A stretch of 64,000 nucleotides of DNA, from positions 59,819-123,818 of the forward strand of contig NZ_RJKL01000002.1 in the NCBI RefSeq assembly GCF_003751945.1, given 5' to 3'. This stretch comes from Couchioplanes caeruleus. Lineage in GTDB: Bacteria; Actinomycetota; Actinomycetes; Mycobacteriales; Micromonosporaceae. The notes beneath the pieces are model-generated. The model saw only the letters and a list, made by a program, of their open reading frames with translations, was not told the DNA's origin and searched no databases. Shown piece by piece: positions 1 to 64,000 of this stretch (positions are counted from its first letter, which is position 1; every line of letters begins with the position of its first letter). Made by a program: the position numbers and the translations under genes.

Positions 1-60
1 CAGGCCCTTGATGCCCTTCTGCTGCACGGCCCGGATGGCCGCCTTGGTGCCCTTCGCCAT
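1..60 (-). CDS. Partial small protein, N-terminus only
   Basis: The first 20 codons of a gene that runs off the window start. ATG is at 60 on the minus strand, preceded by a good GGAGAG Shine-Dalgarno. The visible residues are Lys/Ala-rich and basic (MAKGTKAAIRAVQQKGIKGL). It lies 16 bp downstream of the gene ending at 77 and is probably the last visible member of that minus-strand operon. Function unknown. Confidence 0.6.
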   Translation of the reverse strand, partial: MAKGTKAAIRAVQQKGIKGL

Positions 61-76
61 GATCGCTCTCTCCTTC

Positions 77-571
77 TCAGAGCAGGACCCAGGCGAGGAC
101 GCCCAGGACAGGACGGATGAGGTGCTCGGCGGCCCACGGCCCGGGGCCGGTGGAGATCAGCAACTTCCACAGCAGGTAGACCGGGATCGCCCGGCCGGGC
201 CGCTGCCAGATCCACTCGACGTAGCGGCACACGACGGTGACCGGCAGGCCGACCAGCCGGTACCAGCCGATCCCGAGGTTGCGCAGCAGCCCTGCGGTGC
301 TCGACGTCCAGGCGCCCCAGCGGGCATAGCGGCGCAGCTCGGCCACGCTCGCCGGGGCCTCCGCAAGCACGGACGGCGGCGTCAGGTACTCCCGCAGCCA
401 CCCGAGCCCGGCCCGCAGTTGTTTACGCAGCGTGGCCGTCCAGGAGTGGAGACTCGACTGGAGACTGGAGACTTTCGGCGCCTCCACTTCGACCAAGTCC
501 GATACGGGGACACTTTCGGAGTCTCCACTGGAGACTTGACGCCTACTTTCTGTCACCTGTTCGGTGGTCAT
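77..571 (-). CDS. Small membrane-associated protein of the minus-strand operon
   Basis: 164 aa. I choose ATG 571 because it overlaps the upstream gene's stop by ATGA (568-571); the longer open frame to 682 lies inside that gene. The N-terminal ~50 residues are Ser/Glu-rich. The middle is basic and amphipathic, and the C-terminus has two hydrophobic stretches (around LGIGWYRLVGLPVTVVCRYV and the last 20 residues, PVLGVLAWVLL). A membrane location is inferred. I do not recognise a family. The coupling suggests a stoichiometric partner of the upstream HNH-like and four-helix membrane proteins. Confidence 0.7.
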   Translation of the reverse strand: MTTEQVTESRRQVSSGDSESVPVSDLVEVEAPKVSSLQSSLHSWTATLRKQLRAGLGWLREYLTPPSVLAEAPASVAELRRYARWGAWTSSTAGLLRNLGIGWYRLVGLPVTVVCRYVEWIWQRPGRAIPVYLLWKLLISTGPGPWAAEHLIRPVLGVLAWVLL

Positions 572-987
572 GACGCGACCTCCGAGTCGGGCTGGCCGTC
601 CAGTCCGGTGTTCTGATCGAATCTGGCCTTGGCCCGTCCGCTGGTTCGGATCCGATGGCAGTTGGCGCATACGACCTCGCATCGCGCGATTTCATCGTCG
701 AGCCGTTTGATGGAGGCCCCGCTCGCGGCCAGCATCCCGACCGCGATCGTCTTCCCATGCTCGGGGAGGTGGTCGAAGTCGAGAGCATCAGGGTGCTTCC
801 GGTATCCGCAGTCAGTGCAGCCGCGCTCCAGCTTGATTCGCTGGATGTGCTCGCGATTTCGTTGTTTTGCCAGTTCACGGCTCTGCGTGGCCCAGTTTCG
901 CTGCCGAGCACGGGCCGCGGCCGGGTCGTAAGCCTCGGCCGCGAACGCGGACGCATTCGTGATCTGCTCGGTCGGATCGCTCATCAC
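568..987 (-). CDS. HNH-endonuclease-like small protein
   Basis: 139 aa, starting GTG 987 (or ATG 984), so start and upstream stop share GTGA. An Arg/Gln-rich helical N-terminus precedes a zinc/HNH-type core: CTDCGYRKHP, then LDFDH, then CEVVCANCHRIRT. Two CxxC pairs and the DFDH and CH elements are the metal ligands of treble-clef HNH nucleases; phage and plasmid homologues have this short form. Whether it cuts DNA is not shown. It sits between two membrane-protein genes of the same operon, so a nicking or DNA-processing role in plasmid transfer is possible but speculative. Confidence 0.7.
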   Translation of the reverse strand: MMSDPTEQITNASAFAAEAYDPAAARARQRNWATQSRELAKQRNREHIQRIKLERGCTDCGYRKHPDALDFDHLPEHGKTIAVGMLAASGASIKRLDDEIARCEVVCANCHRIRTSGRAKARFDQNTGLDGQPDSEVAS

Positions 988-2408
988 GCCGCCGCCTTCC
1001 CGTCAGTCAGCGCTAGGACCTGCCCGACCTCGCCGGCGATTTCCGCCGGGACAGCGCGCAGGACCTTGCCGATGGTGCGGTCGGAAATCTTGGTCATCTC
1101 GGCGAGCTGGGCCAGGGTGGCGTCCGGATAGGTCACCCGGGCGACCAGGACCGTGGCGACCTTTTCCGGTCGCACTGTCTCGACGACCGGCAGGTTTTCC
1201 GGCAGCCGGACCGGCACGGCGACCGGAAATTTCCGGTCCGGGCCGCGGCTGATTTCCGCCTTCGTTTCCACCTGCTCGCTCGCCCGGGCCAGTTGCCGGC
1301 GGACCCGCTCCAGCTCGTTGAGCAGCGCGGTGCGGGCCTGCTCTGCCTCGGCGAGCTGCTGCTCGGCGCACACCCGGGCGATCGACTGCCGCTCACCTGC
1401 CGCCCGCGCTTCCTCGAGCTGGGCACCCAGCGCGGCGACCTGTCCGGCCAGTTCCCGGGCCTGCCGCTGCGCCGTCGAGGCGGTGTCACCAACGGCGGTG
1501 AGCTGCTGCCGCAGGTCACGTTCTGCCTGCTCAGCCGCCATGCTCGCCTGCCGCACGGTCGCGGTGGCGCGCTGCTCGGCGGCCACCCTAGCCTCGGCGG
1601 CCCGGTCGGCGGCGTCGCGGGCCTCGGCCAGCCGGCCCTCCGCGAGACGGGCCAGCTCGGCCTGCTCGGCGGCGCGCTGCTGCGCGGCCCGAGCCGCCTC
1701 CACGGCGGCCTCGGTAGCCCGCTCGGCAGCGGAAATTTCCGCCTGCGCCCGGGCGGAAATTTCCGCCCGGATTTCCGCCTCGGTCTCCGCCTGCGCCTGC
1801 GCGGCACGCTCGACGTCGGCCCGGATTTCCGCCTCCCGGGCCGCCCGCGTTTCCGCCTGAGCGGTCTGCATTTCCGCCTCGGACGCGGCCGTCTCCGCGT
1901 TCTCCCGCGCCTGCATTTCCGCCTCGGCGCGGGTCCGGGTTTCCGCCAGCTCGCGGCGCACGGCGGCGGTGTCCGCGCGCGCCTGCCGCAACTCCTCGGC
2001 CTGCCGGGCCGCCTCGTCGTCCGCTGCGATCTCCTGCCGCGTCCGGCCAGTGAGGATTTTTACGCGGACGACCACGATCGGCGCGACGCACGCGACCGCC
2101 ACCACCAAGCCCCAGGGCGTCTGCTCGCCCGCGGTGATGAAGACCGGCAGCACGTGCACCGCGACCTGGCAGAAGATCATCAGCAGCATGCCGACGACCA
2201 TGTCCTTCCACCGACGCCGGTGGAACGCGGTGACCACGTACACGTCGAGCATCACCGGGAACATCCAGGCGATCCAGGGCGAGAAATGGGCCAGGATGGC
2301 CAGGTCGAACTCGCCCTTGGCGGTGAGGATCACCGCGGCAGCCATCGCGATCCACGCCGCGTCGATGCTCGGCTTGCGGCCCTGCTCGGCGGGTAGGGCC
2401 GTACTCAT
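984..2408 (-). CDS. Four-helix membrane protein with long coiled coil and C-terminal HTH (DUF2637-like)
   Basis: 474 aa. Residues ~15-125 hold four hydrophobic helices (for example AWIAMAAAVILTAKGEF, WMFPVMLDVYVV). This resembles the DUF2637-type proteins common on actinobacterial plasmids and integrative elements. Residues ~135-400 are an unbroken Ala/Glu/Arg coiled coil. The last ~60 residues contain an HTH-like segment (TLAQLAEMTKISDRTIGKVL). The order membrane anchor, stalk, DNA-binding tip suggests a protein that tethers DNA to the membrane. A GTGA overlap follows and an ATGA overlap precedes it. The 34142-35515 protein has a related architecture. Transfer (Spd-like) or segregation roles are inferences. 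Confidence 0.75.
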   Translation of the reverse strand: MSTALPAEQGRKPSIDAAWIAMAAAVILTAKGEFDLAILAHFSPWIAWMFPVMLDVYVVTAFHRRRWKDMVVGMLLMIFCQVAVHVLPVFITAGEQTPWGLVVAVACVAPIVVVRVKILTGRTRQEIAADDEAARQAEELRQARADTAAVRRELAETRTRAEAEMQARENAETAASEAEMQTAQAETRAAREAEIRADVERAAQAQAETEAEIRAEISARAQAEISAAERATEAAVEAARAAQQRAAEQAELARLAEGRLAEARDAADRAAEARVAAEQRATATVRQASMAAEQAERDLRQQLTAVGDTASTAQRQARELAGQVAALGAQLEEARAAGERQSIARVCAEQQLAEAEQARTALLNELERVRRQLARASEQVETKAEISRGPDRKFPVAVPVRLPENLPVVETVRPEKVATVLVARVTYPDATLAQLAEMTKISDRTIGKVLRAVPAEIAGEVGQVLALTDGKAAA

Positions 2409-2653
2409 CGGGCACCGCCACGCGCCCGGGCGGCCGGCGACGGCACCCGCTCGTCAGCGATCAGGGCCTGGCCCCGCCCGTACAGCTCGCGGGCGATCTC
2501 GTCCTCCGCGCACTCCTGGTGACACGGCCGCCCGGAGGCGTCACGCATCCGGGTCGGCCCGTCACCCAGCCGGCACGGCCGCGCCTGCTTCGGTTCGTAG
2601 TGCCCCGGCGCGGTCCAGTCCAGATGAACCCGCACGATCAACTGCGCGCTCAC
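2405..2653 (-). CDS. Small hypothetical protein
   Basis: 82 aa, overlapping both neighbours by 4 nt (2405-2408 and 2650-2653), which fixes start and stop within the operon. It begins MSAQLIVRVHLDWTAPGHYE and carries a few scattered Cys/His residues (PCRLGDG, PCHQEC) without a clean zinc motif. No family recognised. It is real because of the coupling and high GC3. Confidence 0.65.
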   Translation of the reverse strand: MSAQLIVRVHLDWTAPGHYEPKQARPCRLGDGPTRMRDASGRPCHQECAEDEIARELYGRGQALIADERVPSPAARARGGAR

Positions 2654-3096
2654 CGGGCCACCTCGCCATCCGGGATGTGCATCCGGTTGCGCCGGCAGCG
2701 GTGTTCCTCAATCAACCCGGACAGCCACGCCGCGACCAGCAGGTACGCCGCAGCAACGCCGATCACGGCGGCCAGCAGCCACACCACGCCTTCGCCGAGC
2801 CGAGCGAGTATTGCGACCATCCCAGCGGCGGCCATCGCATATCCGGCCAGGCCGGCCGCCACTACCGGCAGCGAGACAGCAGTCCGCGGCGCAGCCGCGG
2901 GCCATCGCCCGTGCAGGCCGAAGAAGTCCCAGGCCGCCGAGCAGCTCGAACACCGGAAACCGTCGACCTGTTCCTGCAGGACGGTGTCGTCGATCGGGCA
3001 GTACGGACCCATCGTGTAGAGCCGGGCGTCCGGCGGGACCGGGAAGATCGCACGCCAGTCCGGGGACTCGATCGCGGTAGCGCGGACGGCGGTCAT
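2650..3096 (-). CDS. Zinc-motif protein with two C-terminal membrane helices
   Basis: 148 aa, start ATG 3096 overlapping the GGDEF gene's stop. The N-terminal half has a CPIDD...CSSCSAAWDF zinc-ribbon-like motif. Residues ~75-130 form two or three hydrophobic helices (VAAGLAGYAMAAAGMVAIL and VVWLLAAVIGVAAAYLLVA), followed by a basic Cys/Arg tail (HRCRRNRM). It is probably a membrane protein with a cytoplasmic metal-binding domain. Function unknown; it is co-translated with a diguanylate cyclase. Confidence 0.7.
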   Translation of the reverse strand: MTAVRATAIESPDWRAIFPVPPDARLYTMGPYCPIDDTVLQEQVDGFRCSSCSAAWDFFGLHGRWPAAAPRTAVSLPVVAAGLAGYAMAAAGMVAILARLGEGVVWLLAAVIGVAAAYLLVAAWLSGLIEEHRCRRNRMHIPDGEVAR

Positions 3097-3827
3097 CGCG
3101 CGACCACCACCCCAAGCTCCGACGGGACCCGGTGCGGATGCATGTCACGCAGCCGCTGCGGCGGCCGGTAGGCCTCTCCCCCGGCGGCCCGTCGCTCGAG
3201 CGGCCCGAACTCCACCGCGGTGCCCCCGCCGGAGGCCTTCGCCCGGTACATCGCCACGTCCGCCGACCGCATCAGCGTCATGGGGTCGTCGCCCGGCATC
3301 ACCTGTACCAGGCCGACGCTGGCCGTCACCTCCATGCGGATGCCGCTGTCGATGAGGAACGGCTGGCTCAGCACCGCGACCGCGTCGCGGGCCAGCATCA
3401 TGGAGATCGCACCCACCGGTGAGGCGGCCAGAACGGCGAACTCGTCGCCGCCCAGCCGACCCACCAGATCCCCCGGGTGCACCACCCTGCAGAGACGACG
3501 CGCAGTCTCCACGAGCACCTGGTCCCCGGCGTCGTGGCCGTACCTATCGTTGATCAACTTGAACTCGTCCAGGTCGAGCAGGATCAGCGCCCACGAGTCG
3601 CCCGAGACCATCCGGGCGGTCAAGTCAGCCTCGATACCGCGACGGTTCGCCAGTCCGGTCAGCGCGTCGTGTCTCGCCTGATGCTCGGCCCGGCCGAGCT
3701 GGCGCCGAGCCTCGTCGAGCTGGCAGCGGGTCGTGGCCAACCTGCGGCGCATCCGTCGCAGGATCAACGCGGCTGGTAGCGCTGACGCGCTTAGACCGCT
3801 CACCGCGGCCAGTATCTCGGCGATCAT
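3093..3827 (-). CDS. GGDEF-domain diguanylate cyclase
   Basis: 244 aa from ATG 3827, which overlaps the preceding stop (3824-3827); the frame is open further upstream, but that part lies inside the previous gene. One N-terminal hydrophobic helix (residues ~8-25) anchors it, and a short coiled coil leads to the GGDEF domain. It has DALTGLANRRG (55-64), LLDLDEFKLINDRYGHDAGD and an intact GRLGGDEF signature (126-130), so c-di-GMP synthesis is expected. The usual inhibitory I-site RxxD is HPGD here, so product inhibition may be weak. A cyclase translationally coupled to plasmid genes is unusual. A PilZ-domain protein is encoded at 13712-14710. Confidence 0.9.
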   Translation of the reverse strand: MIAEILAAVSGLSASALPAALILRRMRRRLATTRCQLDEARRQLGRAEHQARHDALTGLANRRGIEADLTARMVSGDSWALILLDLDEFKLINDRYGHDAGDQVLVETARRLCRVVHPGDLVGRLGGDEFAVLAASPVGAISMMLARDAVAVLSQPFLIDSGIRMEVTASVGLVQVMPGDDPMTLMRSADVAMYRAKASGGGTAVEFGPLERRAAGGEAYRPPQRLRDMHPHRVPSELGVVVAR

Positions 3828-4135
3828 GCGTTCACCGCCTTGGTCTGACGCGGCTGCGTTGACGCGAGCTGACCCACCTCCGCGCCGAGGCGCTCCTCGT
3901 TGGCCGACATCCGCCCGTGTGCACACAGAGACGGACGCCAGCCCTGGTTGATCAGGTCGGTGAGGAGATCAAGAAGTCGTTCCGCAAGAACGAGCTTGCG
4001 AGCCGCAGCCATGCGGTTTCGACGACTCCTGTCCTTCTTGCACTCAATGCATTCCGTGGCCGACTTGTAGAAGTCGCTGGCAAGACGATCACGGTCGCAG
4101 TTGCGACACGTGATGCTGATCGATTCGCGAGGCAC
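3824..4135 (-). CDS. Small Cys-rich protein, first gene of the minus-strand operon
   Basis: 103 aa, start GTG 4135 with a strong GGAGGAG ribosome site 5 nt upstream. The N-terminus carries CRNCDRDRLASDFY and CIECKKDRSRRNR: two CxxC pairs of a small zinc ribbon, as in HNH-like or phage zinc-finger proteins. The rest is helical. It heads a run of overlapping genes to 77. The promoter should lie in 4136-4230, between this gene and the hairpin at 4244-4292. Confidence 0.7.
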   Translation of the reverse strand: MPRESISITCRNCDRDRLASDFYKSATECIECKKDRSRRNRMAAARKLVLAERLLDLLTDLINQGWRPSLCAHGRMSANEERLGAEVGQLASTQPRQTKAVNA

Positions 4136-4243
4136 CCGCTCCTCCTCCGCCGGGAACGTTCTCTCTTAAGGACTGTCGCACGCAGCGCAAGTGCATGCAA
4201 GTGCACATAGAATGAAGCTGCCAGATCCGCCGTTTCAGCAGGA

Positions 4244-4292
4244 AGGCCCCGCTCGGATCCGCCAATTGCGGCGGATCGGGCGGGGCCCTTGC
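4244..4292. terminator. GC-rich hairpin between divergent operons
   Basis: Long imperfect inverted repeat whose outer arms read GGCCCCGC / GCGGGGCC and inner arms ATCCGCC / GGCGGAT around a short loop, followed on the plus strand by CCTT. It lies between the divergent genes at 4135 and 4352. It may insulate the two promoters or act as an attenuator. Confidence 0.45.
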
Positions 4293-4351
4293 GTGCACGT
4301 GCAGGAGACTGCAAAGATGCGAAGAGCGGTACCAGATCTGGGAGGAGACCC

Positions 4352-4552
4352 ATGCGGACCTTGAAGTTCATGTGGAAGGACAGCGAATCGGTCGGCGGCA
4401 ACTGCCCCGCCCTCTACGAGGTCGAAGACGGGTTCGTCGTGCAGGGCAAGGTGCTCCAGCCGGGCGAGATCGCCCAACTGCGTGACCTCGGCGAGGATGA
4501 GGTCGCGGTGTTCGTGCCCGCCAACGTTCTGAACCGGCTGGCCAGCCGCTGA
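4352..4552 (+). CDS. Small acidic partner of a DUF6879 protein
   Basis: 66 aa. ATG 4352 follows GGAGGAG at ideal distance. The sequence (CPALYEVEDGFVVQGK, then LRDLGEDEVAVFVPANVL) matches the small hypothetical proteins found next to DUF6879 and Scr1-type HTH genes in actinomycetes. Its stop overlaps the next start (TGATG at 4550-4554), so the two are co-translated. Biochemical role unknown. Confidence 0.75.
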   Translation: MRTLKFMWKDSESVGGNCPALYEVEDGFVVQGKVLQPGEIAQLRDLGEDEVAVFVPANVLNRLASR

Positions 4553-5112
4553 TGAACAACTCGATGTGGCGGGAGATCGGCAGCGGCGAGTTCTTCGCCG
4601 CGCTGCACGGTGCCGCAAGATCGGCTTTCCGGCTCGAACTTCAGCCCGCGTACATCGAGGACTATGAGCAGAGCCTTGTCGACCGCTGGGCGGTCGGCGA
4701 GTTCCAGGCTCCGACGGTCGTGCCTGAGCTTGCCGACTGGTTCAGTCGGATCGGAGAGCAGACCGGTCGCGGCGTACAGGTCGCCCGGGTTCGGGTCCAG
4801 GAAGATCCACCTACGCCGTATCAGCAGTTCGAGCGCTGGTGCGACGCCTGGAACGTGGGCGCCGGCGAAACCATCCGCTACATGACACGACAGCGCGCGC
4901 TCGACGTCGGCCTGCTGCCAACCGCAGGCGTCAACGGGGACTGGTGGCTGATCGACGACCAGCAACTCATCTTCATCAAGCATGACCCTGACGGCCGCCG
5001 ACTGCAGTACCTAAGCACAACCGACGCGGCGACCGTTAGCCAGGCAGCGACGTGGCGGGATCTGGCGATCCGACACAGCGAGCTGAGCGACGCTCGGCCT
5101 GCAGCCGCCTAG
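4552..5112 (+). CDS. DUF6879 family protein
   Basis: 186 aa, full length for the family. Recognisable features are an N-terminal FFAALHGAARSAFRLELQPAY, a central RVRVQEDPPTPYQQFERWCD, GETIRYM, and DWWLIDDQQLIFIKHD near the C-terminus. DUF6879 proteins are encoded beside DUF5753/Scr1 HTH regulators throughout actinobacteria, in what are called Scr1-family toxin-antitoxin-like modules; the activity is not established. The HTH gene follows after 21 bp. Confidence 0.8.
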   Translation: MNNSMWREIGSGEFFAALHGAARSAFRLELQPAYIEDYEQSLVDRWAVGEFQAPTVVPELADWFSRIGEQTGRGVQVARVRVQEDPPTPYQQFERWCDAWNVGAGETIRYMTRQRALDVGLLPTAGVNGDWWLIDDQQLIFIKHDPDGRRLQYLSTTDAATVSQAATWRDLAIRHSELSDARPAAA

Positions 5113-5133
5113 CGATCAAGGACACCACGCACC

Positions 5134-5988
5134 ATGAACCCCCTAGAAAAGGCTCTCGACGGGCCTGAAGGACTGCGAGCCCGCCTGCGCGAACTACGTG
5201 TGCGGGCGGGTAAGCAGCAGCAAGAAATCGCCGCCATCACCGGGTGGAGCCACTCGAAGGTCAGCCGCATTGAGTCAGGTAAGACCAAACCGAGTGCCGA
5301 CGACGTACGCCGCTGGGTTGTCGCCGCAAACGGTCCGGAACAGGTCGCCGACGAACTCATCGACATCTTGGTAGACGCGGAGTCCGAGCATCGCAGCTGG
5401 AAAAGCGCGATGCGCGCCGGCCAGGGGCCGGTCCAGGCGGGCTACCTCGAACTGGCTCGCCAGTCACACACCATCAAGGATTTCGAATTGACGGCCGTGC
5501 CGGGGATGCTGCAGACCTCGGCGTACGCGCGGGCGATGTTTGACGAGATGGTCCGCCTGCACCAGCTGAACGTCGTGGACGTCGACAAAGCTGTGGCATC
5601 CCGGCTTGAGCGCCAGGAGCTGCTCTACACCGACCGCCGCTTCGAGTTCCTGCTAGCACAGCCGGTCCTCGAGTGGCTGCTCTGTCCACCCGATGTAATG
5701 CGCGCCCAGCTCACACGCCTGATTCCGGTGATCGGCATGCCCAACGTCCGGTTCGGGATCCTGCCAACACGGACACAGCTACGTCGGATTCCGCAAAACA
5801 CCACCGCTGCCTTCATCGGCGAGGAGGAGACCGTCGTCGCGGTCGAAACCTTCGCGGCTGAGACCCACTATTACGGCACGCAAGCCGAGCAGTTCGTCGC
5901 TGCAATCGACGACCTGTGGGAAGACGCTGTCGAAGGCGAAGCGGCCAAACAACTCGTGGTTCAAGCCCGCGATGCGCTGCCTAGATGA
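5134..5988 (+). CDS. Scr1-family HTH transcriptional regulator (XRE HTH + DUF5753)
   Basis: 284 aa. Residues ~15-75 form an XRE-type HTH (LRVRAGKQQQEIAAITGWSHSKVSRIESGKTKPS). The rest is the DUF5753 domain with its typical FELTAVPGMLQTSAYARAMF, GRR-like LLYTDRRFEFLLAQPVLEW and YYGTQAEQFVAAIDDLWEDAV segments. The family is described as antitoxin-like regulators acting with small DUF397 or DUF6879 partners. The gene directly follows the DUF6879 gene, so autoregulation of the trio from upstream of 4352 is likely. Confidence 0.88.
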   Translation: MNPLEKALDGPEGLRARLRELRVRAGKQQQEIAAITGWSHSKVSRIESGKTKPSADDVRRWVVAANGPEQVADELIDILVDAESEHRSWKSAMRAGQGPVQAGYLELARQSHTIKDFELTAVPGMLQTSAYARAMFDEMVRLHQLNVVDVDKAVASRLERQELLYTDRRFEFLLAQPVLEWLLCPPDVMRAQLTRLIPVIGMPNVRFGILPTRTQLRRIPQNTTAAFIGEEETVVAVETFAAETHYYGTQAEQFVAAIDDLWEDAVEGEAAKQLVVQARDALPR

Positions 5989-6139
5989 CGGTTGGCATCG
6001 GCTCAGAAACGTCGTACGGCGCACGTTGCCAGGACGGTCCCACGCAGCGACGACCGACCGCCCTAGCTGATCGGGAGGGGGTCCCAAGACGTAGTCATTG
6101 ATCATGAGGCGAGCACTGTGAGCATCACGCAACATCGGG

Positions 6140-6488
6140 GCATGGATGCGCCAGGTGGCGGGTCCGCATAGTCGACTCTCCGATCACCGACTATCAGCGC
6201 TAGATGGCCTGGATGGACAAGTGGAACATCGAGGCCGGCGAGCAGATCGACTACCTGCAGCGAACCGACCTGGCCCAGACTTCGCCCGCTCCCTTTGATG
6301 CTGACTGGTGGCTGTTCGACGAAGCGACGCCGGACGCCCGAGTCATGATCATGCACTTCACCGAGACGGGCTATCGCCATCGCGTCGAGTTGGAGACCGA
6401 GCCTGCCACGGTCGCGGCTGCGGCAGCTTTCAGGCGGAAGGTAGTCGCGCTCGCACGCGGTCAGAGCGACGGACGTGCGGCTGCCTGA
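6140..6488 (+). pseudogene. Decayed second DUF6879 gene
   Basis: The frame reads WRVRIVDSPITDYQR, then TAG at 6201-6203, then MAWMDKWNIEAGEQIDYL, then DADWWLFDE and MHFTETGYRHRVE. This aligns motif for motif with the intact DUF6879 at 4552-5112 (RVRVQEDPPTPYQQ, ERWCDAWNVGAGETIRYM, DWWLIDD). The N-terminal third is missing and an amber codon interrupts the match where Trp would fit. If translated from ATG 6204, only a C-terminal piece would be made. Confidence 0.7.
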
Positions 6489-7011
6489 CCTGGCGCAGCT
6501 CGGAGACGGAAGTCCGAACAGGACAGCCCGACTGACCAAGCACTGCAAGGCATGCATAGAAATTCGCGCGGATGACGGCGGCACCACGCACGAGATCGCC
6601 ATAGCCGACGCGTGTCGATGCCCGGTTTCGAACGGGCCGCGCCGTATGATCCGTCGGACGCATCATGACCTGATCTTGGAGGGCCAGAAACCCCGACATC
6701 TAAGTCCATAAAAAAGCAAGCCCCAGACCCCAGTTCGTTTGGCCGCGAGTTCAGGGTCTGAGGCTTTCAGGCTCGGAGGAAAGAATAGCACCCACCCTCC
6801 GGGCTGGGTGCTTCTTCGTCTCCAGACACGCCCGGTGCGTGTCCGGTGGATGCTGCGCGCGCCCCGCCCGCGTCTCGTCGTTGCCCGTGTCCGGCGATGC
6901 CGGTGCCATGGCATCTGTTGCCACCTCGATTGTGGTCTCACCCAAGCTGACCTTGGGTTCTGTATGGGTTCCCGTGCGGGGTGCGCTCGGTGATGACGTG
7001 GGCGCCGCGTC
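6489..7011. other. Intergenic stretch with no convincing gene
   Basis: Short frames on both strands have mixed third-position GC and no recognisable domain. The only clear structures are two hairpins. One spans about 6721-6764, with arms close to CCAGACCC / GGGTCTGA. The other is the terminator-like stem at 6789-6817. Confidence 0.5.
6789..6817 (+). terminator. Rho-independent-like terminator
   Basis: Stem GCACCCA / TGGGTGC around a CCC-GGG loop, followed by TTCTTC. Just upstream is another inverted repeat. Together they would end transcription coming from the DUF6879/HTH region. Confidence 0.55.
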
Positions 7012-9438
7012 ATGACCGCCGTGATGGCGTACCCACGCTCCCGTGATGATCTTCACGGTTGGTGCGCGGCGTGTTATGCCGCAGGGCGGTTCTTGCCGGC
7101 GGTGGATGCGGGTGTGCAGGCGTGTCAGGCACATCTGCGGGTGCTGTCGGCGCGGGCGGTGGTGCCGGGGCAGATGGCGCTCGAGGTCGAGGTGCCCGAG
7201 GCCTTGCGGGTGCAGCATTGGACCGGACTGCGGGTGCGGTGCACCGATTGCCGGGCCCGCGGGAGCGGGGCGCCGCGGCTCGGGCTGCCGAATCGAGTTC
7301 CGGGTGATCCAAGCCCGCTGTGCCTGAGCTGCTGGCGCCGGCGTGAGCGGCGGACCCGCCACCGTGCGGGGCGGGGGCCGTCCCCGGTCGTGGTGGACGC
7401 CGCCGCGGTGGCGCGGCTGGCCTGCGAGGCGTGCGGTCGGTCGGACGGTGCGGGGGGCTGTTGGCGGTGCGGTGATCAGGCCACCTGGCTGGCGGCGGCG
7501 CGGGCGATGCATGAGGACGACCAGGCGCAGGCGGCGGCGGAGGCCGCCCGGGTCGATGATCTGCTGGCCGCGCATGAGGCGTCATTACGTGCGGTCCGGC
7601 GCGCGCAGCGGCGCCTGGATCAGGTGACCCGGTGGCGTCAGCGGGTAGCGCGGGTGGTGGCGGCGCAGGCCCGGCTGACCAAGACCGGCCCGCGCGGGCA
7701 GCTGCGGATCGCCCGGGGTCCGGGCCGGTGGGCCCGCGCGGCGTACCTGCTGGCGGACTTCCTCGCCCGCGATGCCGCCGAGCGGACGAGGCGGGGGCTG
7801 AGCCGGCGGGGCCGGCGGCCGCAGTACCCGCGGGTGGTGGCGGTGATGGCGGTGGCGGCGTGCTGCGAGTCGGGCCGCGGCTCGATGGCCGGTCTGTACT
7901 GGACGGCCCAGATGGCCGGCGTCGCCGAGCGCACGGTGACGACCGGGTGGGCCCGCACGGTCCAGCTCGGCTGCACCAGGCGTACCCGCAAGGGCCGGAT
8001 CCTGGCGGTGGCGGAACGCCGCGCGCTCGGCCGGCCGCGGCAGCGCGCCGTCTACGACTTCCAGCCCCTGCACCGCTCCCCCGTGGCCGCGACGCCGTAC
8101 CTAGGGGCGGCGGTTGCGCTGCTGGCGCAGCTGTTGCAGCGCGCCGGCGCGCTCGTGGACGAGTGCCAGGCGAAGCTGGACGAGGCGGTCGCGGCGGCGG
8201 CCGCGATCGAGGCCGAGGTCCTCGATGCGCGAGCCTGGCAGGCCGAGCGGCGCCGTGACGACCTGGCGCTGCAGGCGGCCGTGGATCCGGCATGGACCGT
8301 CGAGGCCGAGCAGGCAACGAAGACGGCGGTGCTAGCCCGCGGCCGGGCGAACCTGGCCGCGGCCCCGCCGGCCGACGCGATGGCTCGGGTGCCGCCGCAG
8401 GCGCGCCGGACGGTCCGCGACGCGGCCGCGGAGGCTGTGGATAACGCGTTTGACCAAGCAGGACGGTGGGCGAATTTCTGCGACCACTCCCCGAAGGGGT
8501 TCTCGAAGAGAATCTCTTCCGGTTTGTGGTTCTACAGGGGTCACCCTGCTACAGACGACGTCACCGCAGCCGAAACGCAGCGGCCTCACGGCCGGGGTAC
8601 ACACCACAACGGCGGCGCTTCGCGCCCAGCACCGACAAAGGACGAGGTCCGGCTCACAGGGTCTAGCCGTCCTAGGACGGCTTACAGAATGTGCTCCACA
8701 CCGCCCCAGCGTCATGGCCGCTCAGCGGTCATGGGGTGGGCAAAGCCGTTGGCCAAGGCCTTGGCCAACGGCTGGGAGTACCTCGGGCGATTCCTGCAAG
8801 ACGCCGACGACGGACGCCGCAATCCCCGCAACGCCGCCCGGGAACACGGCCGCCGGCTGGCCATGATCGCGGCCACGCTGGGCAGTCGTCTCGGCCCGGA
8901 CTGGACCGCCGGCGACGTCGTGCACCTCGTCGAGCACTACGGCCTGACCGGCCGCCCCGCCGAACGACGGCAGGTCATCGCCGCGGGCGACGCCCACTCT
9001 CCACTGAGCTACCTGGCCCGGGCCCTCGACCGGGCACTCACCCACCCGACTGCGCAGGTGCCGCATCACTCCCCGGTTCGAGAAGCGTACGAACGCGAAC
9101 TCCACGCCGCCGAACGGGCCACCATGGCCGCGCATACCGCGGCGCTACGCGCCGAGCTCGACCAGCGCGACGCCACCGCGGCCGCGGAACGATCCGGCCC
9201 CCGCGCCGGGCTCGCCGCCGCCCGCAAGGTCGCCGCCGGTGCGCAGGGTCCCGCCCGTGTCCGGTCCGGCGAGGTCGCCGACCGTGAGCAGATGGCCCCG
9301 GCCCAGGCCGAGCTCGCCGCTCGCGCGAGCCGGCCGACGGTCGATGATCGTGCAGGCTTCGTTGACTGGCCGACGGTCCACGAGCCGGGCAGCGGTCTCT
9401 CCCACCGTGTCCCTCGCTGCGCGGCAGGTCATCCGTAG
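7012..9438 (+). CDS. Large zinc-ribbon/HTH protein, possibly replication-related
   Basis: 808 aa. The N-terminal ~150 residues have several Cys pairs (CAACYAAGRF, CTDCRARG, LCLSCWRRRERR, CEACGRSDGAGGCWRCG), i.e. tandem zinc ribbons. A long helical region follows, with an HTH-like segment (GLYWTAQMAGVAERTVTTGWART). A basic middle has PKGFSKRISSGLWF. The C-terminal third (WAKPLAKALANGWEYLGRFL, LGPDWTAGDVVHLVEHY) resembles replication-associated HTH proteins of actinobacterial plasmids. I cannot name the family. A perfect 30-bp palindrome lies inside the gene at 8744-8773. GC3 is high throughout except ~8430-8720, which could be a junction or disordered linker. Confidence 0.75.
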   Translation: MTAVMAYPRSRDDLHGWCAACYAAGRFLPAVDAGVQACQAHLRVLSARAVVPGQMALEVEVPEALRVQHWTGLRVRCTDCRARGSGAPRLGLPNRVPGDPSPLCLSCWRRRERRTRHRAGRGPSPVVVDAAAVARLACEACGRSDGAGGCWRCGDQATWLAAARAMHEDDQAQAAAEAARVDDLLAAHEASLRAVRRAQRRLDQVTRWRQRVARVVAAQARLTKTGPRGQLRIARGPGRWARAAYLLADFLARDAAERTRRGLSRRGRRPQYPRVVAVMAVAACCESGRGSMAGLYWTAQMAGVAERTVTTGWARTVQLGCTRRTRKGRILAVAERRALGRPRQRAVYDFQPLHRSPVAATPYLGAAVALLAQLLQRAGALVDECQAKLDEAVAAAAAIEAEVLDARAWQAERRRDDLALQAAVDPAWTVEAEQATKTAVLARGRANLAAAPPADAMARVPPQARRTVRDAAAEAVDNAFDQAGRWANFCDHSPKGFSKRISSGLWFYRGHPATDDVTAAETQRPHGRGTHHNGGASRPAPTKDEVRLTGSSRPRTAYRMCSTPPQRHGRSAVMGWAKPLAKALANGWEYLGRFLQDADDGRRNPRNAAREHGRRLAMIAATLGSRLGPDWTAGDVVHLVEHYGLTGRPAERRQVIAAGDAHSPLSYLARALDRALTHPTAQVPHHSPVREAYERELHAAERATMAAHTAALRAELDQRDATAAAERSGPRAGLAAARKVAAGAQGPARVRSGEVADREQMAPAQAELAARASRPTVDDRAGFVDWPTVHEPGSGLSHRVPRCAAGHP
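8744..8773. repeat. Perfect 30-bp palindrome inside a CDS
   Basis: Arms read AGCCGTTGGCCAAGG followed at once by its exact complement, with no spacer. It encodes the LAKALAN segment of the 7012-9438 product. Coding constraint alone does not explain 15 paired bases on each side, so a protein-binding or processing site is possible. Confidence 0.85.
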
Positions 9439-9569
9439 ACGACCTCGGAATCTGACATGTGAACCAGGTTGCACTGCGAGGGCTGGGCGAGCCTCACACA
9501 ACTTGATCAATTCTTACGCCTGATAGCCGCCAAGCGACTGATTCCAAGGCGCCAGATGCGACATCTTGG

Positions 9570-9875
9570 TCATGGCTTGGGGTGCCGTTCATCAAGGAGG
9601 TCGTCGAGTTGCTGTGCGGCCTCGCTGGTCAGCCGTTGCTTCTCGTCGTCATCGAGTTGGTCGTAGTATGCCGAGAAGCGCTCGAAGGCTGAGCTGAGTG
9701 CCTCGCCGTAGGCGTCGGAAGCGACGGCTTCGCGGAGGTTGACCTGGCCGGAGAGCACGCCTTCGGCCAGCTCCTGCAGCAGCGGATCGGAGCCGTTGGC
9801 CAGGGCGGTCAGGCTGGTGCGCAGAAACTTGGCGACCCGAGGGTCACCGGCGATCTCGTACACACTGTCATGCAT
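9570..9875 (-). CDS. Small acidic helical protein downstream of an ESX-like gene
   Basis: 101 aa, all-helical and acidic (NLREAVASDAYGEALSSAFERFSAYYDQLDDDEKQRL). It follows the WXG100-like gene by 9 bp, which suggests co-transcription. Small helical proteins in this position often accompany type VII-exported proteins as chaperones or partners. That role is inference; no catalytic motif is present. Confidence 0.65.
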   Translation of the reverse strand: MHDSVYEIAGDPRVAKFLRTSLTALANGSDPLLQELAEGVLSGQVNLREAVASDAYGEALSSAFERFSAYYDQLDDDEKQRLTSEAAQQLDDLLDERHPKP

Positions 9876-9884
9876 CGATGCTCC

Positions 9885-10988
9885 TCATCGGTGAGGGCCT
9901 TCGGGGGCGAGGGGATTGCGGTAGCTACCGCCCGCGACCTCGGGTATCTGCACGCTTTCCAAGCTGGCCACACCGGTCTGCGCGACGCCGATGAGGGCTT
10001 GAGTGGCGGAGTAGACGGTGGCCATGACCTTGGTGGCCTCGGCCCACATGTCGAGCATGCGAGCGACCTCGATGGCGGCAACGCCGTAGCCGACGACGGC
10101 GCCGACGCCGGTTTCCGCGGTGACGGTGCCGGCCGCGGCGGCGATACCGGCGATGATGGCCGCGTCGAGTAGTCCCTTGATGATGCCGGAGACGGCCTCG
10201 CCGGCGTTGTATGCGCCCTCGGCCGCCAGCTCGAACTGCTTGGCCACCACGCGCATGGGATGTGCCATCGCGTCCAGCTTCGCGGCGATGTCGGTGAAGT
10301 GCTGGTCGGCGGCCTCGGCCGCATGGCCCTGCCACTGCGTGCGGAGCGAGATCGCTCCGCCTTGTAGGTTGTAGCCGAGGTCGGTGGTGGCGTCCGCGGC
10401 GTTGCCGAGTGCTTTGCCGGCCTTGGCGAGGGCTTGCCAGTCGCCGAGGAAGAAGTCGGTCGCTTCGCCGAGGATGTCGTAGCCGAACACCCAGTCGATG
10501 CCTTTGAGCGCCCAGTGCGAGATGCTGATGTTGTCCAGGACGGCCAGAGGGTGACTCAGCTCGACGTCACCCACCGCGGCCAAGCGGCCGGAGGGATCGC
10601 GGGAGTCGGCGAACGAGGGACCACAGGGGTTGCCGGCCCAGGCCTGCTCCAGCGCCGTCAAGCCGGCGCGGTCGGGACGGTTGGGCAGGGTGGCGTCCAT
10701 GCGCGCCGCGGCGTTCGCATCGGTCTGGCGGTAATAGGCGGCGGAATCGGTCAGCCCGTCCTGGTCATATTCGAGCAACGTGCCGACTTTGTGAAGGTTC
10801 GCTGCCGCGGCGGCGAACGCGCGGGGCCCGTTCTCGCCCAAGAGTTTCATCAACCCGCCGCTGGACCACGTTCCGTCCGGCGGCGGGTACCGGTGCAGGT
10901 AACCGCCGATCGCGCGGGCGTCCCCGCTAGCCCGGTCGACCTGTTTCGCGTATCCGTCGAGACCCTCCGGGACCACGGTGAACGTCAT
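9885..10988 (-). CDS. WXG100/ESX-like putative type VII secretion substrate
   Basis: 367 aa. The N-terminal ~115 residues are helical (YAKQVDRASGDARAIGGYL). The central part has LRTQWQGHAAEAADQHFTDIAAKLDAM, with the W-x-G turn between helices typical of WXG100/ESX proteins. A small Ala/Gly-rich hydrophobic segment follows (AIIAGIAAAAGTVTAETGVGAVVGYG). No toxin domain is evident at the C-terminus. Export would need a chromosomal ESX system; none is in the window. It is likely co-expressed with 9570-9875 and perhaps with the membrane protein at 11029-11349. Confidence 0.75.
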   Translation of the reverse strand: MTFTVVPEGLDGYAKQVDRASGDARAIGGYLHRYPPPDGTWSSGGLMKLLGENGPRAFAAAAANLHKVGTLLEYDQDGLTDSAAYYRQTDANAAARMDATLPNRPDRAGLTALEQAWAGNPCGPSFADSRDPSGRLAAVGDVELSHPLAVLDNISISHWALKGIDWVFGYDILGEATDFFLGDWQALAKAGKALGNAADATTDLGYNLQGGAISLRTQWQGHAAEAADQHFTDIAAKLDAMAHPMRVVAKQFELAAEGAYNAGEAVSGIIKGLLDAAIIAGIAAAAGTVTAETGVGAVVGYGVAAIEVARMLDMWAEATKVMATVYSATQALIGVAQTGVASLESVQIPEVAGGSYRNPLAPEGPHR

Positions 10989-11028
10989 GAACTGCCTCTC
11001 CCCCGTTTGACTTGCACAGCCGTTCCGT

Positions 11029-11349
11029 TCAGGACGCCAGATTCGCCACCACGACGATTTCCAGGACGCCGAGAACGGTGCAGCCCCACGCCCACCAGAG
11101 GCGCTGTCGCCCCGCGAAGACGTCCCTGGTCAGCTGGACCATGACTCCCCACACGGCACCGGCGATCAGGAGCGCGCATCCGGGTGCGGCGGCCCACGAC
11201 AGGCGACCGCCCACCATCATGAAGATCAGGGCGAACGCGAAGATGCCACCCAGGATGTTCAGTCCGGCGGCGTAGAACCGGATGCGCCCGACGGCATCAC
11301 TCTCCGACTCCGCCGCGAATTGGTGCCGAAGCTCCTCACGAAACGACAT
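11029..11349 (-). CDS. Three-helix membrane protein
   Basis: 106 aa with three hydrophobic helices (ILGGIFAFALIFMMVGG, GCALLIAGAVWGVMVQL, LWWAWGCTVLGVLEIVVVA) after a charged N-terminus (MSFREELRHQFAAESESDAVGR). It lies 40 bp upstream of the WXG-like gene on the same strand and is probably in the same operon. Function unknown. Confidence 0.7.
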   Translation of the reverse strand: MSFREELRHQFAAESESDAVGRIRFYAAGLNILGGIFAFALIFMMVGGRLSWAAAPGCALLIAGAVWGVMVQLTRDVFAGRQRLWWAWGCTVLGVLEIVVVANLAS

Positions 11350-11625
11350 CGCACGAGGGTACAGGGCATCCTCTGCCTCGCCGACCCACGATCATCGGCG
11401 GGCGTCAGCCACACCAGCGCCCCCGAATCCGGGTCGCGACGCCACCTGTGCAACGTCGTGATCATCGAACCCGCCCGCCGCCGCGCCGGGCCCGCCGCTC
11501 TGGTCCATCCGCCGACACCAAGCCAGAGCCAGGATTCGGCCACTACGCCCGACAAGCCCTCCTCGGGACATGATCACAATCCGGCTGGAGCACTAGAACG
11601 ATTCCCTCGTTTGCCCAGCTCACCG
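11350..11625. other. Gene-free leader to the replication origin
   Basis: No frame on either strand has consistent actinobacterial codon bias or a recognisable domain. It separates the WXG-like operon (minus) from the iteron region. Confidence 0.4.
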
Positions 11626-11965
11626 CTGGCATAGTTGCCCGTCATACGGCCCGCTCCGAGGGTGGGAACTCTGCCGGATTTGCCGCACTCCTCCCGCTCG
11701 AGGAGGTACAGGTCCGCACCGCAGGGGACGAGCGCGACGAGGCCGAGGTGGTTGGCATTATGGCCCGTCGACTTCCCGCCGCCGGCGGCTGTGCGACGAC
11801 GGCCGATCTGTGGATGACGGAGACGTTGTGCTGGCATTGTGGCCCGTCACATGAGCGATACTCGCGTCGGCTGGCATTACCGCCCGTACGCTGAACCGGA
11901 CATCGCGGCAGGAGCTACGCAAGGCCCACGGGTGTTGCTGGTTGTGCTGGCATTATGGCCCGTCC

Positions 11966-11974
11966 CTGTCCACA
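11966..11974 (+). promoter_or_regulatory. DnaA-box match within oriV
   Basis: CTGTCCACA, one mismatch to the actinobacterial DnaA box TTGTCCACA, located between iterons 5 and 6. Confidence 0.55.
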
Positions 11975-12057
11975 GGTTCGCCGGGTTGTGCTGGCATTGT
12001 GGCCCGTCACGGCCGGTCCCAGACGGCCTGAAAGCCGGGCTACCCGCCTCGCGCCCC

Positions 12058-12066
12058 TGTGGACAA
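12058..12066 (-). promoter_or_regulatory. DnaA box within oriV
   Basis: TGTGGACAA, the exact complement of TTGTCCACA, 12 bp upstream of iteron 7. Confidence 0.65.
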
Positions 12067-12339
12067 CGCTGATCCTGCTGGCATTACGGCCCGTCAAAAG
12101 CCGGGCTTGGCTGGCATTACGGCCCGTACCGCCTGGCATTATGGCCCGTCACGCTGCCACGTTTACGCAGCTCAAAGGCCTGTTTCGGCGGCCCCTTGTA
12201 GTTGATCCTCGTAGCCTGCTTGTAGTTCTTCGGCCGCCCGCGCCGGCGCCGAGCATGCCGCCGCCCCGCCCGGCCGGCGCGACACGCGCACCCCGAACAA
12301 AGTTTGATCGACCCTCGCCGCTACGGCAGCCTGTGCGGC

Positions 12340-13410
12340 ATGGCCCGGCCGACCTTCACGCAGATGGAGCTGCTCGAGCAGATCGCCGAGATGGACGCTC
12401 GGACGGATCCGCCGATCGGCTTCCCGCCGCTGGTGACCGCCATGTGCCTGCTGCCCGGCGTGAAGCCGACCCTTCCGAAGGTCCGGCCCGTCGAGGAGCA
12501 CCGGGTGCTCAGCCGCAGTCACAACGGGTGGACCGCCACCTGGACCGCCGGCATCAACCCGAAGGACGGCAGCAACGTCGGCCTGCCGTACGGACCGAAG
12601 GGCCGTCTGCTGCTGGCGTTCCTCGGCGGCTACGCGGTCCGGCACAAGACCCCGATGATCGAGCTGGGTCCGAGCCAGAGCGGGTTCATGAAGGAACTCG
12701 GCCTGGCCGCCTCCGGCGGCCGCACCGGATCCAAGACCCTCGTCGGTGAGCAGGTTCGGCGCCTGGTGCGCGCCCAGCTCGTCGTCGAGCGCGACTTCGA
12801 CGACGACCCGCGCTACCTCACCGACGAGGGCGCCGGCATGCGCATCGCCCGCTCGTGGAAGGTGTGGTGGGACCGCAGCGGAGAGAACCCAACCCACCCG
12901 GTCGAAGGGTCGTATATCGAGCTGTCCAAGGACTTCTACGACGAGATCATCGATCACTCGTTCCCGCTGAATCTCGATGCCCTGCGGATATTCGGCGACA
13001 GCGCGCTGGCCATGGACCTGTACGCCTGGCTCACCTACCGACTGCGGCAGCTCACCAAGCCGGTCACGCTCACGTGGGAACAACTCACCGCGCAGTTCGG
13101 CAAGAACGGCCTGCCCGATGTCGGTGCCCCGAACCGCGCCCGCAGCCGCGCGGTGGCCGAGAACAAGCGCAACATCTTGGCCCAGCTCCCGACCGTGCTG
13201 GCCGTCTATCACCAGGCGAAGGTCGAGGAGACGAAGTTCGGCCTGGAGCTGCGGCCAAGCCCGCCGCACGTGCCTGAGCGCGGAATGCACGGGTTGCGGC
13301 GCGCTCAGGCCGCGGCCAGCCTGCCCGCACGCCGGACCGCCGCCGCAGCAGCGGACGAGGCATCTCCGGTGCCAAGCCAGCCAGACCGTTGCCAGCGGAG
13401 CACCCGGTAA
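12340..13410 (+). CDS. repA: RepA-type plasmid replication initiator
   Basis: 356 aa from ATG 12340; an in-frame TTG at 12304 is the alternative and neither start has a strong Shine-Dalgarno. The middle (NVGLPYGPKGRLLLAFLGGYAVRHKTPMIELG, SQSGFMKELGL) and C-terminal half (YIELSKDFYDEIIDHSFPLNLDALRIF, ALAMDLYAWLTYRL, LTWEQLTAQFG) match plasmid-encoded RepA_C-family initiators, which carry winged-helix domains that bind iterons. It lies directly downstream of nine iterons. It should recruit the host replisome to oriV and may repress itself by binding its own upstream iterons. Confidence 0.9.
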   Translation: MARPTFTQMELLEQIAEMDARTDPPIGFPPLVTAMCLLPGVKPTLPKVRPVEEHRVLSRSHNGWTATWTAGINPKDGSNVGLPYGPKGRLLLAFLGGYAVRHKTPMIELGPSQSGFMKELGLAASGGRTGSKTLVGEQVRRLVRAQLVVERDFDDDPRYLTDEGAGMRIARSWKVWWDRSGENPTHPVEGSYIELSKDFYDEIIDHSFPLNLDALRIFGDSALAMDLYAWLTYRLRQLTKPVTLTWEQLTAQFGKNGLPDVGAPNRARSRAVAENKRNILAQLPTVLAVYHQAKVEETKFGLELRPSPPHVPERGMHGLRRAQAAASLPARRTAAAAADEASPVPSQPDRCQRSTR

Positions 13411-13499
13411 CCAGATGGCCAACGGTCGCCCGTTCAGTGCGCTGGTGTTGGTTCTAGGCTCGCGGGGTAGGCGTTGGCAGGGCCTGTGCTCGCCGCTGG

Positions 13500-13711
13500 T
13501 TGTCGCTGGCGCCGCAGCCGTCGGCCGCGAGGCGGGGTTCGGATGAGCGGATACCGCGGTTGTGTCCGGTCTGCGGTGGGCCGTTGCCGGCCTCGGCGCG
13601 GTTGAGCTGGGTGTTCTGTTCGTCTGCCTGCCGGGCACGGCACTGGCGTACGACAGGCCATCGCCATGCCCGCATCCGGGCCCAGAAGTTCGACCGGGTG
13701 GCCGGGGCGGG
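13500..13711 (+). CDS. Small zinc-ribbon protein, 3' end unclear
   Basis: The frame opening at 13500 reads RLCPVCGGPLPASARLSWVFCSSACRARHWR, a typical actinobacterial CxxC...CxxxC zinc ribbon followed by a basic helix. The frame stays open to 13994, but beyond ~13710 it runs antisense to the PilZ gene and looks non-coding. The original stop is probably lost or the C-terminus replaced. The start is not certain either. Confidence 0.4.
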
Positions 13712-14710
13712 TCAGTCCAGCCAAGCGAGTCGGGCCACCCCGCCGGCGACCGTGACCACCCTCGCCCGAAGTAGCGCGTCGTTGATCTTCAGGACCACGT
13801 GTTCCTTGCGGGCTGGGTACTGCTGGGCGCCGGACACCACGCAGGCTATCCGGGTCGGCTTGGCGGTGACTGGCTGGGCGCCGACGCTGGACCACAGAAC
13901 CGCGTCGGTGCTGGTGCCGTCCCAGGTGCGGGCGGGGCGGGTGAATACCAGGTGCTTGGCCAGCTCCGACTCCTGCATGCCGATGTCGGTGTAGGCGAAG
14001 TGGGCCTGTCGGTCCTGCACGGTGATGCACCGGGCGATTGCCAGCAGCGGCTGATAGGAGCCGTCTATCCGCACCGCCACGTCGGCTCCCTCCGGTGGTG
14101 CGTGGTCGAGCACAGCGGCGAAGCCGCCGACCGACACGTCGAGGGTGTGACCGACGCTGTCCACCGAGGTGTCGGGCCACCACACCGTCACCGGAAGGTT
14201 CAGTTCCCGTCGCGGGTACTGGCGCCGGTCGGTGTCATCACGGGTAGGGCGGCCCAGTCGGACCCGTCCGTCGTCGACCATTCGCACCGCCGCCCACCAT
14301 CGGCTTACCGGCGGCGTGTGGATCAGCTGTACTACATCAAACGGACTGACCCCAAGATCGTCTTTAACTTCGACGTCCAGGGTGCCGGTTGTCGGATCCG
14401 CCGCGATCAGGACGGCGGAAACGCCGTTGACAGTGACCGTCGAACCGACCCGCTCTGCCCAACTGTCCACCCGATCAGCGTAGAACCGAGCAGGATCTTC
14501 TCGCGGACGAAGCAACGCTACGGCGACCCTGTCGTCGGCGGCCAACACGGGCCGACGTCCGCACGCGGCCGACTCCGGCCGCCGCGGCTTCGCCTGGCGC
14601 GAAGGCGCATACGGCTGGTGGGGCCGCTCCGGCACGTTCCAAACCGTGCTCCACCTGCGGAACCAGGGTTGAGAGACGTCCACTCCCGTCTGCCGGCCTC
14701 GCTCCTGCAT
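13712..14710 (-). CDS. PilZ-domain protein, probable c-di-GMP receptor
   Basis: 332 aa. Residues ~55-155 resemble the YcgR-type N-terminal domain. Residues 162-167 are RRQYPR and 191-196 are DVSVGG, which together form the canonical c-di-GMP-binding signature RxxxR...(D/N)xSxxG of PilZ domains. The rest of the PilZ barrel follows (VDGSYQPLLAIARCITVQDRQAHFAYTDIG). A C-terminal ~60-residue extension is unassigned. With the GGDEF enzyme at 3093-3827, the window encodes both a synthase and a receptor. Binding is predicted from motif identity. Confidence 0.82.
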   Translation of the reverse strand: MQERGRQTGVDVSQPWFRRWSTVWNVPERPHQPYAPSRQAKPRRPESAACGRRPVLAADDRVAVALLRPREDPARFYADRVDSWAERVGSTVTVNGVSAVLIAADPTTGTLDVEVKDDLGVSPFDVVQLIHTPPVSRWWAAVRMVDDGRVRLGRPTRDDTDRRQYPRRELNLPVTVWWPDTSVDSVGHTLDVSVGGFAAVLDHAPPEGADVAVRIDGSYQPLLAIARCITVQDRQAHFAYTDIGMQESELAKHLVFTRPARTWDGTSTDAVLWSSVGAQPVTAKPTRIACVVSGAQQYPARKEHVVLKINDALLRARVVTVAGGVARLAWLD

Positions 14711-14831
14711 CTGCAGCGCTGTCGGCGCCCCCTCCTGACCTCAGTACCGGGAGCGCAGAAGGTACGCGACATGCCCTCGACCAGATCCCCGCTCCACGAC
14801 CCGAACCCAGCGTGCCGGCCACCGACCAAGG

Positions 14832-15706
14832 ATGACCTCCATGCTGCACCGTCGCGGATGCTACGACCGCCTCGCCGACATCCGCCGCCGTGACCCCGTC
14901 GCCGACTACCACGCCATCTACCAGGCCACCGCGCTGTACGAGTTCCCCTTCGACACCCGGATGGGGCTGCTGCTGGCGTTCTGGCGCACCTTCGCCGTGC
15001 CCTCCATCGCCGAGGTCCTGGCAGCAACCGGAGAAACCATCCACCGCACCGACCGCCGCGCCGACGACACCGGCATCCTCATGTACACCCTGATCAAGTA
15101 CGGGCTCGACCATCCGTACGGGCGCACCGCCACGCGCCGGCTCAACCAGATCCACCGTCGGTTCACCATCAGCAACGACGACTACCGGTACGTGCTGGGC
15201 ACCTTCCTCTTCGCGCCCGCCCGATGGATCGACCAGCACGGCTGGCGGCCGCTGGCTGTCACGAACGCACGGCCATGCTGACCTTCTACACCACGCTGGG
15301 CCGGCGCATGAACATCACCGACATCCCGACGACGTGGGACGCCTACGAGACCTTCTACGACACCTACGAGGCGCAGCGCTTCGCCTACACCCCGGCCGCG
15401 GCGCAACTGATGGCGGCGACCGAGGGCCTGCTCGGTGCTTCCTCCCGTGCCCTGACACTCCTGTCCGGCGGCATCATCCGCACAATGCTGGACCCGCCGC
15501 TACGCCACGCCACCGGAGTCACCCCGCCACCCCGCTGGGCCAAGGCCCTCCTGACCGCCGCACTGGGCGGTCGGGCCGCATGGCTGCGACACGGAGCGCG
15601 GCCCCGCACCCGCGGCTGGCTCGACGAGGGAATCACCGGCAAGACCTACCCCGACGGCTACGACCTCGCCACGCTGGGACCCAGCGGACCGCAGCAACCC
15701 GGCTGA
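14832..15706 (+). pseudogene. MpaB/DUF2236-like oxygenase, frameshifted
   Basis: Two frames together encode one protein of this heme-oxygenase-like family. The first part (14832 to about 15255) reads DPVADYHAIYQATALYEFPFDTRMGLLL, TFAVPSIAEVLAATGE and NQIHRRFTISNDDYRYVLGTF. The match then continues in another frame as HERTAMLTFYTTLGRRMNI and FRYT-like QRFAYTPAAAQLM, to 15706. The overlap at 15224-15281 locates a single indel near 15255. Both halves have normal GC3, so the break is recent or an assembly error. If the break is an error, the product is ~290 aa. Confidence 0.78.
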
Positions 15707-16189
15707 CGCCAGGCGCCTGTGGTGAGCATCTGAATCGGGATCGTCTGGGCTGTACGTGGTCTCGACGACCGCGCAGTACCTTGACCAGGCACAGAACGCG
15801 CTGCGTATCGCCTTGGACGCCGTCGAGGTGGCCCGCGCCCGGCCCTGGTTCGAGACCGCGGACCGAGCCGCCTCTGCACCCGGGCGCCCCTCGAGCCACC
15901 GGACAGGACCAGATGCTCTACGCCGCCGCACTGATCGTCTGGTGGTGGTGTGATGCTCGGCCTCGTCGAGTTGGAGGAAGGCGGCCTGCACGCGCAGCAG
16001 ATGACGGCAGGGACACTCCTCGTAGCGAGCCATGACCGCCTCGAACCGGCCGGCTCGGGAGAGGGCCATCGTCTTGTCGTCCTGGTCCATGCCACATTCC
16101 AGGGCGCGCTGGCTCCATAGAACAGCCACCGCTGATCAGCGAGACACTGCCGAGCGGATCGCGACGCCACCGCGACTTGAGACACATAG
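15707..16189. other. Mosaic of gene scraps, no intact gene
   Basis: A plus-strand frame near 15756-15870 (TTAQYLDQAQNALRIALDAVEVARARPWFE) and a minus-strand frame near 15965-16100 (MDQDDKTMALSRAGRFEAVMARYEECPCRHLL) look coding, but each runs into noise. They are probably recombination leftovers. No function assigned. Confidence 0.4.
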
Positions 16190-16228
16190 GCCGGGGGTGA
16201 CGACTCGTTATGAGTTGTCACCCCCGGC
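16190..16228. terminator. Strong bidirectional terminator hairpin
   Basis: Arms CCGGGGGTGACGACTC and GAGTTGTCACCCCCGG pair over 16 positions with one G-T, around a 5-nt loop. It sits 34 bp after the stop of the minus-strand gene at 16262. Confidence 0.75.
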
Positions 16229-16261
16229 GGGTTGTGTGCGGCAGGCCGTAACGGTGGCGGA

Positions 16262-16474
16262 CTACGACTCGTCGAGGTCGCTCACTGCGTCGGCGACAGC
16301 GGCGCTCGCGACGGTGCTGACCACTGCTGCCAGCAGGGCTGTGGCCGGACCACCCACGGCGAGGCCGATGCCCACCGCCGCCTTCCTAGCCAGCAGGCCG
16401 GCACCGCTACCCGCGGCTGCCACAGCGATGCGCTTGGCGTACTGACCGGCCAGTTCCTCATGCTTCTTGTTCAT
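16262..16474 (-). CDS. Small Ala/Gly-rich membrane peptide
   Basis: 70 aa from ATG 16474, chosen because AGGAGG lies 6 nt upstream; a TTG at 16480 abuts the ribosome site too closely. A charged N-terminus (MNKKHEELAGQYAKRIA) precedes two glycine-zipper-like hydrophobic helices (GSGAGLLARKAAVGIGLAVGG, PATALLAAVVSTVASAAVA) and an acidic end. The layout recalls small pore-forming or bacteriocin-like peptides, but no family is recognised. It ends just before the hairpin at 16190. Confidence 0.65.
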   Translation of the reverse strand: MNKKHEELAGQYAKRIAVAAAGSGAGLLARKAAVGIGLAVGGPATALLAAVVSTVASAAVADAVSDLDES

Positions 16475-16513
16475 CGTCAACCTCCTACTGGATCACGTGG
16501 TCGGGATTCGGCG

Positions 16514-17290
16514 TCAGCGTTTGGGCCACGGGATCTGGATCTTCGGCATCCGGAACGGGCACGGCTTCCCGGTCAGGGGCGTCACCGTGACGTCCCAGAT
16601 CTGACACGACTCCTTCAGATAGCGCAGAACCGTGGTGACGAGTGAATCGGAATCACGTGAGTGAATGATTTTCATCGAAGTGGCTCGGCTGGTGATCTCC
16701 ACGCCGAGATCCTGCTCCCAGTACGCCCGGCGATCATGGGTGCCCCCGATAACCCACTTTCCGTCAACCCCCCAGCGGCGCGGCGCGGTCACACCGATGA
16801 CGTCGCCGCACTTGTTGTGCAGGACCACCACCACCGACCCGTGATAGCCGCGGGGCTTCGCCACCGACCAAATGCGGGTCGGCTCGCCGGAAACCTTGCC
16901 GACGTTGCGGGAAACGCGGATCCAGCTCTCCATGCGAAGCCCGCCGGACAGCGCGTCTCGGCGATAGTCAGTCAAGGCAGGCAAAGACCGGTTAGCCGCA
17001 TTCGGGTCCGGGCACGGATCGCTCGCCGCCGGATGCGCGATCGCCGTGAACCAGTCGAGCCTTGCCGGTGGCGGCACGACGGGCCGGGGCAGAATCCTCC
17101 AGTGCGGCGGCACGACACCGGGACGGCGCAGCAGGCTGCCGGGCTGCGGGCTGGGTGCCGCAACGGCGGGGGTCGATGGAACAAGGGCGGCGGTCAGCGC
17201 CGTGCTGATAGCCACCAGCAACAGGAGCAGGACACGTGGAGGAGACGCGGTGCGGCGCGTCCCACCCGTCGGGTTGGGAGAGGTGTTCAT
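16514..17290 (-). CDS. Secreted protein of unknown function
   Basis: 258 aa from ATG 17290, with GGAAGTGGA just upstream. A basic N-region and hydrophobic core (VLLLLLVAISTALTAALVP) end at AVAA-AP, a typical signal-peptidase site near residue 45. The mature part is Pro-rich at first, then has paired Cys (DPCPDP, HNKCGD, ESCQIW, GKPCPF) that could form disulfides outside the cell. It precedes the small peptide gene by 33 bp on the same strand. No catalytic motif seen. Confidence 0.7.
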   Translation of the reverse strand: MNTSPNPTGGTRRTASPPRVLLLLLVAISTALTAALVPSTPAVAAPSPQPGSLLRRPGVVPPHWRILPRPVVPPPARLDWFTAIAHPAASDPCPDPNAANRSLPALTDYRRDALSGGLRMESWIRVSRNVGKVSGEPTRIWSVAKPRGYHGSVVVVLHNKCGDVIGVTAPRRWGVDGKWVIGGTHDRRAYWEQDLGVEITSRATSMKIIHSRDSDSLVTTVLRYLKESCQIWDVTVTPLTGKPCPFRMPKIQIPWPKR

Positions 17291-17678
17291 TCCACTTCCT
17301 TCGCGAAAATGCGCGGAGCGCGGCAGCGGCCCACGCGATAGGAGCCGGGCAAAAGATGTCTGTCGCCGAATATCTCTGGCTGCCCGGCGGGACGATCTCC
17401 AGTTTTGTCCGTCCATCCCCCAGGTTCGCAATGGTCCATTCCTGGGCCAATTAGTTAGCGCTGGCCAGGGTGGGGGTCGTGACCTGCCAACCCGGGTTGG
17501 ACCAGGGTCAGCGGACCCAGGGTCATAGAGGGGGTCAGAGCCAACGGCCCACGTCCCGTACGGCTAGGCCCGTGACATCCCCGTGATTCATGGGGTAGGC
17601 ATGAGACGAGAGTCCAGGCGAAACAAGAGCGCTGATGCGCTCTTTTGCTACCAGCGCCCCTGCCCTAGGATCCGCCGG
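17291..17678. promoter_or_regulatory. Divergent regulatory region with dyads
   Basis: Between a secreted-protein gene (minus) and an HTH-membrane gene (plus). It contains a perfect 14-bp palindrome CCAACCCGGGTTGG (17487-17500). Two direct copies of an AGGGTCA-containing motif (ACCAGGGTCA, CCCAGGGTCA) lie within the next 25 bp. These are operator-like and could be bound by the adjacent HTH protein. A possible coding scrap (MAQEWTIANLGDGRTKLEIV, minus, near 17450) is not convincing. Confidence 0.4.
17626..17648 (+). terminator. Short hairpin with T-run, terminator or attenuator
   Basis: AAGAGCGC-TGAT-GCGCTCTT followed by TTGC. The 8-bp perfect stem and T-run fit intrinsic termination. It sits 31 bp before the ATG at 17679, so it may attenuate that gene. 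Confidence 0.5.
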
Positions 17679-19010
17679 ATGTCAGCTGATTCAGAGCGGT
17701 CTTTCGACCCGGCATCGCTCACTTCAAAACAGGGGTTCATGGAACTCCTCCTCGCCCTTGGCAAGGCCCGACTCAACAAGACATCACCTACGGGAATTGC
17801 CAAATCCGCCGCAGGGGCAAATCTAGATAATCTTTCCGAGGCCACCGTCAAGCGGATATTTCGGGAAAAGAAGATTACCTTCGAGACCCTGTCTTCGTAC
17901 CTGACGCTGTGCTCGGCCTCCGAGACGGAACGTCTGGCGATCACCGAGTGCTACAAGGGGCTGTACGGCGACGCTGCACCGGACTCCGCGCCCACGGAGC
18001 CCGACAGACCTGGGCAGGCTCCCGCCGCGGCCGCCGAGTCGCCGCAGCCCGCCGATGCGCCGCAGATACCCGAACCGGCGACCAAGCGGGAGACGACTGC
18101 GCTGCCTGCTGTAGAGCCGAGGGCATCTGCCGCGAAGCTCGTTCCCACCCCCACGGGTGCCCCGCTGGGCGTGGCGACCACGTCAGATCGGCATGAGAGC
18201 CGCTCCCGTCTCCACTCCTTGAACGGACCTGTTCGGATCGCGGTACTCCTCGCGCTCACCACCACGGCACTGCTGGTCGCTGGAATGGTGATGACCACGC
18301 CCTGGGATCGTGCAAATCCCGTGCCGCCCCCCTGCAGTGCGGCTGGCTGCCCCACAGGCAACGCCCTCCCCGCACCCGGTGCCGCCTCGAGCAGCCCCGC
18401 AACGTCCCCCTCCGCACCACCGGCCGGTCCGGACGGTGGAAACGGAAGCCCCGGAACCACTTCGGACGGGCAGACCCGCCCCGGTACCGGGACGGGGGAC
18501 GACCAGGGTGGAAGGGTCGAGATTGTGGGCCTTCAGCCAACCTCGCCACGCCCGACGACCACGTCGGCTCCACAGTCCGCACTCGAATACCTAACCTCGG
18601 TCACGCCGAAGTCGTCACTGAATGCCAAGGTCACCACATGCCGGACCGTAGGCGGCGCCGCGCTGCCGAACTCCATCTTGTTCACCCCCACCGACGGGAA
18701 GGCCATCTGGGAGGCCGTGACACCGGCCGACGTCAAGACGATGACATTCACCATTGGGGTGCATGACCGTCCGGGATACAACGCCAGCGCCCGCATCGGG
18801 GCTTTCGTGCAGATCGGCAATACCGTGGATGGTGTGACGACCAAGGCCTACAGCCGGAATTCAGCGGACAACCCGCCGGATCCGATCACGTATGGCCCGG
18901 GCGACAGGGTCACGGTGTCCGTCACCCCTGGAGAGCTCGTCCGGTTTCAGATTACGGCTGGAGATGAGCCAGACGAGGTTTGCGTTGCGCAGCCGGTCCT
19001 AAACCGCTGA
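17679..19010 (+). CDS. HTH protein with transmembrane anchor and extracytoplasmic domain
   Basis: 443 aa from ATG 17679. Residues ~10-90 resemble an HTH region (LALGKARLNKTSPTGIAKSAAGANLDNLSEATVKRIFREK). A Pro/Ala linker, one transmembrane helix (IAVLLALTTTALLVAGMVM, ~residues 187-205) and a Pro/Ser/Gly stretch follow. The C-terminal ~140-residue domain has two Cys and a beta-rich look (NAKVTTCRTVGGAALPNSILFTPTDG). The layout is a one-component membrane sensor: DNA binding inside, sensing outside. Ligand unknown. The dyads upstream are candidate targets. Confidence 0.72.
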   Translation: MSADSERSFDPASLTSKQGFMELLLALGKARLNKTSPTGIAKSAAGANLDNLSEATVKRIFREKKITFETLSSYLTLCSASETERLAITECYKGLYGDAAPDSAPTEPDRPGQAPAAAAESPQPADAPQIPEPATKRETTALPAVEPRASAAKLVPTPTGAPLGVATTSDRHESRSRLHSLNGPVRIAVLLALTTTALLVAGMVMTTPWDRANPVPPPCSAAGCPTGNALPAPGAASSSPATSPSAPPAGPDGGNGSPGTTSDGQTRPGTGTGDDQGGRVEIVGLQPTSPRPTTTSAPQSALEYLTSVTPKSSLNAKVTTCRTVGGAALPNSILFTPTDGKAIWEAVTPADVKTMTFTIGVHDRPGYNASARIGAFVQIGNTVDGVTTKAYSRNSADNPPDPITYGPGDRVTVSVTPGELVRFQITAGDEPDEVCVAQPVLNR

Positions 19011-19035
19011 ACTGATCGCCGGCAGCCTGCCCCCA

Positions 19036-19077
19036 GGGATCGGCCGTTGGGACGACGGAACGGCCAGTAGCGCTAAG
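19036..19077. repeat. Candidate left terminal inverted repeat of a Tn3-family element
   Basis: A ~42-bp segment starting GGGATCGGCCGTT and ending CGCTAAG, about 115 bp upstream of the transposase gene. Tn3-family ends typically start with G-rich sequence and end in TAAG. No matching right end is visible after 21818, consistent with truncation. Confidence 0.4.
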
Positions 19078-19191
19078 GATGATGTTGGTTCGGGCATACC
19101 GCTGGACACGTTCGGGGTAGGTCGGTCGTCACGGTCGGCTGACCGTTAGTCGGACTTCGATCGGCCTCGATCTCTCGTACCGTTTTGGCCT

Positions 19192-21818
19192 GTGCCGGTT
19201 GAGTTCCTCACTGATGAGCAGGCGGCCGCGTACGGCCGATTTCCAGAGACGTTGACGCCCACAGAGTTGGAGGGGCTGTTCTTCCTTGATGACGCTGATC
19301 GGGACCTGGTCGCTCGACGTCGCCGGGATGAGAACCGGATCGGGTTCGGGTTGCAAGTGGCCACAGTGCGGGCTCTGGGGCTGTTCCTGGAGGATCCGCT
19401 GGATGTGCCGAGCGAGGCAGTCGACTACGTCGCTGGGCAGGTCGGTGCGGCGGATCCATCGGTGGTCAAGGAGTATCTGCGGCGCAGGCAGACCCGGTTC
19501 GAGCACCAATGGGAGATCGCCCGGGGGTACGGATACAGCGACTTCACTACGGCCGAGTCGGACCTGGTGCACTGGATTGATGACCGGGCCTGGACGACGG
19601 GCGATGGCCCGAAGGCGATCTTCGAAGCGGCGGTGGGGTGGCTGCGTGAGCGCAAGGTGCTGCTGCCGGCGGTGAGCACTCTGGCTCGGTTGGTGGCGCA
19701 GGTGCGGGCGCAGGCCACCGACCGGCTGTATCAGCGGTTGTCCGAGCTGGTCTCGGCCGATCAGGCCCGGCTGTTGGAGGATCTGCTCGACGTGCCGGAC
19801 GGTTCCCGATTCTCGCAGCTGGAGAGGTTGCGGACGCCGGTGACCAGGACGTCGGGCACCGGGATGGTCCGGGCGTTGCAACGGGCCGGCGAGGTCGCCG
19901 GCCTCGGCCTGGGTGGCGTGGATGTCGGGGTGGTGCCGCGGCGGCGGGTGTGGGAGCTCGCCGGGTACGGGTTGGAGGCGAAGGCGCCGACGCTGCGCCG
20001 GCATCCGTATGCGCGGAAGCTCGCGACTTTGCTGGCCACGGTCCGGGCGCTGGAGGCAACGTCGGTCGACGACGCGCTGGAGCTGTTCGACGTGTTGATG
20101 ACCATGGAGCTGCTGAGCCGGGCGGAGCGGCAGTCGAAGAAGGAGAAGCTACGCCGCTATCCGAAGGTGTCGCGGCACGCCGGAAAGTTGGCGGCCGCGG
20201 TCGGGGTGCTGGAGGCCGCCGAGTGGGGCGAGCAGGTCCGCCTCGAGCAAGTGTGGGACGCGATCGACAGCGTGGTGTCCCGAGCCGAGCTGCGCGCGGC
20301 GGTCGCCGGGATCGCGGAGATCCTGCCGCCGGTGGACGCCGACCCGGACGGGGAGTGGCGGGCGCATCTGCTGGAGCGGATGGCCACGGTGCGCGGTTTC
20401 GTGCCGCTGCTGTGCCAGGTGATCGAGTTCGGTGCCACGGCCGATGCCGCGCCGGTGCTGTACGCGGTGAACGGGCTGCCGGAACTGCTGGATGCGCGGC
20501 AGGGTCGCAAGGTCGCCGCCGGGTTCCTCGACGCCCGCCGAATCGAGGTGGAGGTGGTGCCGTCCGGGTGGTGGCAGCGGCTCGTCTTCCCGAAGGAGCG
20601 GCCGGCCGAGACGGTGGACAAGGCCGCGTATGTGTTCTGCGTGCTCGAGCAGTTCCATCAGCGGCTCAAGCGCCGTGACATCTTCGCCGCGGTGTCCGAG
20701 CACTGGGGTGACCCGCGGGCCCGGCTGCTCGACGGCGATGCCTGGGAACAGGCGAAAGCGCCGGCGTTGAACGCGCTGCAGTTGCCCGAGGAACCCCGCG
20801 ACCTGCTGGCCGGCCATGCCGCGGCGCTGAATGAGGCGTGGCGGCAGGTGGCGGCCGGGCTGAGTGTGGACACGGCGGCCCGGCTGGATGACCAAGGCCG
20901 GCTGCACGCACAGAAGGTCACCGCGGTGCCGGATCCACCGAGCCTGGTCGACCTGCGCAGCCGGGTGGAGGCGATGCTGCCGCGCATCGATCTGGGTGAG
21001 CTGATTCTGGAGGTAATGGCCTGGTACCCCGGTTTCGCCGGCGCGTTCACCGCCCTGTCCGGGTCGGCGACCCGCCTTGACGACTTGCACGTGACGATCG
21101 CGGCGACGCTGACCGCGCACGCGCTCAACGTCGGCTTCGTGCCGGTCGTCTCCGAGGGGGTGTCGGCGTTGACCCGGGGCCGGATCAGCCACGTCGATGC
21201 GAACTACCTGCGGCCCGAGACCTACGCCGCGGCGAACGTGGTGCTGATCGACGCTCAGGACGGCATCGGCGTGGCCCGGGCGTGGGGCGGCGGGCTGGCC
21301 AGCGCCGCGGTGCGACCTGGCTGAACATGGTCAGCGACCAGGCCGTCGGCACCGCCGGGATGGTGCTGTCCGGCACCCCGCGCGACTCGATGCACCTGAT
21401 CGACCTGCTGTACCGCCGCGACGGCGGCCGCCGCCCGGAGGTCATCATCACCGACGCCGGTTCTTACAGCGATGTTGTCTTCGGGCTGCTTCAGTTGTTG
21501 GGTTTTGACTACCGGCCGCAGCTGGCCGACCTGCCCGACGCCAAGCTGTGGCGCATCGACCGCACCGCCGACTACGGTCCGCTGAACGCGACCGCCCGCG
21601 GGGTCGTCGACCTCGGCCGGATTCGCCGGCACTGGCCCGACATGCTGCGCATCGTCGGATCGATCCACACCGGGCAGGTCTCGGCGTACGACGTGTTGCG
21701 GGTGCTGTCGGCCGGCGGGAACCTTACCCAGCTCGGCGAGGCATTGGCCGGCTATGGGCGCATTTTCAAGACGCTGCATGTGCTGGCCTTCGTCGACGGC
21801 GAACCGTCTCGCAACTGA
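19192..21818 (+). pseudogene. tnpA: Tn3-family transposase, broken and truncated
   Basis: The first 710 codons (from GTG 19192) are a normal Tn3-type DDE transposase: FLTDEQAAAYGRFPE start, DVGVVPRRRVWELAGYG, VFPKERPAETVDKAAYVFCVLEQFH, HVDANYLRPETYAAANVVLIDAQ. After AWGGGLAS the frame is lost; about 20 residues are missing, and the match resumes in another frame as TWLNMVSDQAVGTAG (21325 on). The frame ends at DGEPSRN (21818), where intact family members continue for another ~120 residues. The element should be immobile unless helped in trans. The loss at both points suggests decay, not a single sequencing error. Confidence 0.9.
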
Positions 21819-21832
21819 AACGTTTCTGCGAG

Positions 21833-22172
21833 TCAGGGGATGAGCACCTCGTCGAGCCAAAGGCGCCGCGCGAACGCACCACGCTCGGCGCGCTTGCTGG
21901 CGGCCGCCTCATCCACTTCGGCCTCGGTGAAGCCGAGTGCGGCCGTCAGAGCGGCGAGCACTTCGTGGATGTCGGCGAGTTCGCCAAGTCGCGCGGCCGG
22001 CTCGGCGGAGGCGACTTCCTCCGCCTCCTCGTGCAGTTTCGCGATCAGCGCGGGAAGTAGCTCTTGGGCGCCCAGCACCCGGACCTTTGGAGTCTGACCA
22101 CCGGCGGAGATGATCTCCGGAATACGATCACGCACGAGCTTTGCCGTAGACGATCTTCTGTTCGCGAGACAT
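21833..22172 (-). pseudogene. MazG-like nucleotide pyrophosphohydrolase, frameshifted
   Basis: From ATG 22172 the frame reads MSREQKIVYGK and soon stops. A shift near 22137-22141 restores KLVRDRIPEIISAGGQTPKVRVLG, EEAEEVASA and LGELADIHEVLAALT to 21833. This is the short MazG-like family (KLVRDKIPEII signature with EExxE metal ligands), which hydrolyses NTPs to NMP and PPi. A single extra base explains the break, so it is either a recent pseudogene or an assembly error. Intact length would be ~112 aa. Confidence 0.75.
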
Positions 22173-22413
22173 CTCGCCATCATCCTTGCTCGGTGCAGGC
22201 AGCCACTCGCGCGGCTCGCTGCCAAGGGCTCCCGCTGTCGCAACCGTGCCGATCACCGCAAGATCATGCTTAGCGCTACTGACCGTTCCGTTGTTCCCCA
22301 ACGGTCGAGCTGGCGATTCGACACCAGGGAAAGGTAGTCGGGCTGCACGCCGGGGGTTGCGCGAGTCAACAGCGCGCCGAGTGTGATTCCGCCGGCGATG
22401 TTCCATTGTGATG
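22173..22413. other. Intergenic stretch, nothing convincing
   Basis: Short frames only, no consistent GC3 and no domain. It separates the MazG-like remnant from the gene ending at 22414. Confidence 0.35.
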
Positions 22414-22914
22414 TCACGAGCGCTTGAACGTCCCTGTTCCGCCCTGGTCCGTGGCGCCGGGGCGCTGCCCGAAGGCAGCCTCGAGTAGCCGGACCGCTGC
22501 CTCGGCCTCCGAACGGGCCTGTTTCGGCGGTGCGGCGTCGTCGCGCTGATCGTATGCGTCGGCCATCAGGTCGTCGTCTGCCTGCTGCAGCAGGTCCGCC
22601 GTGACCTCGACCTGCGCCTGATCCGGGGTGCCGGGCATACCCGCGAGGTCCCAGCCGATCGTTAATTCGACGGCCAGGTCGACGTACGCGGTGAGAGGCA
22701 CGTCGTCGGTGCCGTCGCCCCACGGATTGTTCCGGGTCAGCGTGGCGCTGTACGAGCCGTGCAGTTCGCCGGCGAGGCCGACCATCAGCCGGGCGCCGTC
22801 ACGCCGTAGCTCCGTCACCGTGAGCTCGACGCTGAGGGGCGATACCGGCTCGACCGCGCTGACGGTTGTCGCTCCCGCGCCGGCAGCCTTGGACGATGGC
22901 CTCGGCGTGGGCAT
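22414..22914 (-). CDS. Hypothetical protein, second of two overlapping frames
   Basis: 166 aa frame, coding-like after ~residue 15 (VSPLSVELTVTELRRDGARLMVGLAGELHGSYSATL, VDLAVELTIGWDLAG, then acidic helices). It overlaps the preceding frame by 116 nt, too long for normal coupling. Read together, the two frames could be one ~310-aa protein interrupted by a frameshift around 22870-22890. No family recognised. Confidence 0.55.
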   Translation of the reverse strand: MPTPRPSSKAAGAGATTVSAVEPVSPLSVELTVTELRRDGARLMVGLAGELHGSYSATLTRNNPWGDGTDDVPLTAYVDLAVELTIGWDLAGMPGTPDQAQVEVTADLLQQADDDLMADAYDQRDDAAPPKQARSEAEAAVRLLEAAFGQRPGATDQGGTGTFKRS

Positions 22915-23368
22915 CGGCCTGCTCCGCCAAGAGGACCATGCCCCCGCGCAGCGCGTCGGGCAGGGTGGAGCCGAAGACGTCCTTGATGACGGCTTCCGCG
23001 GCGCGGCCGCGGGTGTCGAGGGTCAGGGCGACGGGCATCGAGTCGCGTTCGTCGAAGTCGACCATGATGATGCGGGTGATGCGGAAGTCGATGGCGTCCT
23101 CGTCGATCTCGGCGAGCCTCTGCACGACCGCCGGCGCGTTCTCCCGGAACTCACGGTGCGCTTTCGGACCGGCTGGCCTGCCGTCGTCGCCGGCGGGGAC
23201 GGTGATGGCATCGGCCAGCACGACCCAGGTGTCGCGCTGGTCCGGGTCGGCGCCGGGTTCGATCTCCTCGACGTCGATGACGACCGGCACCTGCGGGGCA
23301 AAGGCGGCAGCTGTGGCGGCGAGTTCAGCGGCGGTGGCGATGATGCGTGGTCCCTGGCCGGGCTTCAT
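22799..23368 (-). CDS. Hypothetical protein, first of two overlapping frames
   Basis: 189 aa from ATG 23368 (MKPGQGPRIIATAAELAATAAAF). It reads well up to about AEAIVQG; the last ~28 residues are Arg/Gly-rich and look like out-of-frame translation of the next frame. Features: VPVVIDVEEIEPG, WVVLADAITVP, IDFRITRIIMVDFDERD. Probably the N-terminal part of the same protein as 22414-22914. Function unknown. Confidence 0.6.
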   Translation of the reverse strand: MKPGQGPRIIATAAELAATAAAFAPQVPVVIDVEEIEPGADPDQRDTWVVLADAITVPAGDDGRPAGPKAHREFRENAPAVVQRLAEIDEDAIDFRITRIIMVDFDERDSMPVALTLDTRGRAAEAVIKDVFGSTLPDALRGGMVLLAEQADAHAEAIVQGCRRGSDNRQRGRAGIAPQRRAHGDGATA

Positions 23369-23440
23369 GTGATCTCCTGCACCGTCAGCGTGATCGGAGA
23401 CCGGGAAGATTGCGCCGGGTTAGTCCTGCGCTTTCTAGGC

Positions 23441-23917
23441 TCAGCCATCGCGTCGCAAGCGCAGCCACCGCTCAGCAGTGACCGCAGTAATCCAGTAGTG
23501 GGTTTCCTTCGCCACGTGCTCGCCCGGTAGTGCCTGGTAATTGACGGGCCAATTGCGTGGTTCAGTCCCATCGTTGAGTTCTCTCTTCACCCACTTGGTG
23601 AACGCTGCGAGCGAGCTCTTGATCGAGTCAGGCTTACGGCCAGTAGCAGCGGCAAGCCGGCTGAGAGCGACCTTTTCCTCCGGCTGAGGTCCGAGAGCGT
23701 CCAAGACGTCAGCCATAGCCCGCGGACCGGCCTCCGCCGAGAGAAGCACCTGCCGAAGGCGCTCGACGGGCCAGTCAGGGAACCGGCCGTAACGGTTGCT
23801 GACCATCAACTCCTCGTCGGTGCGCTCGGCTTGCTGCCCCGACGTCCGGCGCGCGATGTAGGCCATCACATCGGTGACGAGGTGGGCGGGAACAGGAACG
23901 GGAACGAAGTCTGACAT
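23441..23917 (-). CDS. Hypothetical protein with C-terminal HTH-like region
   Basis: 158 aa. It starts MSDFVPVPVPAHLVTDVMAYIARR. The middle (LGPQPEEKVALSRLAAATGRKPDSIKSSLAAFTKWVKREL) resembles a DNA-binding helix-turn-helix. The end (ALPGEHVAKETHYWITAVTAERWLRLRRDG) is basic. Divergent from the gene at 24062. The intervening 144 bp hold dyads suited to joint control. No named family. Confidence 0.65.
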   Translation of the reverse strand: MSDFVPVPVPAHLVTDVMAYIARRTSGQQAERTDEELMVSNRYGRFPDWPVERLRQVLLSAEAGPRAMADVLDALGPQPEEKVALSRLAAATGRKPDSIKSSLAAFTKWVKRELNDGTEPRNWPVNYQALPGEHVAKETHYWITAVTAERWLRLRRDG

Positions 23918-23946
23918 GACCTCTAATATAGCCGCTATTCACCTGT

Positions 23947-23962
23947 GATTACCCAGGTAATC
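23947..23962. promoter_or_regulatory. Operator-like palindrome
   Basis: GATTACC-CA-GGTAATC, a 7-bp perfect inverted repeat with a 2-bp centre, just upstream of the minus-strand gene at 23917. Confidence 0.55.
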
Positions 23963-24004
23963 ACCCGGTCAGGTGTGGCCGTTCGTACAGCTCTGGAGTG
24001 CCCT

Positions 24005-24053
24005 TGACAATCGTCACCCCATGGTGTGTACCGTGTACCTACTACACACCTGG
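24005..24053 (+). promoter_or_regulatory. Promoter with overlapping dyad
   Basis: A consensus TTGACA lies at 24005. A perfect 8-bp inverted repeat (GGTGTGTA / TACACACC, 12 nt apart) covers the expected -10 and start region up to 24053. The gene starts at 24062, directly after a GGAGG. A repressor bound here would block initiation. Confidence 0.55.
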
Positions 24054-24061
24054 AGGCACTC

Positions 24062-24916
24062 TTGAAACACCCCGAGGCCCTCGCATCTCTCACCGAGACC
24101 GTTCGCGAACCGCTGAACGACGAAGCACGCATCCCCATCGATGAAGCAATCCAGCGGATCACGAGCGACGAGTACGAGGGCGAGGTTCCCGCCCTCGACC
24201 CGCCGGAGTTCTACCGGATCGACCAGACCCTGATCGAGGTATGGGATCTGCCTAAATACGGTCCAGCCGTCCTGGAGATCGTCTACACCGAGGTCCCGGG
24301 CGACCGCCAAGCGAAGAAGAACGGAATCTTCAAGTACCACGATGAGATGGGCGCCGACCTCGATGAGTGGCCATCCTGGCATTTCGAAGAGACCAACGAA
24401 CTAGTGTCCGTCCGCGCCGGTTACACGTCGGTAGACGAAGCTCGCGCGGACGCACGACGGCTGCTGCTGAAGTTGGCGATCAACTCTCCCGAGCTGCGGT
24501 TCTTCACCGGCTGGGGGCTAGACGCTGTCCTTGTCGTTCGAGCCCAGAACTGGTACACGATTCGGACGAAGCACAACGGCACCATCGAGTTCTGGGTCGA
24601 CGAGGAGCCGCTGGAAGCCCACGGCCGATACGCCAACAAGGCGACTCAACTCGCCCGAGAAGTCCGCAACAACTTCGACATCCCTGTGCCGCCGGGCATG
24701 CGGAAGGTCGCTGAGGCCTTCATCCAACGCGAGGCAGCGAACGCTTCTCTGCTTCAAGCCCGGCAATCGCTGCGAATCATCCTGGAGAGCATCGACAGGC
24801 ATGACACCGACGCAGACAAGAAGATGAACATCGCTGAATTGGCGCGCAACCTGTACACAGACCGGGCCAATCTCTACAAGCTCATGCCGTCTCGGCAGGG
24901 CAATCGCCGTAGGTGA
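24062..24916 (+). CDS. Hypothetical protein, acidic N-terminus and HTH-like C-terminus
   Basis: 284 aa. I choose TTG 24062 because CTGGAGG sits 6 nt upstream and the dyad and promoter end before it. Features: PEFYRIDQTLIEVWDLPKYGPAVLEIVYTEV, WHFEETNELVSV, LRFFTGWGLDAVLVVRAQNWY. The C-terminus (MNIAELARNLYTDRANLYKLMPSRQG) reads as an HTH that would bind DNA. No enzyme motif. With the divergent HTH-like gene at 23917 it forms a compact regulated pair of unknown role. Confidence 0.65.
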   Translation: MKHPEALASLTETVREPLNDEARIPIDEAIQRITSDEYEGEVPALDPPEFYRIDQTLIEVWDLPKYGPAVLEIVYTEVPGDRQAKKNGIFKYHDEMGADLDEWPSWHFEETNELVSVRAGYTSVDEARADARRLLLKLAINSPELRFFTGWGLDAVLVVRAQNWYTIRTKHNGTIEFWVDEEPLEAHGRYANKATQLAREVRNNFDIPVPPGMRKVAEAFIQREAANASLLQARQSLRIILESIDRHDTDADKKMNIAELARNLYTDRANLYKLMPSRQGNRRR

Positions 24917-25012
24917 CGAACTCGCCGCATCGCGGGCGGCAGCCGGGTGCGGCCCTCTCGAAGGATTCCGCAGGTCAGAGGCTTGCGTAACGTACCCACA
25001 GTGACAGGTGAC

Positions 25013-25318
25013 ATGATCAGTTACACGGAACTACAGGACCTCTTCGTCGGCCGCGTGAAGCGCCGCCTGGCCGACGCGCTCGAAGCGCCCGGCAGTAGGG
25101 GCATCGACGCGAAGTACGAGCTGAAGAGGGCCGAGATCGAATTCGACTCGCTCATCGTGATGGCCGTAGAGCACGGCTTCTACATCGCCCGAGGGACGGC
25201 TCTGCGGGACTCCATCCCCGCCGACTTCATGCCCGAGGCATGGCCTGAGACTCGCTTCCGCAAGTGGCACGAGGAACACGGTGAAGACTCGGCGGCCCAT
25301 TCGCACGACGTGCGCTGA
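25013..25318 (+). CDS. Small hypothetical protein
   Basis: 101 aa from ATG 25013 (a GTG at 25001 is an alternative). Acidic/helical: MISYTELQDLFVGRVKRRLADALEA, YELKRAEIEFDSLIVMAVEHGFYIARG. It lies 96 bp downstream of the preceding gene, probably in the same transcript. No family recognised. Confidence 0.6.
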   Translation: MISYTELQDLFVGRVKRRLADALEAPGSRGIDAKYELKRAEIEFDSLIVMAVEHGFYIARGTALRDSIPADFMPEAWPETRFRKWHEEHGEDSAAHSHDVR

Positions 25319-25419
25319 GAAGTCGAAGCCCTGCGGCTGGACCGGCTGCCGCATCGAGGAACTGCTCGAACTGACCCAGCTCTCGCTGCGCCACTACACC
25401 CCACCGACCACCGGCGCGG

Positions 25420-25776
25420 CTACGCGGTGGCGACTATTGATTGGCCTACCAGCCACCACAGCACGATGCTCAGGAAGCAGGTGACCCCCCAGGCGATCCA
25501 ATACGGGCTCTGGTCTGCGCCCAGTCGCCGAGCCTTGTCGCCGCGAAGAGCTGCGGAAATTATGCCGAAAACACCGAAAAAGATGGTCCAGATGACGACT
25601 GGTATCACTGTCGGCGGACCCGCAGGCACTCCGCTGGCAAGAACGACTGGCGGCCGCCCTGCCCGTGGCGGTAGTGGCCCGGCGCCAGGTGGGAACCAGT
25701 TAGTCACCGTTTGGTAGGCCTGGTCAGGGTCGCTCCACGATTGGGCATCTTCGTGCACAGCAAAATGGTCCCTCAC
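25420..25776 (-). CDS. Two-helix membrane protein
   Basis: 118 aa. A Pro/Gly-rich cytoplasmic N-terminus is followed by two membrane helices (VIPVVIWTIFFGVFGIISAAL and YWIAWGVTCFLSIVLWWLVG) with a basic loop between (RGDKARRLGADQS). The layout matches small CD225/interferon-induced-transmembrane-like proteins of actinobacteria. Role unknown. Confidence 0.65.
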   Translation of the reverse strand: MRDHFAVHEDAQSWSDPDQAYQTVTNWFPPGAGPLPPRAGRPPVVLASGVPAGPPTVIPVVIWTIFFGVFGIISAALRGDKARRLGADQSPYWIAWGVTCFLSIVLWWLVGQSIVATA

Positions 25777-25833
25777 GCAGCGTCACGCAGGCACTGGGCC
25801 ACTCGGACCAGCACGAGCGCCAATCGGTCCCTG

Positions 25834-26391
25834 TCAGGCCATCAACAAGTACCGAGCTGGACACGACGCAGGAATCCCGAGATTCCTGCTGCAACCGGAT
25901 TGAACCCGAGTGCTGCACGATCGTCGGACTGTGCCGCAGGAACGCGTCGCGGGTCTTCGGTTCATGTAAGTCCGCGGTGGTGACCGGATCAGGTTCCGGG
26001 CCACCCCGTTGGCTGAGGCGTGTGCCCTGACCAAGCGCTCCACCTCGGCGGCATGCCTACTCGCGAAGTCAAGCAGGTCGGTCATCGCGCGGGAGTGCAG
26101 CGGAAGCAGGCGGGCGCCCTTGCGCTTGTTGTCGTTAGAGCAGATCAAGGCCAGGTTCGAGGGCCGGTGCAGGTGGAAGTCGGTGGGCAGGCCGTGCTGG
26201 GTGATGAGGTCGCGAAGCTCTTGGTCGGTCGTCTTCTGCGGGATGATGTGGTCGATGTGCGTGTTGCCGAACAGCTGCGGCTGGTCGCACATGTGGCAGC
26301 GCGACTTCCACAGCTCGAACAAGGCGAGCCGCAGCACCACGTCGTCGTCGCCCCGGTAGCCGATCATCCCGGCGGGCAGCGGCCCGGTCAC
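25834..26391 (-). CDS. HNH endonuclease with altered C-terminus
   Basis: 185 aa, start overlapping the coiled-coil gene's stop by ATGA (26388-26391). The HNH core is complete: LFELWKSRCHMCDQPQ, THIDHIIPQ, NLALICSNDNKRKGARL. The first ~130 residues are well behaved. From about RSPPRTYMNRRPATRSCG the sequence is Arg/Ser/Cys-rich and looks like read-through into non-coding DNA, so the native stop may be lost. A DNA-cleavage role is predicted. Co-translation with a coiled-coil protein suggests a two-component unit. Confidence 0.78.
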   Translation of the reverse strand: MTGPLPAGMIGYRGDDDVVLRLALFELWKSRCHMCDQPQLFGNTHIDHIIPQKTTDQELRDLITQHGLPTDFHLHRPSNLALICSNDNKRKGARLLPLHSRAMTDLLDFASRHAAEVERLVRAHASANGVARNLIRSPPRTYMNRRPATRSCGTVRRSCSTRVQSGCSRNLGIPASCPARYLLMA

Positions 26392-27467
26392 CGCCGCTCC
26401 CCTGTCGCAGGCTGGTCGCCGGCCGTGGCGGTAAAGCCGCCGCCGGCGAGAGCCGCGAGCAGGCCGGTGTAACGGCGTTCGGCGTCGTCGCGGGCCTGCT
26501 CCGCGGCCGTGACCTGATGGGCCAGGTCGTCGGCCCGGCGCTGTGCCTCGGCGCGGACGGTGTCGAGTTCGCTGCGCACGGCATCGGCGCGCTGCGCCGC
26601 GGCGTCGGCCTTCTGGTCGGCCTGGCGTAGCCGATGGTCGAGCTCCTCGTGCTCGCGGCGCAGCTGCTCGAGGGCGGCGGCGTCGCGCGCGGCCTGAGCC
26701 TGCAACGCGGCCTTCTCCGTTTCGTGGCTACGGATCTCGGCCTCGGCGGCCAGGGCCCGGGTACCGGCCTCCCCCACCCGGCGCTCCGCGTCGACCAGCT
26801 CGTCGCGGACCTGCGCCAGCTCCCGCTGCTGAGCCTGCACCTGGGCGCGCAGCCGATCGGTCTCGACCTCCGCCGCGGTGCGGCGCTCGACCTCGGCGTC
26901 GAGAGCACGGCGCTGCTCCGTCGCGGCGCCTTCGGCCTGCCCGCGCCGGTGCTCGGCCTCGACGGCGCGGCTGATCGCCGCGTCAGCCTCGCGCTGGTAC
27001 CGGCCGGCGTCCTCCACCGCGAGATCGCGCTCGGCCATGGCCTCGTCGCGTACCTCGTAGGCGCGGGTGGTGCGCTGCTCGGCCTCGCGGGCTTCGCGTT
27101 CGGCGGTGCGCTGGGCGGCCTCGGCGCGTAGCTGCTGGTCGTGGGCGTCCTGGACTTGGTCGAGCGCGACCTGCTCGATCTGTGCGAGGCGGGCCTCGAG
27201 CGCAGCGATGGCTCCGCCGAAGGGCCCGACGAGCTCGCGGAGCGCCTCCAGCTCGGGGCGCAGGGCGGTGGCGGCTTCGCCGAGCCCGACGCGGGCCAGG
27301 GCGTCGCGTTCGGCGTCGGCGACCTCGCGGCAGGACTTGCCCGGGTGATCCGGCGACTGCTTGCACATCCGTCGCCGCGGTCCACCAGTGCTGTTCTGCG
27401 GAATCGGACGCCCGCAGCGCTCACAAGGCAGCGTCTTGGCCTGCTCACCGGCCGTCTCCGCACTCAT
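26388..27467 (-). CDS. Zinc-ribbon plus long coiled-coil protein
   Basis: 359 aa. Residues ~10-50 hold a Cys-rich module (LPCERCGRPIPQNSTGGPRRRMCKQS, then CREVADAE), a zinc finger of the kind found in plasmid DNA-binding proteins. Residues ~60-340 form an almost continuous Ala/Glu/Arg/Gln coiled coil. The outline recalls KfrA-like plasmid proteins (DNA-binding head, alpha-helical tail), but the head here is a zinc ribbon. Translationally coupled to the HNH nuclease. It probably regulates its own promoter across 27468-27571. Confidence 0.75.
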   Translation of the reverse strand: MSAETAGEQAKTLPCERCGRPIPQNSTGGPRRRMCKQSPDHPGKSCREVADAERDALARVGLGEAATALRPELEALRELVGPFGGAIAALEARLAQIEQVALDQVQDAHDQQLRAEAAQRTAEREAREAEQRTTRAYEVRDEAMAERDLAVEDAGRYQREADAAISRAVEAEHRRGQAEGAATEQRRALDAEVERRTAAEVETDRLRAQVQAQQRELAQVRDELVDAERRVGEAGTRALAAEAEIRSHETEKAALQAQAARDAAALEQLRREHEELDHRLRQADQKADAAAQRADAVRSELDTVRAEAQRRADDLAHQVTAAEQARDDAERRYTGLLAALAGGGFTATAGDQPATGERR

Positions 27468-27548
27468 TCCGGAAGACTACAAGTTAGTTAGCAGAAACTC
27501 TAACCCGGCTAACCAGTCCGATAACTCTAACTGCGCAAGAGTAAGTAC

Positions 27549-27576
27549 CATAGGATAATGACTGTTATCCTATGGA
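27549..27576. promoter_or_regulatory. Perfect 28-bp dyad between divergent operons
   Basis: Arms CCATAGGATAA / TTATCCTATGG with a 6-nt centre. The right arm includes the first ATG (27572) of the pentapeptide gene, so a bound protein or the RNA hairpin could block translation as well as transcription. The adjacent 27480-27530 stretch has repeated GTTAG/CTAAC elements that could be further operators. Confidence 0.7.
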
Positions 27577-28741
27577 GATGGCGTATGCGGGCTCTCCCTC
27601 TGTACCTCGACTACGACGGGTACTGCGCTCCCCCGCTTTCTGGCTGCCTTTGGCGCTGCTAGCCGCGGCCGGACTGCTGGTAGCGCTGCTCGGGCCAATC
27701 GCGTGGTGGGCCACCCCGGCCAAGCACTTGCAGGGCAAGGACAAGGCGGATGCGCGCAACGCCACTCGGCAAGTGCTGCTCGCCGCGGTGGGCGGCCTCG
27801 TGCTGGCCACCGGCGCCGGCTTCACCGCCCGCACGTATTTCCTGACCCGCCGCGGGCAGCTCACCGACCGCTACACCAAAGCCATCACCCAGCTCGCCTC
27901 CGACAAGCTCACCGAACGCCTCGGAGGGATCTACGCCCTCGAACACCTCATGACCGAGTCCGAGCGCGAGCACCCCACCGTGGTCGAGGTCCTCGCCGCC
28001 TTCGTCCGCGACCAGACCATCGGCCTCAAGCGCACTGCACCGACTCCCGACGTTGACGGTGTCGTCTATGACCCACCGGACGGATACGACTGGCCGTCTC
28101 CCACCACCGACGTCCAGGCCGCCCTCACCGTGCTGGGCCGTCGACCACACCGGCAGGAAACCCGCCCGATCGACCTCACCGGCGCCGGCCTGTACTACGC
28201 CGACTTGCGTGGAGCCCGACTGGTCAAGGCGAACCTTTATCAAGCCCGCCTCGTCGACGCAGCCCTCACTCATGCCTATCTGCAGGACGCCACCCTCATC
28301 CGGGCCACGCTCACCGGAGCCAACCTTGTATATGCGCGCCTACACGGCGCCGACCTTCACGAGGCCGTCATAGACCAAGCGCTGCTCCTCGAAGTCGATC
28401 TGCGCCATGCCAATCTGTCCAGTGCCTCAGTGAAAGGCGCTCGCATGCGTCGCGCGTTTTTGACCGCCGCCAACCTGACCGACGCCGACTTGACCGGAGC
28501 CGATCTGACCGCCGCGGAGCTGTGGAATGTTGATCTCTCCGGCGCAAACCTCACCGACGCAGTTCTGGCCGACGCTGACCTGGCCGGCGCTCACCTGGCC
28601 GACGCCGATCTGAGCGGCGCCGATCTGAGCGGCGCCAACCTGAGCGGCGCCAACCTCAAGGCTGCTCTGGGCCTAACGTCCACCCAGCTCGCCCACTGCC
28701 GCACTGACAAGCGCACTGTTCTACCCAAGGACCTGTCATGA
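27572..28741 (+). CDS. Membrane-anchored pentapeptide-repeat protein
   Basis: 389 aa from ATG 27572 (ATG 27578 also possible). Two N-terminal membrane helices (PLALLAAAGLLVALLGPIAWW; VLLAAVGGLVLATGAGF) are followed by a helical linker (YTKAITQLASDKLTERLGGIYALEHL) seen in actinobacterial pentapeptide-repeat proteins. About 25 tandem A(D/N)LxX repeats then run from ~residue 205 to 375 and fold as a right-handed quadrilateral helix. Such proteins may mimic DNA or act as scaffolds; the target is unknown. Its stop overlaps the recombinase start (ATGA). Confidence 0.85.
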   Translation: MEMAYAGSPSVPRLRRVLRSPAFWLPLALLAAAGLLVALLGPIAWWATPAKHLQGKDKADARNATRQVLLAAVGGLVLATGAGFTARTYFLTRRGQLTDRYTKAITQLASDKLTERLGGIYALEHLMTESEREHPTVVEVLAAFVRDQTIGLKRTAPTPDVDGVVYDPPDGYDWPSPTTDVQAALTVLGRRPHRQETRPIDLTGAGLYYADLRGARLVKANLYQARLVDAALTHAYLQDATLIRATLTGANLVYARLHGADLHEAVIDQALLLEVDLRHANLSSASVKGARMRRAFLTAANLTDADLTGADLTAAELWNVDLSGANLTDAVLADADLAGAHLADADLSGADLSGANLSGANLKAALGLTSTQLAHCRTDKRTVLPKDLS

Positions 28742-29895
28742 CCACGCAGGCCACACAGGCGGTAGCCACGGCCCCGAGGTCCGGCCCGACCCTGGGCGCC
28801 CGGATGGCGCACGTCGCCGCCCGAGTCGCCGCCTACCCGGGGCTGCCGGCCGACGACGGCTCCCGGTACAGCGTGCGCCGGCTCACCGCGGCCTGGCTGC
28901 TCGAAGCCGAATCCGTGCACACCGAGAAGGCCCACGACCGCGACCTGGCCACGTTCCTGCACTGGTGCGACCGCGAACGCCTCGACCCGCTCACCGCCCG
29001 GCCCACCGACCTGGCCCAGTACCGGGTCTGGCGCGAGCTGCAGGGCCCGGCCGGTCGCACCGCCAAGGCGGCCACTGTGGCTCGAGCCCTCGCCTCGGTG
29101 TCTAGCTGGTACACCCACCTGGTCGTCAACACCGACGGCCAGGTCGCCCGCAACCCGGCCGCCGGTCTCAAACGACCGAGAGTGTCGTGCCACTCCCCCA
29201 CCGCCGGACTCACCTCTGATGAGGTCGACGCGCTGCTCGACCAAGCCGATCACGAGGTCGCAAACCGCGCCGTTAACGCCGAGGCCCAGCCCACTCCGGC
29301 CCGTCGCGCCCGGCACCTCGCCGCGCTACGCGACCGGGCCCTGCTGCGCCTGCTTGCCGACCTCGGGCTGCGTGTCAGCGAGGCACTGGACCGCGACGTT
29401 GATGAGCTGACCCACAACAGCGGCAAGCGCACCCTGCGCTTCCTCGCCAAGGGCAAAGAGGAGCGGGAACGGCCGCTGCCTTCACACACCTCGGACGCCA
29501 TCGACGAATACCTCGCCGCCCGGGCCGCCGCCCAGGGCGTCACGGTCTCCGAGCTCACCGGGCCGCTGTTCGCCACCACCGGCACCGACGGCGCCGCCGG
29601 CCGGCTCGCCGAACCCAACGTCTTCATCCGGCTCCGACGCCTCGCCGCAGCCGCCGGCATCGCCTCCGCCGACCGGCTGTCACCGCACTCCCTGCGGCAC
29701 GCCTTCGCCACCGCCGCCCGTGAGGCCGGCGTCCCGCTCGAGGACGTCCAGGACGCCATGGGCCACGCCGACCCCCGGACCACCCGCCGCTACGACCGCG
29801 ACCGACACAACCTCGACCGCGACCCCTCCCTCATCCTCGGCGCCCGCCGCGCCAGTCAGCGGGGGTTCACTCCCCCGGCGGTGCTAGCTGGCTGA
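28738..29895 (+). CDS. Tyrosine recombinase (XerC/D-like)
   Basis: 385 aa with a SAM-like N-terminal core-binding domain and a C-terminal catalytic domain. Catalytic residues are visible: R in LGLRVSEALDRDV, K in FLAKGKEERERPLP, HSLR in SPHSLRHAFATAAREAG, H in MGHADPRTT and Y in RRYDR. It is coupled to the pentapeptide gene and lies next to parAB, so it may resolve plasmid dimers. It is not obviously part of an integrated element because no attachment site is seen. The end converges on parB. Confidence 0.88.
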   Translation: MTTQATQAVATAPRSGPTLGARMAHVAARVAAYPGLPADDGSRYSVRRLTAAWLLEAESVHTEKAHDRDLATFLHWCDRERLDPLTARPTDLAQYRVWRELQGPAGRTAKAATVARALASVSSWYTHLVVNTDGQVARNPAAGLKRPRVSCHSPTAGLTSDEVDALLDQADHEVANRAVNAEAQPTPARRARHLAALRDRALLRLLADLGLRVSEALDRDVDELTHNSGKRTLRFLAKGKEERERPLPSHTSDAIDEYLAARAAAQGVTVSELTGPLFATTGTDGAAGRLAEPNVFIRLRRLAAAAGIASADRLSPHSLRHAFATAAREAGVPLEDVQDAMGHADPRTTRRYDRDRHNLDRDPSLILGARRASQRGFTPPAVLAG

Positions 29896-29923
29896 CGCCT
29901 CCCTGTGAGATCGCAGCAGAATT

Positions 29924-29937
29924 TTTACGGCCGTAAA
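29924..29937. promoter_or_regulatory. parS: parS-like palindrome 1
   Basis: TTTACGGCCGTAAA, a perfect 14-bp palindrome. With copy 2 it forms a larger inverted repeat (18-nt arms ending in GAGC/GCTC) that could also terminate transcription between the converging recombinase and parB genes. Confidence 0.75.
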
Positions 29938-29958
29938 GAGCGTCCTGAGGACAGGCTC

Positions 29959-29972
29959 TTTACGGCCGTAAA
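29959..29972. promoter_or_regulatory. parS: parS-like palindrome 2
   Basis: TTTACGGCCGTAAA again, 35 bp from copy 1 and 17 bp from the parB stop. Identical repeats beside parAB are the usual ParB-binding centromere layout. Confidence 0.75.
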
Positions 29973-29988
29973 ACGTGCCGAAGGTCGG

Positions 29989-31014
29989 TCAGTCGCGCAG
30001 GAGCTCGTTCGCCAGCTCCCGGCGTTGCTCGGCGGAGAGCTCGGATCGCAGGGTCTGAGCGATCGCCGTTGGGGTCTTTCCCAGGCGCTGAATCGCAGCT
30101 TGAACTCGAGATACACGTGGCCGTGGTGCTGGCGGGGGAGTTGCTTCGGCGTCCATGTTGATCAGGCCGCGGCGGCGGCGCCAAGCCTGCAAGTTGGCCA
30201 GTTGCTCTTCCCGGCTGTCCAGGTGCCACTTGCCCTTCCTGACCTCCTCCAGCGACAGGCGAGCCTCGCCAGAGGTGCGCATCTGCTCCTGAACCTCGGG
30301 TTGCAGAAGGAGGACGTTCTTGCGTTGTGAAACCCAGCCGGGGGTGCGCTCCAGGAGTTCGGCGACGGCGTTGCCGGACTGAAGCTCGGCGAGGAGCTGC
30401 TGCACGACCAACGCCTCCTCGACGACGTCGAGGGACTCGTCCGCGAGGTTCTCGTCGGCCATCGCGCGAATGAAGGAGACGCGGGTCGCCGCGAGGCTGT
30501 CCCGAACCCGGATCTCAATGGTCTCCATGCCCTCGAGGAGTAGCGCTGCCCGGCGGCGGCCGCCGCCGACTTGCACCCACTCGAAGGTGTGGGGGACCGT
30601 CTCCTCGTCCTCCGGGAAGAGGGCGAGGTACGACGACCTGGTGACGCACGCGGAAGGCTGCATCTGGCCAAGCTCGCGGAGCGACGCCCGCAGGCCCGCA
30701 AGCTTGTCCGGGCGGGTGTCGATGTCGCGGGTGTTGCGAGGGTTGGGCGCCACCTTAGCGATGGGAGCCGAGAACGAGCCCGCCGGCGGGACGGGGGCCA
30801 CAGAGTCGGCCGCGACCGTCGTCTGGGTAGGGACCGTCGGGCGGGCGCCGGTTTTTACGGCAGCCGCTAGGGGAGTGACCGTCACCGGCTCCGGACGGAT
30901 GTGGGCCGGCGGCGGCACGCTCCGTGGTTGCCGGCGAGCTGCCGCAGCCGCCTTGCGGTCACGGAGGCCCTTCGCCGGCTGAACCGGCGCCACCTCGTCA
31001 CGCTGCTCGGGCAT
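29989..31014 (-). CDS. parB: ParB-family partition protein
   Basis: 341 aa. After a ~90-residue disordered Pro/Ala N-terminus come the ParB N-domain features: VAPNPRNTRDI, SLRELGQMQPSACVTR and GGGRRRAALLLEGMETIEIRV (the GxxRxxA nucleotide-binding box). The HTH domain follows (MADENLADESLDVVEEALVVQQLL, TPGWVSQRKNVLLLQPEVQEQM). It would load on parS palindromes and be moved by ParA. Its start lies inside the parA 3' end (17-bp overlap), so the two are co-translated. Confidence 0.88.
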   Translation of the reverse strand: MPEQRDEVAPVQPAKGLRDRKAAAAARRQPRSVPPPAHIRPEPVTVTPLAAAVKTGARPTVPTQTTVAADSVAPVPPAGSFSAPIAKVAPNPRNTRDIDTRPDKLAGLRASLRELGQMQPSACVTRSSYLALFPEDEETVPHTFEWVQVGGGRRRAALLLEGMETIEIRVRDSLAATRVSFIRAMADENLADESLDVVEEALVVQQLLAELQSGNAVAELLERTPGWVSQRKNVLLLQPEVQEQMRTSGEARLSLEEVRKGKWHLDSREEQLANLQAWRRRRGLINMDAEATPPPAPRPRVSRVQAAIQRLGKTPTAIAQTLRSELSAEQRRELANELLRD

Positions 31015-31858
31015 AACCCACCACCGTTTCCCCCAACTTGTGTAGCTCGCTTACGAGAGAACTCGCCCGCTTGGGCACTGGGTCGGTCGCGGTCACGGCC
31101 ATGCGCCGGGTCCGGCCCCCCAGCCACTTGTACTCACTGATCTCCGGTCCAATGGGGGCCTGAGCGCGTCCAGCCGCGTGCTCCAGCCGTGTGATGTAGC
31201 GCTCCGGCGGGCTCAGCGGCACCATGTTGGGCACGATGAGCAGGGGATAGGACTTCAGCTCCTCGAGCATGTCCTCCGTGGCGGCCATGTCGCGCTCGCG
31301 GAGCACCGCAGGCGTCAGCACGAGGTTGCCCGCCGCGACCGCCGCGAATGTGGAGGGCGTCCCGCCCGGGTGGGTGTCGATCACCACAGGGCACTGCAGT
31401 TCCTGCCCCCACTGCGCCGTCCAGCGCTCGATGGTCTTCGTCATGCGCTCGGCCGAGGGCTGGTTGTGGCCGAACTCCTTGGCGCAGGGAACGAGGTCGG
31501 GTCGCCACGGTCCACCGGCCAGCGGCCGTGGCACACGGCCGGTCTCAAGCGCGTCCAGAAGTGGCCGGTTGACGCGTTGTTCCTCGCGGTAGCCCCACGC
31601 TCCGCTGGCGTTGCCCTTGTCCCAGTCCAGGTCGAGGAGGACGGCTCCCAGCAGGTAGGCCATTTCGTACGCGAGGAACGTCTTGCCGACCCCTCCCTTG
31701 TACGCCGCTACCACTACGGTGAAGCCCGCCAGGTCGCTCGGGGTTAGGCCGTACTGCGCCAACCATGCACCCTTGCCGCGCTCCGGCACTGGGGCACTGT
31801 GCCGGCCGCCTGGCACCTCATCGGGCAGGTCTGACTCGAGGTATTCATCATTAGTCAC
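30998..31858 (-). CDS. parA: ParA-family partition ATPase
   Basis: 286 aa. The deviant Walker A motif KGGVGKT is at residues 54-60 (VVVAAYKGGVGKTFLAYEMA), followed by LLDLDWDKGNAS (Walker A'/D region) and CPVVIDTHPGG (Walker B). It would bind the nucleoid as an ATP dimer and segregate the plasmid with ParB. The promoter should lie between 31858 and the third parS palindrome at 31995. Confidence 0.9.
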   Translation of the reverse strand: MTNDEYLESDLPDEVPGGRHSAPVPERGKGAWLAQYGLTPSDLAGFTVVVAAYKGGVGKTFLAYEMAYLLGAVLLDLDWDKGNASGAWGYREEQRVNRPLLDALETGRVPRPLAGGPWRPDLVPCAKEFGHNQPSAERMTKTIERWTAQWGQELQCPVVIDTHPGGTPSTFAAVAAGNLVLTPAVLRERDMAATEDMLEELKSYPLLIVPNMVPLSPPERYITRLEHAAGRAQAPIGPEISEYKWLGGRTRRMAVTATDPVPKRASSLVSELHKLGETVVGYARAA

Positions 31859-31994
31859 GGCCCAGGCTCCATGGATTGAGAAACTTGCGTCACTTCACTA
31901 CCACACCGCTACCTGCGCACGCACCTGACCACGCTTAGGGCGCCTCGTTGCGCGTCTCACTCCAGTGCGGCGAACCGGGAACGATCCAACCCGG

Positions 31995-32010
31995 TTTTAC
32001 GGCCGTAAAA
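31995..32010. promoter_or_regulatory. parS: parS-like palindrome 3
   Basis: TTTTACGGCCGTAAAA, perfect 16-bp palindrome, 137 bp upstream of parA. It shares the TTTACGGCCGTAAA core with the two copies on the other side of parAB. Confidence 0.75.
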
Positions 32011-32164
32011 ACGGGAGAACCGCAGGGTGGGCTGCGAGCGCCGCGGCTTCGGGGCTCCGGCGCCGAGCCGTCATGAAGGCGGGGTTCGGCTTCAATCAAG
32101 TGCAGGGTCGTCGTGCATAACCCCAGGTCACGGGATAGGGAGCAGCGGGCGTCGCCAGGGGTGC

Positions 32165-32195
32165 GACAGGTGTAAAGATTATCTTTACACCTGTC
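32165..32195. promoter_or_regulatory. Perfect 31-bp operator-like palindrome
   Basis: Two 15-nt arms (GACAGGTGTAAAGAT and its complement) around a single base. The site ends 11 bp before the GTG start at 32207 and is the longest perfect dyad in the window. It is very likely the operator of that gene. Confidence 0.8.
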
Positions 32196-32206
32196 ATGCT
32201 GGACGT

Positions 32207-32935
32207 GTGAGTCGTACTCCTCAGGTGCCAGTCCCGCGCTACAGCATCACTGACGCCGCGCAGGCAGCGGCCTGTATCCGGCAGCTACGGCTGGAGGCCG
32301 GCGACCCGGATCTGGACGCATCCTTCCCTGCGACCGTGCTCGACGATCTCGACGTCGACGCGGTGGTGGAGTACACGGAGGCGCATCGTCGGGTCGGGCC
32401 CTCTGTGCGGGCGGCCGAGCTGGAGCACCGGGCGGTGCTTGTGGAGTATCAGCGCCAACGGGAGACCGCCCGGTACGAGCGGCGGCTCTTCTCCGTGCTC
32501 CAGACCGGTTACCAGCTCGGCGTGCACCCGGTCACCTACGGCGCGCCGATGGGCTTGCGCAGTCGCCAGGCTGTCTACGACCGGCGCACGCGGCTCACAC
32601 GCAAGCGCGCCGCGGCGGGGGAGCGGAGTCTTGGTGACGAGGGGCGGGCCCGCGAATGGCTGGACGCGCACAGCGCGCAGCTGCGCGCGCTCGCCGACAC
32701 ACTGGTGGACTGCCGCGAGGAACTGCTCGAGCTCGTCGACGACGGGCCGGCTCACGACGAGCTCGTCCGCAACATCGACGCGGCCGGCACCCTGCTGAAT
32801 TCGCGGCGCCCGACGCAGGACCTGTGTACCGCCGTCGCCCTGGCCGTGCACCTGCTTCGTCCGGCGGTGGCGCGACCGGCTTCGAACCCTGTCGTGCGCG
32901 AGCAGTTGGCCCAGGGGCTGCGCCTGCTCTGGTGA
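32207..32935 (+). CDS. Putative DNA-binding protein downstream of a long operator
   Basis: 242 aa from GTG 32207, chosen because it directly follows the dyad; the open frame upstream lies in non-coding DNA. Features: helical N-terminus with ITDAAQAAACIRQLRLEAGDPDLDASFPATVLDDLDVDAVVEYTEAHRR, and an HTH-like core (SVLQTGYQLGVHPVTYGAPMGLRSRQAVYDRRTRLTRK). It may be an autorepressor of the 31-bp site. No named family. Confidence 0.7.
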   Translation: MSRTPQVPVPRYSITDAAQAAACIRQLRLEAGDPDLDASFPATVLDDLDVDAVVEYTEAHRRVGPSVRAAELEHRAVLVEYQRQRETARYERRLFSVLQTGYQLGVHPVTYGAPMGLRSRQAVYDRRTRLTRKRAAAGERSLGDEGRAREWLDAHSAQLRALADTLVDCREELLELVDDGPAHDELVRNIDAAGTLLNSRRPTQDLCTAVALAVHLLRPAVARPASNPVVREQLAQGLRLLW

Positions 32936-32966
32936 CTCGGCCGGATCAGTCGCGCCAGTAGTCGCG

Positions 32967-33389
32967 CTATGGCAACAGAACCCAGGTGTCCGCGGGGCCG
33001 GTGACCGGGCGGGCGCTCGGTGGGCGCAGGTCCACGTAGGCGCAGGCGTAGCCGGCCGCGCTGGAGCGATACAGGTAGCTGAGCAGGACCTCGTCGCTGG
33101 TGGCGTCCTCGCCCGGGTCGCCGCCGGGGTGCAGGTCCCAGCCGGTGATCTGCCCGTCGGTGAAGATGCTGCCCTGGTTGCCGCTCTTGGGGTTGGCATA
33201 CAGCCCGTAGGCGACGGTTCCCGCGGACAGTGTCTTGCCGACGACGGAGGTCTGCGGCTGGAAGCCCCGTTCCAGTCGCTCACGTACAAGTCCTTTCGCC
33301 AGATTCGTCGACGAGTGCTTCGCAGAGTTTCGGTCAGGCGCTCTCGCTCGACCGCCGGTCAGAGCCGCCGCCGGGTGCGGGGACGTCAA
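32967..33389 (-). CDS. Hypothetical protein, start uncertain
   Basis: 140 aa frame. Only the part from ~residue 40 (FQPQTSVVGKTLSAGTVAYGLYANPKSGNQGSIFTDGQITGWDLHPGG, then SAAGYACAYVDLRPP) looks like a conserved domain. The N-terminal ~30 residues overlap the neighbouring gene's 3' end and may not be translated. No family recognised. Confidence 0.5.
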   Translation of the reverse strand: MTSPHPAAALTGGRARAPDRNSAKHSSTNLAKGLVRERLERGFQPQTSVVGKTLSAGTVAYGLYANPKSGNQGSIFTDGQITGWDLHPGGDPGEDATSDEVLLSYLYRSSAAGYACAYVDLRPPSARPVTGPADTWVLLP

Positions 33390-33558
33390 CGAGATCGGCC
33401 AGGTCGTAGCCCATCTCCGTGAGCAGCCGCTCGACGGCGCCGATCGAGAGATCCTCGATCACGTTGTCGCTCGCCGGGCCGACCAGGCGATACCACCACG
33501 AGCGCGTACGGGGGCGCAGGTAAGGCTCCACCCGCCATGTGCCGTCGGGGGTTTGCAT
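33334..33558 (-). CDS. Small conserved hypothetical protein
   Basis: 74 aa from ATG 33558 (ATG 33570 also possible). The sequence (MQTPDGTWRVEPYLRPRTRSWWYRLVG, NVIEDLSIGAVERLLTEMGYDLADLVDV) is typical of short proteins found on actinobacterial plasmids and integrative elements. The open frame upstream to 33861 is not coding-like. Function unknown. Confidence 0.6.
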   Translation of the reverse strand: MQTPDGTWRVEPYLRPRTRSWWYRLVGPASDNVIEDLSIGAVERLLTEMGYDLADLVDVPAPGGGSDRRSSESA

Positions 33559-33748
33559 CGCCGCGCCCATGATTCGTGACGCTACGCCCGAGCAGGCGCT
33601 GGTGCTGGCCGCCTCCGCTGTCGGCCCGCGAGGTGCCGGGGATGTATCGGTCGAGCCGGACGTGCGCGCCGAGGATCTTCCAGGAGCTCCGGGGATGACC
33701 ACCTTGGCCATGGTCGGGTTCTTCGGCTGAGGGGAGTCCCCCGTCCCG

Positions 33749-33811
33749 TGTCCAACGTGTTGTACGTGTCCGCCGTGTCCAACACGTAGTACATGTCCTA
33801 CTTGTTGTAGG
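33749..33811. repeat. Seven tandem 9-bp repeats, candidate RHH operator or centromere
   Basis: Units in register are TGTCCAACG, TGTTGTACG, TGTCCGCCG, TGTCCAACA, CGTAGTACA, TGTCCTACT and TGTTGTAGG, each starting exactly 9 bp after the last. Short tandem arrays of this kind are the known binding mode of ribbon-helix-helix proteins such as plasmid Omega (heptads). The array ends 40 bp before the start of a small RHH-like gene. Operator function is inferred; the periodicity is direct. Confidence 0.75.
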
Positions 33812-33851
33812 CTGCCGCGATCATGATTGTTCTCGAAGCGCGGGGGATTCG

Positions 33852-34145
33852 ATGAGCGCACCGGTAGCAGACGCGGCGTCGTCGGAGGCGGTGTTCCCCG
33901 CCATGAAGCGCGACACCCTGTATCACGGGGTCGACCTCGTGCGGCGGTTCGCGGCCGCCGTCGAGGAGGAGTGGCTGCGCCGCGGTGCGCAGATCAAGAA
34001 GCACGAGGTGATCGACGCGTTGTTGCTACTGGCGATCAGTAACCGTGACCAGCTGCCGGCGTACCTGGAGCAGTTGCGTCGCGAACGCCGCGAGGCGGTG
34101 CAGGCGGCGACGCTGGACACGGTCGAGGAAGGGGATGCCCGGTGA
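33852..34145 (+). CDS. Small ribbon-helix-helix-like protein
   Basis: 97 aa from ATG 33852 (GGGGG 5-10 nt upstream). The core TLYHGVDLVRRFAAAVEEEWLRRGAQIKKHEVIDALLLLAISNRDQL has the strand, helix, turn, helix pattern of RHH DNA-binding proteins, with a charged tail. It follows a 9-bp repeat array and overlaps the next gene by GTGA. A role in copy control, partition or autoregulation is likely. The fold call rests on pattern, not a profile match. Confidence 0.65.
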   Translation: MSAPVADAASSEAVFPAMKRDTLYHGVDLVRRFAAAVEEEWLRRGAQIKKHEVIDALLLLAISNRDQLPAYLEQLRRERREAVQAATLDTVEEGDAR

Positions 34146-35515
34146 GCTGGGCGGATCTGACGACGTTTGCGTACGACTACGCCGTGCCGCTGCTGGCCGG
34201 GACCGGTGTGCTGGGCCTGGTGCTGCTGCTGGTCATGATCGTGCGGGTCAAGCGGAGCGGGCGGCCGCTGCGGCCGATCGCCCTGTCGGCCTCGATGAAC
34301 CTGGCGCTGATGCTGAACGCCGAGGGCATGTGGTACATCGCCATCGACACCCTGCGCCTGCCGGCACTGTTCGCGGTGCTGGTCTTCGCGGTGTTCGAGA
34401 TCTGCTTCCTCACGGCGACCAGCCTCGCCGCGGAGCAGTACCGCAACACTACCGTGTACGGGCCCGACGGTAAGGTGATCACCCCGGGCCATCCGGGCTC
34501 GATGCTCTATGTGGCGGCGTTGATCGCCCTGATGTCCGGTGTGGTCGTGGCCAGCGGCGCGCCCACCACGACCGAGAAGATTCTGCGCCTGGCCATTCCC
34601 GTCATGATCTTTTTGATGTGGTGGGCGGCGCTGACCGCCGCCGGCCAGCGCGCGCGCCGCAGCCGCTTCGCGCACAGCCCGATGCGGATCGCCGAGCGGC
34701 GGGGCTGGTTCATCCCGGACGAGGATCCCGACCTGGCCAAGATGATCGCTGACCGGCGGCTGACGAAGATGGCGATGCTGGCGCACCGGCTGCACAACGG
34801 CGAGCTGGACGAGAAGCGCAAGGTGAAGGTCAAGACCGAGCTGGCCAGACTCAGCCTCACCGCCACCGACGACGACCTCGCCGAGGTGCAACGCCGGGTC
34901 AACCGGGCCGGGCAGGCCGAGCAGCTTACCCAGCCCGGAGTCCTGGCGGCTTTGATGCCGACACCGACCGTCGCCGCCGCCGTAACCCCAAGCGCGGTCG
35001 CGCCGGCGGCGCCGGCTCTGGCGCAGCCGCAGCCCACACCGCAGGAGGAACCGGCGGCGGTCAGCGGTCACCGACCTCGCGCCGCGGACGATGCCGCTCG
35101 CGGGGAGAAGTCGACCGCCTCTGAGAAGCGCGCTGCGGAGCCGGCCGTCCCCAGCACGGCGAAGTACTACGCGCAGTGGCTGACTGTCTGGCTGACGATG
35201 ACCGCGGAACCAACGGCCACCAATCAGATCCTGCGCCAGCGCACGGGCATCGCCCTGCGCACGCTCAGCAAGATCCGCACCGCAGGCAAGGACGGGCTGC
35301 TCACCGCCCAGCGCCTGCAGGAGTTGCGGATGCAGGAGGGGGCGGCCGCGTCGGCCGACACCGGCACCCGAGCGGTGCGCGACAACGCCGACGAGCCCGC
35401 GCCGGCCGCGGTGCCGTCGCAGCCTTCCCGGTCGAGAGAAAGCGGCACCGCGCCGGAGCCGGCCGCCGCGGCCGCCGGCGGCCACAGCACCCGGGAACCC
35501 GCGATGGCACGCTGA
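34142..35515 (+). CDS. Four-helix membrane protein with C-terminal HTH-like domain
   Basis: 457 aa from GTG 34142, co-translated with the RHH gene. Four membrane helices lie in the first ~175 residues (YAVPLLAGTGVLGLVLLLVMIV; LPALFAVLVFAVFEICFLTA; SMLYVAALIALMSGVVVAS; AIPVMIFLMWWAALTAAG). A basic helical region and a Pro/Ala linker follow. The segment at ~residues 340-400 reads YYAQWLTVWLTMTAEPTATNQILRQRTGIALRTLSKIRTAG, an HTH-like fold. The layout parallels 984-2408. DUF2637-like plasmid membrane protein is the closest description. It ends at a strong terminator before the decamer array. Confidence 0.72.
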   Translation: MSWADLTTFAYDYAVPLLAGTGVLGLVLLLVMIVRVKRSGRPLRPIALSASMNLALMLNAEGMWYIAIDTLRLPALFAVLVFAVFEICFLTATSLAAEQYRNTTVYGPDGKVITPGHPGSMLYVAALIALMSGVVVASGAPTTTEKILRLAIPVMIFLMWWAALTAAGQRARRSRFAHSPMRIAERRGWFIPDEDPDLAKMIADRRLTKMAMLAHRLHNGELDEKRKVKVKTELARLSLTATDDDLAEVQRRVNRAGQAEQLTQPGVLAALMPTPTVAAAVTPSAVAPAAPALAQPQPTPQEEPAAVSGHRPRAADDAARGEKSTASEKRAAEPAVPSTAKYYAQWLTVWLTMTAEPTATNQILRQRTGIALRTLSKIRTAGKDGLLTAQRLQELRMQEGAAASADTGTRAVRDNADEPAPAAVPSQPSRSRESGTAPEPAAAAAGGHSTREPAMAR

Positions 35516-35531
35516 CCCGTTGCAGGGTGGA

Positions 35532-35579
35532 GGGACGGCGCCCGCCGGGAGGTTGCACTCCCGGCCGGGGCCGTCCCTT
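35532..35579 (+). terminator. Strong Rho-independent-like terminator
   Basis: Outer arms AGGGACGGC / GCCGTCCCT and inner arms GCCGGGAG / CTCCCGGC form one long stem with a small internal bulge, followed by TCCTC. It ends the RHH/membrane-HTH operon. Confidence 0.75.
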
Positions 35580-35636
35580 CCTCATGTGAGGACTGCGGCC
35601 GGGCGCCTGCCCGGCGCGAAGTGGGCGTCGGCCTCC

Positions 35637-36198
35637 GGGTGGCAACCGGGGGCGGTCGGGGTGGCAAGTGACTCGACCGCTGGGTAGCAACCGCCCCCGC
35701 TGGCGGGTGGCAAGTCCGCCTCTGCAAAGGGGGTAGCAACCTGCGCCCGATCAAGCGGCAACTGGTCCTAGAGAAGGCGGCAATCCTGCCGTGCCAGGGG
35801 TAGAAACACCTTGCTCTCTGAGCGTAGAAACACCGCCGTTGGCGGGGAGGCAAGTGGCCTCGGCGGTGGACGACGGTGGGTGGAAAACGGCAGCTCAAGG
35901 GCCTAGCAACACGTGCCGGTCGAGGGGTAGAAACACCGCCGATTGCCAGCGGCGCATATGGGCGGCGGTGGGGGTGGCAACCGCGCGCGGACCGGGCAGC
36001 CGGTTGCTAGCGCCGACGGGTAGAAACACCCGCGCGTGAGGGTGGCAAGTCGCCGGCTGCAGGGGTAGCAAATAGACCTGCCTGGGGGTAGCAAGTTGCC
36101 GGCTGCAGGGGTAGCAACTCGCCCCGAGCTGGGGTAGCAAGTCGCCGGCCCGGCAGGTAGCAACCCGCTCCTGGCAACCGCGGCGCCGGGGTAGCAAC
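35637..36198 (+). repeat. Periodic decamer array (GGGTAGCAAC type)
   Basis: About 20 copies of GGGT(A/G)GCAA(C/G), or the variant GGGTAGAAAC usually followed by ACC, all on the plus strand. Clear copies start at 35637, 35659, 35682, 35705, 35731, 35798, 35822, 35845, 35901, 35925, 35972, 36018, 36040, 36063, 36086, 36109, 36132, 36155 and 36189; weaker ones are near 35753, 35775 and 35878. Most steps are 22-24 bp or twice that, with unrelated sequence between. The phase is not a multiple of three, so it is not a protein repeat. It resembles an iteron, centromere or TraB-recognition (clt) array, but its motif differs from the oriV iterons and parS sites. Confidence 0.85.
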
Positions 36199-36687
36199 CC
36201 CGCACCGATCGTCGGCGCGTATCGACGCGGACGCATCCGAATACCCGCGCTGAGGGCGCGGCGAACCTTTTGCTCGGACACCGCGCCGTGAGGTTTCGCG
36301 GCCGTCGACGACCGCTGCCCCCGAGAGAATCCGCCGAGGCCCTGGCCGCCCGACTTCACGTGCCGCAGCGGCCCGCCTGCACCCCGTCGGTCATGGCGAA
36401 GATCGATCCAGCCGCGTGCGGTTGCCACCCGCCCTCGGTGTTTCTGTCTCAGTGGCTGTCCTACGTTGCAGAGACGGGTCGCAGCGGTCGTTCGTTGGAC
36501 CGGTTGACCCCAGGGTCTCGGGTATGGCTCAGTGGCTGTTGCCGCGGGATGGCTTCAAAGACTTGGCCGCCCGAGACTCCGTGACGACTCGACCGCTGAT
36601 TGGGATGCGCGGCTTGATCGCTTTGTAGGACAGTGCCGGCGAGGTCGTCTGCGGGCTGATCACGACGAGCGGCTGGCGGAGGTGGCG
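36199..36687. other. Left flank of IS110 element, candidate bridge-RNA region
   Basis: No convincing gene. IS110-group elements encode their bridge RNA upstream of the transposase, so the ~150-250 nt before 36688 are the place to look. CTCAGTGGCTGT occurs twice in direct orientation (36448-36459 and 36528-36539), possibly marking the element end or a target/donor core. The exact left end cannot be set by eye. Confidence 0.4.
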
Positions 36688-37878
36688 ATGCCGAAGATCT
36701 GGGCCGGTGTGGACATCGGCAAGGAACATCATCACTGCGTGGTGATCGACTGCGAGGGCAAGCGGTTGTTGTCGCGCCGGGTCTTCAACGACGAGAAGGA
36801 GCTGCTGCGGCTGGTCAGCGACGTGCGGACCCTCTCGCAGGACGTGGTGTGGGCTGTGGACGTCAACCGGGGCGGCGCCACGTTGCTGATCGGTTTGTTG
36901 CTGGCCGCCCAGCAGCCGATGGTCTACCTGACCGGCTTGGCGGTGCATCGTGCTTCGGCGTCCTACCGTGGGCAGGGCAAGACCGACGCCAAGGACGCGT
37001 ATGTCATCGCTGACCAGGCCCGGATGCGCCGCGACCTCGGTGTCATCCGCCCGGGCGACGAGGTGACGGTGGACCTGCGGATCCTCATCACCCGCCGCAC
37101 GGATCTGGTGTGTGACCGCACCCGGCAGATCAACCGGCTCCGCGCCCAGCTGCTGGAGATCTTCCCCGCCCTGGAGCGGGCGCTGACGCTGACCAACCAG
37201 GGACCGGTCATCCTGCTCAGCGGCTATCAAACACCCGGGGCGATCCGCCGCATGGGGGTGCGGCGCCTGCAGGCATGGCTGGCCGGCCGCCACGTGCGGG
37301 CAGCCGCCGACCTCGCCCGCGTCGCGGTCGAGGCCGCCCAGGCCCAGCACACCGCGCTGCCCGGCAAGGAGTTGGCGGCCACGATCGTGGCCCGCCTCGC
37401 CGCCGGTGTGCTGGCGTTGAACGCCGAGATTGCTCAGGTCGACGCGCTCATCGAGGCCCGGTTCGCGCAGCATCCGAGTGCCGAGGTGATCGAAAGCCTG
37501 CCCGGGATGGGACCTCGCCTCGGAGCGGAGCTGCTCGCCGCCACCGGCGGCAACCTGACAGCCTTCGGCAGCGCGGACCGCCTGGCCACCTTCGCCGGCC
37601 TGGCGCCGGTGCCACGTGACTCCGGCCGAGTCAACGGCAACATGCGCCGCCCCACCCGTTTCCACCGCGGCCTACTGCGCGCCTTCTACCTATCCGCGCT
37701 GGCCAGCCTGAGAACCTGCACCGCCTCACGCAGCTACTACGACCGCAAACGCCAAGAAGGCCGAAACCACCAACAGGCCCTGCTCTGCCTGACCCGACGC
37801 CGAGCCAACGTGCTGTGGGCCATGGTGCCTGACGGGTCGCTCTACCGAACCCAAGAGGCTGTCAGCGCCCCGGTGTGA
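36688..37878 (+). CDS. IS110-family transposase
   Basis: 396 aa from ATG 36688 (MPKIWAGVDIGKEHHHCVVID). The N-terminal DEDD RuvC-like domain is visible: GVDIGKEHH, WAVDVNRGGA, GKTDAKDAYVIADQAR. A coiled middle and the C-terminal Tnp domain follow (VIESLPGMGPRLGAELLAATGG, FAGLAPVPRDSGRVNGNMRR, RGLLRAFYLSALAS). The frame is open 52 codons further upstream but without family sequence. Full length, so the element may be active. Confidence 0.9.
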   Translation: MPKIWAGVDIGKEHHHCVVIDCEGKRLLSRRVFNDEKELLRLVSDVRTLSQDVVWAVDVNRGGATLLIGLLLAAQQPMVYLTGLAVHRASASYRGQGKTDAKDAYVIADQARMRRDLGVIRPGDEVTVDLRILITRRTDLVCDRTRQINRLRAQLLEIFPALERALTLTNQGPVILLSGYQTPGAIRRMGVRRLQAWLAGRHVRAAADLARVAVEAAQAQHTALPGKELAATIVARLAAGVLALNAEIAQVDALIEARFAQHPSAEVIESLPGMGPRLGAELLAATGGNLTAFGSADRLATFAGLAPVPRDSGRVNGNMRRPTRFHRGLLRAFYLSALASLRTCTASRSYYDRKRQEGRNHQQALLCLTRRRANVLWAMVPDGSLYRTQEAVSAPV

Positions 37879-37884
37879 GCACCG

Positions 37885-38511
37885 TTAGAGAGCGGCAATC
37901 GACACGGGTGCCCGTTCCTGCCGAGCTAGGGCCCGGACCACATTGATCGGCCCGTGTCGCCATGCCGCGATGCGGCTGAGCAGCTGAATCGTCGCCTCGG
38001 TGGCGGCGTCGGGCATCGACGGCGTGGCCATGTCCAGGCTGACGGCCAGGTCGTCGGCATGCACGACCAGTTCCATCACACGGGTCAGCAGGAAGTCATC
38101 GACCGTCAGGCCCCAGGCGCCAAGATCGACGATGCGGCCTTTAGGTTGCGCCGGCACCGAATCCCGCAGCTCGTGCAACGCGGCGCCGACGCTGTCGGCG
38201 AGATCGTCGGGCGTCGTCGCGGCGGCGGCCTGTTCACTGCGGTGGCGAATGTCGGCGTTATCGGCGCTGTCAACACCCGAGGTCACCCAGCTGTTACCGG
38301 TGTAGTGCTCCAGCACCGGAACAGCGGACTGGCCAGGCGCGGCGGCGAGATAGGTGACGGTGTGGGTGATCTGGTTGGCGAGGTGCCGGGCGAGGCCGCC
38401 GGTGGAGAAGTCGGACAGCGCGCTGGGACTGGACCATCGCTCGGCCAAGACCGGCTCTCGCAGCAGGGCCGCGGCGGCCTCAGCGGCTTCCAGAAAGGCA
38501 TGTCGGATCAT
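37885..38511 (-). CDS. DinB/maleylpyruvate-isomerase-type metalloenzyme family protein
   Basis: 208 aa from ATG 38511, the point where family sequence begins (MIRHAFLEAAEAAAALL). Features: LSDFSTGGLARHLANQITHTVTYL (metal-binding His), DLADSVGAALHELRDSVP, and TRVMELVVHADDLAVSLDMATP with the second His cluster. Family members use mycothiol or bind a metal in a four-helix bundle; the substrate is unknown. It begins 7 bp after the IS110 transposase stop on the opposite strand, so the IS may have inserted close to or into its 3' end. Confidence 0.78.
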   Translation of the reverse strand: MIRHAFLEAAEAAAALLREPVLAERWSSPSALSDFSTGGLARHLANQITHTVTYLAAAPGQSAVPVLEHYTGNSWVTSGVDSADNADIRHRSEQAAAATTPDDLADSVGAALHELRDSVPAQPKGRIVDLGAWGLTVDDFLLTRVMELVVHADDLAVSLDMATPSMPDAATEATIQLLSRIAAWRHGPINVVRALARQERAPVSIAAL

Positions 38512-38766
38512 CGTGCAGAGAGTAGGCCGATCAACCTCGCCGCGCCGTCCCATCACGCCCACCCTGCCGCCACCCGCCGCTTGACAACGACATTGGGAAG
38601 TCTCGCATCCTGTTTCGCAGCTAGTGCGGTTGGGGCTGACCGAGAGTCGTGGGCCCGGCGTTCGGTATGGCGTCACCGTGACGCTATACCGAACGCCTTG
38701 AGAGCCATGATCAGCGTGACGTGGGGTGAGTGCACGGGGCGGGAACCTGGATGGCAGGCTGTATCC

Positions 38767-39018
38767 ATGAACGTGACACCGACGAGTGGGAAGCGCAGCG
38801 TCAGCTCGACCCAGCTGTGGTTGGCAGCGGGAGCGGCGTTCGTGTTGACCATCGTTGGCCTCGTGGCCGAGCAGTATTTGTGGGGCTCCTGGGATAGCCA
38901 GGCAGCGCTGTTAGCCGCGGCGGCAGTGAAGTGGGTCTGCTTGGTGGCCGCCATTGTGTTGACGATCGCGGCGATCGTGCTGTCGATCGCAGCGACCGTC
39001 CGCCGTTTGATGCGTTAG
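38767..39018 (+). CDS. Small membrane protein
   Basis: 83 aa from ATG 38767. Two hydrophobic helices (LWLAAGAAFVLTIVGLVAEQYL; WVCLVAAIVLTIAAIVLSIAA) with a basic end (TVRRLMR). No family. It is followed directly by a transposase remnant. Confidence 0.6.
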   Translation: MNVTPTSGKRSVSSTQLWLAAGAAFVLTIVGLVAEQYLWGSWDSQAALLAAAAVKWVCLVAAIVLTIAAIVLSIAATVRRLMR

Positions 39019-39065
39019 CCGCGCGCCGTCGCGCTGAGTCGGTAGCGGGGTTCTGCGTAGAACCG

Positions 39066-39249
39066 TTAGGCGGCCAGCGTCGCAGGAAGGGTGGCCTCCT
39101 GCTTCTTCGCGCGGGTGATCCGGCGGGTCATGAGGGTGATGTTTGCCCAGGTGATGTGGGCTTCGGCATGCTCGGGTATGCGTTCGTAGTCGCGGGAGTT
39201 GCGGCGGGCGCGCATCAGCCAGGACAGTGAGCGTTCCACGATCCAGCTA
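39066..39249 (-). pseudogene. IS5-family transposase 3' remnant
   Basis: On the minus strand the frame reads WIVERSLSWLMRARRNSRDY, then EAHITWANITLMTRRITRAK, ending at TAA 39066-39068. This is the C-terminal end of an IS5-type transposase, including the ER(S/T) region with the last catalytic Glu. The match stops abruptly at ~39249, just where the recombinase element starts, so that element probably cut the IS. A small inverted repeat (GGTTCT...AGAACC, about 39049-39064) may be part of the IS end. Confidence 0.8.
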
Positions 39250-39318
39250 TTAGTTACGTGGAATCAGACGGCAGGGAGATCCTTGCTTGTCGTACGACCA
39301 CGGAACTGAGGTGAGCTG

Positions 39319-40392
39319 TTGAGCACTGAAACGATGTTGCAGCAAAAGTGGCCGGTGCTCGGGCGCCACGAGCGGGCGGCCGAGTGGCTGCAAGTCTGGA
39401 CCGATCTCGGCCGGGCACCACGGACGATCGATGCTTACGCCCGCGGCCTGGCCGAGTACCTGACGATGTGCGACCGCACGGGCGTAGACCCGCTCACCGC
39501 GAACCGCGCGCACATAGCCGTTTACGTGCGAGAGCTGACGGCACGTCCCAGTCACCGCGGCGTCAACGTGATCTCGATCGACTCCGGATCCGGCCTGGCC
39601 AACGCCACGATCCAGCAGCGATTGGTACCGGTCCGGCTATTCTACGACTACTTGATGGAGGAAGGGCTGCGAGAGTCCAACCCAGTCAGCCGCGGCCGCT
39701 ACACGCCGGGCCGACGCCGGGGCGGGCACGAGCGCGGACTGGTCCCCAGAATGACGAAGCTGCCGTGGATCCCGACCGAACAGCAGTGGCTCACGATTCT
39801 GGACGTCGCCGCGGCCGAGCCCATCCGCAATCGCGTCATGCTCGCCCTGGCCTACGACGCGGCGCTGCGCCGAGAGGAGCTGTGCTCGCTACGCACCGAC
39901 GACCTGGACCCCGCGCACCGCACGCTGCGAGTGCGGGCAGAGACGACCAAGAACCGGCTGGAGCGGGTCGTGCCGTATTCGGCGCCGACCGGGGTCCTGC
40001 TGTCGGGATATCTGGCGCACCGAGCGACGATCAGCCGGGCCCGCGGCTTGCTGTTTCTGTCCGAATCACGGCGCAATCACGCCCAGCCGTTGACCCTGTG
40101 GACGTGGTCGAAGGTGATCCGACGCATCGCGCTCGCCGCCGAGACTCCCCGGTTCTCCACCCACACCACGCGACACCTGTGCCTGACCGATCTGGCCCGG
40201 ATGGGCTGGGAGTTGCACGCGATCGCCACCTTCGCCGGCCACCGCAACACCGAGTCGACGCTCACCTACATCCACCTGTCCGGCCGTGACCTTGCTGCCA
40301 AGCTCAACCGCGGTATGGAGCAGATCCATGGCTGGCGAGTGAAGATGCTGGCCCGCCTGGGCGAGCCCGCCGGCGAGGCGGCCTCGCGATGA
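39319..40392 (+). CDS. Tn554 TnpA-like tyrosine recombinase
   Basis: 357 aa. Catalytic-domain motifs: YDAALRREELCSLR, a Lys in TTKNRLERVV, THTTRHLCLTDLARMGW (HxxR) and FAGHRNTESTLTYIHLS with the Tyr nucleophile. Its stop overlaps the next gene's start (ATGA at 40389-40392). Adjacent recombinases of unequal size are the mark of Tn554-like elements, in which the smaller TnpA and larger TnpB act together. Confidence 0.85.
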   Translation: MSTETMLQQKWPVLGRHERAAEWLQVWTDLGRAPRTIDAYARGLAEYLTMCDRTGVDPLTANRAHIAVYVRELTARPSHRGVNVISIDSGSGLANATIQQRLVPVRLFYDYLMEEGLRESNPVSRGRYTPGRRRGGHERGLVPRMTKLPWIPTEQQWLTILDVAAAEPIRNRVMLALAYDAALRREELCSLRTDDLDPAHRTLRVRAETTKNRLERVVPYSAPTGVLLSGYLAHRATISRARGLLFLSESRRNHAQPLTLWTWSKVIRRIALAAETPRFSTHTTRHLCLTDLARMGWELHAIATFAGHRNTESTLTYIHLSGRDLAAKLNRGMEQIHGWRVKMLARLGEPAGEAASR

Positions 40393-42719
40393 CCGCGCTG
40401 CTCCAGGCGTCCGCCGTCGCGACGGACGCGGCCCGGTCCTGGCCGTGGCCAGTCCGCCCGGACCGCTACGACCGGCGTCCCGAACTCGCCGACGCGGAAC
40501 GAGAGGTACTTGTCTGCTTGGGGACGGACCTTCGCCGACGCCCCAGTGGCTACGACGCGCAGGCCTCTCACTGGCAAGGCGTTGGACGGTTGCTTCGCCC
40601 GCTCGATGACGTGCGCTCATCGCTGTGGTGTCCCGAGGACGGCTGGTACCGCCGTGGCGTCGACGACGCCATCGCCCTGATTCTACTGCGGTCTGTCGAA
40701 CACGGCCGGACGGTCTGGGCCTGGTCGGCCGAGGACTGGCTCGCTCTGATCGGCAGCACTGCCAGCCAGTTCGCCGCGAACGCGCCCGGATGGGCCGGTA
40801 TGACCGCGCGCATACCTGGCCGCCTACGCCTTCCTGCTCAGCGGCTTCACCGAGTTCGACCGGCTGGGCCGTTTCCATCGCCTGCCGCTAGCCTGGCGCG
40901 TGTTCGGCAAAGATCCTGTCGACGATGCACAGCAGCAGGTGGCGCACGTGCTTCGTGGCTGGGGCTATCAGGTCGAGGACGATGTCGACTCCCGGATCTC
41001 TCCGGTCCTGTGTCAGGCGCTCCTTCTCAACCGCAGCCCGATGCTGCACGATTTGACCACCGAAGCGTTCCACCGGATCCGGCAGCACCCTGACATGCCG
41101 GAGCGGCATCTCGGCGCTCTATACGGGATCCAGCGGGCAGCGGCCGCCCTCGGCCACTGTTCCTCGCCGCCGCCTCCGAACCGCCGTCGGATGCCTGCAA
41201 TCGAGGGCGCCTCACGATCGTGGACCGAATGGGTCGAACGCTGGCACACCACTTCCACGCTGTCGCCCAAGGTCCGCAACAACCACCGCTCCCTGCTGTC
41301 GAAGGTCGGACGCTGGCTCGCCACCGAACACCCGCAGATCACAGAGCCGGCCAATGGACCCGGCAGACCTGCACGGCCTGGGTCGCCGCGGTCAACAATC
41401 TCCGTGTCGGAGACTACGTCCAGCAGCTCGCCGCCCACGAGAAAAGGGCGGGACAGCCGGTCGCACCGCACACCAAGGCGGGCTACCTCACCGCGACCCG
41501 GGCGTTCTTCCGCGACCTGCACGAATGCGAGTGGATCCCCCGGCGGTTCGACCCCCTACGCGCGTTGTCCACGCCCAGAACGATCCACGCGATGCTCGGA
41601 CCCGATCCCCGCGTCATCGCCGATGACATCTGGGCCAAGTTGCTGTGGGCCGGACTCAACATCGAACCCGAAGACCTGCCTACCAGTCTCAACAGCCTGC
41701 GCTACCCGCTCGAACTCCTCCGAGCTCTATCGCTGACCTGGCTGTCCAGCGGTCTGCGCAGCAACGAGATCGTCCGCCTCCGCGTCGGCTGCGTCCGCTG
41801 GCAGCACGACGGCTTCCCCATTCCCGGTGACTCCGACGAGGTGCTGGCCCGCGAGGCGGTCTGCCTGCTCGACGTCCCCACGCATAAGACCGGTACGTCG
41901 TTCACCAAGCCCGTCGACCCGCTGCTGGGCAAGACGATCGAGGCATGGCAGAGCGTCCGGCCGCAGCAGCCGAAGATGCTGGACCGCAAGACCAGCGAGC
42001 ACGTCGACCTGCTCTTCGCCACGAGAGCCCGTCGAGTCGCCAACACCTACCTCAACGGCACGATCATCCCGGCGCTCTGCCGCAAGGCCGGCGTCCCCAC
42101 CGCCGATGTCCGCGGCAACATCACCAGCCACCGAGCACGCTCCACCATCGCCAGCCAGCTCTACAACGCCAAGGAACCCATGACCCTGTTCGAGCTGCAA
42201 GCCTGGCTCGGCCACCGCAGCCCCGAATCCACCCAGCACTACGCGAAGATCACCCCGAACACGCTGGCCAGGGCCTATAACGACGCCGGATACTTCGCCC
42301 GCAACCAACGCACCATCGAGGTTCTCGTCGACCGCGACGCCGTCGCCAGCGGCGCGGCAGCCGCTGGCGAGCCCTGGCAGTACTACGACATGGGGCACGG
42401 CTACTGCACCTACACGTTTTTCGAGCAATGCCAGCACCGTATGGCCTGCGCCCGATGCGACTTCTACACGCCGAAAGCGTCGTCAAAAGGTCAGCTGCTC
42501 GAGGCCAAGGACAACCTCCAACGCATGCTGGCCAGCATCCCGCTCACCGACGACGAGCGCGCCGCGGTCGACGACGGTCAGGTCGCTCTCGAGCAGCTGC
42601 TCGAGCGGCTCGTCGACGTTCCCACCCCGACTGGTTCGACCCCGCGACAGATCGGAGTGCCTGCCACTGCAACCTTGCTCCCGATTCTCGCCATCACGAA
42701 ACGCCGTCACGATGAGTAA
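40389..42719 (+). pseudogene. Tn554 TnpB-like recombinase broken by two frameshifts
   Basis: Three frames together give one ~770-aa protein. Frame 1 covers 40389 to ~40800 (to SQFAANAPGWAG). Frame 2 covers ~40800-41350 (AYLAAYAFLLSGFTEF-like, then DPVDDAQQQVAHVLRGWGY and EHPQITEPAN). Frame 3 runs ~41350-42719, with the catalytic domain: SGLRSNEIVRLRV, THKTGTSF, ITSHRARSTIASQL, LGHRSPESTQHYAK, and a Cys-rich tail CQHRMACARCDFY. Each break is a single indel with no lost sequence visible. Either the element is dead or the assembly has two errors here. Confidence 0.82.
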
Positions 42720-42796
42720 GTGTGAGGTGGAATGACGCCGCCATCTGCCAGCTCGCTCTTTCTGCTGAAGAGCGGATACGGATCAAGGCCGACTGG

Positions 42797-43135
42797 CTAC
42801 AGAAGGCCCGATTGAATACCGGCTTGGGTGATATGCGCGGCGACTGTTCCGGCCGTCGAGTCCCCCGACCAAACCTCAGCGCGAACGCTCTCTCGCTTAA
42901 GGTCGTCACCTACCACCTGAACGCCCTGCTCCCATGGGGAGGGCCAGGAATTGAAGCGGCGTACTTCTATGAGGCCGCGGTCGGCCAACGAGACCAAGCC
43001 CGGCCCCAGAACCTCTGCCACTACTTCCCAGGAAGGCGCCTCAGCCCATCGCAGCTCCCACAAGGGGAGGGGCGAGTCCTCGAGCGGTTGGAAGACGAGC
43101 TGTTCAGCGACATCCAACCCTTGACCATCGCGCAT
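42797..43135 (-). CDS. Hypothetical protein
   Basis: 112 aa from ATG 43135. It reads as a small winged-helix-like domain (LPLWELRWAEAPSWEVVAEVLGPGLVSLADRGLIEVRRFNSWP, HITQAG near the end). Codon bias favours this strand over the overlapping plus-strand frame. Similar small proteins occur in actinobacteria without known function. Confidence 0.55.
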   Translation of the reverse strand: MRDGQGLDVAEQLVFQPLEDSPLPLWELRWAEAPSWEVVAEVLGPGLVSLADRGLIEVRRFNSWPSPWEQGVQVVGDDLKRESVRAEVWSGDSTAGTVAAHITQAGIQSGLL

Positions 43136-43406
43136 GGCGGCACCCGTTCCTCGACCCGTTTCCGGAACTGAGGATCCCATAGCAAGAACGACGTGTGCTC
43201 CGTACATCCAGGTCAGCGGACGACGTCCGCTCATGCCGCCGATAATGTGTGCCGCTTGGCGAGTGCTTGCCCGGCAAGCGCCACCTGCTCAACCGCATGA
43301 TCGGCACCATTGCCTGACGGCGCGCACCAGCTACAACTCGGCTCGAGCCTTCCCGACCGCGGCCGCCGCAAGCTGATATCCACTCATCCGCCGCCGCTCT
43401 CCAAAA

Positions 43407-43748
43407 TCAGGTCAGCGCACACCTGCCACCGCACGCCGGGCAAAACGCTCGCTTGGCGTTCGAGGTCACATCGATACCGCACCGCTCGCAGTGACCGTCC
43501 TCCCACAGGCCCTGGTCGAGGCCGAGTCCACCGTCGTAGTAATCACGGTCGGGCCATGCCACGAAATCAGTAAGTGTGCCGTCCTCGCCTTCGGTGACAG
43601 TCACGGTGGCCAACACGAGGTTGGTCCGCATCCCGTAGCTCTCCTCGGCATAGCGAGGAAGGACGCGCCGCAGCACATCTACGAGCTCACGAACCGGCAG
43701 TCCGCGGAGCTGCTCGGCAAGACGGTCGCGATCCTCGTCGGTGCTCAT
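43407..43748 (-). CDS. Small zinc-ribbon protein
   Basis: 113 aa from ATG 43748. Helical N-terminus (MSTDEDRDRLAEQLRGLPVRELVDVLRRVLPRY), a beta region with DREYYDGGLGLD-like DRDYYDGGLGL, and a C-terminal zinc ribbon CERCGIDVTSNAKRAFCPACGGRC. Upstream sequence is scrap DNA. Function unknown. Confidence 0.65.
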   Translation of the reverse strand: MSTDEDRDRLAEQLRGLPVRELVDVLRRVLPRYAEESYGMRTNLVLATVTVTEGEDGTLTDFVAWPDRDYYDGGLGLDQGLWEDGHCERCGIDVTSNAKRAFCPACGGRCALT

Positions 43749-43759
43749 AAATCTGACCG

Positions 43760-43883
43760 TACCGCCGAGATCATCCGGCTGGAGCGGCTGAGCACCGACG
43801 GCGTCGACGTCGGCCAGGCGCTGCCGGCCGACGGCACCCCGGTCCGGCTGCTGGCCACCGTCGCGGCCCCGCGTCGGCGGTGA
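43760..43883 (+). pseudogene. 3' fragment of an unidentified gene
   Basis: Plus-strand codons AEIIRLERLSTDGVDVGQALPADGTPVRLL to a stop at 43883 have near-perfect GC3 but no start. They abut a methyltransferase scrap on the other strand. This is a piece left by a rearrangement. Confidence 0.5.
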
Positions 43884-44059
43884 GCCGGGGTCCATCTCCT
43901 CCGGCGACAGCCAGTAGGCGTCGAATTCGACACCACGGCGGATGCTTCGACCTCGACGCTGGAGCTGCCGTCTCCGGCCTTGAACGCGGTTACCAGATAG
44001 CCCCCGGGCTTGACGACGCGAGCCAGTTCGCTGAAGGCGATCGCTCTGTTAGCAGCCAC
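43884..44059 (-). pseudogene. SAM-methyltransferase fragment
   Basis: Minus strand: FSELARVVKPGGYLVTAFKAGD is the post-motif III strand and helix of class I methyltransferases. The match then continues in a second frame as VEFDAYWLSPEEMD. Both ends are missing and a frameshift lies inside. Confidence 0.6.
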
Positions 44060-44474
44060 TCGCCGAAGTCTGCGCCTATGACCCGTGACCCTTTGACAGG
44101 CTCGCCATCCGGCGTTCCTGTCGTGTGCATCCCATCACACCCGGCGCGGTCGATGCTGCGACTTTGGGCCCTGCACGGCGGGCGGGCTTGGAAACTACGC
44201 AGCGAGATCGACTTTCTGTGACGGGAGACCGTCCCGGCCCGCTGAGCAGCCGCCTGGCCAGCGCACGCAGCCACCAGGGAAAGTGGCAATAGCGAAATCT
44301 CCCTGTGAGCAATGGTCGATAGCGCCACCCTCGGTGAGCGCCCATTGTGGGCCGCATCTGGTCGTAGATCACCAAGATCGGGATCGGTGTCGATGGGTGG
44401 ATTCGGCAGGCTAGGCTGCGCGATCGTCCGGCTGTGACTGTGCCGTCGGGACGCTTCTGACCTGAGGAACGAAA
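44060..44474. other. Intergenic region, no gene seen
   Basis: Frames on both strands lack coding bias. It must hold the promoter for the secreted protein at 44475; no consensus boxes stand out. Confidence 0.4.
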
Positions 44475-46214
44475 TTGATAAGGCTTGCTCGATCGCGAAT
44501 GGTGGTGGGCGCCGTCCTGGCGGCCCTGGGTGCGGGATTGCTCGGTGCGACGCCGGTGCATGCCGTCGGGGGTAGCGCGAATGTGCCGAACGACGCGTAC
44601 GGCTTCGCCGCGCGAATCGACGTCAGCGGGGTCCGTGCCTGTTCGGGTGCGCTGGTGGCGCCGCAGTGGGTCGTGACGTCTGCGGTCTGTTTCGCCGAGC
44701 CGGGCAAGCCGGTTGTGGCCGGGGCCCCGCCTCGGGCCGCCTCGGTGACCGTAGGCCGCGTGGTGAGCGCGGCGAAGCCGCTGGCCGTCACCCGGATCGT
44801 GCCGCACGCTGAGCGCGACATCGTGCTGGCCAAGCTCCAGTCGCGAGTTACTGGTGTCACGCCGGTGGCGATCAGCAAGGCCGCGCCGGCGATCGGCGAG
44901 GTGCTGCGCGCTGCGGGATTCGGCCGTACCAAGACGCAGTGGTTGCCCGACGAGTTGCACGTCGCCGCTTTCGCGGTGAGCGGAGTGCGTGTCGATGCCG
45001 TGGACCTGGCACGCCAGGACGCCGCGGCCGGGATCTGCAAGGGCGACGCCGGCGGGCCGCTGCTGCGCGAGACGGGGGGCCGGGTCGAGCTGGTCGCCAT
45101 TCACCGCACCGCCGGGCAGAGCGGCTGCCTCGGCTCGTCCGACACCGGCAAGGACGCGGTGGACACCCGCGTGGACGACGTGGCCGGCTGGATCACCCAG
45201 ACCACCGCGCGTACCGCCGACAACATCCGGGCGTTCTACGGCTACGACGGTGTGAGGACCGCCTTGTTCACCTTCGCCAACCAGGGCGGCTCGGCGCTCA
45301 CGGCGACGCAGAGCTGGGACTCCGGTCCGAATTCCTGGAGCGGCGCGCGGGTCAAGGCGGTGGAGGGCGACTTCGACGGCGACGGCACGCAGGACGTCGG
45401 CGCGTTCTACAACTACGACAACGCGCAGACCAAGCTGTGGTTGTTCGCCTCCGCCGACGCCAAGACCAGCCCGAAGCTGGCCTGGGACTCAGGGCGCGGC
45501 AACTGGGACTGGAGCAAGGCGGACTACGTCGCGGGTGACTTCGACGGCGACGGCCGCGACGAGATCGCCGGGTCCTATGACTACGGCAACGCGCAGACCA
45601 AACTGTTCGTGTTCGACGACCTCGCCACGACGGTCACCAAGCGGATGACCTGGGACTCCACCGCGACCAAGTGGGACGCCAGCCGGGCCAAGCTGCTCGC
45701 GGGCGACGTCGACGGCGACGGCCAGGCCGAGATCGCCGCGTTCTACAACAACGACAACGGACAGACGAAGCTGCACCTGTTCGCCGATGTGATGGACAAG
45801 CCCACCCCGGCCCAGGTCTGGGACTCCGGCCGCGGCAACTGGGACTGGAGCAAGGCGGACCACGTCGCGGGTGACTTCGACGGCGACGGGCGCACCGAGA
45901 TCGCCGGATTCCACCAGTACGCCAACGTGCAGACGAAACTCTTCCTGTTCGACGACATTGCGGGCAGGCTCACCAAGCGGATGACCTGGGACTCCACCGC
46001 GAACATGTGGGCCGGCAACCGGGCCAAGCTGGTCGCGGGCGATGTCGACGGCGACGGTCAGGCCGAGATCGCGGCGTTCTACAACAACGACAACGCACAG
46101 ACCAAACTCTTCCTGTTCGCCGACGTGACCGGCACACCCGCCCCGCGGATGGCCTGGGACTCCGGCCGCGGCAACTGGGACTGGACGCGAATCCGGCTGA
46201 CGACCGGCACCTGA
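44475..46214 (+). CDS. Secreted S1-family pseudo-protease with FG-GAP repeats
   Basis: 579 aa. TTG 44475 follows GAGGAAC; ATG 44499 is an alternative. Signal peptide to about AVGG. Residues ~35-240 are a trypsin fold, but the catalytic triad is not intact. The His motif (normally AAHC) is WVVTSAVCF, and the Ser motif (GDSGGP) is CKGDAGGPLL; the Asp motif ERDIVLAKL remains. Proteolysis is therefore not expected. Residues ~245-575 hold five FG-GAP/VCBS-like beta-propeller blades with calcium-type DxDGDG loops (FDGDGTQD, FDGDGRDE, VDGDGQAE, FDGDGRTE, VDGDGQAE), each followed by QTKLxLF. Likely an extracellular binding protein. Confidence 0.85.
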   Translation: MIRLARSRMVVGAVLAALGAGLLGATPVHAVGGSANVPNDAYGFAARIDVSGVRACSGALVAPQWVVTSAVCFAEPGKPVVAGAPPRAASVTVGRVVSAAKPLAVTRIVPHAERDIVLAKLQSRVTGVTPVAISKAAPAIGEVLRAAGFGRTKTQWLPDELHVAAFAVSGVRVDAVDLARQDAAAGICKGDAGGPLLRETGGRVELVAIHRTAGQSGCLGSSDTGKDAVDTRVDDVAGWITQTTARTADNIRAFYGYDGVRTALFTFANQGGSALTATQSWDSGPNSWSGARVKAVEGDFDGDGTQDVGAFYNYDNAQTKLWLFASADAKTSPKLAWDSGRGNWDWSKADYVAGDFDGDGRDEIAGSYDYGNAQTKLFVFDDLATTVTKRMTWDSTATKWDASRAKLLAGDVDGDGQAEIAAFYNNDNGQTKLHLFADVMDKPTPAQVWDSGRGNWDWSKADHVAGDFDGDGRTEIAGFHQYANVQTKLFLFDDIAGRLTKRMTWDSTANMWAGNRAKLVAGDVDGDGQAEIAAFYNNDNAQTKLFLFADVTGTPAPRMAWDSGRGNWDWTRIRLTTGT

Positions 46215-46352
46215 CGCAACAACGGACCGCCTGCCCTGCCGGTCACGACATGGACCGGCATGCAGGCCTGCCCAGCCAACGTCGACACGTGCCCCGCACC
46301 TCGCGTCATGTGGCACCTGAAACGGTAGATCTCAGATAAGGATTATCGGACA

Positions 46353-46841
46353 GTGAAGACTTTCACCAAGCTCTTGACGGCTGGCCTCGCCCTTGCCGCT
46401 GCTGGCGCGGCCGGTATCGGCCTGACGGCGAACATCGCAAGCGCCGAGGACAACCCGACCACCGCGAATGACGGGTCCCTCGTGGAGGACTACACCTACC
46501 CCAACGGGGAAGCCACTCCGGGAATCAAGCTCTTCCGAGGCAATGGACGCATCCTTCTCGTGGAATGCGCGAACGGCGGCGCGAACCTGGTGCGCATCCG
46601 TAGCTCCGTGCGCCGTGAGGAATTCTGCTTCGATGTGAAGGGCACCGACGGATACCTTGCCCTGGAGCTGCAGAAGACCTACCAGATCCGCGGCGACGGC
46701 GAACACAAGGTCGAGGCAGAGGTCACAATCAACGGCGCTCCTGAACCCGAGCCGGTTTCAGTCCCGGACACCACCTGGGCCGTCCTGCCGGTCAGTCCCG
46801 GCCCCGGAAATACCCTCGTTGAGCTTCGTTCGATGAAGTAA
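46353..46841 (+). CDS. Small secreted protein
   Basis: 162 aa from GTG 46353. Clear signal peptide (LLTAGLALAAAGAAGIGLTA, cleavage near ASA-ED). The mature part is beta-rich with two Cys (LLVECANG, REEFCFD) that could pair. It lies 138 bp after the pseudo-protease gene on the same strand. No known domain. Confidence 0.7.
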   Translation: MKTFTKLLTAGLALAAAGAAGIGLTANIASAEDNPTTANDGSLVEDYTYPNGEATPGIKLFRGNGRILLVECANGGANLVRIRSSVRREEFCFDVKGTDGYLALELQKTYQIRGDGEHKVEAEVTINGAPEPEPVSVPDTTWAVLPVSPGPGNTLVELRSMK

Positions 46842-47162
46842 GGCGCGGAGCAGCTAGATCGGCGCGGTGTCGGCGCCCACCCGCTGTACGCCATCAAGGC
46901 CGTGACAAGGGGAACAAAGCCTCGAGCCGGTTCTTGGTCTGCCTGTCGATCTGCGGACTAACCAAGCGGCTTTGCCTTGCTGCCTCGTCGATCTAACGAT
47001 TTGACCGCCGGAAACCCTCTCATTCGAGGCTTCTGTCGCCGTGGCTGCATCGATTGATGTAGCCACGGCACCTCGCGTTCCTCACGATTACCGCCTCATC
47101 CGGCGGACCTGTTCTCTCTTCACGCCCATAGCGGGCGGTCCCACCTCGATTGTGGAGGGTTT
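46842..47162. other. Intergenic region upstream of the toxin gene
   Basis: No gene evident. GGAGGG precedes the GTG at 47163. A short inverted repeat (GTGGCTGCATCGATTGATGTAGCCAC) at ~47041-47066 could end the preceding gene. Confidence 0.45.
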
Positions 47163-50100
47163 GTGATGTTACGTCATGGCCGTAGGACGGCACGCCGGTG
47201 TCGGCCGCTGATCGCGGCGCTGACAGTGCCGACGATGGTGGCCAGTCTCTTGGCGACGCCGGCTCGGGCCGCGGAGCCGGATTGGGAAGTGACGTCGGAC
47301 GACCGCGCCAATGCCATTTATTTGGCGAAGTTTGGTGGCCCGGTGGTGGCCGACGCAGCGCGTAAGGCGCTGCTCAGCTCAGACGGCGAACTCCGTTCTT
47401 TCCTCGATGAGGGATGGCAGGACGCACAGATTCACGATGACCGCATGCAGGTTGGGATGGCGGGCATCATTGGTGGGCCTTCGGTTGCCGACGCGGCGAA
47501 TGCGGCGCTGGACAGCACCAACCCGGAGGAGGTGCGCAAGTTCCTGGCGTCTGGGTTCGATGCGGCGTGGGTGCATGACGAGCGGATCCGGGTCGGTGAC
47601 GCGATCAGTAGCGGTGGTCCGCATGTCATCGATGCGGGTAACCGGGCGTTGGATGCCGGTGATGATGCGGTCGCTGAGTTCCTGTCCGAGGGGTTGGAGA
47701 CCGCGCGGGAACACGACGACTTCTACGCGGCCGGGATGATCGTCAACGCGGGTGGCCCGGCGGTGCAGGCTGCCGGTACCGCGGCGTTGGACGGCACGAT
47801 CGATGATGTCCGGGAGTTCCTGGCGCGGGGTCAGTATGTGGCGCAGGCGCGGGACGAGGAGATCGCGACGCTGGCGCAGCTGGCCGCGCGGGCGAAGGCG
47901 GCCCGTGAGCAGGCTAGGCATGCTGCCGCGGCGGCGAAGGTGCTGGCGGGCAAGGCGTCCAAGCAGGCTGTTGCGGCGGATAAGGCAGCCAAGATCGCGG
48001 TGCGTGAAGCCGCGGCGGCCAAGAACTCCGCGCAGCGTGCGGCGAGTGCCGCGGGCCGGGCGGCGGACGCGGCGTCGCAGGCTGCGGATGCGATGCGCGA
48101 AGCGATCGGCGCGGCGCGGGCGGCGAACAAGGCGGCGCGGGTGGCAGCGAACGCCGCCTCGGCCGCGGCGTCGGCGGCCGCGCGGGCCGGGCAGGCCGCT
48201 TCCCGGGCGCGGGACGAGGCCAACGCGGCGTGGAAGGACAAAGCGAAAGCGGCGGATGCGCGTAAGGCCGCCGACGCCGCGAACGCGGCGGCGCAGAACG
48301 CGCAGGATGCCGGCGAGGCATCGGTCCAGGCCACGGTCGCGCTCGAAGAAGCGCTGAACGCGGTCAGAGCCGTGGTGAACGCGGCCGGCAACGCGGATCA
48401 AGCGGCGGCCTCCGCCGATGAGGCCAGTCAGCACTCGGCGCAGGCTCGGGCGCAGTCCGCGCGGGCGAAGCAGGCCGCCGCGCGGGCGCGGATGTATGCG
48501 GGGCAGGCCCGCCGGGCGATGCAGGAGGCCGAGCGGTTGGCCGCCCGGGCGAAGGCGGCGGCGCAGCAGGCCGGTGCCGCGGCGAGGGACGCCGCCGGGC
48601 ACGCCCGCCGCGCGGCAGCGGCGGCGAAGAAGGCCGCCGACAACGCCGGGCAGGCCGCCGATCTGGCCAAGGACACCAACGCCGAAGCCGCCGAGGCGCA
48701 GGCCGCGGCGAAGATCGCCACGGACGCCAGTGTGCAGGCCGCGGAAGTGGCGGCCACGGCGCGGGAACTCGACGCCGAACGGTTGCGGCTGGACACCGAA
48801 GACGCCATGCAATTGGCCCATGACGCCGCCGAAGAAGAAGCTGCGGTGCCTTCGATGCCGGACCGGAGCGACGTACCCGAGTTGCAGCGCGTGGATGCCG
48901 AGACCACCCGACTGCTGGCCGAGGCGTCCGCTGCTGGGGCGTCCGTTGAGGTGGTGCTCGATCGTGGTCGGCGGGCGGCGTTGCGGCTGATGGATGCCGG
49001 CTCGCCGTGGACACGTGCCGCGGCGGAACAGGCCCTGGCCGGCGGCGAACCTGAGATGCGTCATTTCCTGACCACCGGTCGCCTGGCCGCGGCGGAGCAG
49101 GACGACCGGGCCCGCGTCGGTCTGCTCGCCGAGCAGACCACCCGGCCGGCGCAACGCGACGCCGCGGAGAAGGCGCTGACCGGCACGCACGCCGACGTAG
49201 TGCGGTTCCTGACCACCCAGGACTATGAGGACAAGGTCCACGACGACCGGATCGCCGTCGGTGACCTCATCCGCGCCGGTGGCCCGACCATGAAGGACGC
49301 CGGGAACAAGGCACTGGACGGCACCGCCCAGGACGCCGCCGAGTTCCTGCGCACCGGCCAGTACGAGGCCGCTGAACACGACGAGAAGATCGCCGTGGGT
49401 GACTTGGCCCGTACCGGCGGACCGGAGGTCAAGGCCGCCGCGAACATCGCGCTGGAAGGCACCGCCGCCATGCGGCGGGCGTTCCTTGAGGTCGGGCAGT
49501 ATCGGGCCGCCGAACGGGACCAGGCCGCGGCGATGCACGCCGCGACCGCCGCACGCTACGTCGCCGACACCGCCCACTCTGCGGCTCTGGCCCGCCAGGA
49601 CGCCGCGAAGGCCGCCATCTCCGCGGCCAACGCCAACCGCGACGCCGCCAAGGCCGACGCCAGCAAGAAACTCGCTGACACCGCGGCGCAGCAGGCCGTC
49701 GCTGCTGCCGGTGACGCCGCCAAATCCCACAAGCAGGCCAAGAAGTCCGCCGACCAGGCCGCCGCGTCCGCCAAGACCGCCCGCACAGCTGCGGCCCAAG
49801 CGGCCAAGGCCGCTACCGCCGCCGACACGTCAGCGGCGCATGCCGCCGACTCCGCTGTCCGCGCCGTCCACGCCGCCCAACGCGCCCGCGACGACGCCGA
49901 CGACGCCCGCAACGCCGCGCTCGCCGCCGGCAAAGACGCCACCGCCGCGTTGAAAGCAGCTACTGACGCCGAGAAGGCGGCCCAGGCCAAAGAGAACGCC
50001 GCCGCCAAACAGCACCGGGACAAGCAGAAGCAGCAAGGCGGCTTCACCTGCCAGGACAGAGAAGCGGCCCTGGAGCCACTCTGCAGCGCGAGATTCAGCA

Positions 50101-51257
50101 AACAACTTGGGCTCACCGATTTGAAGTGCCCCACCGCGATGCACTTCGGCAACGGAATCTGTGGTCCCGCCGAAACGGCCGCTTGGAAACAGTGGGGCAA
50201 AGAGAGGAGCGAACGGACGCGTTTGCGCGCTCAGCTCGCCCTGACCACGTGCGGGATGATCGACGTTTTCGGCATCGGCACCTTCTGCGACGGCACCGAC
50301 GTCCTCATCTCCGCCATCAACGGAGAATGGGGCGACGCCGCACTCGGCGCCTTCTCCATGATCCCCTTCGTAGGGCTCGCAGGCAACGTCATGCGAGGCC
50401 AAGAACTCCTCCGCGACCTCAACAAACTCAAGAAAAAAGCCTGCAAGAAGGCCGATAGCTTCGCCCCCGACACCCCCGTCCTACTTGCCGACGGCAGCCA
50501 CAAGGCCATCCGCGACATCCGCACCGGCGACCACGTCCTCGCCACCGACCCGCAAACCGGCAACACTCAGCCGAAGCCCGTCACCGCGCTGCACCGCAAC
50601 CTCGACACCGAACTCGCCGACATCACCATCCGAACGACGAACGGCCAACGCGCCGTACTCGAAACAACCCAGCGCCACCCCTTTTGGAACGACACCAGCA
50701 AGGAATGGACTCACGCCGAAGATCTGCAACCCGGCACAGCCCTGCGCAGTCTCGGTGCTGACACTCCCGCGATTATTGAGACAAAGCTGCACAGCGGTCA
50801 GCGGTACATGCACAACCTCACGGTCGCTGATTTCCATACCTATTTTGTCCTTGCCGGGAACACTCCAGTTCTGGTCCACAACACGGGTGGAGATAGCAGG
50901 AGAAAATACCTCGATCGACCAGGATTCAGTAACTACGTACTCGTCGACAAGGATGGAAAGGTGTACTATTCTGGGATGTTTGGGCCAGGTGAGAGTCTAG
51001 CGAACGTTCAATATCGCCACCGCACCAAACACAAGGATCGGTTCAATCCCGCCAATGGAGATGTCATGAGAGTGACACCCGGCACGAGGACGTATGGGGA
51101 GTCGCGTCTCATGGAGCAGCGACTCGCCGAGCAGCACGGCACCTATATCGGCCGTGACGGAAGCAACTATCGTGGGAACCGTCAGAATCCGCTCAGCGCC
51201 ACCAAGTTGGCGGAGTATGAGGCCTACGAGGCATGGAAGCTTGGGGGATGTCCGTGA
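47163..51257 (+). CDS. ALF-repeat/Hint polymorphic toxin with C-terminal URI-like nuclease domain
   Basis: 1364 aa. Signal peptide to about ARA-AEPD (residue ~37). Two sets of ALF repeats (GGPxVxxAAxxALxxxxxxxxxFLxxGxxxAxxxD; ~40-235 and ~600-790) flank long Ala/Lys coiled coils. A Cys-containing region (CQDREAALEPLC, ~965) leads to a Hint autoprocessing domain at ~1098-1240: DSFAPDTPVLLADGSHKAIRD, the TTQRHPFW His block and the TYFVLAGNTPVLVHN end. The last ~120 residues (YVLVDKDGKVYYSGMF, then GESRLMEQRLAEQHG, then NRQNPLS) look like a GIY-YIG/URI-type toxin nuclease. It would be exported and cleaved by Hint to release the toxin. The domain name is tentative. Confidence 0.85.
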   Translation: MMLRHGRRTARRCRPLIAALTVPTMVASLLATPARAAEPDWEVTSDDRANAIYLAKFGGPVVADAARKALLSSDGELRSFLDEGWQDAQIHDDRMQVGMAGIIGGPSVADAANAALDSTNPEEVRKFLASGFDAAWVHDERIRVGDAISSGGPHVIDAGNRALDAGDDAVAEFLSEGLETAREHDDFYAAGMIVNAGGPAVQAAGTAALDGTIDDVREFLARGQYVAQARDEEIATLAQLAARAKAAREQARHAAAAAKVLAGKASKQAVAADKAAKIAVREAAAAKNSAQRAASAAGRAADAASQAADAMREAIGAARAANKAARVAANAASAAASAAARAGQAASRARDEANAAWKDKAKAADARKAADAANAAAQNAQDAGEASVQATVALEEALNAVRAVVNAAGNADQAAASADEASQHSAQARAQSARAKQAAARARMYAGQARRAMQEAERLAARAKAAAQQAGAAARDAAGHARRAAAAAKKAADNAGQAADLAKDTNAEAAEAQAAAKIATDASVQAAEVAATARELDAERLRLDTEDAMQLAHDAAEEEAAVPSMPDRSDVPELQRVDAETTRLLAEASAAGASVEVVLDRGRRAALRLMDAGSPWTRAAAEQALAGGEPEMRHFLTTGRLAAAEQDDRARVGLLAEQTTRPAQRDAAEKALTGTHADVVRFLTTQDYEDKVHDDRIAVGDLIRAGGPTMKDAGNKALDGTAQDAAEFLRTGQYEAAEHDEKIAVGDLARTGGPEVKAAANIALEGTAAMRRAFLEVGQYRAAERDQAAAMHAATAARYVADTAHSAALARQDAAKAAISAANANRDAAKADASKKLADTAAQQAVAAAGDAAKSHKQAKKSADQAAASAKTARTAAAQAAKAATAADTSAAHAADSAVRAVHAAQRARDDADDARNAALAAGKDATAALKAATDAEKAAQAKENAAAKQHRDKQKQQGGFTCQDREAALEPLCSARFSKQLGLTDLKCPTAMHFGNGICGPAETAAWKQWGKERSERTRLRAQLALTTCGMIDVFGIGTFCDGTDVLISAINGEWGDAALGAFSMIPFVGLAGNVMRGQELLRDLNKLKKKACKKADSFAPDTPVLLADGSHKAIRDIRTGDHVLATDPQTGNTQPKPVTALHRNLDTELADITIRTTNGQRAVLETTQRHPFWNDTSKEWTHAEDLQPGTALRSLGADTPAIIETKLHSGQRYMHNLTVADFHTYFVLAGNTPVLVHNTGGDSRRKYLDRPGFSNYVLVDKDGKVYYSGMFGPGESLANVQYRHRTKHKDRFNPANGDVMRVTPGTRTYGESRLMEQRLAEQHGTYIGRDGSNYRGNRQNPLSATKLAEYEAYEAWKLGGCP

Positions 51258-52117
51258 GCGAGAACAATGAGAATAGCTTCACACTTGCCGCACTGACCAC
51301 CAAATTCACGGACGAGGTCGGGAGAAAGCCGTTCCTTGGCGAATTGATCGAGGTCCTTGGCTGGGCGACTTACGGGGCCTTCCCGGCGCCGCTGACCTTC
51401 AGCGCGAAGCTGAAGAATGGTGAGCCCTATGTGTGCCCCAATGAATCAGCGGTGGCCGATCTAAATGACTCCATATTCGTAAACGCGGCCGCCTTTATCG
51501 CCCATCTGGTCGAGTCGTCGAAGGATGAGGCGTTGTCACCTTCGAAGCTAGCCCCTAAGGTCATGTCGGGCCTAAAGGACCCAGCGGTTCTGCTTCGGGA
51601 TGTCACTGGCGAAGAGGTGGCAAGGCTGACCGTCAGCGGTCCCAAGAAGATTTCGAAGCCCAGGATTGGCGATCTACTTGCCATTCCATCTGATAGCGGC
51701 AAGTTCCGACTTGCATCGATTGTTGCGCGAAACCGCTTTGGAACCGCACTAGGAATCTTCGGCGGAACGGTCGACGTGCCGAGGCCGGTAGGGGCAAGCC
51801 TGGCGTCGGCGATCTTCCGGGTTCCGTTCTACACAGAAGATCGGCTCGTTGCCACGGGGGCGTGGAAGGTTGTCGGTCATGACGAGGATCTGTTGGCACT
51901 TTTCCCGTCCGATCCGGAGATATACCATGGAACGGACCTGCAGTGGCCCGGCGTTGATCTTGGCGAGTTCGGAGCTGCGGAAAAGGCTTCTGGCGAAATT
52001 CGGCTGATCGGCTCTGACGAGGCTAGGGAAGTAGGCCTCTTGGATGGCACCTACCGACAGTCGTACATCGCTGAAGATTTGGAACGCATGCTCAACGAGG
52101 CAGATCGGCGCAAGTAG
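51248..52117 (+). CDS. Probable immunity protein for the upstream toxin
   Basis: 289 aa from ATG 51248, overlapping the toxin stop by 10 nt; a longer start at 51233 is less likely. The gene is AT-richer than its neighbours, as is usual for polymorphic-toxin tips. The middle (KPRIGDLLAIPSDSGKFRLASIVARNRFG) resembles Imm26-type immunity domains. It is cytoplasmic, with no signal peptide. It should neutralise the nuclease domain in producer cells. Assignment rests mainly on position and coupling. Confidence 0.72.
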   Translation: MSVSENNENSFTLAALTTKFTDEVGRKPFLGELIEVLGWATYGAFPAPLTFSAKLKNGEPYVCPNESAVADLNDSIFVNAAAFIAHLVESSKDEALSPSKLAPKVMSGLKDPAVLLRDVTGEEVARLTVSGPKKISKPRIGDLLAIPSDSGKFRLASIVARNRFGTALGIFGGTVDVPRPVGASLASAIFRVPFYTEDRLVATGAWKVVGHDEDLLALFPSDPEIYHGTDLQWPGVDLGEFGAAEKASGEIRLIGSDEAREVGLLDGTYRQSYIAEDLERMLNEADRRK

Positions 52118-52203
52118 GGGTTTAGCACGCAGGCTGGCAGTAAGGGAGATTGCGTGCGAAATTGGCGCTAGGCCGCATATGAAGTATCCCGGCCCGATTC
52201 CCG

Positions 52204-52240
52204 TGCAACGCCGCCAACGATAGGCGTTGGCGGCGTTGCA
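52204..52240. terminator. Strong terminator after the toxin-immunity pair
   Basis: A perfect 16-bp stem (TGCAACGCCGCCAACG and its complement) around a 5-nt loop. It is the most stable hairpin near the immunity gene and closes the operon. Confidence 0.75.
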
Positions 52241-52300
52241 TGGCAGTCCGACAACAATGAGGGATCTCGATGCCTACTTGGTTAGTCGGGCATCGAAAGC

Positions 52301-52933
52301 ATGATGGAGTCACCCAGACCGTGCCGTCCCCCCCGACGCACAGCGCCCCGCCCCCGATCCGCCGCACCCGGCAGCGCGGATGGGTGGGAGCTACTGGATC
52401 GGCGTCAGGTGCGGGTCTTCGGCAACCGGTTCGGTGAGCTCTTCAATGACGCCGTCGTCTCGGCGGCCGGCGTTGCGGGCACCTACCTGCGCTGGCGGTG
52501 GCGCAGCGCCGGAGTCATCGTCCTACCGGTCCACGCCGGCGACATCGCGCTCGTACCGGCGTACAGGTATCTCATCGGCGACGTCTCGCTGAGTTTCCCC
52601 GCGGGGCGGTCGACGCCGGCGAAACCGTGTGCGCGGCCGCCATCCGGGAGCTGCGCGAAGAGGCTGGCCGCCTCGACGCAGATGCTCGGCGAGGTCTACG
52701 CCGAGACCGGGCTGATCGAGTCCAGCTGCGCGGTCGTACGCGTCGACGTGCGCGCCGCCGTCATGGCGAGGCCCGAGGCGATGGAATCGGTCGCGGCGCC
52801 GCGCTGGCTCAGCAGCGGCGACACCCGCCAGGCGATCGTCTCCGGCGAGATCCGTTGCGGCCTGACCCTGGCCGCCCTGGCGCTCTACCTGGCATCGCCC
52901 GTCGGCCATCAGCCCGCGGGCCTCGAGCGGTAA
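52301..52933 (+). pseudogene. NUDIX hydrolase with Nudix box out of frame
   Basis: The frame starting 52301 gives the N- and C-terminal parts of an ADP-ribose-pyrophosphatase-like NUDIX protein (FGNRFGELFNDAVVSAAG, ALVPAYRYLIGDVSLSFP; then TQMLGEVYAETGLIESSCAVV, IRCGLTLAALALYLA). The Nudix box itself (GAVDAGETVCAAA, then IRELREEAGRL) is read only in another frame, between ~52600 and ~52675. Two opposite indels ~75 bp apart therefore remove the active site. Either a remnant or paired base-calling errors. Confidence 0.75.
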
Positions 52934-53291
52934 CGAGTCTGGGGCCGCCGAGCCGTCTTCCCTTCTCCTACTGCCCGCGCACCCCGAGGTGCGCGGGCAG
53001 CGCCGTTGAGCAGGTGTTTGTACGCCAGCCAGCCCCGGATGCGCTTGGTGAAGGTAGGAACCCCTCTCCTGCCTGGACGCCCTCGAGGAGGTCGCACCGT
53101 GCCCGGCTGCCGGTTCCTCGTCGCCGTGAACCTGTGTGGACGCCACCCGCACCAGGTTCGCGATCACTTCGCCATCGCTTCGTTATCAGTTCGCATGGAC
53201 AGGCCCGCCCATGATCGAGTTACGGCAGGTCAACGCCGGTGGAAACACCCCGCCGCGAAGCCCGACATCTTTACCCACCCTGGAAAGCGTG

Positions 53292-53486
53292 ATGCCCCAC
53301 TTCCTGCTGGAGTGGTTCACCAACGTGACGGTGACGGCCATCGTGACGTGGTGCGGCGTCGCAGCAGGTCTGGCCCTTGGCGTGGTCATCGGCTACGGCG
53401 TCCTGACGCATCTGGGCCGACGGCGTCCAGCGTCGACAGCGCCCGCACCGTGGCCGAGGCCATGCGTCATGACCCGCCCGGCGAGC
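53292..53486 (+). CDS. Small membrane protein, 3' end unclear
   Basis: From ATG 53292: MPHFLLEWFTNVTVTAIVTWCGVAAGLALGVVIGYGVLTHLGRRR, one long membrane helix with a basic end. The frame stays open to 53681, but the distal part is antisense to the anti-sigma gene and not coding-like. The true stop may be lost. Confidence 0.4.
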
Positions 53487-54209
53487 CTAGGCGGTTCTGA
53501 AGGTCAGGACTCTGGTTCCGGCTGGTGGGCCGTCCGAGAGAGTGGCGATGCCATCGTTTTCGGCGGAGACCGCGACTCGTTGCCGGGAGATCTCGTGGGG
53601 ACCGGCGATGATGTAGACCCACGTTGCCGACGCGCTGTAGATGACGGCGGCTTGAGGTACGACCTTTCGGGTGATGCCTGAGATGGTGCGCTCGGTGACG
53701 GCTGCGGGGGCGGGAGTGGTGTCGCCCAGCGTGACGCGGTAGGGCGGGGGGTCGTACGAGGACATGAGCCGCCCGTCAACGGTCGTGAGTCCAGCGGCCA
53801 AGGCGGCGAGACCCGGTTCGTTCTCGGTGTTGATGTTCTGGGTTGTCGGTCTCGTCAGGACCTGGCCGTAGGGCGACGAGCCGTGGCCGCGGAAGTGGTC
53901 TGTTTTGAGGTCGACCGCGACCACGGCAGCGGCCACGGCGGCAGCGGTGACCGCTATCGCGAACCTCGCGGATAACGGTTTACTCCGCCAACTTCGGAGG
54001 CGCTCGGCCAGGGTCGGCGAGGCATCCAGATGGTCGTTGACCCCTGCCCAGATATCCGCGAGTCGCTGGGCGGACACCACGGCCGTGACGCTGTCCCGGC
54101 AGGCCGCGCACTCCAGTAGGTGCGCCTCCACGGACGCCGCGAGCACCAGGTCGGTCGAGCCGGCCGCATAGCGGCCTGCCAGGTCCTCATCCACGTGCCA
54201 GGTGCTCAT
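53487..54209 (-). CDS. Anti-sigma factor with zf-HC2 domain
   Basis: 240 aa from ATG 54209, overlapping the sigma gene's stop (ATGA at 54206-54209). The N-terminus has the zinc-finger anti-sigma signature HVDEDLAGRYAAGSTDLVLAASVEAHLLECAACRDSV (HxxxCxxC). One membrane helix (FAIAVTAAAVAAAVVAVDL) follows at ~100-120, then an extracytoplasmic domain. It would hold the ECF sigma at the membrane until a signal arrives. Confidence 0.85.
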   Translation of the reverse strand: MSTWHVDEDLAGRYAAGSTDLVLAASVEAHLLECAACRDSVTAVVSAQRLADIWAGVNDHLDASPTLAERLRSWRSKPLSARFAIAVTAAAVAAAVVAVDLKTDHFRGHGSSPYGQVLTRPTTQNINTENEPGLAALAAGLTTVDGRLMSSYDPPPYRVTLGDTTPAPAAVTERTISGITRKVVPQAAVIYSASATWVYIIAGPHEISRQRVAVSAENDGIATLSDGPPAGTRVLTFRTA

Positions 54210-54859
54210 ACCAGTTCCTCCCGGAGTGCTGCGCGGGCGCGCATGAGGCGGGTCTTCACCGTGCCGACTGGGATGCCGAGCAGCCGCGCCGCCTCCTTGG
54301 CGGTCAGACCGTCGAGGATCGTGGCGCGCACCACGGCGCGCAGCTCCGGGTTGATCTCCTGTAGCGCCGCCGCCAGGTCGCTGTGCTCGAGGCCGAGCAG
54401 AACTTGCTCCTCGGCAGACGGCTCGACGCTCATCTCCTCGACCAGCGGCACCGTGGCCGGCTTTTGCGCCCTGAACTGATCGATCAGCCGGCGTACGCCG
54501 ATGCCCCAGATCCAAGCCGGCACAGAGCCGTCGGCCCGGTAACGGGCGGCGCCGCGCCACACCGCGACGAACGTGTCCTGGACGACCTCGTTGACGACGC
54601 CGGCGTCGTGGCACCGCTGCGACAGCCGAAGCAGCAGCCAGGGCGCATGCCGGCGATAGAGGACTGCGAGGGCGTCGCGGTCGCCCTTGCCGAGTGCCGC
54701 CATCAGCGTGTCGTCGGAGCGTGCGTCAGCGTCCACACCCCACTGTCGAGGCACAGATGCGGCCCGGTTCGCAGGCGCCGTTGTTGTTACACCATCTGCG
54801 AGCCGATATCTCGGCCGAACCATCGCGGTCGGGTCCGCCGACAGGCCTCCCACAGCCAT
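54206..54859 (-). CDS. ECF-family RNA polymerase sigma factor
   Basis: Up to 217 aa from ATG 54859; ATG 54826 or a GTG nearer the conserved domain are alternatives. Region 2: LYRRHAPWLLLRLSQRCHDAGVVNEVVQDTFVAVWRGAARY. Region 4: LDGLTAKEAARLLGIPVGTVKTRLMRARAALREELV. Co-translated with its anti-sigma factor. The divergent secreted-protein gene at 54897 is a natural candidate regulon member. Confidence 0.85.
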   Translation of the reverse strand: MAVGGLSADPTAMVRPRYRLADGVTTTAPANRAASVPRQWGVDADARSDDTLMAALGKGDRDALAVLYRRHAPWLLLRLSQRCHDAGVVNEVVQDTFVAVWRGAARYRADGSVPAWIWGIGVRRLIDQFRAQKPATVPLVEEMSVEPSAEEQVLLGLEHSDLAAALQEINPELRAVVRATILDGLTAKEAARLLGIPVGTVKTRLMRARAALREELV

Positions 54860-54896
54860 CTGACGGAGATGGCGGACCCGATCAAGGAGCACGGCA

Positions 54897-55310
54897 ATGG
54901 CCATCAACATCACCTCGAAGCGAACCCACTTCCTCTCCGGCTTGGTCATGTGCGCGGCCGCCGGCGCGGCACTGCTCGGCATGGCCGTCCCGGCCTCGGC
55001 GGCGACGTCTCAGGACGTCAGGCCGGCGGGCGCGGACTCGCGCAGGGCAGCCAGTGTTGTCCTGCCTCCGGGTGGCCGCATCACCATCCCGACCTGGATC
55101 TTCGGCAACACCCAGGTCTGCGCTACCAACCTGGGCCCCAGCACGCCGGGCCGACTTGAGGTCAAGGCTCAGCTTCCGTGGGCCGGCCCGGAAAACATCG
55201 ACGTTCCGGGCTTCGTGGAGCGCAAGTGCATCTCGCGGTTCTGGGGCGGGGTGCCGGTCGACCTGACCAACGTGTCCTCATCCTCGCCCGTGCTGGTCGA
55301 GCACAACTGA
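54897..55310 (+). CDS. Secreted protein divergent from the sigma gene
   Basis: 137 aa. Signal peptide (FLSGLVMCAAAGAALLGMAVP, cleavage near ASA-AT). The mature domain is small and beta-rich, with two Cys (NTQVCATNLG, ERKCISRFW). Divergence from an ECF sigma/anti-sigma operon suggests regulation by it. No named family. Confidence 0.72.
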   Translation: MAINITSKRTHFLSGLVMCAAAGAALLGMAVPASAATSQDVRPAGADSRRAASVVLPPGGRITIPTWIFGNTQVCATNLGPSTPGRLEVKAQLPWAGPENIDVPGFVERKCISRFWGGVPVDLTNVSSSSPVLVEHN

Positions 55311-55354
55311 TCCGTTTCGGCTGAGCCGTACGGCCCGGGGATGAGCCGGCCGAA

Positions 55355-55385
55355 GGCTCCGGCGGCATCGCCTGCCGCCGGAGCC
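55355..55385 (+). terminator. Terminator hairpin
   Basis: GGCTCCGGCGG / CCGCCGGAGCC, an 11-bp perfect stem with a 9-nt loop, 45 bp after the secreted-protein stop. Confidence 0.65.
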
Positions 55386-55527
55386 ACCCGGCGGCTCCGG
55401 CAACTGCGATGCGGTTCGTGACGGGGGAGGCCTGCTGTATGAGGGCCGGGGCGGTGGTCCGCTCGTCCTGGGTGGGACTGGCCGGTGAGAGGTCCACCGC
55501 CCCGGCGGTCTGGAAGGCCCTGGCGGG

Positions 55528-55737
55528 CTACCGGCTGAGCAGGGTGTGCAGGGCGACGGTTGTCGCGATGCCGACAGTCACACCGGCGGGCCAGCCACCG
55601 GTTTGTCCGGCTAGGACGCCGGCGCCGGCGGCGAGGATCAGGACGAGCAGGGTCCGCACGTCGAGCAGGGGATTCTGAGAGGGTGTCCGATCAGGGCGTC
55701 TCTCGGAGCGACGGCGGCCGCTCACGTTGCGTGTCAT
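55528..55737 (-). CDS. Small two-helix membrane protein
   Basis: 69 aa. A basic N-terminus (RRRSERRPDR) precedes LLVLILAAGAGVLAGQTGGWPAGVTVGIATTVALHTLL. Tiny Gly-rich membrane proteins of this pattern are common in streptomycete-like genomes. Divergent from 55984. Function unknown. Confidence 0.6.
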   Translation of the reverse strand: MTRNVSGRRRSERRPDRTPSQNPLLDVRTLLVLILAAGAGVLAGQTGGWPAGVTVGIATTVALHTLLSR

Positions 55738-55983
55738 CTACGGGGGTTCTCCTGGGCGCGGCGGGGTTGGGGGACTGAACCGCCTCTTATCCGGTTGAAA
55801 CTCATCTATCGCGCGAAAGCCGCCTGACGTGTGATCTTGGTCGACGATCTCTACCGTGCTGCCGGGCAACCTCGCACACCTCGATGGAATCGGAGCGGCG
55901 CGGTCGCGTGCCACCGGTGACTGAGGACCGGGCGACACGTGGACGGGTGTCGCTTCCTCGGCAGACCGGTGGAGACGCACGAG

Positions 55984-58089
55984 ATGGCAGGCGACAAGGG
56001 GAGTACCGCGGTTGCTGCGAGGAGCGGCGCGCGGGGCCGGCGCAGGACCCGGGAGCAGATGGCGGCGGCTGGGGTCACCGAGGCCGGGATCGCTGTGGTG
56101 GAGGCGGTCGCGGACCTTATCGACGGGCGGTGGCAGACCCGGCAGGCGTTGCTGGACGCGCTCGGGGCGGAGGCCCGCCAGGCCGGTCTGGACCGCCGCC
56201 GCTTGTCCAAGGAGCTCGGGGGCAAGGACAAGCCGAAGGGCCCGGAGTGGCACATCACCGTGATGATCGCCCGGCGCTGCGTCGACGACCCGGGGGAGTG
56301 GGACCGGACGCTGGCGCGGTTGGCGGGGCTGTGGTGCGCGGCCCGGGGCGTGCAGCGCCCGCCCGGCTACGACGGGCCGATCACCTCGCCGGGTGGTCCG
56401 GGCCGCGGCAACGAGGGCGCGACGGCGATGCGGCAGGCCTTGGACACGGTGCAGCAGGCGCTGAACGACAAGGTCAACAGCCTGGAGAAGGCGCGTCTGC
56501 TGCTGGAGGGCGCGTACCGCAAGCTCGCCGAGCAGCAGGCGTTCATCGACCAGCAGCAGAGCAAGATCCGGTCTCTGGTCGACCGGCTCGACGCGACCAA
56601 GGGGCAATCGGAGGCGTGGGCCAAGGAGGTCCAGGCGCTCAGCGCCCAGATCGACACGCTGACCGCGCAGGCGCTGGGCCGAGACGCCGAGATCGCGCAG
56701 GTCTACAAACGCCACCAGGGCGCCGAACTGCAGCTGGCCATCCTGGAACGGGAGAACACCCGGCTCAGCCAGGAAGTGATGAGCCGCTCCGCCCGGGAGA
56801 TCCAGCTGTGCGCCGAGCTCGAGGAGGCCCGGCGCGCCCTCGCCGTGCACGCGCTGCACCGCCACGACAACCTGCGCGAGCGCTGCGCCCGCCTGGCTGC
56901 CCAGATGGAACGCTTCACCGACCCGCAAGCCCCTGTGTTCCACGCCGAGCGCCACGACTGGTTCCGGCTGAGCATCGACACCGGCGCCTGCGTGTGCCGG
57001 CGGGCGCTGGCGGCCTACCTGCTGGTGCACCAGGAGCACTGCGGCCGCAGCGTGGCCCAGATCGCCGCCGACCTCGAAGTGCCCCACACCCAGATGGAGC
57101 AGCTGCTCACCGGCCAGGCGCTGCCCGGCCAGTGGCAGATGGGCGCACTCGTGCGGGCGCTCGGCGCGGAGAGCAGCCACGCCTGGCAGCTCTACAACGA
57201 CGTCGCTGGGTGCTGCCCACCCGCGCCGGTGCCCGATACCGACGCCAACGACCCGTCCGGTATCGACCTCTACGAATCGATTGTGAGCAGGTACAACAGC
57301 GACAGCGGTGCTCGCGCCGACCACGGACAGCCTCCGTCCACCGCCGCTGTCGCCGAGTCGCTCGGCGACACGGCGACCGCGCGCACGGCCCGCGACACCG
57401 CCGCCAACAGCACCGCATCCCGGTCGCCGACGACCGGCGACACGACTGTCGCCATCCCGGGCGACCTGCCGATGCTGGTGAGGCGCGACAGGGCCACCGC
57501 GGTCTACCGCGCCGGCAGCCACGCCGGCTCCGCCACGGCGACACCTCATCGGCACGCGATCAGTCTGTGCCGCGTGCTGGACTGGGCGGGCAGTGGCGCC
57601 GTGATCCTCGCCGGAGGGGTACCGATGCTCGCCGTGCTGGTCGGGGCGGGGCCCGAGACGGACCTGACCTCCTGGTACGTGGTCGCGGCCGCGGTCTGTC
57701 TCGCCTGCGCCAGCCTGGCCCTCGTGATCCACGTCGTCCTGCGCCGCCACCGTCGCCGCTACCGTGCCCGGCACAGCCCCGGCGCCTGCGCCCCGCTTGC
57801 TGAGCCCGCTGAGCCCGCCACCGCGCGGGTCGTCGCGCCCGGGGCCTCGCACGACTACTATCCCTACCCGTACCGGCCGGTGGACCCCGTCGGCCTCGGC
57901 GCCGCGGAAGGCGGTGACGAGCCGACTCTGCTCTCGCTGCCGGTCGAGCCGATCGAGGCGGACCTACGGGCCCGGGGCCAGCAGATGGCCCAGGCTCTCG
58001 CCGGGCGTCAGGGCCCCGGTATCCGGCGGACCGCGACACCAGCGGCTGATCAGGAGGAAGGCGCATCCGGCGACACCGCGGGGACTTGA
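55984..58089 (+). CDS. Large coiled-coil/HTH protein with membrane segment
   Basis: 701 aa from ATG 55984. Order: basic N-terminus with a helical DNA-binding-like region (REQMAAAGVTEAGIAVVEAVADLIDGRWQTRQALLDALGAEARQAG); a coiled coil ~residues 150-310; an XRE-like HTH segment (CGRSVAQIAADLEVPHTQMEQLLTG); a Thr/Ala linker; two membrane helices (SGAVILAGGVPMLAVLVGAG; YVVAAAVCLACASLALVIHVVL); and a Pro-rich tail. This is another protein joining DNA-binding elements to a membrane anchor. No family name. It contains a long open antisense frame that I regard as a GC-bias artefact. Confidence 0.72.
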   Translation: MAGDKGSTAVAARSGARGRRRTREQMAAAGVTEAGIAVVEAVADLIDGRWQTRQALLDALGAEARQAGLDRRRLSKELGGKDKPKGPEWHITVMIARRCVDDPGEWDRTLARLAGLWCAARGVQRPPGYDGPITSPGGPGRGNEGATAMRQALDTVQQALNDKVNSLEKARLLLEGAYRKLAEQQAFIDQQQSKIRSLVDRLDATKGQSEAWAKEVQALSAQIDTLTAQALGRDAEIAQVYKRHQGAELQLAILERENTRLSQEVMSRSAREIQLCAELEEARRALAVHALHRHDNLRERCARLAAQMERFTDPQAPVFHAERHDWFRLSIDTGACVCRRALAAYLLVHQEHCGRSVAQIAADLEVPHTQMEQLLTGQALPGQWQMGALVRALGAESSHAWQLYNDVAGCCPPAPVPDTDANDPSGIDLYESIVSRYNSDSGARADHGQPPSTAAVAESLGDTATARTARDTAANSTASRSPTTGDTTVAIPGDLPMLVRRDRATAVYRAGSHAGSATATPHRHAISLCRVLDWAGSGAVILAGGVPMLAVLVGAGPETDLTSWYVVAAAVCLACASLALVIHVVLRRHRRRYRARHSPGACAPLAEPAEPATARVVAPGASHDYYPYPYRPVDPVGLGAAEGGDEPTLLSLPVEPIEADLRARGQQMAQALAGRQGPGIRRTATPAADQEEGASGDTAGT

Positions 58090-58220
58090 GGCGACAAGAA
58101 CGCGGGATGCCGAGAGCTCATAAGCCGTTGGCGCTCAGGGGTGGACGATCTCCGCGATCGACCGGCATCTGGGCGTTGACCGCGCGCTACCGGCGCGGCG
58201 TTGGTACCCGGCTTGGGTGA

Positions 58221-59374
58221 TCATTCGTGCTCCCATCGGCCCTCGTCTTCTTGCTCCTCGAGAGCCCAGGCGAGGATCTTCTCGTCTATCCCCGCCTGGT
58301 CCAGGGCGACATCCGCGTCGGTGCGCAGCGCGGCCAGGGCGGCGTTGCGGTCCCAGGGTTTGATCTTCTTGCGCAGGATCGCGTAGTGCTCGGTGAGCGT
58401 TGAGCCGACGGTCGCCCATCGTGCTGCGCTCGTCCGCGCGGTCTTGGGCAGGGTGTCTGTGAACAGGTTCGCGATGCGTTTGGGCTCGGCGGTGGTGGCC
58501 ACGGTGAGATCGGTGAAGCCCAGTCCGACCTTGATCTCGTCCAGATAGCGGGGATCGGTTTTCGGGGGCAGGGTGAGGAACTGCCGCTTTGCGGCGTGTA
58601 CGAGGAAGCCGAGGTCCTTGGCCATCCAGAACAGCCAGTCGTGGGCCCGTCGGCAGACCAGCAGTGGCACGAGCGGCTGTTCGGGATGAGCGTTCTGGGC
58701 GACGGCGGCCTTGTGAAGCAGCTGGTGGACTTCTTCGTGGCGGGGGTAGAGCGTCTGGCGGATGTTCTTGACCTCGATCAGGAGCCCGTGGCGGGTAACG
58801 GGAGACCGATGACGGGGTCGATCGTGGTCATCCAGGCGCCTGAGTCCAGGGCGCCGGCGAGCCTCGCCGTGCCGATCTGCTTGACCTCGCCGAAGGGGGC
58901 GTTCCGGTTGATCGAGTGGTAGCCGTGCTGGACGGCGTCGGCCAGCGAGAGGCGGACGACTTCTTCGCCGGTCGGGCCGAAGGAGGGGGAGTAGCTGAGG
59001 TAGCGGCCGTACAGCATCGCCTTGCGTCGGGTGGCGGCCGTGATCGCTGTGCGCCGGCCGCGGCCGCTGTCGGCGGGGACGTAGAGGTGGATGGCGCGGC
59101 CGCCCTTGGTGCTGTGTTCCACGAGTTCGACCTGGCCGCGGGCGACGACGTTGGCGAGGGCTTCCTCAATGATGTGCGGGAAGAAGACCAGTGTCCGGGC
59201 GCCCGCCTGGGGGAAGCCGGTCTACCACAGGCGGGCGTCGACCTCGGCGCGCGGCATCGCCAGCTGCTCGTCCAGCGTGCGGAGGACGAATCCCTCGGCG
59301 TGCGCGACCCAGCCCTGACGGTCCAGGTCGCGTAGTCCGCGACCGTGCGGGTCCGCTGAGCCGCCCTTTTTCAT
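58221..59374 (-). pseudogene. Broken gene with restriction-nuclease-like EVKN motif
   Basis: Begins MKKGGSADPHGRGLRDLDRQGW (ATG 59374). An in-frame TAG follows at ~59222-59224 after VDARLW. The frame resumes FFPHIIEEALANVVARGQ through MLYGRYLSYSPSFGPTGEEVV to DPVIGLPLPATG. A shift near 58785-58800 then restores LLIEVKNIRQTLYPRHEEVH, PLLVCRRAHDWLFWMAKDLG and the C-terminal helices to 58221. The DP...x(n)...EVKN pair resembles the PD-(D/E)xK nuclease core. A decayed or mis-assembled nuclease of ~380 aa; no partner methyltransferase is adjacent. Confidence 0.68.
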
Positions 59375-59574
59375 TTCCCCCCTCGCCGACGCCCTAATAC
59401 AGAGATGGCTGTGGTCCGGCCGCGTGGGACCGGCTCGCGCCCCGCGGTAGAGGGGGACTGAGGGGCGCGAGGGGCAAGTCTACGAGCAGTGGAGTCTGCA
59501 GAGCAGGGTCATTTCCGGGTGGGCTGTCAGGCGGGTGAGCGGGCTTCCAGGCCTGTCCCGGCGCAACGGTGCGG

Positions 59575-59770
59575 CTACTGGCGTATCTCGTCCTGCGTAG
59601 TGGTGGCGATGCGCAGCATCGTCAGCAGCAGGAGCACGGTACCGGCGAAGGCGCCGCTACCGGTGAGGACCGCGGTGGGCGGATTGAGGCCGCTGGCCCA
59701 GGTGAGCAGTCCGCCAGTGATGCCGACGATGGCGGCGGCCAGTACAGCGATCGGCAGCCAGATGCAGTTA
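59575..59770 (-). CDS. Small two-helix membrane protein, start unclear
   Basis: The coding part reads NCIWLPIAVLAAAIVGITGGLLTWASGLNPPTAVLTGSGAFAGTVLLLLTMLRIATTTQDEIRQ. There is no ATG, GTG or TTG close to its N-terminus; the open frame extends back into the PIN gene to 59901. Either it starts inside that gene or an indel hides the start. Confidence 0.45.
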
Positions 59771-60409
59771 CGAGTCGCGGATGGTGATCGTCTCGACGGT
59801 CCAGTTCCGGAAGCGTTCGTCGGTGCGGAGCAGGAACGAGAAGCGTTTGGCGCCGGCTGCGTCGAGGCTGTCCAGGCTTGAGTCCGCGGCGGCATCCTCA
59901 TCCGTCTGCTGCCTGCCCTGGATGTACTCGATCTGATTCATGAATCGGCGGCGGACGAGCTGAGGATGCCGCTCAGCGAGCATGCACAGGAAGTCGTCGG
60001 GATGCTGGACGTCGATTCCGGCGTCGACCTCGTCGAGGCACTGCTGGAAGTTGTCGGCGTCGCCGTCGGCGGTGAGGAGGATGTCGACTTCGCCAGCGTA
60101 GGCGGCGGCGAGCACATGGTGATCGTTGACGTCGGCTGGCTGGGGAACGGACGCAGGGTCGAACCCGGTGACCTTGGCCTCAGGAAACGCCTCGTCCAGC
60201 ACCCTCCGCCAGCGTTCGATCGTCTGCTCCGGAGCATCCGGGCGTTTGCGGCGGAGGTGATAGAACGCCTCGGCCAGGACGGCCTCGCTCCACTTCATCT
60301 GGTAGGCGGTGTGCTCGCTGTCCAGCGCCATGAGGACAAGCCAGTCCCGCAGGCACCGCGAGACCAGCACGTTGGCGTCGACGAACACAGTAAGCGGCAC
60401 CGGTAGCAC
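59768..60409 (-). CDS. PIN-domain toxin
   Basis: 213 aa. PIN-type acidic residues are visible: VFVDANVLVS (Asp near residue 11), AVLAEAFYHL (Glu), and VNDHHVLAAAYAGEVDILLTADGDADNF (the last Asp cluster). PIN toxins are Mg-dependent RNases. The length is greater than VapC because of a C-terminal ~70-residue extension. It lies 43 bp after the excisionase-like HTH gene on the same strand, the known order of this type II toxin-antitoxin class. Confidence 0.85.
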   Translation of the reverse strand: MLPVPLTVFVDANVLVSRCLRDWLVLMALDSEHTAYQMKWSEAVLAEAFYHLRRKRPDAPEQTIERWRRVLDEAFPEAKVTGFDPASVPQPADVNDHHVLAAAYAGEVDILLTADGDADNFQQCLDEVDAGIDVQHPDDFLCMLAERHPQLVRRRFMNQIEYIQGRQQTDEDAAADSSLDSLDAAGAKRFSFLLRTDERFRNWTVETITIRDS

Positions 60410-60452
60410 GAACTCAGGCTACCGATGCCTGCTACTCAAGGTGCCTGAAGGG

Positions 60453-60920
60453 CTACTCGTAGATACCCAGTTCGTCCTGCTCGGCCATCAGCTTCTCGTA
60501 CGCCGAGCGCTGTTGCTCAATACGGCGGCGCCGGTAGGCCAGCACGTCCGACAATGCCACCCGACGGTGAGTGCCTACCTTGTGTGACGCGATCTCGCCG
60601 CTGTCGAGCAGGGCGATCAACGTCGGCCGGGAGACGCCAAGCACTCGCGCGGCCTCGCTGGTCGTCAGTTGCCGCGCAACCTCGCTGACCACTACGCCCT
60701 CGCCGCGGTCGAGCACCGCGCAGGCCTGCCTCAGGAGGTCCACCACCAGGCCGGGGAGAGCCACTGAGCCGGCCTCGCCGGCGTCTAGACGTACTTCGTC
60801 GCGGTCCGCCCTCGACAGAAGATCCAGCAGCGAGTTGAGGTGTTCGCGCTCCGGCCCTTTACGGGTAGCTGCTTCGGAGAGCTGGAGCGCCGTAGTGGTA
60901 AGTGTGGTTGCGGTGCTCAT
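60453..60920 (-). CDS. Excisionase-type HTH antitoxin
   Basis: 155 aa. A MerR/excisionase winged helix (LTTSEAARVLGVSRPTLIALLDSGEIASHKVGTHRRVALSDVLAYRRRR) lies at ~85-135, with a helical N-terminal half and a short acidic tail (LMAEQDELGIYE) that could bind the PIN domain. It probably represses its own promoter upstream of 60920. Confidence 0.85.
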   Translation of the reverse strand: MSTATTLTTTALQLSEAATRKGPEREHLNSLLDLLSRADRDEVRLDAGEAGSVALPGLVVDLLRQACAVLDRGEGVVVSEVARQLTTSEAARVLGVSRPTLIALLDSGEIASHKVGTHRRVALSDVLAYRRRRIEQQRSAYEKLMAEQDELGIYE

Positions 60921-61122
60921 GATCTCTACCCCTTACAGCGGAGCTCTGTGTGTGGAGCTCGTGCCCTAAGCTTCGGCCGTATCCGCAGCATCCGCAAGCT
61001 CCTTTGGTTTATATCACTTACTTGCAACCTTGGGGCAGGAGAGGCGGATGGGATCGTGAGGCCGCGCCTCGACGGCGGCCTTGCATCGCCGCGCCTCTCA
61101 CCAGCGGTTATCCTCTGCTTTA

Positions 61123-61134
61123 GAACACATGTTC
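61123..61134. promoter_or_regulatory. LexA-type SOS box
   Basis: GAACACATGTTC followed by G, a perfect fit to the actinobacterial LexA site (C)GAAC-N4-GTTC(G). It lies 54 bp before the ImuA'-like start at 61189. Confidence 0.8.
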
Positions 61135-61188
61135 GGTCGCGCCTTCCCCCGCGGCTTCGCTTCAGTGCGCCCGCCGGAGGAGGACTCG

Positions 61189-62115
61189 ATGCCCAGCAGC
61201 GTGCCCCGCGACCAGAGCAGGTGGTCGGGCCGTGGCCAGCTGGCCGGGCCCGAAGACGTGCGTCGTCTCCTCGACGAGGTCAACACCGCTGGGCTGGGCC
61301 GGGGCAACACGGCTCTCGCCGCGCGGCTCGTGCAGTCGGCCGACGAGGCGGAACTCGCGGCACCTGACGCCTCGCGTGTCCTTCCCGTCATTCCGGAGCT
61401 GGCCCGCGGACTGCTGCCCTGGCCTGGCGGCATTCGCCGCGGCGCCACTGTTGCCGTGTCCGGCTCCACCTCGCTCCTAATGGCCATGCTCGCGGGGCCG
61501 ATGCGGCAAGGTGCGTGGGCGGCAGTGGTCGGAATTCCTGCGTTCGGGGCGCTCGCCGCTCAGGAGTACGGCATCGACCTGAGCAGGCTCGCCCTGGTGC
61601 CATCGCCGGGCCCGGACTGGCCGACCGTCGTGTCCGCCCTCATCGACGGGTTCGACCTCGTTGCCGTGGCGCCGCCCGCCAAAGTCGTCGACAGCACCGC
61701 CCGGGCGCTGGTCAACCGCGCGCGGCAGAACGACTGCGCACTCCTTCCGACAGCAGCGGCATGGCCCGGCACCGACCTGATCATCGGCGTCGACGGCCGG
61801 ACCTGGACCGGCCTCGGCATCGGCCGAGGCCGCCTCCGGCGCCAAGAACTCACGGTGCGCGCAACAGGCCGCGGCCGCGCCGCTCGAGCGCGCACCGCAA
61901 CCGTGAGACTTCCGCCTGAGTCGATCACCGGCGGTGACCCGGACCTGCGGATTCCTCCGGTGCCTGCCAGCTCGCATGCAGGCGAGGAGTCGGCGCTCCG
62001 CGTCGAGTCCTCAGCCGTTAGCCTCGCCCAGCATCCAGTGCCTCCGCCGATCGATGCGTGGGAGGACCTTCTCGGGCAGGTGCCGCGCCCTGCTGCACGT
62101 ACCCGGCGTCACTGA
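61189..62115 (+). CDS. ImuA'-like mutasome accessory protein
   Basis: 308 aa from ATG 61189 (GGAGGAG upstream). Features of the actinobacterial ImuA' family, a RecA-fold relative lacking a proper Walker A: LARGLLPWPGGIRRGATVAVSGSTSLLMAML, WAAVVGIPAFGALAAQEYGIDLSRLALVPSPG, LTVRATGRGRAARARTATVRLP. It normally works with ImuB and DnaE2 in error-prone repair. No imuB or dnaE2 is adjacent here, so it is an orphan copy. A SOS box upstream fits damage induction. Confidence 0.8.
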   Translation: MPSSVPRDQSRWSGRGQLAGPEDVRRLLDEVNTAGLGRGNTALAARLVQSADEAELAAPDASRVLPVIPELARGLLPWPGGIRRGATVAVSGSTSLLMAMLAGPMRQGAWAAVVGIPAFGALAAQEYGIDLSRLALVPSPGPDWPTVVSALIDGFDLVAVAPPAKVVDSTARALVNRARQNDCALLPTAAAWPGTDLIIGVDGRTWTGLGIGRGRLRRQELTVRATGRGRAARARTATVRLPPESITGGDPDLRIPPVPASSHAGEESALRVESSAVSLAQHPVPPPIDAWEDLLGQVPRPAARTRRH

Positions 62116-62149
62116 CGGTCTCCTCGGCCGCGCCTGATCGTCACCGAAA

Positions 62150-62410
62150 TCACCCGTGGATGAGGCGGTCAGCGCGGTCAGCCGTTGCCCGTGCCCAGCG
62201 CCTCCCTGCGACACGGCTGCCGATCACAGGCGGGCACCCTAGAGGAGCCCACCCGCCGGCGCCCGGCCGCCGGCCGGACGAGGCCACGTACGCCTCGCTG
62301 ACGAACTTGCCGCCCGCATGCAGGACGGCGAGCTCGATCTCGACGGCGGAGAGCTTGTTCAGCATCTTCTCGACGATGAGCCTCTTCAACTCGAAGCCGA
62401 CGCCGGACAT
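62150..62410 (-). CDS. Small hypothetical protein
   Basis: 86 aa from ATG 62410. MSGVGFELKRLIVEKMLNKLSAVEIELAVLHAGGKFVSEAYVASSG has near-perfect GC3, so this strand is coding. The C-terminal third is Arg/Gly-rich and less certain. Converges with the ImuA'-like gene. No family. Confidence 0.55.
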   Translation of the reverse strand: MSGVGFELKRLIVEKMLNKLSAVEIELAVLHAGGKFVSEAYVASSGRRPGAGGWAPLGCPPVIGSRVAGRRWARATADRADRLIHG

Positions 62411-62726
62411 AGTGTGCCGATCATGTCGGCAGCTCATCGACCGTGGCGGCGGCTGGTACAGCTTGGTGAACGAGTCGCTCCACGGTCCCGGTCACTGTCG
62501 CAACCGCGAGCCGCTATTCCGCACTCAGGTCAGATCTGTGCGCACGCGAAGAGCCGAGACCGTGTTGTCCTCGGCGAGGTCCTGGGCGCATACGTTGCAC
62601 GGGTCCGAGCACCTGCCGTCGCTGCAGCCGGCGGTCGAGATGCTGCGGGCAGCCCGGGGCCGACGAAGAGGTCGCGGCGCGGAAGCGGCGTGGCTACGCC
62701 AGCGGTACCCGAATGGTCTGCTCTGA
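62411..62726 (+). CDS. Possible small Cys-rich protein
   Basis: From GTG 62411: VCRSCRQLIDRGGGWYSLVNESLHGPGHCRNREPLF, a CxxC...H...C zinc-binding pattern of small actinobacterial proteins. Distal residues are Arg-rich and doubtful. Divergent from 62410. Confidence 0.4.
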
Positions 62727-62975
62727 CCTGACGCGCGGGGCGTCACTCAGATTGGTGTTTGCGCAGTTCAGAGCCTAATTTTGGTCGCGCGACGGCAGAA
62801 AATTGTCGGAGACGGGCGCTAGTGTCTAGTCGAGCTTGACGCCGACCTGCAGTAGTAGGGAGGAGCCTCCGCTTCCCGAATCGGGCAGAGCCGGTAGCGG
62901 AGACTCCTCGTAGCGGACGGATGAGTCGGGCTGACGGAAGAGGGCCGTTTCCTAGTTCCAGCTAGGAGGCGGTCC
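62727..62975. other. Intergenic region with hairpins
   Basis: No gene. An inverted repeat with arms close to GGAGNCTCCGCT / AGCGGAGNCTCC lies at about 62870-62910. A second hairpin around the CTAGG/CCTAG elements (62952-62968) follows the small peptide gene on the minus strand. Confidence 0.4.
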
Positions 62976-63077
62976 TCAGCCGTTCAGCGAGGTGATCAGG
63001 GCAGCGGCCGACGCGGTGTTCGCCGCGAACGCGTACATCACGCGGATCACGGTGTTCCAGTTGATGCGCCTGGGCAT
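62976..63077 (-). CDS. 33-residue peptide gene
   Basis: MPRRINWNTVIRVMYAFAAN, ending in SLNG, from ATG 63077. A strong GAGGAGG ribosome site lies 5-6 nt upstream and TGA at 62978-62976. Third positions are nearly all G or C. Basic N-terminus, then a hydrophobic Ala-rich helix: a candidate small membrane-active or secreted signal peptide. No family known to me. Confidence 0.55.
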   Translation of the reverse strand: MPRRINWNTVIRVMYAFAANTASAAALITSLNG

Positions 63078-63423
63078 CTGTCCTCCTCTCGAAGCCCTCG
63101 GCAGTGCAAACCACGGACCCAGCTATGAGACCACGGGGGGTGACAAACTCGGACCACCTCATTCCTGACGTGACATCTGAGCCCTCCGAAAGTTCGACCG
63201 GATCTTCGACCGTGATGACGTTGATCTCGGAGCTACGCGGGTTCGCCGAGATCAAAACCATCGAGCACGGGGGACGCTGTCCGTCGGACGCGAGGTGATC
63301 GGCCCACTGCCGGCCGTGCGGTCGGGCGCGTTAGGTCGAACCCCATCACCGACGAGGGGGCGGTCGGAGGTGGTGGGCCGGGCTAGGACTCCCGTCGCAG
63401 GTCGTGGAGTGGCTGAGGTCAGG
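63078..63423. other. Intergenic region, nothing convincing
   Basis: Short frames with mixed codon bias. No hairpin or motif stands out. Confidence 0.35.
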
Positions 63424-63621
63424 TCAAAGGCTCGCCTCTATGGGGCCTGGGTGCCGGGGCGTGGCCGTACCACCTTGCGGGTGCGTGACGGACTCGGCGA
63501 TGCCGCTGACGTGGGTCGGCTTGCTCATGTAGTCCAGGCGGGTCTTCATGACCCCCGCGTGCAGCCCAGATACCGCGGTGTACTCGTAGCAGTGCACGAG
63601 GAGCCCGGGCATAGTCGGCAA
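63424..63621 (-). CDS. Possible hypothetical protein or gene fragment
   Basis: Minus-strand codons (MPGLLVHCYEYTAVSGLHAGVMKTRLDYMSKPTHVSGIAESVTH) have high GC3, and the open frame extends upstream without a clear start. The plus-strand frame 63295-63771 (GVSVVQTTEGAFVANNSTNVKTPDY) also reads plausibly. I favour the minus strand weakly. Confidence 0.35.
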   Translation of the reverse strand: MPTMPGLLVHCYEYTAVSGLHAGVMKTRLDYMSKPTHVSGIAESVTHPQGGTATPRHPGPIEASL

Positions 63622-63908
63622 GTAGTCGTCCGCCTGAACGGCGTCAGCGTCGTCCAGACCACGGAGGGTGCGTTCGTCGCCAACAACAGCACCAACGTCA
63701 AGACCCCTGACTACCGCGCTGTGCCACCGTCGATGGCAGGCAACAACATCACCACCGTCAAGCGCTCGTAGGTCATGATCAGGCAGCCGGGATAAACCCT
63801 AGGCGAGCCCCTGACGGCGGGATGCGCCCGCCGATCCCCTCAGGTCTCCGCACCGCCAGGCAAAGTGTAGAGAACACACTGAAAGTAGGCTTGAGCAGGC
63901 AAAATGCA

Positions 63909-63926
63909 TTGACACTTAAGTGTCAA
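63909..63926. promoter_or_regulatory. Perfect 18-bp palindrome with embedded -35 sequence
   Basis: TTGACACTTAAGTGTCAA. The left half contains a consensus TTGACA, and AT-rich sequence and GGAGG follow within 40 bp. Likely an operator-promoter for a plus-strand gene that begins beyond the window. Confidence 0.65.
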
Positions 63927-64000
63927 AAATGGGAGAATGGAGGTAGTCAAGGGAGAAACCCTTCGACAAAGAAGCCCCCGGCAAGTGGCGGTGCAACGCC

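Follow-up and report, generated by a model that had tools for sequence, protein, structure and literature searches.

In pIJ101-type Streptomyces plasmids, the DNA-binding protein SpdA2 acts at sps, which the available text of the source describes as a short palindrome present in one to three copies (PMC4170104). The same text describes SpdB2 of pSVH1 as an integral membrane protein that binds DNA, while clt, in the accessible sections of its source, is a direct-repeat cis site of the membrane protein TraB (PMC3583192), and both pSM19035 (omega/parS) and pCXC100 (ParB) are described, in the portions available, as having RHH proteins and contiguous short tandem repeats at the promoter (PMC9499535, PMC5016525). 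Our literature searches, which covered mostly work outside the subscription journals, returned no described system of the kind reported here. The locus combines a tandem array of 9-bp units, a small RHH-like gene, a gene encoding a membrane protein (MP) whose tail is HTH-like, and a long phased array of decamers. We propose, with slightly less than even confidence, that this cassette docks the plasmid carrying it at the membrane, most likely to present it to membrane-bound DNA-transfer machinery.

The window, the whole stretch of 64,000 nucleotides that was analyzed, covers bases 59819-123818 of contig C2 (123,818 bp in total) in an 8.4 Mb genome of two contigs, the other being C1 (8.30 Mb). 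We infer that C2 is a plasmid because it encodes RepA (PF04796, window positions 12304-13410), a ParA/ParB-like pair found in Pfam and NCBIfam searches (29989-31858), a MobA/VirD2-type relaxase (C2:6858-8387) and a TraG-type coupling protein. The ParB-like partner matches TIGR00180 with 33.2 bits, below the cut-off of that model, and a 16-bp palindrome, TTTTACGGCCGTAAAA, adjoins parA. Two relatives were read as further plasmid-like loci: L010, on a 77,713-bp contig of Couchioplanes caeruleus subsp. azureus (MP 82% and RHH-like protein 81% identical to those of the window), and L057, on a 190,445-bp contig (59% and 68% identical). The palindrome has counterparts in both, TTTACGGCCGTAAA on the parA side in L010 and TTTACCGCGGTAAA, in two copies upstream of parA, in L057, and at all three loci about 1-2 kb separate the RHH-like gene from the parAB-like pair upstream of it. 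The cassette is separate from the parAB and RepA loci, as a first-pass annotation of this DNA had stated.

The decamer array, which is far beyond chance, extends over 35637..36198 on the forward strand (C2:95455-96016) and has 20 sites in a single orientation, in line with the roughly 20 decamers of the first-pass annotation; they are defined as matches to GGGTRGMAAC with at most two mismatches, and one further match lies outside the array at 36476. Exact GTRGMAA occurs 18 times forward and never in reverse within 620 bp, against a mean of 0.30 and a maximum of 3 in 2000 shuffles. Spacings are mostly 22-26 bp, with additional ones of 33-34, 46-47 and 67 bp, and the 20 sites best fit a period of 11.5 bp, mostly occupying every second lattice step, with a power of 16.3 that none of 1000 random placements equaled. 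Outer sites are mostly GTRGCAA and inner sites mostly GTAGAAAC, a layout that L057 shares by eye and that is less clear in L010. Near the midpoint lies the 40-mer most conserved between the window and L057 (35879..35918, forward strand; 33 of 40 positions identical, and 32 of 40 between L010 and L057), in which a short imperfect inverted repeat, CGGCA...TGCCG, can be seen by eye around GCCTAGCAACAC.

At all three plasmid loci read, the RHH-like gene and MP are followed by a decamer array. The spacers of these arrays have diverged and the word and phase are kept, with some L057 sites reading GTCGCAA; best periods for pattern-defined sites are 11.9 bp in L010 and 11.4 bp in L057 (1 and 4 of 1000 placements as strong), and no significant period appears when the L057 sites are restricted to the 10 exact GTRGMAA matches (360 of 1000 as strong). 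Among 300 genomes of the family, a three-site pattern (TTGCNAC with gaps of 13-18) matches 20. Judged by eye, clearly divergent spacers are confined to G000, G030 and G024, the last two being the genomes in which the plasmid relatives lie; the remaining matches come from tandem repeats whose spacers resemble one another. Matches to the reversed control pattern occur as well, once in G000, twice in G030 and up to four times elsewhere; the weight therefore lies on the array, and single matches mean little.

The array follows a small RHH-like gene (97 aa, 33852-34145, forward strand) and the MP gene (457 aa with a GTG start, 34142-35515, forward strand), both taken from the ORF list and overlapping by the 4 bp GTGA that had been noted earlier. 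The structure model of MP begins with five N-terminal helices, putatively membrane helices as judged from sequence, where the first-pass annotation had counted four. Next come a helical, presumably cytoplasmic segment at residues 196-271, a linker modeled as disordered (about 272-338) and a confidently modeled four-helix C-terminus (340-405), whose HTH-like form bears out the earlier description; the mean pLDDT of the whole protein is only 62.9. MP matched no Pfam or NCBIfam family at E <= 1, and no ATPase domain was matched. HTH_23 scores above its cut-off in the L056 protein, which matches MP in the HTH region only, and below it in the L068 protein. At least 88 proteins, including the query, are related to MP at E <= 0.001 among the best 7998 candidates scored, and those with source names come chiefly from Actinoplanes and close genera. 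Foldseek with the MP model gave no match at E <= 0.001, VIA-align gave helical bundles below the trust level, and PDB sequence searches gave no convincing match. A plasmid collection contained no match to the array or the RHH-like protein and two weak matches to MP, and IMG/VR contained no relative. The family DUF2637 had no match here, and the one paper found on it concerns a potato pathogen genome. The strong terminator once placed after MP did not hold up: the inverted-repeat scan shows a 21-bp inverted repeat without a T-run (35531..35578, forward strand), and the terminator scan lists no forward-strand site in 33600-36300.

The RHH-like protein itself matches nothing in Pfam or NCBIfam, and four homologues match nothing in Pfam. 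Its model has helices at 25-43, 50-63 and 65-91, with low confidence over residues 1-24, where a strand is expected, and Foldseek found no match to it; a protein search returned seven proteins including the query, with Couchioplanes and Krasilnikovia among the sources. Immediately before this gene, as the first-pass annotation had it, seven 9-bp tandem units (GTGTCCAAC GTGTTGTAC GTGTCCGCC GTGTCCAAC ACGTAGTAC ATGTCCTAC TTGTTGTAG) form a proposed RHH operator at 33748..33810 on the forward strand. Lags of 9, 18 and 27 stand out, with self-identities of 0.59, 0.60 and 0.68 against 0.07-0.36 at other lags up to 30. By statistics alone this array is modest: its lag-9 count is 32 of 54, the best counts in 20 whole-window shuffles are 27-31, the top count of the window itself (38) comes from another position, and shuffling the local 500 bp 500 times also yields up to 32. 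Short repeats in an unbroken run before the operon, as in this array, are a feature of type Ib partition systems, and the repeats of pCXC100 are 9 bp long. No ParA-type NTPase is present in the operon, the downstream gene being MP. As for whether both arrays accompany the gene pair, a point raised in the earlier annotation, the decamers do so at each of the three plasmid loci read, and the 9-bp repeats before the RHH-like gene are clear in L010 (24 of 45 lag-9 matches, the 99.9th percentile of its locus) and weak in L057, where 22 of 45 matches fall within background (local 99th percentile 25) and the unit words alone still resemble those of the window.

A chromosomal locus, L175, bears on which protein goes with which array. 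Its MP (P0008, listed under Actinoplanes sp. OR16) has the HTH, and six of the seven GGTNGHAA sites in the 18-kb locus fall within 250 bp directly after the MP gene, five forward and one reverse. A generic repeat scan missed this cluster, and its period is not significant (263 of 1000 random placements as strong). A motif test found no RHH-like gene in L175, and no 9-bp array was seen there. Since L175 has decamer-like sites and no recognized RHH gene, the probable pairing is decamers with MP and 9-bp units with the RHH-like protein, with four loci as the basis. The first-pass annotation had proposed one linked system for segregation, replication control or transfer that ties the plasmid to the membrane; the association of the gene pair with the decamers stands and MP is naturally read as a tie to the membrane, but the two arrays probably serve different proteins. 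Besides L010 and L057, 10 of 29 loci tested (L026 and L176 in this list are one locus) are chromosomal pairs of RHH-like gene and MP in Actinoplanes, and none of the 10 (seven plus three checked) has a decamer array. Formally these are gene pairs lacking an array, which the earlier annotation had counted against such a system; the four chromosome-type MPs that were aligned (P0010, P0024, P0040 and P0059) do not align to the HTH block. Three of the chromosomal RHH-like partners scored only below the cut-off of RHH models.

In several distant relatives of MP, the DNA coding for the linker is itself an array of another word, running through several reading frames. L068, about 27% identical to MP, has 14 copies of TGACGCA in its linker DNA in the two stop-free reading frames, against 1.41 on average and at most 5 in 1000 synonymous-codon shuffles. 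The same comparison gives 18 CGGACA in all three frames for L184 (mean 8.37, maximum 14), 11 CGGGCA for L183 (2.55 and 8), 10 CGGACA for L118 (3.13 and 7), 9 GGACCAG for L124 (3.44 and 8) and a borderline 8 for L181 (2.67 and 8), all with words chosen after inspection. When any word was allowed, only L068 (14 against a maximum of 7), L183 (15 against 13) and L184 (23 against 20) exceeded all 200 shuffles, and L118, L124 and L181 tied the shuffle maximum. The linker repeats of L117, L121 and L122 are frame-locked and those of L128 and L134 largely so, and were rejected as DNA arrays in favor of a protein-level origin.

Phasing was assessed by scanning loci of 2.1-4.2 kb for words that are not frame-locked and are phased at 10.9-12.3 bp. 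The null was 386 control strands of 2 kb (99th percentile 4.2, maximum 6.3), excluding L138 and L140, which hold arrays, and a stretch of L080 with CRISPR-like repeats. Seven of 47 loci, two of the 47 being HTH-only matches, score above the null maximum (window 7.6, L057 7.1, L068 10.8, L118 8.5, L124 7.6, L184 14.2 and L181 6.4), so phased arrays are a minority of the superfamily; L010 (5.6) and L120 (5.7) score below it. Best periods are 11.2 bp in L068, 11.9 bp in L184 and 12.0 bp in L118 (0 of 1000 placements as strong in each), the period of L118 also fitting repeated tetrapeptides. The period of L124 is not significant (233 of 1000), and L183 has none near 11-12 bp. Where phasing is significant, it falls at 11.2-12 bp.

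Ten array-bearing loci (window, L010, L057, L175, L068, L118, L124, L181, L183 and L184) were considered for their neighbors, and five have transfer genes nearby by database match. In L057, a T4SS-type gene group with a VirB4-like ATPase (AAA_10, 1.4e-24) lies about 3 kb past the array. The gene order in L175 is MP-array-NikA-relaxase, the NikA-like match having 2.6e-7 and the relaxase falling below cut-off and matching the C2 relaxase at 3e-27 by BLAST. L183 has TrwC and TraG nearby, and L118 and L124 have FtsK-type genes below cut-off. Large Walker A proteins near L068 and L184 look FtsK-like by inspection only, Pfam making no call, and L190 has a relaxase gene nearby. No transfer gene was recognized in 15 kb of L010 or, by eye only, among the neighbors of L181; the window's own plasmid carries its transfer genes elsewhere on C2, with the relaxase not adjacent to the array. 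Relatives in which no array was detected also lie near such genes (FtsK at L176 and L060, relaxase at L192 and L062, RepSA at L066 and L070), and because array-less relatives share these neighbors, the transfer context belongs to the protein family and not to the array.

From these observations we suggest the following mechanism. The RHH-like protein would bind the 9-bp array upstream of its own gene and autoregulate the operon. MP would sit in the membrane and its C-terminal HTH would bind the polar downstream array, whose sites keep to an 11.5-bp lattice, surround a conserved core and could receive many MP copies; many copies on one array would then keep this site of the plasmid attached to the membrane. 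Binding of the decamer array by MP is quite probable, and docking by MP is fairly likely. Presentation of the plasmid to membrane-bound transfer machinery would be the likeliest purpose, with stable inheritance or spreading as the main alternative, and the two roles may not be separable in mycelium. Where the first-pass annotation left the purpose among several functions, the genomic context of the family speaks for DNA transfer no less than for segregation.

Segregational stability is a close second to docking for transfer, which we favor because of the gene context. Here MP would tether the plasmid through a centromere-like array, and the RHH-like protein with the 9-bp array would be a regulator or second centromere binder. 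Centromere binding by RHH proteins at tandem repeats in promoters is known from the available portions of the sources (PMC9499535, PMC5016525), and SpdA2 of pIJ101, whose site lies inside its own gene and whose loss, in the text available, affects stability and not transfer, offers a precedent (PMC4170104); the nearness of the parAB-like pair to the RHH-like gene at the three plasmid loci also fits. We nevertheless hold stability to be rather unlikely: partition seems already served by the ParA/ParB-like genes with their own palindrome, which weakens partition as the primary reading and makes partition proper less likely, the cassette encodes no NTPase, and several array-bearing relatives lie near transfer genes.

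It is improbable that the array is an oriT-like or clt-like site for a relaxase or an FtsK/TraB-type protein, with MP a mere accessory neighbor, even though the L175 gene order and the T4SS-type genes after the L057 array would suit such a site and clt, in the accessible part of its source, consists of direct-repeat arrays partly within a tra gene (PMC3583192). A PF01580 profile search of both contigs, in which divergent translocases invisible to Pfam could be missed, placed all 20 matches on C1 and none on C2, which speaks against a clt/TraB arrangement for C2. The array as oriT of the C2 relaxase is likewise unsupported, as that relaxase is distant and GTNGHAA has no site upstream of the C2 mobC-like gene (one reverse match lies inside it), and it is MP that is the constant neighbor of the array, whereas the transfer enzyme varies. 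Being polar direct repeats of some 22-24 bp, the decamers resemble iterons that titrate a Rep protein for replication control or incompatibility. Such a role is very improbable because RepA is far away, more than 20 kb from the array, with no Rep gene next to it and the arrays at the loci read coming after MP and not Rep.

Beyond the plasmid cassette, docking for transfer extends to a broader and somewhat more tentative proposal: actinobacterial mobile elements may encode a family of HTH proteins anchored in the membrane, each with its own docking array of short words on a lattice of about 11.2-12 bp, placed directly downstream of the gene or in linker DNA across frames; word and HTH would change together, and protein and site would move jointly as a unit serving conjugative docking or tethering. 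If MP binds the array, the cassette would be an NTPase-free means of fixing a chosen DNA site to the membrane in actinobacterial plasmids and integrative elements, and the docking site could sit within the docking protein's own gene. Such modules would give testable handles on mycelial DNA loading for transfer or on the upkeep of large plasmids, and a frame-independent phased linker array would be a search signature for them.

Set against the known systems, the cassette resembles SpdA2/sps, by description, in having a plasmid DNA-binding protein with a site in or beside its own gene that is conserved across plasmids, and differs in that its protein is anchored in the membrane and its DNA site is a long phased array instead of a short palindrome (PMC4170104, in the text available). 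Like SpdB2, MP is an integral membrane protein of an actinobacterial plasmid with predicted DNA binding; SpdB2 is set apart by its description, in the same available text, as binding non-specifically, in contrast to the HTH-like domain and dedicated array found here (PMC4170104). With clt/TraB it has in common a direct-repeat cis site of a membrane protein, lying partly in a gene, as far as the accessible sections go (PMC3583192), but TraB is FtsK-like, whereas MP has no matched ATPase domain and no FtsK-type gene was found on C2. The omega/parS system of pSM19035 and ParB of pCXC100 share with the cassette an RHH protein at contiguous short tandem repeats in the promoter, according to the available portions of the sources (PMC9499535, PMC5016525); here, the operon partner is a membrane HTH protein and not ParA.

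A perfect 16-bp palindrome, TTTTACGGCCGTAAAA, lies close to the ParA-like gene parA (palindrome at window 31995-32010) and may be a parS site; related palindromes are found in two other plasmid loci, L010 from Couchioplanes caeruleus subsp. azureus and the more diverged L057. The likeness between the window and L010 ends near window 36238, and an IS110-family transposase (window 36697-37875) is encoded directly beyond the decamer array.

The plasmid that encodes the membrane protein with the HTH-like domain also encodes a second protein, membrane-bound in appearance (window 984-2408, minus strand), with a weak, sub-cut-off HTH match close to its C-terminus. GGDEF and PilZ domain proteins, likewise plasmid-borne (window 3096-3926 and 13715-14710, both minus strand), are parts for making and sensing c-di-GMP. 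On a 24-kb contig from another genome (G104:C2, locus L190), one gene set is present twice, with the copies about 12.7 kb apart; the contig may be a plasmid dimer, or the assembly may have duplicated the sequence.

Outside the window, the plasmid contig C2 carries a CRISPR-like array (positions 9950-10425 of locus L080) of seven repeats with a unit of approximately GTTGCGATCCTCGCCCGGCCTGGTGGCCGGGCGCAGC and a spacing of 70-74 bp. Large ORFs follow this array at L080 10856-16534 and, judged by inspection only, look like type I cas genes.
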